This document shows positions 1-34,840 of a DNA stretch of 34,840 bases, piece after piece. Source of the stretch: Clostridia bacterium (GTDB lineage Bacteria > Bacillota > Clostridia > Christensenellales > Borkfalkiaceae); assembly GCA_017463105.1 (NCBI GenBank), contig JAFTPU010000007.1:1-34840 (forward strand), written 5' to 3'. The notes below the pieces were generated by a model. It saw only the letters and a program-made list of their open reading frames with translations. It had not been told where the DNA came from and ran no database searches. Every line of letters starts with the position of its first letter. Positions within the stretch are counted from its first letter, which is position 1. The translations under genes and the position numbers were made by a program.

Positions 1-43
1 GCACGGCTCTATGAGCAAGCTCCCGTTTCGTACCCGAAATCAT
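1..43 (-). CDS. Start of an unidentified gene, cut by the left edge
   Basis: On the minus strand an ATG at 43-41 opens a frame reading MISGTKRELAHRAV, which is still open at the window edge. A GAGGG ribosome-site-like stretch lies about 8 bases before the ATG. Only 14 residues are visible, so no family can be assigned. The main support is a plausible start signal at the head of a leftward gene; it could also be a chance frame. Confidence 0.35.
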   Translation of the reverse strand, partial: MISGTKRELAHRAV

Positions 44-116
44 TTTCTTCCCTCTTGCAAGCAAGGCAAATCTATTTTATCCACATATTCCCTTTGGGAA
101 ATTTATCGCCGCTATG

Positions 117-144
117 CCTTGTTCTTAACCGAACAAGGTTTTTT
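117..144 (+). terminator. Rho-independent terminator-like hairpin
   Basis: CCTTGTTC (117-124) pairs perfectly with GAACAAGG (131-138) around a 6-base loop and is followed by six T. The polarity is rightward, but no rightward gene is visible to its left. It may end a transcript from outside the window, or it may be a leader hairpin of the leftward gene at the edge. Confidence 0.6.
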
Positions 145-394
145 GTTACGTGTTTTTGGATATACGTATGATTTTTTGTTTTTGGTTGGCGGAGGGAGTG
201 TATCCCAAAAGTAATAAGTAAGAGGGAAAAGTGAATAAGTGCGGTTAGGGATAAAAAGGGATACGCTCGACTGCGCAATAAGTTGCTTCGTTCGGTATGC
301 TTATCATACCGAATAAGCCGAGCCCAAACAAATCACAAAACGGTGGATATATAAACGTTATTTAACGCATACTGTCGGAAAAGGCGGTGTGGAA
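145..394. other. Intergenic stretch with one inverted repeat
   Basis: No convincing gene is seen here. The only clear structure is a perfect 9-base inverted repeat, TTCGGTATG (291-299) and CATACCGAA (305-313), with a 5-base loop and no T-run. It could be an operator or an mRNA hairpin for the membrane protein that follows. No good -35/-10 pair was found. Confidence 0.4.
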
Positions 395-970
395 ATGGAA
401 AAAACAGAGAGCAAAACAACGCAAGGCTATGGCTTGAGTCGCTATTTTTTGCTGACGATGACGCTTTCGCTTTTGGGGTGGGCTTTCGAAACCACGTTCG
501 TTTTCGTGGTAACGCATCGCTGGACGGATCGCGGCTTTATGACGCTACCGTTCTGCCCGATCTACGGTTGCTCGCTTGTTGCGGCGTATTTCCTCGTCGG
601 CACGCCCGACGAAGGCGGACTTTTACTTAAAAAAGTGGAAAATCCCGTTTTTCGTTATCCTCTGTATCTTCTTGCCGCGTTCGTGATCCCCAGCCTTGCC
701 GAGCTTTCCGTCGGCTTCTTCTTCGATAAAGCTTTCGGTATATGGCTGTGGAGCTATGCCGCGCAACCGTTCAATTTAAACGGTTACGTGTGTTTACCGA
801 TATCTCTTGCGTGGGCGGCTTTGATCTTTTTCTTTATGAAATTTCTTTTCCCGCCAATAAAAAACGCGCTCGGAAAGCTTCCGCGCGCGTTTGTCCGTAT
901 CGTCGCAATCACGCTTTTTATTGCCGTCGCGATCGACCTTATCTACAATTTTTTGCTCTTATTTTCTTGA
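395..970 (+). CDS. CmpB-type putative ABC transporter integral membrane protein
   Basis: A 191-residue hydrophobic protein with about five membrane segments. The segment GWAFETTFVFV, followed by RGFMTLPFCPIYGCS, matches the hallmark of the CmpB-like 'putative ABC-transporter type IV' family (PF06541), which has a G-W-x-x-E-T block and then R-G-F-x-x-x-P-F-C-P-I-Y-G. The function of that family is not established. I chose ATG 395 because the AAGGCGG ribosome site at 381-387 then sits 7 bases upstream; the in-frame GTG at 389 would be only 1 base from it. The gene appears to stand alone and is followed by one copy of the dispersed 15-base motif. Confidence 0.8.
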   Translation: MEKTESKTTQGYGLSRYFLLTMTLSLLGWAFETTFVFVVTHRWTDRGFMTLPFCPIYGCSLVAAYFLVGTPDEGGLLLKKVENPVFRYPLYLLAAFVIPSLAELSVGFFFDKAFGIWLWSYAAQPFNLNGYVCLPISLAWAALIFFFMKFLFPPIKNALGKLPRAFVRIVAITLFIAVAIDLIYNFLLLFS

Positions 971-975
971 AACAA

Positions 976-990
976 GGGGGCAGGTATGCG
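976..990 (+). repeat. Dispersed motif copy 1 (GGGGGCAGGTATGCG)
   Basis: Intergenic copy just after the CmpB-like gene. Near-identical copies lie at 22557, 23926 and 27644, all on the plus strand. See the finding on this motif. Confidence 0.6.
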
Positions 991-1011
991 CTGAGATAAA
1001 AAATCAATACG

Positions 1012-1041
1012 AAAAAGTGCGTCCGCTCGTTGAAAGCGCAC
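1012..1041 (-). terminator. Probable terminator of the XRE repressor gene
   Basis: Read on the minus strand, GTGCG (1041-1037) and CGCAC (1021-1017) form a stem, with further pairing possible in the loop, followed by five T (1016-1012). It lies about 25 bases beyond the stop of the leftward XRE gene. The stem is short, so the call is moderate. Confidence 0.5.
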
Positions 1042-1064
1042 GAACAGAAGGAGCGTTGTTAAAC

Positions 1065-1268
1065 TCAATAGTCGCTCAAACCCAAAAGATAATCGGAAGA
1101 AACTTCTAAAAAACGGCACAGCAGACAAAGCGTTTCCAAAGAGGGAACGCTTTTTCCGCTTTTATAATCGGTGATACATTGCTTCGTTACGTTGATCGCC
1201 CGCGCAATCTCCACCTGCGTCTTCCCGCTGTTTTTTAATGCTTCGTTGAAGCGTTCGGTGAATTTCAT
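1065..1268 (-). CDS. Small XRE-family helix-turn-helix repressor
   Basis: A 67-residue protein that is almost entirely one Cro/CI-type helix-turn-helix domain. The block KTQVEIARAINVTKQCITDY is the HTH, followed by the usual SVPSLETLCLLCRFLEVSSDYLLG end. There is no extra sensor domain. It is divergent from the signal peptidase operon, and the region between them holds three related palindromes, one lying inside the operon promoter, so it very likely represses both itself and the operon (inference). SinR, also XRE-type, represses the sipW-tasA operon in Bacillus; this protein is shorter and lacks the SinI-binding tail, so orthology is not claimed. The gene has no ribosome site, and its TATAAT is 6 bases before the ATG. 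Confidence 0.9.
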   Translation of the reverse strand: MKFTERFNEALKNSGKTQVEIARAINVTKQCITDYKSGKSVPSLETLCLLCRFLEVSSDYLLGLSDY

Positions 1269-1274
1269 AAAAAT

Positions 1275-1280
1275 ATTATA
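1275..1280 (-). promoter_or_regulatory. -10 element of the XRE gene, leaderless geometry
   Basis: TATAAT on the minus strand ends 6 bases before the ATG at 1268, placing the expected transcription start at or next to the A of ATG. No ribosome site lies between. No clear -35 box was found. Confidence 0.6.
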
Positions 1281-1290
1281 CGAAAAACGG

Positions 1291-1354
1291 TCAGTTATTA
1301 CTTGACAGTCAGTTAAAAACTGATTATAATATAAATTGGAGTAAGTTATTAACT
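1291..1354. promoter_or_regulatory. Operator cluster between XRE gene and signal peptidase operon
   Basis: There are three related palindromes. They are AGTTATTACTT (1293-1303, one mismatch), TCAGTTAAAAACTGA (1309-1323, perfect 6-base arms) and AGTTATTAACT (1344-1354, perfect). The middle one fills the spacer between the -35 and -10 boxes of the operon promoter, an ideal position for repression. All share an AGTTA half site. That the neighbouring XRE protein binds them is inference from position and symmetry. Confidence 0.7.
1302..1330 (+). promoter_or_regulatory. Consensus promoter of the signal peptidase operon
   Basis: TTGACA (1302-1307), a 17-base spacer and TATAAT (1325-1330) match the sigma-A consensus exactly. 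Transcription should start near 1337, giving a leader of about 145 bases before the first gene. Confidence 0.85.
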
Positions 1355-1380
1355 GACTCTTACATACTTAAATTTTGTTC

Positions 1381-1402
1381 TTTTATATATTAATATATAA
1401 AA
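1381..1402. repeat. 22-base perfect AT palindrome in the operon leader
   Basis: TTTTATATATT is followed directly by its reverse complement. It lies in the leader of the signal peptidase operon and could be a further protein site or an RNA hairpin. Being entirely A and T, it is weaker evidence than its length suggests. Confidence 0.4.
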
Positions 1403-1482
1403 ACTTGATAGTAGGAGGCTGGCGCTAAAATAAAATTGGAATAATCGGGTATTATTTACAATATAAATTTCGGCAGGGTAAA

Positions 1483-2517
1483 ATGAAGGGAAAAGCAAAG
1501 AAAATCATAAAAACGACCTTATACGTTTTAGGATACGCTTTAATGGCGGTTTGTATGCTCGCACTTATTTTTGCCATTACCACGAAAAAAGATCCGGACG
1601 GTGCGGCAACAATTTTCGGGAAACAGCTCCGTATCGTCCGTTCCGATTCCATGGCGGAGAACGCGGAGACGGACGTGAGCGACTACGAGATAGGCTCGTT
1701 ACCAGTAAAAAGCGTGTTGTTTATCGACGTGGTGCCCGAGGATAAAGCGGAGGCGGACGCGTGGTATGCGGAGCTTAAAGTCGGAGACGTGCTGACCTTC
1801 CGTTACGTGTACGGCACGCAAGTGACGATCACGCACCGTATAATCGCGATCGCGCCCAACGAAACGGGCGGATACGACATTTCCCTGACGGGCGATAACT
1901 TCGCGGGCGAATACGGCGGCATGACGCAGAAGATCGATACCTCGGACGAGGCGAGCTTGAACTACGTGATCGGTAAAGTGACGGGGCATAGCTATACGCT
2001 CGGGGTGGTCATCTATGCACTGCGCACGCCCGTAGGAATCACCTGTATCGTCATTGTTCCCTGTCTGATCGTCATCGCGATGGAAATCGTTCGGATCGTC
2101 GGCGCGTTCCGTTCGGAAAAAACGGAAAAGGTGAAAGAGGAAAGCGCGAAACAACAAAACGAGATCGAGGAGCTTAAACGACAGCTCGCTATGCTTCAAC
2201 AAAGCGTAGCCGCGCCCGTCGGATCGGTACCTGCCCCGCCCGTAGCGACGGAAACGGCAACCGAAGCAAAACCGATTGAAGCCGTACCTGCCCCCGCCGA
2301 AAATGAAAAGATACGGGCGGAAACGGCACCTACGGACGAGACTACGACGGAATCTCCGAAGGAAAACGAACCGATACCCGAAAACGATAACAACGATAAC
2401 GATCAAGAAATACCGACGAAAACGGCACCCACGGACGAGACCACGGAAGATAGGGAAAAGGAACGTCTGCCGTCTGCGAAAGAAACGGAGCGAATAGAAC
2501 AAACGAAGGATAAGTAA
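1483..2517 (+). CDS. SipW-like (ER-type) signal peptidase I with long C-terminal tail
   Basis: A 344-residue membrane protein. TM1 is at about 11-32 and TM2 at about 175-207, with the S26 peptidase domain outside between them. The ER-type triad is visible: Ser56 in RSDSM, His118 in THRI and Asp138 in TGDNF. This is the SipW arrangement, which uses His rather than the Lys of ordinary bacterial signal peptidases. It should remove signal peptides from the next exported proteins, which carry the SipW-type GG(S/T)YALFT motif. Unusually, about 135 residues follow TM2: a coiled coil (about 211-245), then a Pro/Glu/Thr-rich segment with TAPTDETT twice. SipW of Bacillus lacks this. The ribosome site is weak (GGCAGGG). 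Confidence 0.88.
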   Translation: MKGKAKKIIKTTLYVLGYALMAVCMLALIFAITTKKDPDGAATIFGKQLRIVRSDSMAENAETDVSDYEIGSLPVKSVLFIDVVPEDKAEADAWYAELKVGDVLTFRYVYGTQVTITHRIIAIAPNETGGYDISLTGDNFAGEYGGMTQKIDTSDEASLNYVIGKVTGHSYTLGVVIYALRTPVGITCIVIVPCLIVIAMEIVRIVGAFRSEKTEKVKEESAKQQNEIEELKRQLAMLQQSVAAPVGSVPAPPVATETATEAKPIEAVPAPAENEKIRAETAPTDETTTESPKENEPIPENDNNDNDQEIPTKTAPTDETTEDREKERLPSAKETERIEQTKDK

Positions 2518-2586
2518 GACGGGACAACAACGGGGGACGTGGTGAAAACCGAAGAAGAAAAATTTAGACAGGAGGTCTGAAACGTT

Positions 2587-3327
2587 ATGACAGATAAGAT
2601 AATACTCGTATTTATGTGCTTTGCGATGTTGATGTGCGTGTACTCCACTCTCGTGATCACGCGCGACATCATAAAGGAACAGGTAGAAGCCCGCAAAGCG
2701 GCAAAAGAAGCGAAAGCGGCAAAAGCGCCCGCTCCCGCACCCGCGCCTCAGCCCGTTGCGGAGGCACCGCGGGAAACGGCAATCGAAGCGGAGCCCGAAA
2801 TCGAACCCGAAACCGAGTCTGAGCCCGAGTCCGTGCAGGAAGAGGTCGCGCCCGCAGAGGGCGACGGCGTGCGCTTCTCCTCGACGGTGCAGACGCTGGA
2901 AGAGAAGTATCTCGCGCTCACGTCCGAGTACAAGGGCTATTACGACGAGCTCGTGAAGTATGCGGCGCAGGTGGAGGACAGCAAGCGTTATAAAAACGTG
3001 CGCTATGAAGAATACAAACAGGGCAAGACCCGTTTGGTGCGACTTCTCATCAAACGCGGCGTGATACACGCGGAGCTGATCTTGCAGAACAGTAGCTTCA
3101 AATCGTACGTAACGGAAAACAAAATTTCCGTTAAGCACGCGGCGACGGTGATCAAGGTCTTGGACGAAACGACGGTACAGGCGGTAAAGGACGCGATCGA
3201 TATCGCGGTGAAAACGGCGCAGGACGAACGCGAGGAACGGAAACGCCTCGCTCGCGAAAGACGTCGGGAAAGACGCCGTAAATCGAATGCGGCAAACGCG
3301 ACGACGGAAAAAGAAAAGGAAAATTAA
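2587..3327 (+). CDS. One-TM protein with Pro/Glu-rich linker and coiled-coil, basic C terminus
   Basis: I do not recognise this 246-residue protein. It has one membrane segment at about 5-22, then an Ala/Lys helix, a Pro-Ala then Glu-Pro repeat linker (about 45-90), and a structured region (about 95-215) whose later part is strongly charged and helical. It ends in an Arg/Lys-rich tail. It starts 69 bases after the signal peptidase gene with a GGAGG site and is co-oriented with it. Its linker resembles in composition the tail of the signal peptidase, so the two may meet at the inner membrane face (inference). It could be an assembly or anchoring factor for the exported proteins; no catalytic motif is visible. 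Confidence 0.8.
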   Translation: MTDKIILVFMCFAMLMCVYSTLVITRDIIKEQVEARKAAKEAKAAKAPAPAPAPQPVAEAPRETAIEAEPEIEPETESEPESVQEEVAPAEGDGVRFSSTVQTLEEKYLALTSEYKGYYDELVKYAAQVEDSKRYKNVRYEEYKQGKTRLVRLLIKRGVIHAELILQNSSFKSYVTENKISVKHAATVIKVLDETTVQAVKDAIDIAVKTAQDEREERKRLARERRRERRRKSNAANATTEKEKEN

Positions 3328-3347
3328 AACAACGGAGGTATTAAAAC

Positions 3348-4040
3348 ATGGCAAAGAAAATGCGCACGATGATGATGGCGTATATGACCCTCACGCTCAG
3401 CGCACTGATGCTTGTCGGCGGCTCGTACGCGCTGTTCACGGACGAAGTCAACGAAGGCGTGCACTTGCAGGCGGGTACGTTGGACGCGGGTCTGAAAAGA
3501 ACCTCGCTCACCACGTATACGCTCGACCCTACTACGGGTAAAACGTTAAAAACCGAAAAAACGAACGAGGTAGATTTCACCAACAGCACCGAAAACGTTT
3601 TCGGATTGACGGCGGACACAAAGATCGTGCCCGGCAACACGTTCGAGGCGACGATGAAGCTCGAAAACGTGGACGCGGTGGCGTTCGATTATTGGATCTC
3701 GATCGAGCTGGCGGAAAAGGACGCAAACGGTACCGCGATCGATTACGGCACGCTTCATCTCGACGATCAGCTTGCGGTGACGGTGTACGTATCGGATGAG
3801 TACAAGATCGAAGGTCGGCGCCTCGGTAACGGCAGCTTCACCCTCGGCAGCGCCGAAGATACGATCGGTACGATAGAAAAGGATGGGAGCCAAACCTTTA
3901 CCGTAAAGGTAGAGTTCTTAAGCTTGGGCGACGGCGAAAACAACTCGTCCATGGGCGAAACCATCGATTTCGATCTCGTGGTATACGCGGTACAGAACAC
4001 GGAAATCTTGGAAACAAGCAGCAGCAACGTGAACGCTTAA
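3348..4040 (+). CDS. TasA/camelysin-like SipW-dependent exported protein
   Basis: A 230-residue protein with a SipW-type signal peptide: a hydrophobic stretch ending in LVGGSYALFTDE, where cleavage is expected near SYA. The mature part, with a D(F/Y)xNST block and a beta-rich, Gly/Asp/Asn-rich sequence, is like the beta-sandwich TasA/camelysin family, which forms matrix fibres in Bacillus. No LPXTG sorting signal is present. It lies 20 bases after the coiled-coil gene with a GGAGG site and one gene after the dedicated signal peptidase. Fibre formation is inference from family and context; it could also be a non-fibrous surface protein. Confidence 0.78.
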   Translation: MAKKMRTMMMAYMTLTLSALMLVGGSYALFTDEVNEGVHLQAGTLDAGLKRTSLTTYTLDPTTGKTLKTEKTNEVDFTNSTENVFGLTADTKIVPGNTFEATMKLENVDAVAFDYWISIELAEKDANGTAIDYGTLHLDDQLAVTVYVSDEYKIEGRRLGNGSFTLGSAEDTIGTIEKDGSQTFTVKVEFLSLGDGENNSSMGETIDFDLVVYAVQNTEILETSSSNVNA

Positions 4041-4077
4041 ATAAATCAAAAAACAATTTTAAAGGAGTACATAAAAA

Positions 4078-6555
4078 ATGAAAAGAAAGAACAAAGTTTT
4101 GCTTACGTCGTTGGCGACGATCGCAATGAGCACGAGCCTCATCGCGGGCGGTACGTATGCATTATTCACGAGCGAATCGAGCGTAAACCTCGCGGTTACT
4201 TCGGGTAAAGTCGAGGTCGAAGCTACGGCAAGCAACCTTCAGGAAAACAACCTCGCGGGTTGGGACAATATCGGCACGGCGACTCTGACGGACGACGGGG
4301 CGATCGTTATCGACAGAATGGTACCCAACGACAGCTTCACGTTCGACGTGACGATCACCAATTACAGCAACGTGGCGGCGCAATACAGAACGGTAGTGGA
4401 AACGACGGAAGACAACGGTCTTGCGGACGCGCTTACGGTAAGCTTTGAAAAGAAAGAAGCGACTAACGGTCAAGCGAAAATTGCATTCCTCGGCGGCTAC
4501 GGCGTCGACAATTGGACGTATTTGGAAGGCGTGGAAAACGGTACGGTTGTGGAAACGATCACCGTTACGATCTCTTTCGAATCGAAAGGCAACGAAGAAG
4601 ACAACAAATACAACGGCGATTACAGCTGTAAATATCAGCTTCGCGTAGAGGCGGTACAGGGCAACGCGGAAGTGGTGGATCCCATCACGTACGAAAACGG
4701 CGTATACTACGTGAACAGCGAAGATGGTATGCGTTTGATGAACAGTGTTATCAACACAACTTCTCACGGCGAGGGCAGATCGATCAAATTCGCCCTTACG
4801 GCAGATATGGATATGACTGGTATCGCTTGGACGCCTATTCACGCTTGGTGGGTAAACGTTGACGGTCAAAATCATACGGTTTCCAACCTTAACTGCGGTA
4901 TAGATTGGTGGGGCAGAAGCGGCTTTGCGGGCTACGTAGGCGGCGGCGTTATTGAAAACATCACGTTTGAAAACGTAACGGCGGAGGGCTCGCAGGCGGG
5001 TATCGTTGCGGGCTCGATCGAAGGCGCAACGCTCAACAACGTGAAAATCGCAGGTACGAACAGTGCGAAATTCAATCAATTGAAGAACCCCGCAGAAACG
5101 TGGGGCGGCGTAGGCGCAGTTTCGGGTGTAGCGACGGCGGTGAATACGGCAAGCACGGTAGAGATCGTAAGCGGAGCAACCGTAACGGTAGATTATAACG
5201 GACTTATCACCGAAGCGCCTATTCAAAACGCGTATTCGCAACTTACGGACATCAGCGCGATCGTAACGGATAACGGTACGGTAACGCCGAACGGTGTATA
5301 TTATCAGAAAATTGCAGACGGTATCGCGCTTGATCCCGATGGTAATTTGTGTGTATACAATGCAAACGGTTTGCAATATTTGAGTGCAAACGGCTTACAG
5401 AGTGTAAGCGCAACCTATTCGCTGAGAAGCAACGTAAACGTTGTTCTTATGAACGATATCGATATGGAAGGCGCGAAATTCAGCGCGATGTCGGTGCCCT
5501 ATAATGGCTCGGCTACCTTTGACGGCAACGGATATACGATTTCCAATATCAATATCGTTTCGGGTGAAAACGACAACTCTACGGGTATGGCTTCGCTTTT
5601 CTACGGTTACGAGGGTTCTACCTTGAATGTTTCCAACCTCAAACTTGAAAACGTTACCGTAACTTCCGACGAAAACGCTTCGGGTTATGCCGGCGTTATC
5701 GTAGGTTATGCACAGGGTACGTTAAACATTAGCGGTGTGGAAGTAAACAACGCTACGGTAAACGGTGCGAAGAGCTCGGGCGCATTGGTGGGACACGTTA
5801 CGCCTACGGCGCAAATCGTTGCGAGCGATTGCACCGTAACGAATGCGACCGTTACGATCGTTGAAACGGCAGAAGAACCCGACGGACATTACGCAGGTCA
5901 GTTGATTGGTAGAGTTGCGGGTATGGTCAAATTAGAGGATTGTTCTGCTGACGTTGAGGTTAGTGGCAATTTGCATGAGGATAACGAAGAGAACAGCATT
6001 TACGGAAATATGGTTGCGGGTGGCGCACTTGTCGAAGACGGCGAAATGAAAGCACAGAAATTGGCTACCGTTACCGTAATGACGGAAGAAGAACTTGCAA
6101 CGTTCAACGCGAATACGGAAGTTAAAATTTACGACACGGACACGGAAGTAGACCTTGAAGCGGCGTATACGTTTACGATGGCGCAAAGCTACGATATGGC
6201 ATTGGCAAGCGATTATGCAAATTGGCTGGCAGACTATTATGTAACGATCGATAGAGATATCGAAGAGGGTCAGCTTGGTCTTGCGGGATCGTATGAGTTA
6301 TGGCAGGACGGCACGTGGATCGCATTCTACGCTCCTGCAACGGAGGCAAACGTTGCAACGGGGCTTATGGCTTCCATAGACGCTACGTTTACGTATGCGG
6401 ACGTTGCAAACTTCGTTAAAGTATTCAACTGCGGCGTATTCGATAACAGCGGTGCGTGCGCAGGTATGACGATGAAAGTTGAGCTTCGTCTTACCAACCC
6501 CGAGGATTCGAGCGATTATATCGTTGTAAATTCGACGGAGTACACCTTCGCATAA
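4078..6555 (+). CDS. Large SipW-dependent surface protein with GLUG-like repeats
   Basis: An 825-residue exported protein. The N terminus carries the SipW-type signal (LIAGGTYALFTSE), followed by a TasA-like beta domain to about residue 200. Two repetitive stretches (about 205-310 and 440-620) show GLUG-like/beta-helix units such as GFAGYVGGGVIENITFENV and GYAGVIVGYAQGTLNISGV. The C terminus (about 680-825) is a separate beta-rich domain with few cysteines and no LPXTG or membrane anchor. The start has an AAAGGAG site 37 bases after the TasA-like gene. Its likely role is an adhesin or matrix component processed by the SipW-like enzyme; the ligand is unknown. Confidence 0.82.
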   Translation: MKRKNKVLLTSLATIAMSTSLIAGGTYALFTSESSVNLAVTSGKVEVEATASNLQENNLAGWDNIGTATLTDDGAIVIDRMVPNDSFTFDVTITNYSNVAAQYRTVVETTEDNGLADALTVSFEKKEATNGQAKIAFLGGYGVDNWTYLEGVENGTVVETITVTISFESKGNEEDNKYNGDYSCKYQLRVEAVQGNAEVVDPITYENGVYYVNSEDGMRLMNSVINTTSHGEGRSIKFALTADMDMTGIAWTPIHAWWVNVDGQNHTVSNLNCGIDWWGRSGFAGYVGGGVIENITFENVTAEGSQAGIVAGSIEGATLNNVKIAGTNSAKFNQLKNPAETWGGVGAVSGVATAVNTASTVEIVSGATVTVDYNGLITEAPIQNAYSQLTDISAIVTDNGTVTPNGVYYQKIADGIALDPDGNLCVYNANGLQYLSANGLQSVSATYSLRSNVNVVLMNDIDMEGAKFSAMSVPYNGSATFDGNGYTISNINIVSGENDNSTGMASLFYGYEGSTLNVSNLKLENVTVTSDENASGYAGVIVGYAQGTLNISGVEVNNATVNGAKSSGALVGHVTPTAQIVASDCTVTNATVTIVETAEEPDGHYAGQLIGRVAGMVKLEDCSADVEVSGNLHEDNEENSIYGNMVAGGALVEDGEMKAQKLATVTVMTEEELATFNANTEVKIYDTDTEVDLEAAYTFTMAQSYDMALASDYANWLADYYVTIDRDIEEGQLGLAGSYELWQDGTWIAFYAPATEANVATGLMASIDATFTYADVANFVKVFNCGVFDNSGACAGMTMKVELRLTNPEDSSDYIVVNSTEYTFA

Positions 6556-6570
6556 CGGAGGAAAAAAACG

Positions 6571-6607
6571 CGTGCCTCTTGCGTATACGCGCAAGAGGTG
6601 CGATTTT
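6571..6607 (+). terminator. Intra-operon terminator or attenuator
   Basis: CGTGCCTCTTGCG (6571-6583) pairs over 13 positions, two of them G-U, with CGCAAGAGGTGCG (6590-6602) around a 6-base loop, followed by ATTTTT. It separates the two SipW-dependent protein genes from the peptide and Hint genes. No promoter is visible after it, so the downstream genes probably depend on readthrough. Confidence 0.8.
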
Positions 6608-6626
6608 TCGCAAAAAAGGAGAAAAA

Positions 6627-6764
6627 ATGATAACGCAACAAATCAAAAAATACGATACGCCGTCGATCAATATCGTTTCGTTCGAACCTATCGACGTGCT
6701 CACGGGGAGCGTTGGATTCCAATATCCCTTTACGAGCGAAGGCGATCTGGGCTGGGGGGATTGA
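6627..6764 (+). CDS. 45-residue peptide of unknown function
   Basis: ATG 6627 has a good AAAAGGAG site and gives a 45-residue protein beginning MITQQIKKYDTPSINIVSF, with a middle EPIDVLTGSV and a C terminus GDLGWGD. There is no signal peptide or membrane segment. Its pattern (Y-x-x-P, then a hydrophobic strand, then (E/D)-x-x-D-V-L-T-x-S) resembles short hypothetical proteins that I recall in gut Firmicutes and Bacteroidales. Their function is unknown to me. The stop is 1 base before the next start, so translation is coupled to the Hint protein gene. It could be a peptide precursor, a small regulator or a chaperone. Confidence 0.65.
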   Translation: MITQQIKKYDTPSINIVSFEPIDVLTGSVGFQYPFTSEGDLGWGD

Positions 6765-6765
6765 T

Positions 6766-9700
6766 ATGAGAGTAAATAAAAAATTGAAATCGGTCATCGC
6801 AACGACGATTTGCGCGTTTTCTTGTGTGGTCGCGGGCGTAGGCTTTGCGATCGGAAACAACGTGGACGCAAGCGCGGACACGGCGACTTATTTTTGCGAC
6901 GGCGCAAGCGTCCGTATCGCAAACGACGGCAAAAACGGTATTCGTTTCCACGTACGTATGGAAAAGGAACAGTACGACGCGCTCGGTTTAAGCGAGTTGA
7001 CGACGGGCACGCTGGTTATCCCCAAAGACAAGTTGGGCGCGAGCGAGCTGAATATCGGCGGCGCGACGACGGGATATAACGGCGCGAAAGCCGCAAACGT
7101 CGTTACGACGGGCGAATGGACGGAGATCACCGTCGCAACGGGCACGTATATGGAGTCTGTCGTATATATGTACGATATTCCCGAAAGCGCGTACGGTCGC
7201 GACTTTGCGTTCCGCGGCTATTACGTGGACGGAAACGGAGCATATCAATACACAGAAGATACGGACGTGCGTTCGCTTTCCACGGTTGCGGCGTTTGCGA
7301 AGTATTATGCAAAATCCTCCTCCGACGAGTATTTTGCGGCAAACAGAGCGGTTACGACTTTTGCAAACGCAGACGATTATCTCTATCGCGTGGGTAACGA
7401 AAACGCGGTAAGCTTGACTTCGCTGTTTACGGCGGCGGAGGAACAGGGTTTCACGATCGGGGAAACCACGATCACGCCCGAGTATAAGCTCGAAGGGGTC
7501 ACGGTAGAAAACGTTTCGGGCGACGCAACGGGTACGGTTGCGGACGATCTGACGACGGTTCGATTCGAAGGAACGGGCGTTGTAAAGGTGACGGTGGACG
7601 AAGCGTACAGCGCGGCAAAAACGCTTTATTTGGAAGTGGTGGACGCTACCAACGTGACGGCATACAGCGAGCTGGGAAACAGAAACTCGGTACTGTTAAA
7701 CGATATCACGATGTCGAGCGGTAGTTCGTATTATTTATCGGGGGCTACCTTATACGGCAACGGTTTTACCTTTGACGTAAGCGACGGCGATTATACGGGC
7801 ACGGGGAGCGTTTCGAATAACTATCTCGTTTATTTAAGCAATGCGGCGTTGGATAACGTGAAGCTGGTCGGCGCGGTGTATACGACCTACGGCGCACAAG
7901 TAAAAGACGCTTACAACAGACCCGTCGTATTGTCCGTGGGGAACAGCACGATAGCAAACAGCTATATTTCGAATTGTGCCGCGCCCGTGCGTGTGAACGG
8001 CGGAAATTTGGAGATCGTCAACAGTACGTTGAAGGGCGGCAATTTCGCAAACCTCGATATCCGTAACGGCAACGTCGTTTTGGACAACGTGACGACGATC
8101 AATCAAGTAAACGGCAACGATACGGCTGACGACGGTACGGTCGTCGTAGGGCTCGGCGTGGTCGTGTATTACGAAAACGTGCTGAGCACCACTACGGTGA
8201 CGGTGAACAACGGCATTACGCAGTATAATCATCTTTCCGAAACGCAGGCGGATACGTATATTACGGACACTTACGCGAGCAAACTGATGGACGTGATGTT
8301 CGGAAGTACGTGTAGTGCGTTGCAATATTCGGACGGTTCGGATACTTGGGTAAATACGGGTATTTTATCGATGATAGACGCGGTAGGGGATAGCAATATT
8401 TCCGACGTGGACGGTTACGTAGAGGCTTCGCCGACAATGACGGGGGTAACGGGTTACGTGCATACGAGCGTACCTACGGCGGAAAGCATTGCGGCGACCG
8501 TGCCCGAATACGCTACGGCGGGGCAATACGAGATCGCGCCCGCGTATTCTTTCGACTATACGACGAAGAATTACGTGGCAAAGACGGACGGCAGCAACGA
8601 TTATTGCTACGAGGACAACGGCACCGTGTTGATCTCGATGGACGTGGGCGATACCTTCAATTGGGACACCTCTATTCTGACGGCGACGAAAGGAGACACG
8701 TTGAGTTACACCGTCAGCATGAACGGCGCCGATTATACGGGCAAGAGCATTGCGTTTAATACGGCGGGGAGATACGAGGTCGTTTATACGTATACCGATA
8801 GCAACAACTACGGTATGGACGAAAACGGTGGCGTGAGCACCTACGACAAAACGTATACGAAAACGGTGCATATTTCCGTATCGGTAGTCGCGCCCGAAGC
8901 AAAACACGCAACGTTTACGTTCGGCAGCAGCAATGCGGCGACCGAAAAGATCACGGTTAACAACAATACGTATATTTCCGCGACGGGCGTTACAGCCGAC
9001 AACAGCACGTGGACGTATATGATGATCGGCGATCAAAATATCTACTATCCCATTGTTGCCGCAAAGCTTACCTCTACCAAGGGTTCGAGTTCTTATGCGT
9101 ATTTCCCTGTGTTTGAGAACGTTGTTACCATCACCGATTATAAAAACGGCGGTATCGGCGACGCATTTACTTACAATTCTTCCACAACGACTTTGCCTAG
9201 TACATTGACGGCAGTCAAAGGTGTTTACAAGGAGGCAGCCGACGTAACGAGTTGGAGTAATTTGACCGACGGTAATCTGACTCAAAGCGGAGCTTCGAAT
9301 ATCTTCAAATGGGCGTCCGCCTCTTCTGCGGGAAGTGACCCCGAGGTTTATAACAACGTGCTTTGTTATAAATCGCCTAATGTTTCTGCCGATCGAGTGG
9401 CATATATAACGTTGGTGCAATACTCCTACACGGATTCTACGAATACGACGTATTACTACTACGTAGGCTATACGTTGGAGGCGTTTACGAAGAGTAGTAC
9501 CTGCGTAACGGGCGACACGCTTGTAACGCTTGCGGACGGCACGCAGAAACGGATAGACGCGCTCACGGGCGACGAAACGTTCCTCGTTTGGAATTTCCGT
9601 ACGGGAGAGTATGACGAGGCGCCCGCGTCGATTCTGATGAATCACGGTTACGACACCGTCAACGTTACCGAATTGATATTCGAGGACGGTACGACGGTCA

Positions 9701-10179
9701 AGACGATCAACGGACACGGGTTCTTCGATACGGCGACGAACGAGTTTGTGCTTCTCGACGAGTATAACGTCGCCGAGTATATCGGGCACGAATTCGTCAA
9801 GGTCGACGGCGACGGTTACGCAACGACGAAGCTTGTAGGATACGACGTTTCCGAACAGTATACGGAAGTATGGTCCGTTCTTACGGCGGAGCAGTATAAC
9901 TGTATACTCGAGGGCATGTGGACGGTTACCGCCGCGGAGGTGGAGAACAGTCCCGCATGGTTGATGCCTTACGAGGTCGGCGAGGATATGAAATACGACG
10001 AAGCCGCAATGCAAGCCGATATCGAAAAATACGGTTTGTATACGTACGAGGATTTCGAAGCGTATTGCTCCTACGAGCAGTTTGCGGCGTTCGGATTCGA
10101 AAACTTTAAGGTTTCCGTCGGAAAAGGCTACATCACATGGGACGAGATCATATACTTGATCGAATTGCATCTCGGCTAA
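6766..10179 (+). CDS. 1137-residue secreted protein with C-terminal Hint domain
   Basis: ATG 6766 follows a GGGGGGA site and gives a standard signal peptide (about 1-36, ending DASADT). Residues about 40-170 form an N-terminal domain (ASVRIANDGKNGIRFHVRM) seen in clostridial surface proteins. Several Ig-like and beta-helix-like stretches follow, including SLTSLF..., ITMSSGSSYYL and a bacterial Ig-like part near 620-720. Cys913 opens a Hint domain: CVTGDTLVTLADGTQKR, then TTVKTINGHGFFD with the block-B His. It is followed by a tail, YGLYTYEDFEAY and VSVGKGYITWDEIIYLIE, which I recognise as the usual partner of such clostridial Hint domains. Self-cleavage or ester transfer at Cys913 is inferred from the family. 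Confidence 0.82.
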   Translation: MRVNKKLKSVIATTICAFSCVVAGVGFAIGNNVDASADTATYFCDGASVRIANDGKNGIRFHVRMEKEQYDALGLSELTTGTLVIPKDKLGASELNIGGATTGYNGAKAANVVTTGEWTEITVATGTYMESVVYMYDIPESAYGRDFAFRGYYVDGNGAYQYTEDTDVRSLSTVAAFAKYYAKSSSDEYFAANRAVTTFANADDYLYRVGNENAVSLTSLFTAAEEQGFTIGETTITPEYKLEGVTVENVSGDATGTVADDLTTVRFEGTGVVKVTVDEAYSAAKTLYLEVVDATNVTAYSELGNRNSVLLNDITMSSGSSYYLSGATLYGNGFTFDVSDGDYTGTGSVSNNYLVYLSNAALDNVKLVGAVYTTYGAQVKDAYNRPVVLSVGNSTIANSYISNCAAPVRVNGGNLEIVNSTLKGGNFANLDIRNGNVVLDNVTTINQVNGNDTADDGTVVVGLGVVVYYENVLSTTTVTVNNGITQYNHLSETQADTYITDTYASKLMDVMFGSTCSALQYSDGSDTWVNTGILSMIDAVGDSNISDVDGYVEASPTMTGVTGYVHTSVPTAESIAATVPEYATAGQYEIAPAYSFDYTTKNYVAKTDGSNDYCYEDNGTVLISMDVGDTFNWDTSILTATKGDTLSYTVSMNGADYTGKSIAFNTAGRYEVVYTYTDSNNYGMDENGGVSTYDKTYTKTVHISVSVVAPEAKHATFTFGSSNAATEKITVNNNTYISATGVTADNSTWTYMMIGDQNIYYPIVAAKLTSTKGSSSYAYFPVFENVVTITDYKNGGIGDAFTYNSSTTTLPSTLTAVKGVYKEAADVTSWSNLTDGNLTQSGASNIFKWASASSAGSDPEVYNNVLCYKSPNVSADRVAYITLVQYSYTDSTNTTYYYYVGYTLEAFTKSSTCVTGDTLVTLADGTQKRIDALTGDETFLVWNFRTGEYDEAPASILMNHGYDTVNVTELIFEDGTTVKTINGHGFFDTATNEFVLLDEYNVAEYIGHEFVKVDGDGYATTKLVGYDVSEQYTEVWSVLTAEQYNCILEGMWTVTAAEVENSPAWLMPYEVGEDMKYDEAAMQADIEKYGLYTYEDFEAYCSYEQFAAFGFENFKVSVGKGYITWDEIIYLIELHLG

Positions 10180-10292
10180 CCGACGGCACAGCGGTAAAGT
10201 AAATGCGGAATGATTGAATAATTAAAAATTTTTCCGCTAATACAACGGAAGATCGGCGCGCCATACCCCTGAATCGACGCGCTTATCTCAGG

Positions 10293-10330
10293 CGGACGGG
10301 ACTTACGGAATTCCCGTCCGTCTTTCGTTT
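10293..10330 (+). terminator. Terminator of the surface locus
   Basis: CGGACGGGA (10293-10301) pairs with TCCCGTCCG (10312-10320); a T-rich tail, TCTTTCGTTTT, follows. It closes the rightward gene series that begins at 1483. Confidence 0.75.
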
Positions 10331-10373
10331 TGTGTAAAACAGATAAAAATTGGCAAAAATACGTTAAAAGAGA

Positions 10374-10402
10374 TTGACAGAACGGGAATTAAACGCTAAA
10401 AT
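10374..10402 (+). promoter_or_regulatory. Promoter of the cyclophilin-like lipoprotein gene
   Basis: TTGACA (10374-10379), a 17-base spacer and TAAAAT (10397-10402), about 60 bases before the start codon. Confidence 0.75.
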
Positions 10403-10463
10403 AATAAAGTAGTATTATGTGTATGCAGTGGGTTTTTCCCGATAACGCGCACAGGAGGCAAAT

Positions 10464-11300
10464 ATGAAACTGAAAAGATTCCTCAGCGGTATTCTGGCAA
10501 CGACGGCGGCGTTCGGTTGTATGGCGACGATGACGGCGTGCGAGACCTCGCACCCCGAGGTTACGATCACGCTCGAATTCCAAGGCGAAACGTACGAGCT
10601 CGATTATACGCTGTACAGAAAGATCGCGCCCGCGACGGTGGCACACTTCCTCGCGTTGGCGGAGAAAGGTTATTATGACGGGCTTTGCGTGCACGATTAC
10701 GACGGTACGAGAATGTACACGGGCGGGTACGAATACGACGCGTCCGCGGACGACAAGCTCAAGGAACAGAAATATTTCGAGCTTGTGAAAACGTACGAAA
10801 ATTTCCCCACGACGGTGTATAAGGACGAAAACAAGACCCAACCCACTTATACGCTGTACGGAGAATTTTACGATAACAGCAAATTCAACGTGGAAAACGG
10901 CGAAAAGAAGGAATCGTTCGGTTCGTTGACGATGTATTATACCGACAAGAGCGACTGTACGGAGAAAGTCATGCTCGATCATCCCGAAGCGGGCGAATGG
11001 AAGGGACGCGATTACGCGGACAACAGCGCGACCTCGCTGTTCTTCATTTCCTTGACGCAGGAGGAAAAGACGAACACGAATTATTGCACGTTTGCGGAGC
11101 TCGACGAGGACAGCGTCGACGCGTTGACCGAGCTGCAAACGGAGCTCGAGGAATACGCTTCGGACGCGGCGAACGTTTTGTCGGTGACCAAGACCGTCGA
11201 TTCGAACGATCCGTACGTGAGCGATCACAACAAGAAAGCGACCTACGAGCTGCTTGCGGAGCCGCTTATCATCAAGAAAGTGGAAGTAAAGAAATTCTGA
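10464..11300 (+). CDS. Cyclophilin-type peptidyl-prolyl isomerase lipoprotein, active site degenerate
   Basis: A 278-residue lipoprotein (signal peptide, lipobox MTAC with Cys27). The cyclophilin fold is visible: IAPATVAHFLALAEKGYYDG near the start, then FGSLTMYY, NSATSLFFISL and YCTFAELDEDSVDAL toward the end. These match the family's P-x-T-V-x-N-F-x-x-L, G-x-x-S-M, N-S-A-x-S-Q-F-F-I and F-G-x-V blocks. The usual F-H-R-V segment reads VHDYDG, so the catalytic Arg is missing, and a charged insertion of about 60 residues follows. It may be a chaperone rather than an isomerase. The ribosome site is AGGAGG, with its own promoter and terminator, so it is a single-gene unit. Confidence 0.8.
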   Translation: MKLKRFLSGILATTAAFGCMATMTACETSHPEVTITLEFQGETYELDYTLYRKIAPATVAHFLALAEKGYYDGLCVHDYDGTRMYTGGYEYDASADDKLKEQKYFELVKTYENFPTTVYKDENKTQPTYTLYGEFYDNSKFNVENGEKKESFGSLTMYYTDKSDCTEKVMLDHPEAGEWKGRDYADNSATSLFFISLTQEEKTNTNYCTFAELDEDSVDALTELQTELEEYASDAANVLSVTKTVDSNDPYVSDHNKKATYELLAEPLIIKKVEVKKF

Positions 11301-11310
11301 ATATAAAGTA

Positions 11311-11345
11311 AATCCCCGCCGAACCGAGAGGGTCGGGCGGGGATT
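11311..11345. terminator. Bidirectional terminator
   Basis: AATCCCCGCC (11311-11320) pairs with GGCGGGGATT (11336-11345), with GACC/GGTC pairing inside; GGTTTTTT follows on the plus strand. It lies between two convergent genes and can serve both. Confidence 0.8.
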
Positions 11346-11359
11346 GGTTTTTTACGGAA

Positions 11360-11593
11360 TTATTCGTGATCTTTCAGCCACGCGTTCGCCTTGTCGGCGC
11401 TCATTCTCGTAATGTCCTCTTTCGTGTATTTGGAGCTTGCGCCGCCGTTGGTGTAAAGGAAGAAGTTGCCGCTTTCCGTTTTGTACAGGCTTTCCTCGTA
11501 TCCGTCCGCACAGCCGTAGCAACCGAACGTTACTTTCTTCACGAGCGTCGAAGCTTCCGTGTCGTACACTTTCTTACAAATAGTCTTTTGCAT
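11360..11593 (-). CDS. Small protein of a conserved family with YDT...LYKT..G.FFLY..GG motif
   Basis: A 77-residue cytoplasmic protein. I chose the ATG at 11593 because a GCGAGGT site lies about 8 bases upstream; a longer in-frame start at 11623 lacks one. The pattern is a K-x-Y-D-T start, a GCYGC segment, then ESLYKTESGNFFLYTNGGAS, a K-Y, and a final ADKANAWLKDH. I recall this as a family of short hypothetical proteins in Firmicutes and their phages and plasmids, with no established function. Two closely spaced cysteines could bind metal. It has its own promoter (11632-11661) and a terminator. Confidence 0.75.
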   Translation of the reverse strand: MQKTICKKVYDTEASTLVKKVTFGCYGCADGYEESLYKTESGNFFLYTNGGASSKYTKEDITRMSADKANAWLKDHE

Positions 11594-11631
11594 AATAAAT
11601 TTACCTCGCTTTTTGATTTTCACCTATATAT

Positions 11632-11661
11632 ATTGTATACTAAACCGCCGACCTGTGTCAA
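11632..11661 (-). promoter_or_regulatory. Promoter of the small conserved protein gene
   Basis: On the minus strand TTGACA (11661-11656), an 18-base spacer and TACAAT (11637-11632). Confidence 0.65.
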
Positions 11662-11681
11662 GCGCACGGGTGGGCGTTTTT

Positions 11682-11714
11682 TTAAAAAAGTCCTTGTTTT
11701 TTTCGGAAACTTTT
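11682..11714 (-). terminator. Weak terminator after the unidentified 304-residue gene
   Basis: On the minus strand AAAAGT (11714-11709) can pair with ACTTTT (11691-11686), with a CC/GG pair inside, ending in a T-run. The stem is short and AT-rich. Confidence 0.35.
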
Positions 11715-11720
11715 GCCTTT

Positions 11721-12635
11721 TTATCCCTTCACGTCGGCGATCTTACCGTCGCGCAGCTCGACGGAGTAATAATCCGCTTCGAAAAGCCGTTCTTTCTTCT
11801 TGCGGATCAGTGCGCAAACGCATGGGTCCGCAGTCGGCGTTACGGCGACAAAATCGCCTAAAAACGAGACGATATCCCGCGCCTTGAGTTGCAGCTCGGG
11901 GGCGAGGAAATCGGCGTGATCCGCCCCGATCAGGACGCTTTCGAAGAAGGCGTAGGGGAGGAGCTCGTCGCGGAGCTTGCGTTCGTCCGTTTCTCCGTTT
12001 TGCGTACGCGTCTGCACGAGGGAAAAGCCCGTGCGCGTACAGGCGTTTTCCGAAAGCGCGTACGTGCAATCGGCAAATCGGAAACGGGAATCGGAGAGGA
12101 GCAGGCGCGCCTTTAAAACGCCGTTTTCCGTTTCGTGGGAAAGCACGTTTTCGCAAAGGAGCCGTTCGCCCTTTTTCGTAAAAACGGCGAGGGAATCGGG
12201 GGCGCGCAAAAGCACGAGCCCGCTTTCGAAGGTTATCTCGCAGGAGGAAAAGGACGGGGGCAGGGTCGCGACGAAAAAACCGAGCTCCGATTGCAGGGAG
12301 AGTTGCACCGCGCCCTGTTGAAAGACGGTGGCGACGCACCCGTTTTCCCTTTTCTGCGCGACCGCGCGTAAGGAAAAATCGGTGGGTTGAAAACCGTGCG
12401 CGTAGAGTGCGATCGCGCCTTTCAAAAGATACACGTCGCAGCCCTCGGGCGGGTCGAAGCGGATATTTTCGGTAAGGAAAAAAGAGACGGGCAGGGCGTT
12501 TTCGGGCGCGAAGCGGACGAAAAGGTTGTCTTTGAGGGAAATTTCGGCGAAGCGTTCGAAGCCGTCGGTCACGCCGAAATACGCGCCGTTTAAGGTGAGC
12601 GCGCACGGGCGGGAGGATAAAAAATAAATTTTCAT
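11721..12635 (-). CDS. Unidentified 304-residue protein, beta-rich
   Basis: I do not recognise this protein. It is soluble, with no signal peptide or membrane segment. The first 30 residues (SSRPCALTLNGAYFGVTDGF) resemble a PEGA-type carboxypeptidase-like beta strand pair, and the rest is Phe- and Leu-rich with alternating strands and several scattered cysteines. The start is uncertain: there is no ribosome site before ATG 12635, and a TATACT ends directly at that ATG, with TTGAAC 16 bases further up. If that is the promoter, translation must start very near the 5' end or at a later codon. The gene is divergent from the DNA-binding-like gene at 12727. Confidence 0.65.
   Translation of the reverse strand: MKIYFLSSRPCALTLNGAYFGVTDGFERFAEISLKDNLFVRFAPENALPVSFFLTENIRFDPPEGCDVYLLKGAIALYAHGFQPTDFSLRAVAQKRENGCVATVFQQGAVQLSLQSELGFFVATLPPSFSSCEITFESGLVLLRAPDSLAVFTKKGERLLCENVLSHETENGVLKARLLLSDSRFRFADCTYALSENACTRTGFSLVQTRTQNGETDERKLRDELLPYAFFESVLIGADHADFLAPELQLKARDIVSFLGDFVAVTPTADPCVCALIRKKKERLFEADYYSVELRDGKIADVKG
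12256..12270 (+). repeat. Degenerate copy of the dispersed motif
   Basis: GGGGGCAGGGTCGCG differs from the consensus GGGGGCAGGTAYGCG at two positions. It lies antisense to the 304-residue gene. This may be chance. Confidence 0.3.
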
Positions 12636-12726
12636 AGTATATCGTATTCTTTTTTTCGTTCAAAAAGTATAAAATGAGAAAATTTGTCAATAATCACCGT
12701 GAAAATCGTTATCGGAGGATAATTTT

Positions 12727-13365
12727 ATGAATAAAATCAACGGTTACACGGAAGAGGAAGCGAAGAGCTTGGTGGAATTTATCAAAGAGGGCAAAAGCAA
12801 GGGGAAAACGCTTACTTACCTGTTCGAAACGTACGGCGCGGCGCGCGGACGGGCGAAGGGCAGCGTGCGCAATTATTATTACGCTTTGATGAAGAACGAG
12901 AAAAAGGACGAACGGATCGTGAAGCTTCTCGACGGTTCGAGTCTGTCCGTTGAAAAGATCCGCGAGTTCACGGAGGAGGAAACGGACGCGGCGTTGAGAA
13001 GTATTTTGGCGGAAAAGAGCAAGGGCTTGTCCGTCCGTCGGGCGATCTTCAATTTGTCGAACGGCGACGATAAACTGATGCTCCGCTTGCAGAATAAATA
13101 CCGCAACACGCTGAAAAAGGACCCGAAGCGTATCGCGGCGTTGGCGGCGGAGATGGGCTTGACGGAGGAGGCGGAAACGTTGAAACACCGCGTAAACGGC
13201 GAGAAAAAGCCCGCTCTTCCCGATAAGGAATTTTTACGCCGTCGGCTGGAGAACGAGATCAATTCGTTATACGACCGTTTGGCGCAGACCTTAAAGGCGG
13301 AGAACGAACGCTTGCGTGCGGAAAACGCCCTCCTTAGGGAAGAAAACGGGAAATTGAAAGCATAA
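12727..13365 (+). CDS. Putative DNA-binding protein: two HTH-like repeats and a coiled-coil tail
   Basis: A 212-residue protein with two similar segments: YTEEEAKSLVEFI...AKGSVRNYYYALMK (about 7-57) and FTEEETDAALRSIL...LMLRLQNKYRNTLKK (about 79-127). The pattern of an acidic start, three helices and a G-S-V-R-N-Y-Y-like recognition segment recalls the Myb-like N-terminal domain of RsfA-type sporulation regulators. The C terminus (about 172-212) is a clear coiled coil with repeated L-x-A-E-N-x-x-L-R heptads, so it probably dimerises. The ribosome site is CGGAGG. Regulation of sporulation genes is only a suggestion. Confidence 0.7.
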   Translation: MNKINGYTEEEAKSLVEFIKEGKSKGKTLTYLFETYGAARGRAKGSVRNYYYALMKNEKKDERIVKLLDGSSLSVEKIREFTEEETDAALRSILAEKSKGLSVRRAIFNLSNGDDKLMLRLQNKYRNTLKKDPKRIAALAAEMGLTEEAETLKHRVNGEKKPALPDKEFLRRRLENEINSLYDRLAQTLKAENERLRAENALLREENGKLKA

Positions 13366-13371
13366 AGCAAG

Positions 13372-13396
13372 AAGTCGGGGAACGCGTCCCCGACTT
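13372..13396. terminator. Bidirectional terminator
   Basis: AAGTCGGGGA (13372-13381) pairs perfectly with TCCCCGACTT (13387-13396) around 5 bases. It lies between convergent genes, and short T-rich tails follow on both strands. Confidence 0.75.
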
Positions 13397-13403
13397 TCGC
13401 ATT

Positions 13404-13655
13404 TTATTGCTTCGCTTCCTTTTGGACTTTGGATTTCAGCTTGTCGACGTTTTCTTTCACCGTTTCCTTGACGGAGTCGACCGTTTCTTCCGCACTTTCT
13501 TCCATGGCGCGGATCTTTTCGTCCATAAGCTCGTCCAGCTTCGCTTGCACTTCTTCCTGACTTTTTTTCACCAGCGTGCGCATTTTGTAATTGTTCGTTA
13601 CGAGCAAAGCCCCGCCCAAAGCGCCGAGGATCAGCCCGATCGCAAATTTTTCCAT
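13404..13655 (-). CDS. YtxH-like small membrane-anchored protein
   Basis: An 83-residue protein. The first 20 residues form a Gly/Ala-rich membrane segment (FAIGLILGALGGALLV), followed by a highly charged amphipathic helix rich in Lys, Glu and Val (about 28-83). This is the architecture of YtxH-domain general stress proteins, whose molecular role is unclear. An AAGGAG site lies 7 bases before the ATG at 13655. Confidence 0.75.
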   Translation of the reverse strand: MEKFAIGLILGALGGALLVTNNYKMRTLVKKSQEEVQAKLDELMDEKIRAMEESAEETVDSVKETVKENVDKLKSKVQKEAKQ

Positions 13656-13746
13656 AAATGATCTCCTTGGAGGGTAAAACCTCTTTTATATCGACAGTAT
13701 GTGAAAAAATTTTTTTAATATACGTCCGAAAAACGATACCAAACGA

Positions 13747-13775
13747 TAGACGGAACGCTCGTTTTGTGGTATAAT
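13747..13775 (+). promoter_or_regulatory. Promoter of ruvX, leaderless geometry
   Basis: TAGACG (13747-13752, four of six -35 bases), a 17-base spacer and TATAAT (13770-13775). The ATG at 13782 is 6 bases after the -10 box, so transcription should start at about the A of ATG. No ribosome site is present. Confidence 0.65.
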
Positions 13776-13781
13776 AACAGT

Positions 13782-14546
13782 ATGATCAAAAAACGAGCGA
13801 TAGCCTTCGATATAGGCGACAAACGGATCGGCGTGGCGATCTCCGACCCTTTCAACGAATACGCTATGCCCTGCGAAACGTATTTCCGCACCCGCAATTT
13901 CGACGCGGACGTGACCGCGATCGCAAAGATCGCGCAGGAGCGCGGCGTGGGCGTGATCGTGTGCGGCATGCCCGTCAATTTCGACGGCACGGAAAGCGTG
14001 CAGACGGTCAAGACCCGAGATTTCATCGAGGCGTTAAAGACGAAAACCGCTTTGCCCGTCGAGATAGAGGACGAACGCTTCACGACTATGCAAGCGCGCG
14101 AAACGCAGATCATGGGCGGCGTGAAACGGGACGAGCGGAAAAAGACGATCGATTCGATCGCCGCTTCGTATATCCTCGAAAGCTGGCTCGCCCGTGAAAA
14201 AATCAGAGAAAAAAAGGAGAATGAAATGAAAGACGAAGAACTGATGAACGAGTACGACGACGAAGAAGAGCGCATCATCGAGCTGGAGGACGACGAGGGC
14301 AACGTGGAAAAATTCCTCCACATCGCCACCATCGAATATAAGGGCGCAATGTATTGCGTGTTCCAGAAAGCCGAACCCGAAACGGAAGAGGAAGAGGACG
14401 AGGTCGTGATCTTCAAGCTCGATCAGGAAAACGAAATGCTGTTGCCGCTCGAGGACGAACAGCTCCTCGACGAAGTGTTCGCGGAATTTGCGCACCAATA
14501 CGAGGATTTCGAGGACGCCGACGAAGCGATGAGCCTCGATCAGTAA
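13782..14546 (+). CDS. ruvX: RuvX/YqgF Holliday junction resolvase-like protein fused to a DUF1292 domain
   Basis: A 254-residue protein. Residues 1-140 are RuvX/YqgF: FDIGDKRIGVAIS (catalytic Asp), VCGMPVNFDGT, EDERFTTMQA and DSIAAS are the RNase H-fold motifs. RuvX is a Holliday junction resolvase candidate also tied to pre-16S rRNA maturation. Residues about 149-254 are a DUF1292 domain (YrzB-like): acidic, with DDEGNVEKFLHIATIEYKGAMYCVF and LPLEDEQLLDEVF. In most Firmicutes these are two genes in tandem; here no stop lies between them. A full ribosome site and ATG are embedded at the junction. I chose ATG 13782 because the in-frame TTG at 13764 lies upstream of the promoter's expected start. 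Confidence 0.9.
   Translation: MIKKRAIAFDIGDKRIGVAISDPFNEYAMPCETYFRTRNFDADVTAIAKIAQERGVGVIVCGMPVNFDGTESVQTVKTRDFIEALKTKTALPVEIEDERFTTMQARETQIMGGVKRDERKKTIDSIAASYILESWLAREKIREKKENEMKDEELMNEYDDEEERIIELEDDEGNVEKFLHIATIEYKGAMYCVFQKAEPETEEEEDEVVIFKLDQENEMLLPLEDEQLLDEVFAEFAHQYEDFEDADEAMSLDQ
14226..14546 (+). CDS. Possible separately translated DUF1292 protein inside the ruvX frame
   Basis: Within the fused gene, AAGGAG (14214-14219) stands 6 bases before the in-frame ATG at 14226, an ideal start signal for a 106-residue acidic protein that is exactly the DUF1292 domain. The fused reading frame covers the same codons, so both a fusion and a free DUF1292 protein could be made from one mRNA. Whether both occur cannot be told from sequence. 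DUF1292 has no assigned function; the YrzB members usually sit next to ruvX. Confidence 0.55.
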   Translation: MKDEELMNEYDDEEERIIELEDDEGNVEKFLHIATIEYKGAMYCVFQKAEPETEEEEDEVVIFKLDQENEMLLPLEDEQLLDEVFAEFAHQYEDFEDADEAMSLDQ

Positions 14547-14581
14547 CGGAAAAACGGAAAATCGAAAGACCGACCTTTTCA

Positions 14582-14620
14582 TATGTGCCCTAAAAGTCAA
14601 GTAAGCTTTTAGGGCACATA
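14582..14620 (+). repeat. Perfect 15-base inverted repeat after ruvX
   Basis: TATGTGCCCTAAAAG (14582-14596) pairs perfectly with CTTTTAGGGCACATA (14606-14620) around a 9-base loop. Only GTGCTTCTT follows, not a T-run. It could be a weak terminator for ruvX or a protein-binding site upstream of the rpsB promoter. Confidence 0.7.
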
Positions 14621-14686
14621 GTGCTTCTTATGCCCCGAAAAATACGAAAAATTCCAAAAAAAACCGCAAAAAGGCGGTAAAATAGC

Positions 14687-14715
14687 TTGCATTCGCTTGC
14701 TTGATATGGTAAAAT
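14687..14715 (+). promoter_or_regulatory. Promoter of rpsB-tsf
   Basis: TTGCAT (14687-14692), a 17-base spacer and TAAAAT (14710-14715). This leaves a leader of about 110 bases before rpsB, with no recognised regulatory RNA. Confidence 0.65.
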
Positions 14716-14833
14716 AGTATAGCTAAAAATTCACACTCGCTCATTGTGCGTATTCCGTGTCCGTAAAATCTTTCAATGCGGATAAAGTTACGAGCCAACA
14801 CAAGGCGGGGAGGTAAAACGGAGGTTTTGAATT

Positions 14834-15619
14834 ATGGCAGTTATCACTATGAAACAGCTCTTGGAAGCTGGCGTACACTTCGGTCATCAGACGAGAAAGT
14901 GGAATCCCAAAATGAAGAAGTACATCTTCGCGGCAAGAAACGATATTCACATTATCGACTTGCAAGTCACGGCGAACCTCATCGAAGAGGCTTACGCGTT
15001 CGTTTGCGAAAGCGTAAAAGCGGGTAAATCCGTCCTTTTCGTAGGTACGAAGAAACAGGCGCAGGACGCGATCAAAGAAGAAGCGGAAAGATGCGGTCAG
15101 TATTACGTAAATTCCCGTTGGCTCGGCGGTTGCCTTACCAACTTCAAGACGATGAGAAGCCGCGTAGAACGCCTTGAAAAGCTCGAGACTATGGAAGCGA
15201 ACGGCGATTTCGATCTTCTTCCTAAGAAAGAAGTTATGCTCCTCAAGAAGGAAATGGGCAAATTACAGGCAAACCTCGGCGGTATCAAAGCGATGAAGTC
15301 GATGCCCGGCGTTATGTTCGTGGTTGACCCCCACAACGAAGACATCGCGATCAAAGAAGCGAAGAAGCTCGGTATCAAGATCGTTGCGATCACCGATACG
15401 AACTGCGATCCCGACGAGATCGATTACGTTATCCCCGGTAACGACGACGCTATCCGCGCGATCAAGCTTATCTCTTCCGTAATCGCGAACGCGGTTATCG
15501 AAGCAAATCAGGGCGAAGAAGCGCTGATCGCGGCTGAAGAAGAAGCGGCGGCGGAAGAAGTCGCGGCGGAACCCGCTTCCATCGAAGAAGTAGTAGCGGC
15601 GGCGGAAGAAAACGCGTAA
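14834..15619 (+). CDS. rpsB: 30S ribosomal protein S2
   Basis: A 261-residue protein with the S2 hallmarks: [20 protein letters not shown] at the N terminus, [35 protein letters not shown], and a central [20 protein letters not shown] followed by [19 protein letters not shown]. It is part of the small ribosomal subunit and is needed for S1 and mRNA docking in those bacteria that have S1. The length is usual, apart from an Ala/Glu-rich tail of about 35 residues. It is first in the canonical rpsB-tsf pair with its own promoter. Confidence 0.98.
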
Positions 15620-15631
15620 AGAAAAAACAAC

Positions 15632-15659
15632 GCTCGTCCGATCGTTAAGGTCGGGCGAG
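15632..15659 (+). terminator. Hairpin between rpsB and tsf
   Basis: CTCGTCCGATC (15632-15642) pairs, with two G-U pairs, with GGTCGGGCGAG (15649-15659), and AATTTC follows. With only a weak T-rich tail, it is more likely an attenuator or mRNA-processing hairpin than a full stop. Confidence 0.5.
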
Positions 15660-15694
15660 AATTTCAAAAATAAAGAATAGAGGAGAAAATAATT

Positions 15695-16585
15695 ATGGCA
15701 TTTACCGCAAAAGACGTAATGGCACTCCGCGAAAAGACGGGTGCCGGCGTAATGGACTGCAAAAGAGCATTGACGGACGCTGACGGCGATATGGCGAAAG
15801 CGGCTGATCTGTTGAGAGAAAGAGGCATCGCGAAAGCGGATAAAAAGGCTTCCCGTATCGCGGCGGAAGGTATCGTTGCTTGCTATATCGAAGGCAAAAC
15901 GGGCGTTTTGATCGAGGTCAACTGCGAATCCGACTTCGTTGCAAAGAACCCTCAGTTCTCCGAGATCGCTACGGAAGTTGCGAAAGTTATCGTGAAAGAG
16001 AACCCCGCAAACGTAGAAGCGTTGCTTACCTGCGCTTGCACGGAAGGTACGGTTGAAGAATATTTGAAGAGCAAGATCGCGATCATCGGCGAGAAGATCG
16101 CGGTGAGAAGATTCGTTCGTTACGAATCCGAAGGTTTCCTCGAAAGCTATATCCACCTCGGCGGCAAGCTGGGCGTTATGCTGGATATGGGCGGCGAAGC
16201 GACGGACGCGGCGAAGGAAGTTGCGCACGATATCACGCTTCAGATCGCGTTCACGAAGCCCGCTTATCTTACGAAAGACGAGGTTTCCGCGGACACGCTC
16301 GAAAAGGAAAAGGCAGTGCTCAAGCAACAGGCTATGAACGAAGGCAAGCCCGAAGCGATCGCCGAAAAGATGGTTATGGGCAGAATCAAGAAGTTCTACG
16401 AAGAGAATTGCTTGATGGAACAGGCGTTCATCAAAGACGATTCGAAGAAAGTAAGCGACCTTTTGAAGGGTGCGAACACTTCGATCGCGAAATTTGCGTT
16501 CTTCGTAATGGGCGAAGGTCTTGAAAAGAAGAGCGAAGATTTGAGCGAAGAAGTCGCGAAACAAGTAGCTGCAATGAAAAACTAA
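15695..16585 (+). CDS. tsf: Elongation factor Ts
   Basis: A 296-residue protein and the nucleotide exchange factor for EF-Tu. The start MAFTAKDVMALREKTGAGVMDCKRAL carries the family signature (L-R-x-x-T-G-A-G-x-x-D-x-K-x-A-L), which comes from the UBA-like N-terminal domain. VLIEVNCESDFVAKN is the second signature, in the core domain. The length is normal. It follows rpsB with a GAGGAG site. A strong terminator follows it, so pyrH is not in this transcript, unlike in many Firmicutes. Confidence 0.98.
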   Translation: MAFTAKDVMALREKTGAGVMDCKRALTDADGDMAKAADLLRERGIAKADKKASRIAAEGIVACYIEGKTGVLIEVNCESDFVAKNPQFSEIATEVAKVIVKENPANVEALLTCACTEGTVEEYLKSKIAIIGEKIAVRRFVRYESEGFLESYIHLGGKLGVMLDMGGEATDAAKEVAHDITLQIAFTKPAYLTKDEVSADTLEKEKAVLKQQAMNEGKPEAIAEKMVMGRIKKFYEENCLMEQAFIKDDSKKVSDLLKGANTSIAKFAFFVMGEGLEKKSEDLSEEVAKQVAAMKN

Positions 16586-16602
16586 GTTTTGAATAAAACT
16601 CT

Positions 16603-16641
16603 CGCCCCTGCGGACAACCCCGCAGGGGCGATTGAATTTTT
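16603..16641. terminator. Strong terminator of tsf, also usable by the convergent XRE gene
   Basis: CGCCCCTGCGG (16603-16613) pairs perfectly with CCGCAGGGGCG (16620-16630) around 6 bases; the tail ATTGAATTTTT follows on the plus strand. The XRE gene's stop codon lies in that tail. Confidence 0.85.
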
Positions 16642-16858
16642 AATAGCTGTCTACGATTCCTAAAAAATAATCTGCGGAAATGTTATAAGCGAGGGCAATT
16701 TGCTTTAATAGGTCATAACTGGGTTTGGCTTTCCCTTTTAACCATTCGCACACTTGGCTTTGCTTTACACCGACGTTTTCCGCGAAAGCTGTTTGCGATA
16801 ATCTGTTTTCCTGTAGGAATTCTCTTAATATCTCTTTAAATTCTGCGTCATTTTTCAT
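16640..16858 (-). CDS. Small XRE-family helix-turn-helix repressor
   Basis: A 72-residue protein. The HTH reads LSQTAFAENVGVKQSQVCEWL, followed by KPSYDLLKQIALAYNISADYFLG, the usual Cro/CI-type end; no sensor domain is present. It is divergent from the BspA-like lipoprotein gene, and two 16-base palindromes lie between them, so it is likely an autorepressor that also controls the lipoprotein gene (inference). It resembles the XRE protein at 1065-1268 in size, ending and gene layout, but the two differ clearly in sequence. It has no ribosome site, and its TATAAT is 6 bases before ATG. Confidence 0.9.
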   Translation of the reverse strand: MKNDAEFKEILREFLQENRLSQTAFAENVGVKQSQVCEWLKGKAKPSYDLLKQIALAYNISADYFLGIVDSY

Positions 16859-16864
16859 AACTCT

Positions 16865-16870
16865 ATTATA
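16865..16870 (-). promoter_or_regulatory. -10 element of the second XRE gene, leaderless geometry
   Basis: TATAAT on the minus strand ends 6 bases before the ATG at 16858. The first operator overlaps it. No good -35 box is visible. Confidence 0.6.
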
Positions 16871-16913
16871 TAGAATATTCTATTAAAAACGAAAATATAT
16901 AGAAAATTCTATA
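16869..16913. promoter_or_regulatory. Two operators for the XRE repressor
   Basis: TATAGAA-NN-TTCTATW occurs twice, at 16869-16884 and 16898-16913, with centres 29 bases apart. The first overlaps the -10 box of the XRE gene; the second lies just upstream of the -35 box of the lipoprotein gene. Binding by the adjacent XRE protein is inference. Confidence 0.75.
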
Positions 16914-16920
16914 ATTCCGA

Positions 16921-16949
16921 TTGACATTTTGCGAATAGTTTGGTATAGT
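16921..16949 (+). promoter_or_regulatory. Promoter of the BspA-like lipoprotein gene
   Basis: TTGACA (16921-16926), a 17-base spacer and TATAGT (16944-16949), directly downstream of the second operator. Confidence 0.8.
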
Positions 16950-16996
16950 AATTATATAATTTTAATAAACAAGATATTCAAAATTCGGAGGCGAAT

Positions 16997-18961
16997 ATGA
17001 AGGTCAAAAAGCATATATTATCGATATTGGCGCTTTTAATGACGGCTGCCTGTGCGTTCGGTGTGGCGGGCTGTAACAAAGAAAGCGGAAGTAAGGACAA
17101 ATCGGGTGATTCGCAACAGGAGCAGGGCGGGAATGAAGATATTTCCGATTCCTCGGAAAGTGCGGACGAGAAAACCGATGCGGAAGATAGTACCGATTCG
17201 GAGGGCGATGAGCAAGAGCACGTACATAGCTATATTCTTAAAGTGGCGGAAAAAAAATATTTGAAATCGGAAGCGACCTGTACGGATAAAGCGGTTTATT
17301 ATAAATCTTGCAAATGCGAAGAGGCAGGCGAAGACACATTCGAATACGGCGAGGCTTTGGGACATATCGAGGACGCGCCCGTTTGCGAGCGTTGTCGGGT
17401 AAAAGTGTACAGCGACGGTCTGGAATATACGCTCAGCAATGACAAAACGTATTATGCGGTCACGGGAATCGGCAATTGCGAGGATCCGGATATAATCATA
17501 CCCCAAAAGTGCGACGGTTTGCCTGTGACGGCGGTCGGCGGCGAGGCTTTTAAATTTTGCCGTAATTTAACGAGCGTAACGATCCCGGATAGTGTGACTT
17601 CGATCGGTAAAGACGCGTTTTATTATTGCGACGCTTTGACGAGCGTAACGCTCGGAAAAAATGTGATGACCGTCGGGGATTATGCCTTTGCGCTTTGTAC
17701 TAAATTAACGGACGTATATTATAGGGGAGATATAGTGAGTTGGTGTGGCGTTTCTTTCGGTGATATGCAAGCCAATCCTTTGTATTATGCGGAAAAGCTA
17801 TATATCGATGACGAGCAGGTAAGCGAAATCGTTGTGCCCGACGGTGTAACGGAGGTCAAAGCATACGCGTTTTATGGTTGTGATGGCTTGATAAGCGTAA
17901 CAATGGAAAACAGCGTGATTTTTATTGGGGAAAATGCATTCCGTGATTGTGTTGATTTGGAACGCGTGGTTTTTTCTCAAAATACAACTTTTATCGGGGA
18001 AGCGGCTTTTTTGGGTTGCAGTAGCTTAACGAGTGTTGCAATCCCCCAAGGGGTTGGGTCGGTGTTGAATTCTACATTTAGCGGTTGCAGTAGTTTGACG
18101 AGAGTGGACTTATCCGAAGGCATAGCTTCTATCGGGGAATCTGCTTTTAGAGGGTGTGGCAAATTGACGAGCGTTATTGTTCCCGCGAGCGTAACCTTTA
18201 TCGGTAAGGCGGCGTTTGGAGATTGTGGCAGTTTGGAAAGTATCACGCTTCCGTTTGTGGGTGGGAGCGCGACGGCAAACTTGGAAAACTCCGTGTTTGG
18301 ATGGATTTTTGGGTGTGCGATCACTACAAGTCTGAATTCGGCGATAGAAGAGGCGACCTATCAATATATGGATTTGGAAAGTTCGCCTAAGAAGTATTAC
18401 TACTACTATATTCCCGCGAGTTTGAGATCGGTAACGCTTACCAATGAAACGTCTCTTGCGGATTATGCATTTTGGAATTGTGCGAATTTAACAAGTATTA
18501 CGTTGTCCGAGAAAACGGTTTCCATCGGAGAATGCGCCTTCCTCAATTGTAGTAATCTGATAACTTTTGAACTCCCCCAAAGCGTGACTTCTCTCGGCGC
18601 AAATTCTGCGTTTAATAATTGTAGCAGCCTGACGAGCATCGCGATTCCCGAAGGTGTGGAAACGATCGGACCTTCCACGTTCAGCGATTGCGGCGGATTG
18701 TTGAGCGTTACGCTTCCCGAAAGTCTAACCGTTATCGGCAATTATGCGTTTAAGAAGTGTGAAAATTTGACGAGCATAACGATCGGAAAAGGGGTAACGA
18801 ATATCGGAATCCGTGCGTTTATTGATTGCGTGGATCTGACGTCGATTCGATACGAGGGCACGATCGAGGAATGGAATTTGATTGAAAAAGGGAATGAATG
18901 GAATGATAATATTTCCGCAACCGAGATCATTTGCTCGGATGGGACGGTAACTTTGGAATAA
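16997..18961 (+). CDS. BspA-like leucine-rich repeat (LRR_5) lipoprotein
   Basis: A 654-residue lipoprotein (lipobox VAGC near residue 26). After an acidic Ser/Glu/Asp linker comes a Cys-containing segment (CTDKAVYYKSCKCEEAG, then CERC) typical of these proteins. From about residue 165 to 630 run many LRR_5 (Treponema-type) repeats, for example FKFCRNLTSVTIPDSVTSIG and FSGCSSLTRVDLSEGIASIG, and the usual end with a GTIEEW block and CSDGTV. Such proteins sit on the cell surface and in some species bind host or bacterial partners; the ligand here is unknown. It lies between tsf and pyrH under the divergent XRE gene with its own promoter and terminator, so it looks like an inserted unit. Confidence 0.92.
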   Translation: MKVKKHILSILALLMTAACAFGVAGCNKESGSKDKSGDSQQEQGGNEDISDSSESADEKTDAEDSTDSEGDEQEHVHSYILKVAEKKYLKSEATCTDKAVYYKSCKCEEAGEDTFEYGEALGHIEDAPVCERCRVKVYSDGLEYTLSNDKTYYAVTGIGNCEDPDIIIPQKCDGLPVTAVGGEAFKFCRNLTSVTIPDSVTSIGKDAFYYCDALTSVTLGKNVMTVGDYAFALCTKLTDVYYRGDIVSWCGVSFGDMQANPLYYAEKLYIDDEQVSEIVVPDGVTEVKAYAFYGCDGLISVTMENSVIFIGENAFRDCVDLERVVFSQNTTFIGEAAFLGCSSLTSVAIPQGVGSVLNSTFSGCSSLTRVDLSEGIASIGESAFRGCGKLTSVIVPASVTFIGKAAFGDCGSLESITLPFVGGSATANLENSVFGWIFGCAITTSLNSAIEEATYQYMDLESSPKKYYYYYIPASLRSVTLTNETSLADYAFWNCANLTSITLSEKTVSIGECAFLNCSNLITFELPQSVTSLGANSAFNNCSSLTSIAIPEGVETIGPSTFSDCGGLLSVTLPESLTVIGNYAFKKCENLTSITIGKGVTNIGIRAFIDCVDLTSIRYEGTIEEWNLIEKGNEWNDNISATEIICSDGTVTLE

Positions 18962-18981
18962 CAATAAAATCAAAAACAACA

Positions 18982-19013
18982 CGCAAAAAACACCCTTTGG
19001 GGTGTTTTTTGCG
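18982..19013 (+). terminator. Terminator of the BspA-like gene
   Basis: CGCAAAAAACACCC (18982-18995) pairs perfectly with GGGTGTTTTTTGCG (19000-19013) around 4 bases, with a T-run in the 3' arm. Confidence 0.9.
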
Positions 19014-19095
19014 TTTGCTGAGGTATTTTACAAAAAACTTCGTATTTTTGCTAAATTTTTTCGTTCATTGTATAGCTTTCTTGCGCGAAATATGG

Positions 19096-19101
19096 TATAA
19101 T
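19096..19101 (+). promoter_or_regulatory. -10 element upstream of pyrH
   Basis: TATAAT preceded by TATGG; no good -35 box is found at 16-18 bases. It implies a pyrH leader of about 78 bases. An ATG lies 7 bases after it and could open a short upstream frame. Confidence 0.55.
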
Positions 19102-19185
19102 AGTTAAAATGAATGATTGCGGGCTTTTATACGGCGCGAAAACGCCGCCCAAAACACGCAAGACACTTAAGGAGGAATCGCAAAA

Positions 19186-19893
19186 ATGCAACCTATTTAC
19201 AAGAGAGTGCTGTTAAAGCTGTCGGGGGAAGCGCTTGCGGGCGATCAGCGTTTCGGTCTTAATCACGAAGTGATCGCGCCCGTCGTGGAACAAATCGTCG
19301 AATTGCACAATATGGGCGTGCAGGTCGGTCTGGTCATCGGCGGGGGAAATTTCTGGCGCGGCAGACAGGGCACGAATATGGACAGGACTACCGCCGACCA
19401 TATGGGTATGCTCGCCACGGTCATGAACTCGCTGGCGATGATGGACGCGATCGAACAGCGCGGCGTGCCCGTGCGCGTGCAGACGGCATTGGATATGGTC
19501 TCGCTTGCAGAACCGTTTATCCTGCGCAAGGCGTTACGCCATTTCGAGCAGGGACGGATCGTTATTTTCGCCTGCGGAACGGGCAATCCCTATTGCTCGA
19601 CGGATACGGCGGCGGCGCTTCGGGCGTGCGAGATCGACGCGGATATCTTGCTTATGGCAAAGAACGTGGACGGCATTTACGATTCCGACCCCAAAACCAA
19701 TCCCAACGCGAAAAAATACGAGAGTCTGCGTTATGCGGACATTATCAATCAGGGCTTGAAGGTGATCGACTTCACAGCGGCGACGATGTGTATGGAGAAC
19801 AATGTGCCCACGCTCGCGTTCGGTTTGAACGAGGAAAATTCGATCGTGCGCGCGGTGTGCGGAGAAAGTTTGGGAACGATCATTAAGGTTTAA
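19186..19893 (+). CDS. pyrH: UMP kinase
   Basis: A 235-residue cytoplasmic enzyme that phosphorylates UMP to UDP in pyrimidine synthesis. It belongs to the bacterial amino acid kinase-fold type, usually a hexamer regulated by UTP and GTP. The visible motifs are KRVLLKLSGEAL, VIGGGNFWRG, DHMGMLATVMNSLAM, CGTGNPYCSTDTAAALRA, and KNVDGIYDSDPKTNPNAKKY. The length is normal. TAAGGAGG provides the ribosome site. It opens the pyrH-frr-uppS-cdsA-dxr run with its own -10 element. Confidence 0.97.
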   Translation: MQPIYKRVLLKLSGEALAGDQRFGLNHEVIAPVVEQIVELHNMGVQVGLVIGGGNFWRGRQGTNMDRTTADHMGMLATVMNSLAMMDAIEQRGVPVRVQTALDMVSLAEPFILRKALRHFEQGRIVIFACGTGNPYCSTDTAAALRACEIDADILLMAKNVDGIYDSDPKTNPNAKKYESLRYADIINQGLKVIDFTAATMCMENNVPTLAFGLNEENSIVRAVCGESLGTIIKV

Positions 19894-19929
19894 AACAGTA
19901 TAAAAATAACAGAAAAAGGAGATAAAAAA

Positions 19930-20502
19930 ATGATTGAAAACGAAAAGATCGAAGAGATGATGTTGGAATTGGAAGAAAAGGCGGAAAATTCCATTCGCGC
20001 TTTGGAGAACGATTACGGTGCGATCCGTACGGGCAGAGCGAACCCGCATATTTTGGACAGATTGGAAGTGGAAGCGTACGGCGGTATGAGCAAGCTGATC
20101 GAGCTGGGCAACGTTTCGGCGTTGGACGCGAAGTGCTTGCAGATCAATCTTTGGGATAAGTCGCTTTTGAAAGCAGTCGAGAAGGCGATCTTGCAGTCGA
20201 ACATCGGTTTAACGCCGACGAACGACGGCAACGTGATCCGTTTGGTGTTCCCCGACATGACGGAGGAGAGAAGAAAAGAGCTTGTAAAGCAAGCGAAGAA
20301 AATGGGCGAGGAAACGAAGGTTGCCGTGAGAAATCACCGTCGCGAGGGCATGGACGTGATCAAGAAGATGAAGACGGCGAAGGAGCTGTCCGAGGACGAG
20401 GCGTCGGCTTGCGAGGCGGACGTTGAAAAGACGATCTCGGAATATATGAGCAAATTGGAAACGATCATTTCCGCAAAAGAAAAAGATTTGATGTCTATAT
20501 AA
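19930..20502 (+). CDS. frr: Ribosome recycling factor
   Basis: A 190-residue protein that splits the post-termination ribosome together with EF-G. The motifs are GAIRTGRANPHILDRLEVEAYG near the N terminus, INLWDKSLLKAVEKAI, NDGNVIRLVFPDMTEERRKEL and a basic VAVRNHRREGMDVIKKMK. The length and the three-helix plus small-domain layout are usual. It starts 36 bases after pyrH with an AAGGAG site. Confidence 0.97.
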   Translation: MIENEKIEEMMLELEEKAENSIRALENDYGAIRTGRANPHILDRLEVEAYGGMSKLIELGNVSALDAKCLQINLWDKSLLKAVEKAILQSNIGLTPTNDGNVIRLVFPDMTEERRKELVKQAKKMGEETKVAVRNHRREGMDVIKKMKTAKELSEDEASACEADVEKTISEYMSKLETIISAKEKDLMSI

Positions 20503-20505
20503 GTC

Positions 20506-21222
20506 ATGGGCGGGAATAAAATAAAAGAGGGGACGAATATCCCCGCGCATATAGCGATCATCATGGACGGGAACGGGCGTTGGGCGAAGAAGCGGCTGAT
20601 GCCCCGTTCTTTCGGTCACAGGCAAGGTATGGAGCGCATGGTCGGATTGATGGAGCACGCGTTCGACGTCGGCGTTTCGTACGTTACCGTTTACGCGTTA
20701 TCCACGGAAAACCTCAAGCGTCCGAAAGAGGAGCTGGAGGGGTTGTATAACCTTATCCGCAAGCATTTCACCGAGTACATGGGTAGGGTGTGCGCCCGCG
20801 GCGTGCGTCTGCGCGTGATCGGGGATATTTCGTTGCTGCCCGAGGACGTGCAGGAGGTTTTGCGCGATTCGGAAGCCAAAACGGCGTGTTACGAGGGCAA
20901 GGGGATCAATATCGCGCTTTGCTACGGCGGGCGCGCGGAGATCGTTCGTGCGGCGAATCTTGCGATCGAAAGGGGCGAGGCGGTAACGGAGGAAAGCTTC
21001 GATTCGCTTATGTATACGGGCGGGCAGCCCGATCCCGATCTGATCATACGTACGGGCAAGGAAGTGCGATTATCGAACTTTTTATTATGGCAAGCGGCGT
21101 ATGCGGAGCTGTATTTTTCCGACAAGATGTTCCCCGAATTTTCCGATCGCGATCTCGACAAAGCGATCGTGTGGTTTTCGGGCAGGACGCGGCGGTTCGG
21201 CAAAACGGACGAACAATTATAA
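20506..21222 (+). CDS. uppS: Undecaprenyl diphosphate synthase (cis-prenyltransferase)
   Basis: A 238-residue enzyme that condenses isopentenyl diphosphate units onto farnesyl diphosphate to give the C55 lipid carrier for cell wall synthesis. The diagnostic IAIIMDGNGRWAKKR (catalytic Asp), FGHRQGMERM, YALSTENLKRP, ALCYGGRAEI and the C-terminal DLIIRTGKEVRLSNFLLWQ with AYAELYF are all present. The start is 3 bases after the frr stop and has no strong ribosome site, so translation is probably coupled. Confidence 0.97.
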   Translation: MGGNKIKEGTNIPAHIAIIMDGNGRWAKKRLMPRSFGHRQGMERMVGLMEHAFDVGVSYVTVYALSTENLKRPKEELEGLYNLIRKHFTEYMGRVCARGVRLRVIGDISLLPEDVQEVLRDSEAKTACYEGKGINIALCYGGRAEIVRAANLAIERGEAVTEESFDSLMYTGGQPDPDLIIRTGKEVRLSNFLLWQAAYAELYFSDKMFPEFSDRDLDKAIVWFSGRTRRFGKTDEQL

Positions 21223-21240
21223 AACACAGGCAAAAGAATT

Positions 21241-22134
21241 ATGAAAACACGACTTATTTCAGGGACATGTTACGTGGCGATTTTGATCGCCTTTTACCTG
21301 CTTAAAATTTTCGTGCACGATCTGTGCTTCGACGTGCTGATCTATGCGTTCGCGTTGATCGGTACGTTTGAAATGCTCCGCGCCGTACAGGACAAAACCA
21401 CCAAAGCCGAACGCGGTATCGTGTTCGCGTTTGCGGTCGTCTCTATCCCTCTTTGCGCCGTTGCCGAGCATTATTTTTCTTATGGCTTGCATTGGGTGAC
21501 GATCTGCTTTTTCGTAATGGCGGTCGCGCTCGTGTGTCTGCTCGTGATCCGTCACGAGGAGACCTCGCTCGAAAGCTTGGGGCTTTCCTTCCTTTCGGCT
21601 GTATATCCCGTGCTTTTGCTCTGTCTTCTCGTGCAAGCGAACCACGTGCCTAAATTGCCCGCATTTTCTTCGATCGCGTTCAATTCCGATCTTTTGATCC
21701 TCTTTATTTTCGTCGTTTCGCCCTTTGCGGATACGTTTGCGTATCTTTTCGGGCGGTGCCTGAAAAAGTATTTCCCGCGTAAGTTTGCGCCCGTGATCAG
21801 CCCCAACAAGACGGTGGTCGGCGCGATCGGCGGGCTCGTCGGCGGCTTGATCGGCGCGGCGATCCTGTATTTCGCGTATAACGCGGTCGTCGGGAGCTTC
21901 GAAAATATGGGCTTTTGGCTGACGGTATATCTTCTGATCGGCTTGTTTGCGGCGGCGGCGACGGAGTTCGGCGACCTCGTCGAAAGCTGTATCAAACGCA
22001 AATTGGGGCTTAAGGATATGGGCAAGATCATGCCCGGGCACGGCGGTGTGCTCGATCGGATCGACGGCACGTTGTTCGCCGCGATGGTCGTGTATCTTGC
22101 GTTCGCCGCGGTGCGTATGCTGTTGGCGCCGTAA
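21241..22134 (+). CDS. cdsA: Phosphatidate cytidylyltransferase (CDP-diglyceride synthase)
   Basis: A 297-residue membrane enzyme with about eight TM segments that makes CDP-diacylglycerol from phosphatidic acid and CTP. The family signature is complete near the C terminus: SCIKRKLGLKDMGKIMPGHG followed by GVLDRIDG. SPNKTVVGAIGGLVGG is the earlier conserved block. The ribosome site is weak. It is followed closely by dxr, the usual Firmicutes order. Confidence 0.95.
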   Translation: MKTRLISGTCYVAILIAFYLLKIFVHDLCFDVLIYAFALIGTFEMLRAVQDKTTKAERGIVFAFAVVSIPLCAVAEHYFSYGLHWVTICFFVMAVALVCLLVIRHEETSLESLGLSFLSAVYPVLLLCLLVQANHVPKLPAFSSIAFNSDLLILFIFVVSPFADTFAYLFGRCLKKYFPRKFAPVISPNKTVVGAIGGLVGGLIGAAILYFAYNAVVGSFENMGFWLTVYLLIGLFAAAATEFGDLVESCIKRKLGLKDMGKIMPGHGGVLDRIDGTLFAAMVVYLAFAAVRMLLAP

Positions 22135-22152
22135 GGAACGGAGGTCGTACGT

Positions 22153-23298
22153 ATGAAAAAGATTTCTCTGATCGGTTCGACGGGCTCGATCGGCACGCAG
22201 GTGTGCTCGGTGGTACGCCGTCACGGCGATAAATTTAAAATAGAAAGCATAGTCGCAAACTCCTCGGCAGAAATTTTCTTGGCGCAGGTGCGCGAATTTA
22301 TGCCTAAATACGCCGCGCTCGCGGACGAGGAAACGGGTAAAAAGATCGCCGACCGAATTCCCGCAGGGGTAAAATTCGCTTACGGCAAAGAGGCGGCGCT
22401 CGACGCCGTAAATTACGGCGATATCGCGTTTGTGGCGGCGACGGGGTTTGCGGGGCTTCGATATTCCCTTGAAGCGATCGAAAAGAAAAAAGATCTCGCC
22501 CTTGCCAACAAGGAAACGCTGGTGTGTGGCGGAGAACTTGTAATGAGCAAAACGAGGGGGGCAGGTACGCGTTTAATGCCCGTCGACAGCGAACATTCCG
22601 CGCTGTGGCAAGCCCTTTCCTTCCGCACGGACGCACCGTTTAGACGGCTGATCATCACCGCCAGCGGCGGTCCGTTTTACGGATATACGAAGGAACAGTT
22701 GAAAACGGTGACCCTTGCGGCGGCGCTCAAACATCCCAATTGGTCGATGGGCGCGAAGATCACGATCGATTCGGCGACCCTGCTCAATAAGGGCTTCGAG
22801 GTGATCGAGGCGAAATGGCTGTACGATTGCCCGCTTGAAAAGATACACACGGTGGTGCAACCCGAAAGCATTATCCATTCGATGGTGGAATTCGACGACG
22901 GCGCGATCTTGGCGCAAATGAGCTATCCCACGATGGAGCTGCCCATTCAGCTCGCGCTCACTTATCCCGACCGCTTCGATTGCGGCGTGAAGCCGCTCGA
23001 CTTCGAAAAGCTGGGCGCGATACGGTTTTTGCCGCTGAAAAGAAAGGCGTTTCCGTGCTACGATCTGGCGCTGAGCGCGCTTGAAAAAGGGGATAATTTC
23101 CCTTGTGCGCTCAACGGTGCGGGCGAGGTCGCGGTGCACGCGTTTTTGGACGGAAAGATCAAATTTTTGCAGATCGCGGAAACGATCGCTTGGGCAGTGG
23201 AAAAGACCGACCGTGCGAAAGCGGACGGCTATGGGATATTGCAAGAAACGGACGAGCGCGCCCGCGCGCTTGCGAGGGAGTATATCGCCCGTTTATAA
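22153..23298 (+). CDS. dxr: 1-deoxy-D-xylulose 5-phosphate reductoisomerase
   Basis: A 381-residue cytoplasmic enzyme of the MEP isoprenoid pathway, converting DXP to MEP with NADPH. The motifs are GSTGSIGTQ (NADPH binding), ALANKETLVCGGELV, LMPVDSEHSALWQ, TASGGPF, HPNWSMGAKITIDSATLLNKG, and IHSMVEFDDGA. The length is normal. A copy of the dispersed 15-base motif lies inside the coding region at 22557-22571, encoding part of KTRGAGTR just before LMPVDSEH, a position where the family is variable. CGGAGG provides the ribosome site. It supplies the precursors that UppS uses. Confidence 0.97.
   Translation: MKKISLIGSTGSIGTQVCSVVRRHGDKFKIESIVANSSAEIFLAQVREFMPKYAALADEETGKKIADRIPAGVKFAYGKEAALDAVNYGDIAFVAATGFAGLRYSLEAIEKKKDLALANKETLVCGGELVMSKTRGAGTRLMPVDSEHSALWQALSFRTDAPFRRLIITASGGPFYGYTKEQLKTVTLAAALKHPNWSMGAKITIDSATLLNKGFEVIEAKWLYDCPLEKIHTVVQPESIIHSMVEFDDGAILAQMSYPTMELPIQLALTYPDRFDCGVKPLDFEKLGAIRFLPLKRKAFPCYDLALSALEKGDNFPCALNGAGEVAVHAFLDGKIKFLQIAETIAWAVEKTDRAKADGYGILQETDERARALAREYIARL
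22557..22571 (+). repeat. Dispersed motif copy 2 (GGGGGCAGGTACGCG), inside dxr
   Basis: An exact match to the consensus, preceded by AAAACGA as in copy 3. It is read in a different codon frame from copy 3, so protein constraint does not explain the identity. Confidence 0.6.
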
Positions 23299-23322
23299 AT
23301 AAACGTAACGGAGGAGAAAAGG

Positions 23323-23508
23323 ATGAGGGGGACGAAGCTTTTGAAGCGGATCGGTGCGTGCGTACTGGCGGGCGTGTCGTTTACGCTTGTTGCGTGCGAC
23401 GAGTTTACGTCGTCGGGGAGCTCGAACGGCGGCTCGTTGAACAAGGACGAGATCACGTTGGAAGCGGTGTGCGCGGTGCTGAAAAGCTACGGTGTGGTGG
23501 AGGCTTAA
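23323..23508 (+). CDS. Short lipoprotein, probably truncated
   Basis: A 61-residue protein with a signal peptide and lipobox LVAC (Cys25), a Ser/Gly-rich linker and a short end, ITLEAVCAVLKSYGVVEA. The end resembles the segment following the lipobox in larger clostridial lipoproteins (a helix of the form x-Y-x-x-A-K-E-L-G-Y-D-G), including the M23 lipoprotein at 31566, which has NMQTVYAQAKELGYDG. It therefore looks like the remnant N terminus of such a protein, or a deliberately short one. It has a GGAGG site and sits between dxr and rseP, where most Firmicutes have no gene. Confidence 0.65.
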   Translation: MRGTKLLKRIGACVLAGVSFTLVACDEFTSSGSSNGGSLNKDEITLEAVCAVLKSYGVVEA

Positions 23509-23574
23509 CCAAGACTAAGAGGAAAAATCGGAATACGAAAGACGGGGAATTTTGAGCAAAGAAGGTAAGTAAAA

Positions 23575-24828
23575 TTGAGTTTTGTGAATTTATTATCGTT
23601 TGCAAGCGTGATGGAAAGCATCGGGGGTGTGCTGCTCGCGGTGGTCGTGTTGCTCGTCATGGTTATGGTGCACGAGTTCGGTCACTACGTAGCGGGAAAG
23701 TCGCTCGGCTTTAAGATCAACGAATTTTCCGTCGGCTTCGGTCCGGCGATCTTGAAAAAACGCAGCAAAAAAACGGGCGAGCTGTTCGCGCTGCGCGTTA
23801 TCCCCCTCGGCGGGTATTGCGCGTTCGACGGCGAGGACGAGTACGAAGAGGCGGAGCCCGAGAAAAAAGAAGACGGCGAACCGTTTGAGGAGCTCGCGGA
23901 GGAACCGTCCAAAATGGAAAACGACGGGGGCAGGTACGCGGCGAATGCGGTAAAGGAAGAGAAAACGGAGACGCAATACCCCGAGCCCAAGGGCGAGCGG
24001 TTCAACGATCAGCCGCCTTGGAAGCGTATTATCGTGTTGATCGCGGGCGCGACGATGAACTATCTCTTCGCGTTGCTTTTGATTATCATCATGTTCGGCT
24101 CGTACGGGTGCATCCACTCGTACGTAGATTATAAGGGCGAGGGAACGCCCGTCGTTTCGGAAACCGAGCTGTCGGCAAAAGACGTCGTCTTGCGCGTGGA
24201 CGGCGACGGTATCTATATGACGAGCGACTACGTGGACGTATTGTCGGGGAAGAAACAGGGCGAAACGGTGGCGGTGGATATCCGGCGCAAAAACGCGGAG
24301 GGCGTTTGGGAGGAAAAGACCCTGCAGATCACCCTCAAAGCCGATTGTAACTTCGAAAGCATGATCGACTTGAGCCCCGTTTACGCGGCATTCGGGCTCG
24401 ATTCCACGCAGTACCGCTTCGCCAGCGTAACGCAAAAAGAGGGATTTTGGAAAACGGTCGGTTCGTCGTTCGTGTATTCGGGCAAGATCGGCGGGTCGGT
24501 GCTCCGATCGCTGGGCGAGCTGATCACGGGTAAAATTTCGATCACCTCGATGGGCGGGCCCGTGACGACGATCGGCGTGACGGCGCAGGCGGCTTCGGGG
24601 GGAATGTTGTCCCTGCTCAATATCGCGGCGTTCATCGGCGTGAATCTTGCCGTGTTCAATCTGTTGCCGATCCCCGCGCTCGACGGGTGCAAGGTCATCT
24701 TTTGTATCATCGAATGGATACGCAAAAAGCCCGTGAACAGAAAGGTCGAAACGATGATCCATTTTATCGGTATCATTTTTCTGTTCGGTTTTGCGATACT
24801 CGTGGACGTATTGCAATTGATTTTGTAA
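23575..24828 (+). CDS. rseP: RseP-type site-2 zinc metalloprotease
   Basis: A 417-residue intramembrane protease. HEFGH at residues 33-37 is the zinc site, and NLLPIPALDG near residue 365 supplies the third ligand (Asp). A PDZ domain lies between, and four TM segments are visible. The family cleaves anti-sigma factors and remnant signal peptides. The start is TTG 23575 with a GAAGGT site. After the conserved GGYCAFDGEDE comes an acidic insertion of about 50 residues (roughly 90-140, Glu/Lys/Pro-rich) not usual in the family. A copy of the dispersed 15-base motif falls inside it. Confidence 0.95.
   Translation: MSFVNLLSFASVMESIGGVLLAVVVLLVMVMVHEFGHYVAGKSLGFKINEFSVGFGPAILKKRSKKTGELFALRVIPLGGYCAFDGEDEYEEAEPEKKEDGEPFEELAEEPSKMENDGGRYAANAVKEEKTETQYPEPKGERFNDQPPWKRIIVLIAGATMNYLFALLLIIIMFGSYGCIHSYVDYKGEGTPVVSETELSAKDVVLRVDGDGIYMTSDYVDVLSGKKQGETVAVDIRRKNAEGVWEEKTLQITLKADCNFESMIDLSPVYAAFGLDSTQYRFASVTQKEGFWKTVGSSFVYSGKIGGSVLRSLGELITGKISITSMGGPVTTIGVTAQAASGGMLSLLNIAAFIGVNLAVFNLLPIPALDGCKVIFCIIEWIRKKPVNRKVETMIHFIGIIFLFGFAILVDVLQLIL
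23926..23940 (+). repeat. Dispersed motif copy 3 (GGGGGCAGGTACGCG), inside rseP
   Basis: An exact match to the consensus, in the acidic insertion of rseP. Similarity to copy 4 extends on both sides: AAAACG before it, then CGAA, GCG and TAAAGGA after it. Confidence 0.6.
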
Positions 24829-24845
24829 AAATCGAAAAAAATTTG

Positions 24846-24882
24846 CGCCTGTCAAGTAAAAATGCTTGACAGGCGTGTTTTT
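24846..24882 (+). terminator. Terminator of rseP overlapping the next promoter
   Basis: CGCCTGTCAAG (24846-24856) pairs perfectly with CTTGACAGGCG (24865-24875) around 8 bases; TGTTTTT follows. The -35 box of the ylxM promoter lies inside the 3' arm. Confidence 0.9.
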
Positions 24883-24894
24883 ATACGGTATAAT
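24866..24894 (+). promoter_or_regulatory. Consensus promoter of ylxM-ffh
   Basis: TTGACA (24866-24871), a 17-base spacer and TATAAT (24889-24894), a perfect match to the consensus. It is nested in the rseP terminator. Confidence 0.9.
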
Positions 24895-24925
24895 AGACGA
24901 CGGAAAGCGGGAAGGAGGCGAGAAA

Positions 24926-25330
24926 ATGAAAGACGATCTGCATTTTCTTCGGCTTTGGGATCTCTATTCGCCGTTGCTTACGGCGACGCAGAGGGAGATC
25001 ACCGACCTGTATTTCAATTACGATCTGTCCCTCGGCGAGATCGCCGAGCAGAAGGGCGTATCCCGACAGAGCGTTTCCGACTGTCTGAACAAATGCAGAA
25101 AACAGTTGGAAAGCTACGACGAGAAGCTGGGGTTTGCCAAGGCGCTCGACGAGCTGAGCGAGGAATATTCGGCGTACATGACGACGGTCGAACGCTTTAT
25201 CGAGAGCGAAAGCGGAAATTTCCCCGCGCTGGGCAGGTTAAAGGAAAAGCTGGACGGCGTGCACGAGGCGTTCGGTGCGGAAACGGTCGCCGTAGAAAGC
25301 GGGGAGATCGTCGGAAAAGTTTTTCGTTGA
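24926..25330 (+). CDS. ylxM: YlxM-like helix-turn-helix SRP-associated protein
   Basis: A 134-residue protein. The N-terminal 70 residues form a sigma-70 region 4-like HTH: YSPLLTATQREITDLYFNYD, then LSLGEIAEQKGVSRQSVSD. This is the UPF0122/YlxM family, always next to ffh in Firmicutes and shown in streptococci to modulate SRP. The C terminus is a helical extension rather longer than the usual family member. I chose ATG 24926 because GAAGGAGG lies 7 bases upstream. It starts the ylxM-ffh pair. Confidence 0.92.
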   Translation: MKDDLHFLRLWDLYSPLLTATQREITDLYFNYDLSLGEIAEQKGVSRQSVSDCLNKCRKQLESYDEKLGFAKALDELSEEYSAYMTTVERFIESESGNFPALGRLKEKLDGVHEAFGAETVAVESGEIVGKVFR

Positions 25331-25354
25331 GAAAAGCAAGTTAAGGAGTTTTTA

Positions 25355-26674
25355 ATGGCGTTATTCGGTTCGTTATCGGAACGGTTAAATCACATATTTT
25401 CCAAGCTGACGAAACGGGGCAAGCTCACGGAGCTGGAGATCCGCACGGCGATGCGCGAGGTGCGCGTGGCTTTGCTCGAAGCGGACGTGAATTTGCGCGT
25501 GGCGAAGCAGTTCATCGCGGAGGTTTCGGAAAAGGCGGTGGGGCAGGAGATCCTGTCCTCGCTCAATCCCGCGCAACAAGTGATCAAGATCGTAAACGAC
25601 GAGCTGATCGAACTGATGGGCTCGAAGAACGCGAAGATCGAGGTCGCGCCCAAGTCCCCCACGGTGATCATGATGTGCGGCTTGCAGGGCGCGGGTAAAA
25701 CGACCCTTTGCGGAAAGCTCGCCGTGCAGTTGAAAAAGCAAGGCAAAAAGCCGCTTCTCGTGGCGGGGGATATTTACCGTCCCGCGGCGATCACGCAATT
25801 GCAGGTGGTGGGCAAAAACGCGCAGACGGAGGTGTTCGAAAAGGGCACGCAAAACCCCGTCAAGACGGCGAAACAGGCGATCGAGTACGCGCGTTCGATG
25901 AATTACGATACGGTCATTTTGGACACGGCGGGGCGTTTGCAGATAGACGAAACGCTGATGCAAGAGCTGGAAAATATCAAAAAAGAGGTGGAAGTGACGG
26001 AAACGCTTCTGGTCGTGGACGCGATGACGGGTCAGGAAGCGGTGAACGTTGCGGAGACTTTCAATTCGAGATTGGAGATCACGGGCGTGATCTTAACGAA
26101 GCTGGACGGCGATACGCGCGGCGGCGCGTGCCTGTCGATCAAGGCGGTCACGGGCAAGCCGATCAAGTTTATCGGCGTAGGCGAAAAGCTGACCGACCTC
26201 GAACCGTTCTATCCCGACAGAATGGCGTCGCGTATCTTAGGCATGGGAGACGTGCTGTCGCTCATCGAGAAAGCCCAACAGGCGATCACGGAAGAGGACG
26301 CGAAGAAGATGCAGCAGAAAATGCTGGCGAACAGCTTCACGCTCACCGATTATCTAGAGCAGTTTGCGATGATGAAGAAGATGGGCGGCGCGCAGGCGAT
26401 GCTGTCGATGCTCCCCGGGGCGGGCAAGCTGAAGATGAACGATGGCGACGTCGACGAGAAGAAGATCGAGCGGACGAAAGCGATCATTTTGTCGATGACA
26501 AAACAAGAGCGGGACAATCCGTCGATCATCGAAAGCAAGAGGAAACGCCGTATCGCGGCGGGCTCGGGCACGAGCGTGCAGGAAGTAAACCAGCTTTTGA
26601 AGCAGTTCGAGCAGACGAAAATGCTGATGAAACAGTTAAAAGGCGGCAAAGGTCGTTTTAAACTTCCTTTTTGA
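25355..26674 (+). CDS. ffh: Signal recognition particle GTPase Ffh (SRP54)
   Basis: A 439-residue protein. The N domain (about 1-90) contains SRP54-type helices; the G domain has GLQGAGKTTLCGKLA (P-loop), DTAGRL, TKLDGDTRGGA and GVGEKLTDLEPF; the C-terminal M domain (about 300-439) binds SRP RNA and signal sequences (SMTKQERDNPSIIESKRKRR). It targets nascent membrane proteins to FtsY and Sec. The C-terminal Met-rich region ends early (GKGRFKLPF), within the range seen in Firmicutes. It follows ylxM by 24 bases with a TAAGGAG site. Confidence 0.98.
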   Translation: MALFGSLSERLNHIFSKLTKRGKLTELEIRTAMREVRVALLEADVNLRVAKQFIAEVSEKAVGQEILSSLNPAQQVIKIVNDELIELMGSKNAKIEVAPKSPTVIMMCGLQGAGKTTLCGKLAVQLKKQGKKPLLVAGDIYRPAAITQLQVVGKNAQTEVFEKGTQNPVKTAKQAIEYARSMNYDTVILDTAGRLQIDETLMQELENIKKEVEVTETLLVVDAMTGQEAVNVAETFNSRLEITGVILTKLDGDTRGGACLSIKAVTGKPIKFIGVGEKLTDLEPFYPDRMASRILGMGDVLSLIEKAQQAITEEDAKKMQQKMLANSFTLTDYLEQFAMMKKMGGAQAMLSMLPGAGKLKMNDGDVDEKKIERTKAIILSMTKQERDNPSIIESKRKRRIAAGSGTSVQEVNQLLKQFEQTKMLMKQLKGGKGRFKLPF

Positions 26675-26683
26675 TTAGAAGTC

Positions 26684-26811
26684 AAGGAACTCAGTTCCTT
26701 TCGGATTGTAAAGGCAGAGCCTTTACGTCTCGACGGCAGTCGCCGTCCGTGAGGACGGAATATGCCCCAATGAAGCAAAACGCAGTTTTGCGCCAAACGC
26801 CGCGTAAGCGG
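26684..26811 (+). repeat. String of six small hairpins between ffh and rpsP
   Basis: Six near-perfect small palindromes lie in 128 bases: AAGGAAC/GTTCCTT (26684-26700), GTAAAGGC/GCCTTTAC (26708-26726), GACGGC/GCCGTC (26732-26747), CCGTCC/GGACGG (26743-26758, sharing bases with the previous one), GCAAAAC/GTTTTGC (26775-26791) and CCGC/GCGG (26800-26811). Loops are 3-4 bases, and none ends in a T-run. The rest of the 230-base gap holds no gene; rpsP begins at 26905. Confidence 0.75.
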
Positions 26812-26904
26812 TCGATCCCGTTAGGGAGAAACAAGTTAAAAACGGGTAACGCCGTAAAAAATAAAAACAAAAAAATTTTTTATATACTTTGGAGGTATAC
26901 TATT

Positions 26905-27198
26905 ATGGTAAAAATGAGACTTTTCAGAATGGGCGACAAAAAGAACCCTATCTACCGCGTCGTTGTCGTGGACAGCAGAAAGGCTGCGACGGGCGAGTAC
27001 ATCGATTGCGTCGGTCATTACAGACCCACCTGCGATCCCGTTGAACTCACGATCAACGTAGAGAAAGCGAAAGATTGGCTTGCGAAAGGCGTTCAGCCCA
27101 CCGAAACGGTGAAGAACCTGCTTGTGAAAACGGGCGCTATGGAAAAGAGCGCGAAGCTCAGCCCTTCCAAGACCAAGACGAAGAAGTCCGATAAATAA
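26905..27198 (+). CDS. rpsP: 30S ribosomal protein S16
   Basis: A 97-residue protein with the S16 start MVKMRLFRMGDKKNPIYRVV and DSRKAATGEYIDCVGHYRPT. It is a small-subunit assembly protein. I chose ATG 26905 because a GGAGG site lies 9 bases upstream; the frame is open further upstream, but that part is the hairpin string. The Lys-rich C terminus is usual. It precedes khpA and rimM, as in Bacillus. Confidence 0.97.
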   Translation: MVKMRLFRMGDKKNPIYRVVVVDSRKAATGEYIDCVGHYRPTCDPVELTINVEKAKDWLAKGVQPTETVKNLLVKTGAMEKSAKLSPSKTKTKKSDK

Positions 27199-27297
27199 TC
27201 CGAGCGGAGAAACGGCGGCGCCTACGGCGTTTTGCGGTTTGCTTTGTTTTCCGTGCTTATGGGCGGAAAAGGATTTTAGTGTAAAGGAGGCATAACT

Positions 27298-27561
27298 ATG
27301 CTGGATCTGATCAAATATATCGTCGGACAGTTTGCCGAGGACAAAGAAAACGTCGAATACGAAGTGAAAGAAAAAGAACGCGTGATCGAGGTCACCGTCG
27401 TTCTTACTCCTTCGGATATGGGCAAAGTAATCGGTAAACAGGGCAAGATCGCGAAAGCGATGCGCACGATCGTGCGCGCGGCTACGCCCGCAAACAGCAA
27501 GCGTTACGTGGTGGAGATCCGCGAACGCGGCGGGAACGTCGTGGATATCGACGCCGAATAA
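27298..27561 (+). CDS. khpA: KH-domain RNA-binding protein KhpA
   Basis: An 87-residue protein with a single KH domain. The GxxG loop reads GKQGKIAKAMR, preceded by VIEVTVVLTPSDMGKVI. KhpA (formerly YlqC) forms a dimer with KhpB, and affects RNA stability and cell division in pneumococcus. The position between rpsP and rimM is the standard Firmicutes one. The site AAAGGAGG precedes ATG 27298. Confidence 0.95.
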   Translation: MLDLIKYIVGQFAEDKENVEYEVKEKERVIEVTVVLTPSDMGKVIGKQGKIAKAMRTIVRAATPANSKRYVVEIRERGGNVVDIDAE

Positions 27562-27595
27562 GCGCGCGGTTTTTGCTTGTGCGAGACCCTGAAAT

Positions 27596-27623
27596 AAAAG
27601 GCTTTCGAGGGAAAGCCTTTTTT
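27596..27623 (+). terminator. Terminator between khpA and rimM
   Basis: AAAAGGCTTTC (27596-27606) pairs perfectly with GAAAGCCTTTT (27611-27621) around 4 bases, and TT follows. TTGACA begins at 27622, but no matching -10 box was found. Confidence 0.85.
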
Positions 27624-27643
27624 GACATTAAACCAAAACGTGC

Positions 27644-27657
27644 GGGGCAGGTATGCG
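27644..27657 (+). repeat. Dispersed motif copy 4 (GGGGCAGGTATGCG), before rimM
   Basis: Fourteen of fifteen bases match. It is intergenic, 23 bases before the rimM start. The flanks resemble copy 3 over more than 40 bases. Confidence 0.6.
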
Positions 27658-27680
27658 TCGAAAGCGTTAAAGGAGAAAAA

Positions 27681-28181
27681 ATGGACCGTCTTGTGATCGG
27701 CGAGGTGTTGAAACCGCAAGGTATTCGCGGGGAACTGAAGATCAAAACGTTTACGGATTATCCCGAGGACGTAAAAGCATTCAAAACGGTATATATCGAC
27801 GATACGCCGTATAAAATTCTGTCCTTCCGCGTGGGAAGCGACGGCGCGGCGTACGTGGGCTTACGCGGTATTCCCGATCGGAATGCGGCGGAGCTTTTCC
27901 GCGGGAAAAAGCTCGAGGGCGAACGCGAGGACGCGCCCGAGCTGGAGGAAGGGCAATATTATATCGTGGATATCATAGGGCTTTCGTGCGAAACGGAAGA
28001 AGGGGAAATTCTCGGTAAAGTGACCGATATAACGAGCCTTGCTTCGGACGTTTATACGATAGAAAAAGCAGGGAAGAAAATACTCTTCCCTGCCGTAAAA
28101 GGCGTTGTGAAAAAAGTCGATCTCGACGGTAAAAAACTGATCGTCGATAAGAAAATTTTCGACGAGATCGCCGTTTATTGA
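27681..28181 (+). CDS. rimM: 16S rRNA processing protein RimM
   Basis: A 166-residue protein needed for maturation of the 30S head domain, binding S19. The start MDRLVIGEVLKPQGIRGELK is the RimM signature, followed by the N-terminal beta barrel. The C-terminal PRC-barrel domain has GQYYIVDIIGLSCETEEGE, ILFPAVKGVVKKVD and a final DEIAVY. I chose ATG 27681, preceded by AAAGGAG. In most Firmicutes trmD follows; here rimM is last, and its stop overlaps the end of the convergent thiT by 7 bases. Confidence 0.95.
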   Translation: MDRLVIGEVLKPQGIRGELKIKTFTDYPEDVKAFKTVYIDDTPYKILSFRVGSDGAAYVGLRGIPDRNAAELFRGKKLEGEREDAPELEEGQYYIVDIIGLSCETEEGEILGKVTDITSLASDVYTIEKAGKKILFPAVKGVVKKVDLDGKKLIVDKKIFDEIAVY

Positions 28182-28876
28182 TCGTTCTTTTTTATTATCT
28201 TTGTCAAGGCGTCGAGCACGCCCGTTTTGCAGAGCGCGACGAGCGCGAGCGTTGCGAGCAGTGCGTCTGCAGGTACGTAGATACATTGATAGATAAAGGA
28301 ATAAACGAACGCGTTGCCCGTTGCCCAAGCGGGGAGCGACACCCACACCGCGTCTTGCAAAAAGAAGATCATTCCCGAAGCAAGGTGGGATAAAAAGCGG
28401 ATCGAAAACACGCATACCGCGCCTAAAACGAGGGGTGCGCAACCCTTTTCTTTGCGGTTCATTTTTCCGAAAAAGCCCATTACGCCCACGGAAGCGAACG
28501 CGAGGAGATAATCGAAGATAAAGGTTGCGGGCGTGAGTATATACGGATCTTCGATGAAGTTCAAAAGTCCGTGGATAAGCCCGACGAGGAAACCGTCGGC
28601 AGGTCCGAATACGTACGCGTAGATCAAAATGGGCACGAAAGAAGCGAGGGTGATCGAACCGCCGTATTGGATAGGGCTTACTTTCAGAAGCGCGAGAACG
28701 AAGGACATCGCCACGCACACGCCGGCAAAGGCAATGCGTTTCGCGTCGAATTTTCGCTTATTCAACCACGAGATCAGTACGATCACGCCGAGGAGCAGAA
28801 TGACCGCGCCTACGGAGATCCATTTTACGACGTTCGTCGCTTGTTCGCTCACTTCGAGCAGGGAATAGAGATACAT
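28175..28876 (-). CDS. thiT: Thiamine-specific ECF transporter S component ThiT
   Basis: A 233-residue membrane protein with about six TM segments. The conserved block is IAFAGVCVAMSFVLALLKV, then YGGSITLASFVPILIYAYVFG and GLLNFIEDPYILTPATFI, typical of ThiT, the thiamine-binding S component that works with a shared EcfA-EcfA'-EcfT energising module encoded elsewhere. I chose ATG 28876 because AAAGGAGG lies 7 bases upstream. A TPP riboswitch with a terminator precedes it, which confirms the substrate. The 3' end overlaps rimM convergently. Confidence 0.93.
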   Translation of the reverse strand: MYLYSLLEVSEQATNVVKWISVGAVILLLGVIVLISWLNKRKFDAKRIAFAGVCVAMSFVLALLKVSPIQYGGSITLASFVPILIYAYVFGPADGFLVGLIHGLLNFIEDPYILTPATFIFDYLLAFASVGVMGFFGKMNRKEKGCAPLVLGAVCVFSIRFLSHLASGMIFFLQDAVWVSLPAWATGNAFVYSFIYQCIYVPADALLATLALVALCKTGVLDALTKIIKKNDQ

Positions 28877-28910
28877 AAAAAAGCCTCCTTTCCGTCGCAC
28901 GCGCTTTTCC

Positions 28911-28942
28911 GAAAATAAACGCCCGCATAAAATACGCGGGCG
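28911..28942 (-). terminator. Expression-platform terminator of the TPP riboswitch
   Basis: On the minus strand CGCCCGC and GCGGGCG (28942-28920) form a 7-base stem followed by TTTATTTT (28919-28912). It lies between the riboswitch and thiT, so TPP binding should stop transcription before the gene. Confidence 0.85.
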
Positions 28943-29003
28943 TAAAAAGACGGTTTCCTTCGCGTTCGCTCGAAAACAAGCGAAAACGGACAAGAAAAAC
29001 GGT

Positions 29004-29083
29004 TATCGATCTCTCGCTCAGGGATTACCCTGCCGATTCAAATGGTATAATCTCAGCCTTTTTGCAAGGCACCCACGACGGAC
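29004..29083 (-). promoter_or_regulatory. TPP (THI-box) riboswitch
   Basis: Read on the minus strand: GGGTGCC, then GGCTGAGATTATACC with the diagnostic CTGAGA (complement of 29051-29056), then GAATCGGCAGGGTAATCCC and TGAGCGAGAGA. These match the conserved pyrimidine- and pyrophosphate-sensing arms of the THI element. It controls thiT by transcription attenuation through the terminator at 28911-28942. Confidence 0.93.
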
Positions 29084-29103
29084 AATTAAATTTTTGTAAG
29101 GAT

Positions 29104-29132
29104 AGTATAAATCAAACGCGCGCGAAAGTCAA
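29104..29132 (-). promoter_or_regulatory. Promoter of the TPP riboswitch-thiT transcript
   Basis: On the minus strand TTGACT (29132-29127), a 17-base spacer and TATACT (29109-29104). Confidence 0.8.
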
Positions 29133-29162
29133 GCGTTTTACGGGAAGATACGGAGAAAAATT

Positions 29163-29747
29163 ATGAGACACGATTTTTACGCCTATATGGACAGAATGAA
29201 ATATATCAAACGCTGGCAGTTGATGCGCTCGGTGCGGGAAGAAAGCATCATGGAACACTCTTACGGCGTTACGTTGCTTACGCACGCGCTGGCGGTCATT
29301 CATAACGAGGTGTTCGGCGGCAATGCGGATACGTCGAAAGCGGTGCTGTACGCACTATACCATGAAACCAGCGAAGTGATGACGGGCGATCTGCCCACGC
29401 CGATCAAATATTACAATCACGGTATCCACGGCGCCTATAAGGACCTCGAACGCCACGCAAGCGAAAAGATCGCGGCGACGTTGCCCGCGGAAATGCACGA
29501 CGCGATCGCGCAGTACGTTATGGCGGACGAGGAAAGTATCGAATATAAGCTGATGAAGGCGGCGGACAGATTGTCGGCGTACGTCAAGTGTTTGGAAGAA
29601 TTGCGCTCGGGCAATCGCGAATTTGCCAAAGCCAAAAAGAGTATCGAAAAAGACCTTAAAGCGCGTAAAATGCCCGAGGTCGATTACTTTTTCGAGCATT
29701 TTATCGGTTCGTACGATTTGAATCTGGACGAGCTGGAAGGCTTCTGA
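29163..29747 (+). CDS. YfbR-like 5'-deoxynucleotidase (HD superfamily) with a changed HD pair
   Basis: A 194-residue HD-domain protein. The start RMKYIKRWQLMRSVREESIMEHS, with ligand His32, and the block SEVMTGDLPTPIKYYNHGI are characteristic of YfbR, which dephosphorylates deoxynucleoside 5'-monophosphates. The HD pair, however, reads His67-Glu68 (YHETSE) instead of His-Asp. The third ligand, in KAADRLSAYVK, is kept. Glu may still bind metal, so activity is uncertain. The start has a CGGAG site and no evident promoter. The HIT protein gene follows. Confidence 0.85.
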   Translation: MRHDFYAYMDRMKYIKRWQLMRSVREESIMEHSYGVTLLTHALAVIHNEVFGGNADTSKAVLYALYHETSEVMTGDLPTPIKYYNHGIHGAYKDLERHASEKIAATLPAEMHDAIAQYVMADEESIEYKLMKAADRLSAYVKCLEELRSGNREFAKAKKSIEKDLKARKMPEVDYFFEHFIGSYDLNLDELEGF

Positions 29748-29800
29748 GCGGCACGCATTATACCCTTTATCCAAAAAAAATAACATCGAGGTAATATATT

Positions 29801-30136
29801 ATGGAAAACTGTATTTTTTGTAAGATCGTCGCGGGGGAGATCCCTTCGCCCAGACTGTACGAGGATGAGAAAATGATCGTCATTCGGGACATCGAGCCCA
29901 AGGCGAAATTGCATTATCTCTGTATCCCCAAGACCCATTTCGCGTTGCTCGCCGATATGGACGAAGAAAAAGCGGAAACGCTTAAATATTGCTTTCGGAA
30001 GATCGCCGAGATCCACAAAGAACTTGGCTTGCAGGACGGCTACCGCGTTATTATCAATCAGGGCGAAAACGGCGGACAGACCGTTCCGCACCTGCATATC
30101 CATCTGCTCGGCGGCGAAGTCCTCGGCGATTTTTAA
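29801..30136 (+). CDS. HIT-family (Hint-type) nucleotide-binding protein
   Basis: A 111-residue protein. The start ENCIFCKIVAGEIPSPRLYE and the HIT motif HLHIHLLGG at the C terminus, with the catalytic middle His, identify the histidine-triad nucleotide-binding family (HinT-like), usually purine nucleoside phosphoramidases. The two N-terminal cysteines (C-x-x-C) are typical of bacterial members. GAGGT is the ribosome site. A terminator-like hairpin at 30177 ends this unit. Confidence 0.95.
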   Translation: MENCIFCKIVAGEIPSPRLYEDEKMIVIRDIEPKAKLHYLCIPKTHFALLADMDEEKAETLKYCFRKIAEIHKELGLQDGYRVIINQGENGGQTVPHLHIHLLGGEVLGDF

Positions 30137-30170
30137 GCGCAAACGGCGTATAAAATAAAAATTTACGGGC

Positions 30171-30176
30171 TATAAT
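30171..30176 (+). promoter_or_regulatory. -10 element directly before a terminator hairpin
   Basis: TATAAT; the expected transcription start (about 30183) falls inside the left arm of the next hairpin. No good -35 box was found. Confidence 0.5.
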
Positions 30177-30208
30177 CCCTCTCGCAATACGTTGCGGGAG
30201 GGATTTTT
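30177..30208 (+). terminator. Terminator of the HIT gene that also contains the next ribosome site
   Basis: CCCTCTCGCAA (30177-30187) pairs with TTGCGGGAGGG (30192-30202) around TACG, with one G-U pair; ATTTTT follows and is directly followed by ATG 30209. The GGGAGGG ribosome site of the next gene is in the 3' arm. Confidence 0.85.
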
Positions 30209-30661
30209 ATGTACGCCTTGAAAAGATTTTTCGCGCTCGCTTTGTCGACGGCGACGGCGCTCGGCATGCTCGCTTGCGTGCGCGGTACGAACTTGCTTAA
30301 ATTCTCTGCACTCGACGGCGCGCGTACGTTTTACCTCGATTCCGCCTCCTCACAAGGCTTGCGCACGGAAACGCTTGAATTTTCCGACCTCGCCCGCGTA
30401 CGTGGCGAAAGCGTGCGACTGAGCGCCGAAACAACGGAAACGCTCGGCGACTCGGCGGCGGAGATCGCGGGGGCGATCGCGGCGAAATACGGCGCGACGG
30501 TGCTGATAGAGGAGAGCGCGTGCGGCGTGACTTCCTTTTATGCGTATACGCCCGCATGGGGAGATACGGTGTGCGTTGCGGGAAAGACCGTCAATCTCCA
30601 TATCGCCGTATCCGAAACCGCGTGCGCCGTGGGCAGTCCGATCATTTTCGGCGGGTTTTGA
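30209..30661 (+). CDS. YwmB-like lipoprotein
   Basis: A 150-residue protein with a signal peptide and lipobox MLAC (near residue 22). The C-terminal half (FYAYTPAWGDTVCVAGKTVN then LHIAV and GSPIIFGG) resembles the C terminus of the YwmB/TATA-box-binding-like family (DUF1779). In Bacillus ywmB lies upstream of murAA-spoIID and the M23-type spoIIQ; here an M23 gene follows directly, which supports the call. Function of the family is unknown. The start is set within the hairpin described above. Confidence 0.6.
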   Translation: MYALKRFFALALSTATALGMLACVRGTNLLKFSALDGARTFYLDSASSQGLRTETLEFSDLARVRGESVRLSAETTETLGDSAAEIAGAIAAKYGATVLIEESACGVTSFYAYTPAWGDTVCVAGKTVNLHIAVSETACAVGSPIIFGGF

Positions 30662-30742
30662 AAAAATTCCGTATCGCACGTATAAAATGCGGCAAACGCG
30701 GAAAACATTTACATACAAAACGTTTTTCGGAGGATTGAAGAA

Positions 30743-31441
30743 ATGAAAGAACAAAACGAGCAAGAAAAAGAAAAGATCAAAGCAAAGAAGCCGAGAAAGA
30801 AACTCAGCGGCGAAAAGAGATTTTATCTCATCACCGCGCTCGGTTGCGCGGCGGCGCTCATTGCGATCGTTGCCGTGGCGATCGCGGTATCGGGTAACGA
30901 CCCCGTCGACGGGAATCAAGCGTCGGGCGGCGGCGCGAGCATCGAAAGCCCTCTGCCTTCCGACTCGTCCGATACGGGCGCAAGCGGGGACAACGGCGAC
31001 GGCGGCGAACAGGTGGGCGGCTCCACCGACGGCATGGTAATGCCCCTCGAAACGGTGACCGTGCTCAACGATTACGGCTTCTATCATAATATCACGCTCA
31101 ATTCGTATTACGAGCACAAGGGCGTCGATTTTACCTGCGAGGCGGGTACGAACGTACGCGCCGTGGACGCGGGCACGATCGAAAGTATTTATAAGGACGA
31201 TATCCTGCTCGGCACGGAGATCACGATCGATCACGGTGACGGCTTGAAATCGGTGTACCGTTTCGTGAGCGAGGCGGAGGGTTTGACCGTCGGACAAACG
31301 GTAAACAAAGGCGACGTGATCGCGACGGTCGCGGAAGCGAACGGCAACGAATACAAGGACGGCGCGCACCTGCACTTCGAGATCACCAAGGACAGCACGC
31401 ACGTGGATCCCGCCGTATATCTGACGCTGGAAGAAAAGTAA
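30743..31441 (+). CDS. M23 (LytM) domain membrane protein, SpoIIQ-like
   Basis: A 232-residue type II membrane protein: basic N terminus, one TM segment (about 26-50), a Ser/Gly/Asp-rich linker, and an M23 domain (about 95-232). The zinc motifs are complete: YYEHKGVDF (H-x-x-x-D) and HLHFE (H-x-H). Such proteins are peptidoglycan endopeptidases or, as SpoIIQ, scaffold the forespore-mother cell channel; the layout and the upstream YwmB-like gene suit SpoIIQ. The GGAGG site is used. A close homologue follows it at 31566, with long stretches of identical DNA. Confidence 0.82.
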   Translation: MKEQNEQEKEKIKAKKPRKKLSGEKRFYLITALGCAAALIAIVAVAIAVSGNDPVDGNQASGGGASIESPLPSDSSDTGASGDNGDGGEQVGGSTDGMVMPLETVTVLNDYGFYHNITLNSYYEHKGVDFTCEAGTNVRAVDAGTIESIYKDDILLGTEITIDHGDGLKSVYRFVSEAEGLTVGQTVNKGDVIATVAEANGNEYKDGAHLHFEITKDSTHVDPAVYLTLEEK

Positions 31442-31461
31442 GATCCGATCGCGGATAACGA

Positions 31462-31495
31462 AACCGACCTTTTTGTCAAAAAGGTCGGTTTTTTT
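31462..31495 (+). terminator. Terminator of the M23 membrane protein gene
   Basis: AACCGACCTTTTT (31462-31474) pairs perfectly with AAAAAGGTCGGTT (31478-31490) around 3 bases, then TTTTT. Confidence 0.92.
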
Positions 31496-31504
31496 CTTAA
31501 ACGC

Positions 31505-31533
31505 TTGACCGTTGAAGAGATTTTTGTTATAAT
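31505..31533 (+). promoter_or_regulatory. Promoter of the M23 lipoprotein gene
   Basis: TTGACC (31505-31510), a 17-base spacer and TATAAT (31528-31533), 32 bases before the start codon. Confidence 0.85.
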
Positions 31534-31565
31534 AAGGAAAATAACGTACCGAAGAGGATAAACGA

Positions 31566-32498
31566 ATGAAAAAAGGTTTATTGGCGATATTGACGGCGGG
31601 CGTTTGCATGCTCGGTCTGGCGGGGTGCAACGACGGAAGCGATTCCGAGGGCGCGAACGGCAACGTGTGGAATATGCAAACGGTCTATGCGCAGGCGAAA
31701 GAATTGGGCTACGACGGCACGCTGGAAGATTTTATGGCGACGGTTTCGGGCGTCGACGGCGTCGACGGTAAGGACGGCGTCGGTATCGAAGATATTTATA
31801 TCAATAAAAAGGGCGAGCTGATTGTCAAGCTGACGAAGGGCGCGGATAAGAACCTCGGCGTGATCGGCGAAGCGACAGGCGAACAACACAAGCACGTTTG
31901 GGACGAAACGGTGGAAATCCGCAAAGCGACTTGTTCGCAGTCGGGCGTCGTCTTGGAGATTTGCTCCGATTGCGGCGAGGGCAAGTATACCGTCATAGAA
32001 AAATTGAGCGAAAAGGATGAACATAGTTTCTCGAACGGCGTTTGTACGGTTTGCGGAGAAAGGGTGTTTGTCGTAAATCAAAAGTGGTCTGCCCCGATCA
32101 CGGGCGCAACCGTTTTACACGGTTACGGTTTTTATCATAACGCCACGCTGAACGCCTATTACGAGCATACGGGCGTTGACTTTGCCGCAGAAGTAGGCGC
32201 GGAGGTCTGCGTCGTGGCGGACGGCACGATCGAAAGTATTTATAAGGACGATATCCTGCTCGGCACGGAAATTACCGTCGATCACGGCGACGGCTTGAAA
32301 TCGGTGTACCGTTTCGTGAACGAGGCGGAGGGCTTGATCGTCGGACAAACGGTAAACAAAGGCGACGTGATCGCGACGGTCGCGGAAGCGAACGGAAACG
32401 AATATAAAGACGGTGCGCATCTGCATTTCGAGGTTCTTGAAAACAACGCGAACGTCGACCCGATGGCGTATCTCGATATATGGACGACCGTCTATTGA
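31566..32498 (+). CDS. M23 (LytM) domain lipoprotein
   Basis: A 310-residue lipoprotein (lipobox LAGC, Cys21). After a linker comes a helix NMQTVYAQAKELGYDG and a collagen-like GVDGVDGKDGVGI segment. A Cys-rich part follows (ATCSQSG, CSDCGEG, CTVCGE), also typical of clostridial surface lipoproteins. The C-terminal M23 domain (about 180-310) has YYEHTGVDF and HLHFE intact. Its domain is almost the same as that of the preceding gene, so the pair is a recent duplication in which this copy joined a lipoprotein front. It may act on peptidoglycan at the cell surface. AGAGGA is the ribosome site; it has its own promoter. Confidence 0.85.
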   Translation: MKKGLLAILTAGVCMLGLAGCNDGSDSEGANGNVWNMQTVYAQAKELGYDGTLEDFMATVSGVDGVDGKDGVGIEDIYINKKGELIVKLTKGADKNLGVIGEATGEQHKHVWDETVEIRKATCSQSGVVLEICSDCGEGKYTVIEKLSEKDEHSFSNGVCTVCGERVFVVNQKWSAPITGATVLHGYGFYHNATLNAYYEHTGVDFAAEVGAEVCVVADGTIESIYKDDILLGTEITVDHGDGLKSVYRFVNEAEGLIVGQTVNKGDVIATVAEANGNEYKDGAHLHFEVLENNANVDPMAYLDIWTTVY

Positions 32499-32531
32499 TC
32501 CCCCCAAGTCATAACCCGTAAAGCAAAAGCA

Positions 32532-32537
32532 TATAAT
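32532..32537 (+). promoter_or_regulatory. -10 element directly before a terminator hairpin
   Basis: TATAAT, 2 bases before the hairpin and 35 before the next ATG. It is the same geometry as at 30171. No good -35 box was found. Confidence 0.5.
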
Positions 32538-32538
32538 A

Positions 32539-32572
32539 CCCTGTCCGAGAATATTCGGGCAGGGGTGTTTTT
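32539..32572 (+). terminator. Terminator of the M23 lipoprotein gene ending at the next ATG
   Basis: CCCTGTCCGAG (32539-32549) pairs with TTCGGGCAGGG (32554-32564), with two G-U pairs, around AATA; GTGTTTTT follows and is directly followed by ATG 32573. The AGGGG ribosome site of the next gene lies at the end of the 3' arm. Confidence 0.85.
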
Positions 32573-34027
32573 ATGAAAAAGTTTACGGCTTTCGCGTTGT
32601 CTTGTCTTTGCTTTGCGGGTACGCTTCCCGCACTTTCCGCGTGTAAAACGGAAACGGAGGTGCATAGCAGGTACGAGATCACCGCCGAATACGTGCCCGA
32701 AAACGGTACGCTCACGGGCGCGGTGAAGGTCACCTTCGAAAACAATACTTCCGAGGAGCTTTCCGTGCTCAAATTCCAGCTTTATCCCAACGCCTACCGC
32801 AAAGACGCGCTGTATAAACCCGTGTCGAAGGCGTGCGAAAACGCCGCGTATTATAACGGCGACAGTTACGGAGAGATCGTCGTTTCTTCCGTCAACGGCG
32901 CGAAAAATTGGGAGGTCATGGGCGAGGACGAAAATATCCTCTACGTCTACCTCGAACGCTCGTTGTTCCCAGACGAAAAGGTGGTGCTCGATATCGGCTT
33001 CATGCTCAAGCTCGCCGAAGTCGATCACCGCACGGGTATCACCGAGAACACCGTCAACTTCGGCAACGCCTTCCCGATCCTCTGCGCCTTTAAGGACGGC
33101 GGGTTCTGTGAAACCGTCTATTACTCCGACGGCGATCCTTTCCTTTCCGATTGCGCCGATTATAAGCTGACCCTGAAAACGCCCAAGGACTACGTGCTCG
33201 CGTCCACGGGTGAGACTACGTCCGAGCGCACGCTCGAAAGCAAGAAGGAGTACGTCGTCGAGGCGGATAACGTGCGCGATTTCGCGTTCGTGCTTTCCGA
33301 TAAATTCCGCACCGTGCAAACGCTCGTCAACGGCACGCCGATCGTCTATTATTACTACGCCGACGAAAAGGCGCGGGATACGCTTACCGTCGCCGCGGAA
33401 TCGTTCGCGTATTACGAGGAGACGTTCGGGGAGTATCCCTACGGCAGGTACGCGCTGGTGCAGACGGGCTTTTGCCACGGCGGCATGGAATATCCCATGC
33501 TGTCGATGATTTCGGACGATCTGACCGAAACGGAAAACGCGCGGGTGGTCGCGCACGAAACGGCGCATCAATGGTGGTACGCCGTCGTGGGCAGCGATCA
33601 AACGGAAAACGCATGGCAGGACGAGGGCTTGGCGGAGTATTCCGCGATCGCGTTTTTCGAAAACCATGATAAATACGGCGTACGGCGCGAGGCGGCGGTG
33701 GCGGACGCACTCAAGGAATACCGTTCCTATTACGACGTGTACGGGAGCGTACTCGGCAGAACGGACACGAAAATGACGAGGAATCTGAAAGAGTATCTGA
33801 GCGATTACGAATATAAATGCCTGTCATACGATAAGGCGGTGGTGATGTTCGACACGCTGAGAAAGAGCGTGGGGGATAAAAAATTCTTCGCAGGCTTGAA
33901 AAAATATTACGCGGAAAATAAATTTGCCGTGGCGACGCCCGAGAATATGGTGGGCGCGTTCGAGCGGGTCGGACTGGACGTGAGCGGGTTTTTCGATAGC
34001 TTTTTAAGCGGAAAAGCGATTTTGTAG
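32573..34027 (+). CDS. M1-family metallopeptidase lipoprotein
   Basis: A 484-residue lipoprotein (lipobox LSAC, near residue 24). The N-terminal domain (about 30-230) is a beta-rich M1 fold, and the catalytic domain carries GGMEYPM (the family's G-x-M-E-N equivalent), HETAHQWW with His328, Glu329 and His332, and ENAWQDEGLAEY with zinc ligand Glu351. It is thus an intact gluzincin aminopeptidase, about half the length of the large M1 enzymes, lacking the C-terminal domains. It probably degrades peptides outside the cell. The start overlaps the terminator module described above. Confidence 0.93.
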   Translation: MKKFTAFALSCLCFAGTLPALSACKTETEVHSRYEITAEYVPENGTLTGAVKVTFENNTSEELSVLKFQLYPNAYRKDALYKPVSKACENAAYYNGDSYGEIVVSSVNGAKNWEVMGEDENILYVYLERSLFPDEKVVLDIGFMLKLAEVDHRTGITENTVNFGNAFPILCAFKDGGFCETVYYSDGDPFLSDCADYKLTLKTPKDYVLASTGETTSERTLESKKEYVVEADNVRDFAFVLSDKFRTVQTLVNGTPIVYYYYADEKARDTLTVAAESFAYYEETFGEYPYGRYALVQTGFCHGGMEYPMLSMISDDLTETENARVVAHETAHQWWYAVVGSDQTENAWQDEGLAEYSAIAFFENHDKYGVRREAAVADALKEYRSYYDVYGSVLGRTDTKMTRNLKEYLSDYEYKCLSYDKAVVMFDTLRKSVGDKKFFAGLKKYYAENKFAVATPENMVGAFERVGLDVSGFFDSFLSGKAIL

Positions 34028-34038
34028 GGCGGAAACGG

Positions 34039-34067
34039 TTGCAAAAAAGGCGGTTTGGGTCTATAAT
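34039..34067 (+). promoter_or_regulatory. Promoter of the FmdB-like gene
   Basis: TTGCAA (34039-34044), a 17-base spacer and TATAAT (34062-34067). Confidence 0.75.
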
Positions 34068-34099
34068 ATAGCTATCAAAGCAAACGGAGCGAAGAAAAT

Positions 34100-34297
34100 A
34101 TGCCTTTTTTACAATATAAATGTACGAAATGCGGAAAGAAATTCGACGAGCTGGTGCGCTCGTATTTGGACGAGGTGAATTGTCCCGATTGCAAAATAAA
34201 AGCGGAACGCGATTATTCGGGGGATATTTATTCGGCGACGGGAAAGCCGACGAAGAAGTGCTCGGGCAACTGCAAAACGTGCGGCGGCTGCCATTGA
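34100..34297 (+). CDS. FmdB-like zinc ribbon protein
   Basis: A 65-residue protein beginning MPFLQYKCTKCGKKFDEL with a second CPDC pair, the zinc ribbon of the FmdB/Zn-ribbon regulatory family. The C terminus adds a Cys-rich end, CSGNCKTCGGCH, which may bind further metal. The role of the family is not settled. It has its own promoter and GGAGCG as a ribosome site. Confidence 0.88.
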   Translation: MPFLQYKCTKCGKKFDELVRSYLDEVNCPDCKIKAERDYSGDIYSATGKPTKKCSGNCKTCGGCH

Positions 34298-34396
34298 GAA
34301 AAAGCGCGCTATATTTTGAAGTGACGTTCAGCGAAAAGATAGGTTTTACAGTGTCGTTCTCGTAAGAGGCGGCGCTTTTATTTTATGGAGGTAATA

Positions 34397-34423
34397 ATGA
34401 AATCAAACGGACGATCGGGGTAA
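34397..34423 (+). other. Eight-codon mini-ORF with a strong ribosome site
   Basis: TGGAGGT lies 5-6 bases before ATG, giving MKSNGRSG then TAA. It may be a leader peptide or the broken start of a lost gene. The rest of 34298-34574 is AT-rich and shows no other gene. Confidence 0.35.
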
Positions 34424-34574
34424 GGGAGCGAAAAAGGAGAAGCGCTAAAAACGCGCACAAAAAGTTTCGCGCGCGACATATTATATATATTAGGCGTGAA
34501 AGCGTATAAAAATCGTAAAATTTGAAAAAAATTAAAAAAGTATAAAAAAAATTGAAAAAGTTTTGAAAAAATGC

Positions 34575-34603
34575 TTGACTTTATTTTTTGTAAATGGTAT
34601 AGT
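34575..34603 (+). promoter_or_regulatory. Strong promoter near the right edge
   Basis: TTGACT (34575-34580), a 17-base AT-rich spacer and TATAGT (34598-34603), preceded by A/T tracts like an UP element. This is the style of Firmicutes rRNA promoters. Confidence 0.75.
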
Positions 34604-34840
34604 ATTTAGGCTGTCGATTGACGGGAGCGCTTTTCTGATGAAAAGCAACGAGAAGATTAACAACTGCATAGCAAAATAGTCAAAAGTTTTTTATTGAAGA
34701 AATAAAAGACGAGTACGAAAAGGCAAAGAGATTATTCATATTAGTAAGAAAAGCTAATTGGTTAATAAGCAAGAAAGACGAAGAAAGCAATTTTAAGGCT
34801 CGAAAGCTGAGAGAACGAATTAGCCGAGTGTAAGAATATA
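34604..34840 (+). other. Probable untranslated leader at the right edge, possibly of an rRNA operon
   Basis: The transcript from the promoter above shows no gene of clear support. It contains AACAACTGCATAGCAAAATA, resembling the 'gaaaactgaatag' stretch of clostridial rRNA leaders and spacers. The sequence ends before any rRNA could be recognised. Alternatives are a short gene without an ATG: a frame is open from about 34670 to 34832 and Lys/Glu-rich, but has no start codon. A 13-codon frame at 34638 (MKSNEKINNCIAK) is also present. Confidence 0.4.

Follow-up and report, generated by a model that had tools for sequence, protein, structure and literature searches.

A candidate repressor-switched SipW/TasA-like operon and an adjoining peptide-Hint gene pair in a Clostridia bacterium

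The closest described relatives of the locus studied here are operons that encode a SipW signal peptidase and a matrix protein of the TasA family. In the parts of the C. perfringens account on which we draw, secretion of BsaA needs sipW, BsaA forms filaments, and transcripts of the sipW-bsaA operon extend beyond a predicted terminator, by read-through, into the genes behind bsaA (PMC7395162). For TasA, the excerpts used here describe a donor strand and a conserved 'proline box' (PMC9674648, PMC10151520). SinR is a protein of 113 aa (PMC5864091). A regulator of the SinR type has a further C-terminal region beyond the HTH.

We analysed a window of 34,840 nucleotides from a Clostridia bacterium (contig JAFTPU010000007.1), in which one locus had been predicted to be a surface export system that shares the logic of SinR-sipW-tasA. 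The mechanically made lists of open frames match the gene set claimed for it, from the XRE repressor through the Hint protein (1065-10179). The locus comprises two units, not one system. In unit 1 (1065-6555), the gene for a 67-aa repressor is divergent from sipW, which is followed by the genes for a coiled-coil membrane protein, a TasA-like protein and an 825-aa protein. Unit 2 (6627-10179) consists of a 45-aa peptide and a 1137-aa Hint protein. We consider it probable that unit 1 is a repressor-switched operon for the export and assembly of a TasA/BsaA-type fibre and that unit 2 is a cassette of its own, inserted behind the last operon gene and ahead of the old terminator. The features are as follows.

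1065-1268, minus strand: XRE/HTH_3 repressor, RstR-like, 67 aa (HTH_3 E 8.6e-12), divergent from sipW
1291-1305, 1309-1323 and 1342-1356, no strand assigned: three operator-like palindromes, 1309-1323 being an exact TCAGTTAAAAACTGA
1302-1330, plus strand: sipW operon promoter, TTGACA-17-TATAAT, perfect consensus, with an operator inside the spacer
1352-1323, minus strand: weaker promoter-like site for the repressor, 10/12 consensus bases
1483-2517, plus strand: SipW (ER-type) signal peptidase, 344 aa, of which about 130 aa form a charged C-terminal tail
2587-3327, plus strand: coiled-coil protein, 246 aa, with a coiled coil and one TM (both by eye) and a conserved C-terminal domain
3348-4040, plus strand: putative TasA/BsaA/camelysin-like fibre subunit, 230 aa, with the SipW-type signal GGSYALFT
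4078-6555, plus strand: 825-aa SipW-type cargo with a TasA-type N-terminal domain, a repeat-rich middle (by eye) and a C-terminal domain common to other large cargos
6571-6602, plus strand: strong hairpin with a short T tail, attenuator or terminator, immediately 3' of the 825-aa gene
6627-6764, plus strand: 45-aa peptide of the 'Y..P...E..DVLT.S' family, in a separate cassette
6766-10179, plus strand: Hint protein, 1137 aa, predicted to be secreted, with a signal peptide, a GIRF-type domain, Hint and a tail
10293-10402, plus strand: hairpin/T-run with the cyclophilin promoter (TTGACA-17-TAAAAT); in relatives, the homologous stretch comes directly behind the last large gene

By profile comparison, the peptidase of unit 1 is a SipW homologue and not the Bacillus equivalog. 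It scored 46.4 bits against the NCBIfam SipW model, a Bacillus equivalog model with a cut-off of 190, and 27.4 bits against the archaeal-type signal peptidase (sigpep_I_arch; cut-off 51.85). Its SM, THR and GDN residues (Ser56, His118 and Asp138) are invariant in 10/10 aligned SipW sequences; Ser56, His118 (not Lys) and the GDN box presumably represent the catalytic signature of a SipW/ER-type signal peptidase. The SipW profile also matched SEC11A (E 0.0088). The peptidase had been described as extended, which is not unusual since SipW frames in related loci reach 429 aa. The motif GG(S/T)YALFT, which had been assigned to both putative substrates, has exactly two matches in the window (3417 and 4147, without mismatches); with up to 2 mismatches allowed, chance would give 0.03 matches. 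The SipW-type motif was present in 91 of 200 frames at most 6 kb downstream of sipW versus 9 of 591 frames elsewhere.

At the level of sequence, the 230-aa protein appears akin to TasA and camelysin. It reached 21.9 bits against PF12389 (Peptidase_M73, camelysin), just under the cut-off of 22.5, and 15.2 bits against TIGR04088 (SipW-dependent signal; cut-off 19). Its relatives matched the same two families at E <= 0.01 in 55 and 46 of 62 cases, respectively. Pro95 is invariant in all 62 TasA-like sequences and may be the equivalent of the TasA proline box. Against the PDB, neither TasA-like profile gave a significant match (A6, 0 matches; A7, best match AbpX, E 0.15). The 825-aa protein exceeded the cut-off of TIGR04088 with 25.6 bits, and its residues 8-195 scored 20.2 bits against PF12389 (E 5.5e-4), below the cut-off. 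Its C-terminal domain has homologues among other large cargos. The GLUG character proposed for this protein was not borne out, as no Pfam GLUG match was found at E <= 0.1.

The data support the coiled-coil gene as a true companion of SipW: genus-wide, six strong matches out of seven adjoin a strong SipW match, and the seventh, a weak one, does not stand beside a strong SipW match. Among named loci, the gene lies behind sipW in 31 of 60. The window protein matched no Pfam family at E <= 0.01, the coiled-coil set gave only scattered Pfam matches in one or two members, and its profile found nothing firm in the PDB (best E 0.72).

The HTH of the repressor covers residues 9-61. Its top NCBIfam family is RstR, at 49 bits where the cut-off is 80, and no SinR model is among the 13 NCBIfam models listed for it; with 67 aa and a best match to RstR rather than SinR, it does not have the features of a SinR-type regulator. 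Homologues of the repressor adjoin sipW in two relatives (L032, 80.6% identical; L029, 82.1%). The sipW promoter carries 12/12 consensus bases, and promoter-like sites over the whole scanned region showed no excess (10 observed, 9.6 in shuffles). The operator palindrome, sought on both strands with up to 3 mismatches, gave 6 matches in the window against 0.96 expected, at the three listed places and one other, and the site without mismatches is unique in the window's own genome (80% complete). A promoter with the palindrome in its spacer was found in 6 of 69 loci. These are the six with a window-type repressor just upstream of it, and in three of them the promoter/operator stretch was aligned base by base. 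Because the window-type repressor adjoins sipW only in these loci, it is not a general feature; in 3 of the 68 SipW loci, less than 800 bp precede sipW, and any repressor or operator of these loci may have escaped notice. The HTH genes of L137, L156 and L183 were considered as window-type repressors and were dropped after their sequences and upstream stretches had been read. The perfect promoter, the operator in its spacer and their conservation together with the repressor support the predicted repressor control.

A query of genome contigs with the single SipW protein returned 0 loci, and an alignment query returned 68, of which 44 extend 8 kb past sipW. In named gut MAGs the recurrent order is a TapA-like (membrane-anchored) protein, SipW, in some cases the coiled-coil protein, a TasA-like protein and a large protein, with the TapA-like gene in 57 of 65 loci, the TasA-like gene in 58 of 60 and the large gene in 45 of 52; the profiles behind these counts were built from few members that recur among the 68 loci. 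The two locus sets are not independent, because L125, L132, L145, L152, L160, L169, L182 and L189 are probably the same contigs as loci of the other set. The TapA-like label denotes likeness to TapA in position and size only. Pfam matches in the set were scattered, each confined to one or two proteins, and the profile found nothing firm in the PDB (best E 0.27). This gene, common elsewhere, is missing from the window locus. The original prediction was supported in part. A related SipW/TasA order recurs in gut MAGs, and a place of the peptide and Hint genes in this system was not supported.

What the sequence shows is the gene set, the operator within the promoter, signals of the SipW type, kinship to TasA and camelysin, and an order of genes that is conserved. 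We propose that the 67-aa protein, when it occupies the operators, would shut both promoters. Upon its release, SipW would cut the GG(S/T)YALF signals of the 230- and 825-aa proteins between YA and LF, and the freed N-terminal strand would allow the TasA-like subunits to polymerise by donor-strand exchange. The 825-aa protein might join the fibre via its TasA-type N-terminus and display its repeat region, recognised by eye, as an adhesin, and the coiled-coil protein may act with SipW at the membrane. It is rather unlikely that the TasA-like and large proteins are instead camelysin-like soluble or cell-surface proteins that form no fibres. Although the best Pfam match is Peptidase_M73, camelysin, the relatives also match biofilm-matrix families at E <= 0.01 (BsaA TIGR04090, 20/62; TasA, 10/62), and a TapA-like gene, so named by position and size, precedes sipW in most loci. 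The RstR likeness of the repressor and the patchy occurrence of strong SipW matches (11 of 57 genus genomes) would fit a mobile or phage-derived module in which the surface role is incidental. However, inspection of the frame lists of the window by eye revealed neither an integrase nor a phage gene, and several relatives have the same rplJ/rplL-like chromosomal neighbours and cyclophilin gene, which makes such a module very unlikely.

The boundary of the proposed fibre operon was examined in relatives that carry the same repressor. In three of them (L125, L145 and L182), the large gene at the end of the operon is directly followed by the cyclophilin gene. A fourth (L142) has an unrelated 745-aa frame where the cyclophilin gene is expected, and the sequence of the fifth (L160) ends too early to show what follows. 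In the window, the peptide and Hint genes separate the 825-aa gene from the terminator/cyclophilin promoter known from the three. It had been predicted that both genes are parts of one dedicated system; the Hint protein might then make, for example, a covalent fibre anchor. The shared strand and close spacing speak for this, and co-expression is plausible since there is no room for a promoter between the hairpin and the peptide. However, a Hint protein was found in 1 of the 68 SipW loci, where its upstream position is unrelated, and the motif scan of the window found no SipW-type signal in the 1137-aa protein. Moreover, peptide and surface-protein pairs, scattered through the genus, lie away from SipW in many genomes, and the operon of the three relatives ends directly before the cyclophilin gene. 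The two genes were rejected as parts of the system on these synteny and family grounds, and a single system is quite unlikely. The hairpin at 6571-6602 has a 14-pair stem (fold -27 kcal/mol, z -5.15), and only 24 bases lie between its end (6602) and the peptide start (6627). Judging from this arrangement, transcription probably reaches unit 2 by reading through the hairpin. The hairpin could also be a full terminator, and an unseen promoter would then be needed to drive unit 2.

The 1137-aa protein possesses an ordinary signal peptide (by eye), a GIRF-type N-terminal domain (about residues 41-210), a Hint domain with Cys913 and His984, and a conserved tail of about 70 aa. Both Hint residues are invariant in 8/8 homologues, and we take them to be the N-terminal Cys and block-B His of the self-cleaving domain. 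The Hint part and tail align across the 8 homologues, and the partners in front differ. The window protein had no Pfam match at E <= 0.1, and its match to a model of a helicase that bears an intein was weak, with 20.1 bits against a cut-off of 780. One homologue (L041) matched the Hint module PF01079 with 26.1 bits, below the cut-off of 29.7, and another (L043) had no Pfam match at E <= 0.05. The 8-homologue Hint profile found 12 PDB sequences at E <= 1, of which ten are Hint, intein or Hedgehog chains (E 0.005-0.55); the ADP-ribosyltransferase and Prp8 chains among the matches are presumably intein-like domains. The GIRF profile found nothing firm in the PDB (best E 0.39). The Hint domain would likely cut itself at Cys913; no splicing-type C-terminal Asn was seen by eye.

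The pairs of peptide and surface protein occur much more often in this genus than in the other members of the order that were sampled. No convincing Pfam or NCBIfam model was found for the family, and a literature search for the literal peptide motifs gave only seemingly unrelated matches. A peptide lies upstream of 24 of the 30 best GIRF partner loci (controls, 0); 12 of the 24 carry a seed peptide, which leaves 12/18 without seeds. Among the last 20 GIRF matches listed, 11 have a peptide upstream, none of them a seed, against 0/20 on the reverse strand. The two profiles are linked by construction, because the 15 peptides behind the peptide profile came mostly from the vicinity of GIRF genes, and the neighbours of these peptides served to build the GIRF profile. 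One pairing comparison used 100 peptides and 150 GIRF matches, among the matches listed.

It is possible, though we doubt it, that the 45-aa peptide has no role as a peptide and that its gene serves only to couple translation to the surface gene that follows. The gap to the Hint start is 1 bp, and in 23 of 30 loci the next long frame follows within 18 bp or overlaps. On the other hand, amino-acid-changing differences were fewer than silent ones in 27 peptide pairs, chosen for at least 50% protein identity (e.g., pN/pS 0.15/0.37, 0.24/0.53 and 0.25/0.81), and members of a subgroup share the peptide tail. A more elaborate reading, which we hold to be improbable, is that each pair has a peptide of about 40-65 aa that is made in the cytosol, carries the RiPP-like leader motif Y..P...E..DVLT.S and is encoded directly before its large secreted partner. 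A single central PqqD/peptidase/ABC-transporter cassette would bind the peptides and export them, and outside the cell each would act on its partner or label it; the window pair, with its Hint-bearing partner, would have been placed under the repressor-controlled fibre operon. In one relative (L212), a motif peptide stands directly before radical SAM, PqqD and S24-like genes. No modification-enzyme gene was seen beside the window peptide in the frame list or by Pfam. PqqD is present in 32 of 57 genus genomes and was not found in the window's own genome (80% complete). It co-occurs with the peptide over the 57 genomes (Fisher p 0.016) but not within the genomes that are at least 80% complete (p 0.21), and two genomes have PqqD without a peptide match. 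At the PqqD loci inspected (12 of 33 matches listed), no peptide match was found, and no radical SAM gene was noticed by eye within 4.5 kb on either side.

Whatever the role of the pair, unit 1 is a variant of the known TasA/BsaA/camelysin systems, and unit 2 is the less explained part. With unit 1, the range of TasA/SipW matrix systems extends to uncultured Clostridia from the guts of ruminants and herbivores. The system there includes a coiled-coil partner that is conserved, large cargos with a TasA domain and a simple switch made of a repressor and its operators. The peptide-plus-surface-protein pairs form an unexplained gene family. The Hint protein resembles Hedgehog/intein (Hint) proteins and bacterial intein-like domains in its Cys and His positions and in weak profile matches, and differs in that its Hint domain is close to the C-terminal end of a secreted protein, with the conserved tail and no splicing-type Asn seen. 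As far as the consulted parts of the report go, unit 1 shares with C. perfringens sipW-bsaABCRSD the clostridial order of sipW and then a TasA-family matrix protein, and would also share filaments and a terminator with read-through into downstream secreted-protein genes (PMC7395162). However, the C. perfringens operon is described there as needing the BsaRS two-component system (PMC7395162), whereas the window has the 67-aa repressor with operators, and also the coiled-coil protein beside SipW and a large cargo with a TasA domain. Most relatives of the window resemble B. subtilis tapA-sipW-tasA in the order TapA-like, SipW, TasA-like, and control of the operon by an HTH repressor is a further likeness; the window itself has no TapA-like gene, has an RstR-like repressor instead of SinR, and adds the coiled-coil and large cargo genes, judged against the excerpts used (PMC9674648, PMC10151520). 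In the portion consulted, Bacillus cereus sipW-calY1-bc_1280-calY2 is likewise described with sipW first, no tapA, and camelysin-family cargo plus a further protein, and is set apart from unit 1, by this description, by a different gene set (PMC10151520).

The five genes at positions 1065-6555, which encode a small repressor, SipW, a coiled-coil membrane protein, a TasA-like protein and a large 825-residue protein, constitute a new variant of the TasA/SipW matrix systems. Repressor-switched export and assembly of a TasA-type fibre is their likely mechanism. The window is an entire contig (C4, 34,840 bases) of a 1.29 Mb genome that is about 80% complete, and all of the frames named in the original prediction are present in it. 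The GG(S/T)YALFT signal gave exactly two exact matches, one each in the 230- and 825-residue proteins to which it had been attributed, with 0.03 expected by chance at up to two mismatches; the proposed GLUG character of the 825-residue protein was not borne out, no GLUG family matching at E ≤ 0.1. Against the curated cut-offs, the window SipW reached 46.4 bits (cut-off 190), the TasA-like protein 21.9 bits for PF12389 (cut-off 22.5) and the 825-residue protein 25.6 bits for TIGR04088 (cut-off 19). The matches of the window's proteins to these families are genuine, although most fall under the cut-offs. Elsewhere on the contig, two neighbouring genes (30743-31441 and 31566-32498) share very similar C-terminal halves, metallopeptidase-like by eye, and represent a tandem duplication; a 654-residue lipoprotein (16997-18961), in which many leucine-rich-type repeats can be seen by eye, is flanked by tsf-like and pyrH-like frames.

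The named relatives of SipW come from metagenome-assembled genomes of uncultured Clostridia and, for some, of Bacilli and Erysipelotrichaceae; their origin, where given, is mostly the gut of deer, sheep, goat, buffalo, rabbit or other animals. All 10 SipW sequences compared retain the Ser, His and Asp residues of ER-type signal peptidases, and the SipW profile reaches SEC11A at E 0.0088. At E ≤ 0.01, the 62 relatives of the TasA-like protein matched PF12389 (55), TIGR04088 (46), BsaA TIGR04090 (20) and TasA NF046066 (10); Pro95 and Gln216 are among their four invariant positions. SipW-type signals were found in 91 of 200 frames behind sipW but in only 9 of 591 elsewhere. The motif is not universal in the TasA family: it is present in 43 of the 80 small members and in 62 of the 75 large ones.

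Gene order was compared in 68 named SipW loci of relatives, each gene being counted where the flank was long enough. The order predicted originally holds in part. A TasA-like gene follows sipW in 58 of the 60 loci with at least 2.5 kb downstream, and a large protein with a TasA domain or SipW signal in 45 of the 52 with at least 4.5 kb. The coiled-coil gene is present in 31 of those 60 loci, and six of its seven matches in the genus, the strong ones, adjoin strong SipW matches; the weak seventh does not. The Hint gene did not hold its place: a homologue occurs in one of the 68 loci, upstream and unrelated in position, while 44 of the 68 extend 8 kb beyond sipW. Immediately before sipW, 57 of the 65 loci with at least 800 bp upstream have a TapA-like gene, encoding a membrane-anchored protein of about 170 residues that was named by position, size and a single N-terminal hydrophobic stretch, not by homology. 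The coiled-coil gene occurs without the TapA-like one in the window, L125 and L142, and the TapA-like one without the coiled-coil gene in L145, L160 and L182. Ten loci (L127, L131, L135, L138, L143, L146, L149, L151, L155 and L166) possess a second SipW gene, often with further TasA-domain genes, behind the first set; these are duplicated or stacked fibre operons. At L047:4129-4518, two short frames hold parts of the C-terminal domain of a large exported protein, apparently from a decayed gene.

The proposed switch in front of sipW includes this promoter:

1302-1330, sipW promoter, matching the consensus at 12 of 12 positions

Promoter-like sites are not enriched in the whole scanned stretch (10 against 9.6 in shuffles). 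The spacer of the sipW promoter contains the palindrome TCAGTTAAAAACTGA, and related sites flank it on both sides. The site without mismatches occurs once in the genome searched (about 80% complete), and the looser pattern with two mismatches gave 28 matches, no more than the 31 of its reversed control. A perfect promoter whose spacer holds the operator (up to two mismatches) was found in six of 69 loci, the window, L125, L142, L145, L160 and L182, and these same six have the RstR-like repressor directly upstream. The pair was not found in the remaining 63 loci, of which three extend only a short way upstream. The repressor gene's own weaker promoter-like site overlaps the same palindromes. 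At the sequence level, these observations strongly support a repression that is direct and self-limiting, exerted by the RstR-like repressor, whose binding we infer.

The genes at 6627-10179, for a 45-residue peptide and the 1137-residue Hint protein, belong to a wider family of gene pairs scattered over the genus. A profile built from 15 peptides matched 47 of 57 genomes of the genus (E ≤ 0.1) and 7 of 248 across the order (E ≤ 0.001), the thresholds being different; the N-terminal GIRF-type domain of the partner protein (in the window, the Hint protein) was found in 51 of 57 (E ≤ 0.001) and 6 of 248 (E ≤ 1e-5), the window's genome being included in each. Pfam and NCBIfam scans gave no Pfam family and no convincing NCBIfam family for either. 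Their counts per genome rise together (Spearman 0.93 for 57 genomes, from raw counts without correction for genome size). A peptide lies within 450 bp upstream in 24 of the 30 best GIRF loci (12 of 18 when the 12 loci carrying profile seeds are excluded) and in 11 of the last 20 GIRF matches listed, none of these 11 peptides being a seed; on the reverse strand the counts are 0 of 30 and 0 of 20. Among the matches listed, 40 of 100 peptides are followed at 128-303 bp by a listed GIRF domain, 8 have one further away, 2 have one upstream and 50 have none on the same contig and strand; conversely, 40 of 150 GIRF domains have one of these peptides in front. In 23 of 30 peptide loci the next long frame lies within 18 bp or overlaps. 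In the 27 related pairs compared, chosen by protein identity, replacement changes are less frequent than silent ones, and the peptide is therefore very likely to be translated and maintained. A tail common to peptide and partner is seen at L213:1768-2467, where a motif peptide with the ending GEDDPIP adjoins a 172-residue lipoprotein that ends in GELDPIP.

A processed-peptide role is no more than thinkable, since in a distant relative of the order (L212:3308-5535) a motif peptide directly precedes radical SAM, PqqD and S24-like genes, and PqqD occurs in 32 of 57 genomes of the genus and 11 of the 12 good ones. On the other side, PqqD is not found in the window's genome, the link between presence of PqqD and of the peptide is lost once the comparison is restricted to genomes of at least 80% completeness, and no peptide match was present in the 12 PqqD loci read (L237-L248). 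By eye, those loci have an adjoining S24/S26-like peptidase and ABC transporter, mostly also an HprK-like-looking protein of about 240 residues beside PqqD, and in 11 of 12 groES/groEL-like genes nearby.

The peptide and Hint genes had been regarded as parts of the SipW/TasA system; they are instead a separate module that has been added to it. In L125, L145 and L182 the last large gene runs directly into the cyclophilin gene; in L142, which has the same repressor, an unrelated 745-residue frame intervenes, and L160 terminates within the large gene. The stretch of the window behind the Hint gene corresponds to the hairpin and promoter found upstream of the cyclophilin gene in these relatives (10,328-10,426 for L125 and 10,344-10,416 for L182; L145 aligns too), so that in the window about 3.7 kb now lie between the operon and its former terminator. 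By eye, the signal peptide of the Hint protein is an ordinary one and not of the SipW type. Homologues of the Hint protein were found in 8 of the 61 genomes searched, the window's own among them; a near full-length one (L043; 44.6% over residues 54-1135) shares its contig with a gene that resembles rpoB by eye. A second, strong hairpin (-27 kcal/mol, z -5.15) ends 24 bases upstream of the peptide start, which leaves no room for a promoter. Read-through past this hairpin would be the simplest way to express the two genes; such expression has been reported for sipW-bsaA of C. perfringens (PMC7395162) and is proposed here for the window cassette.
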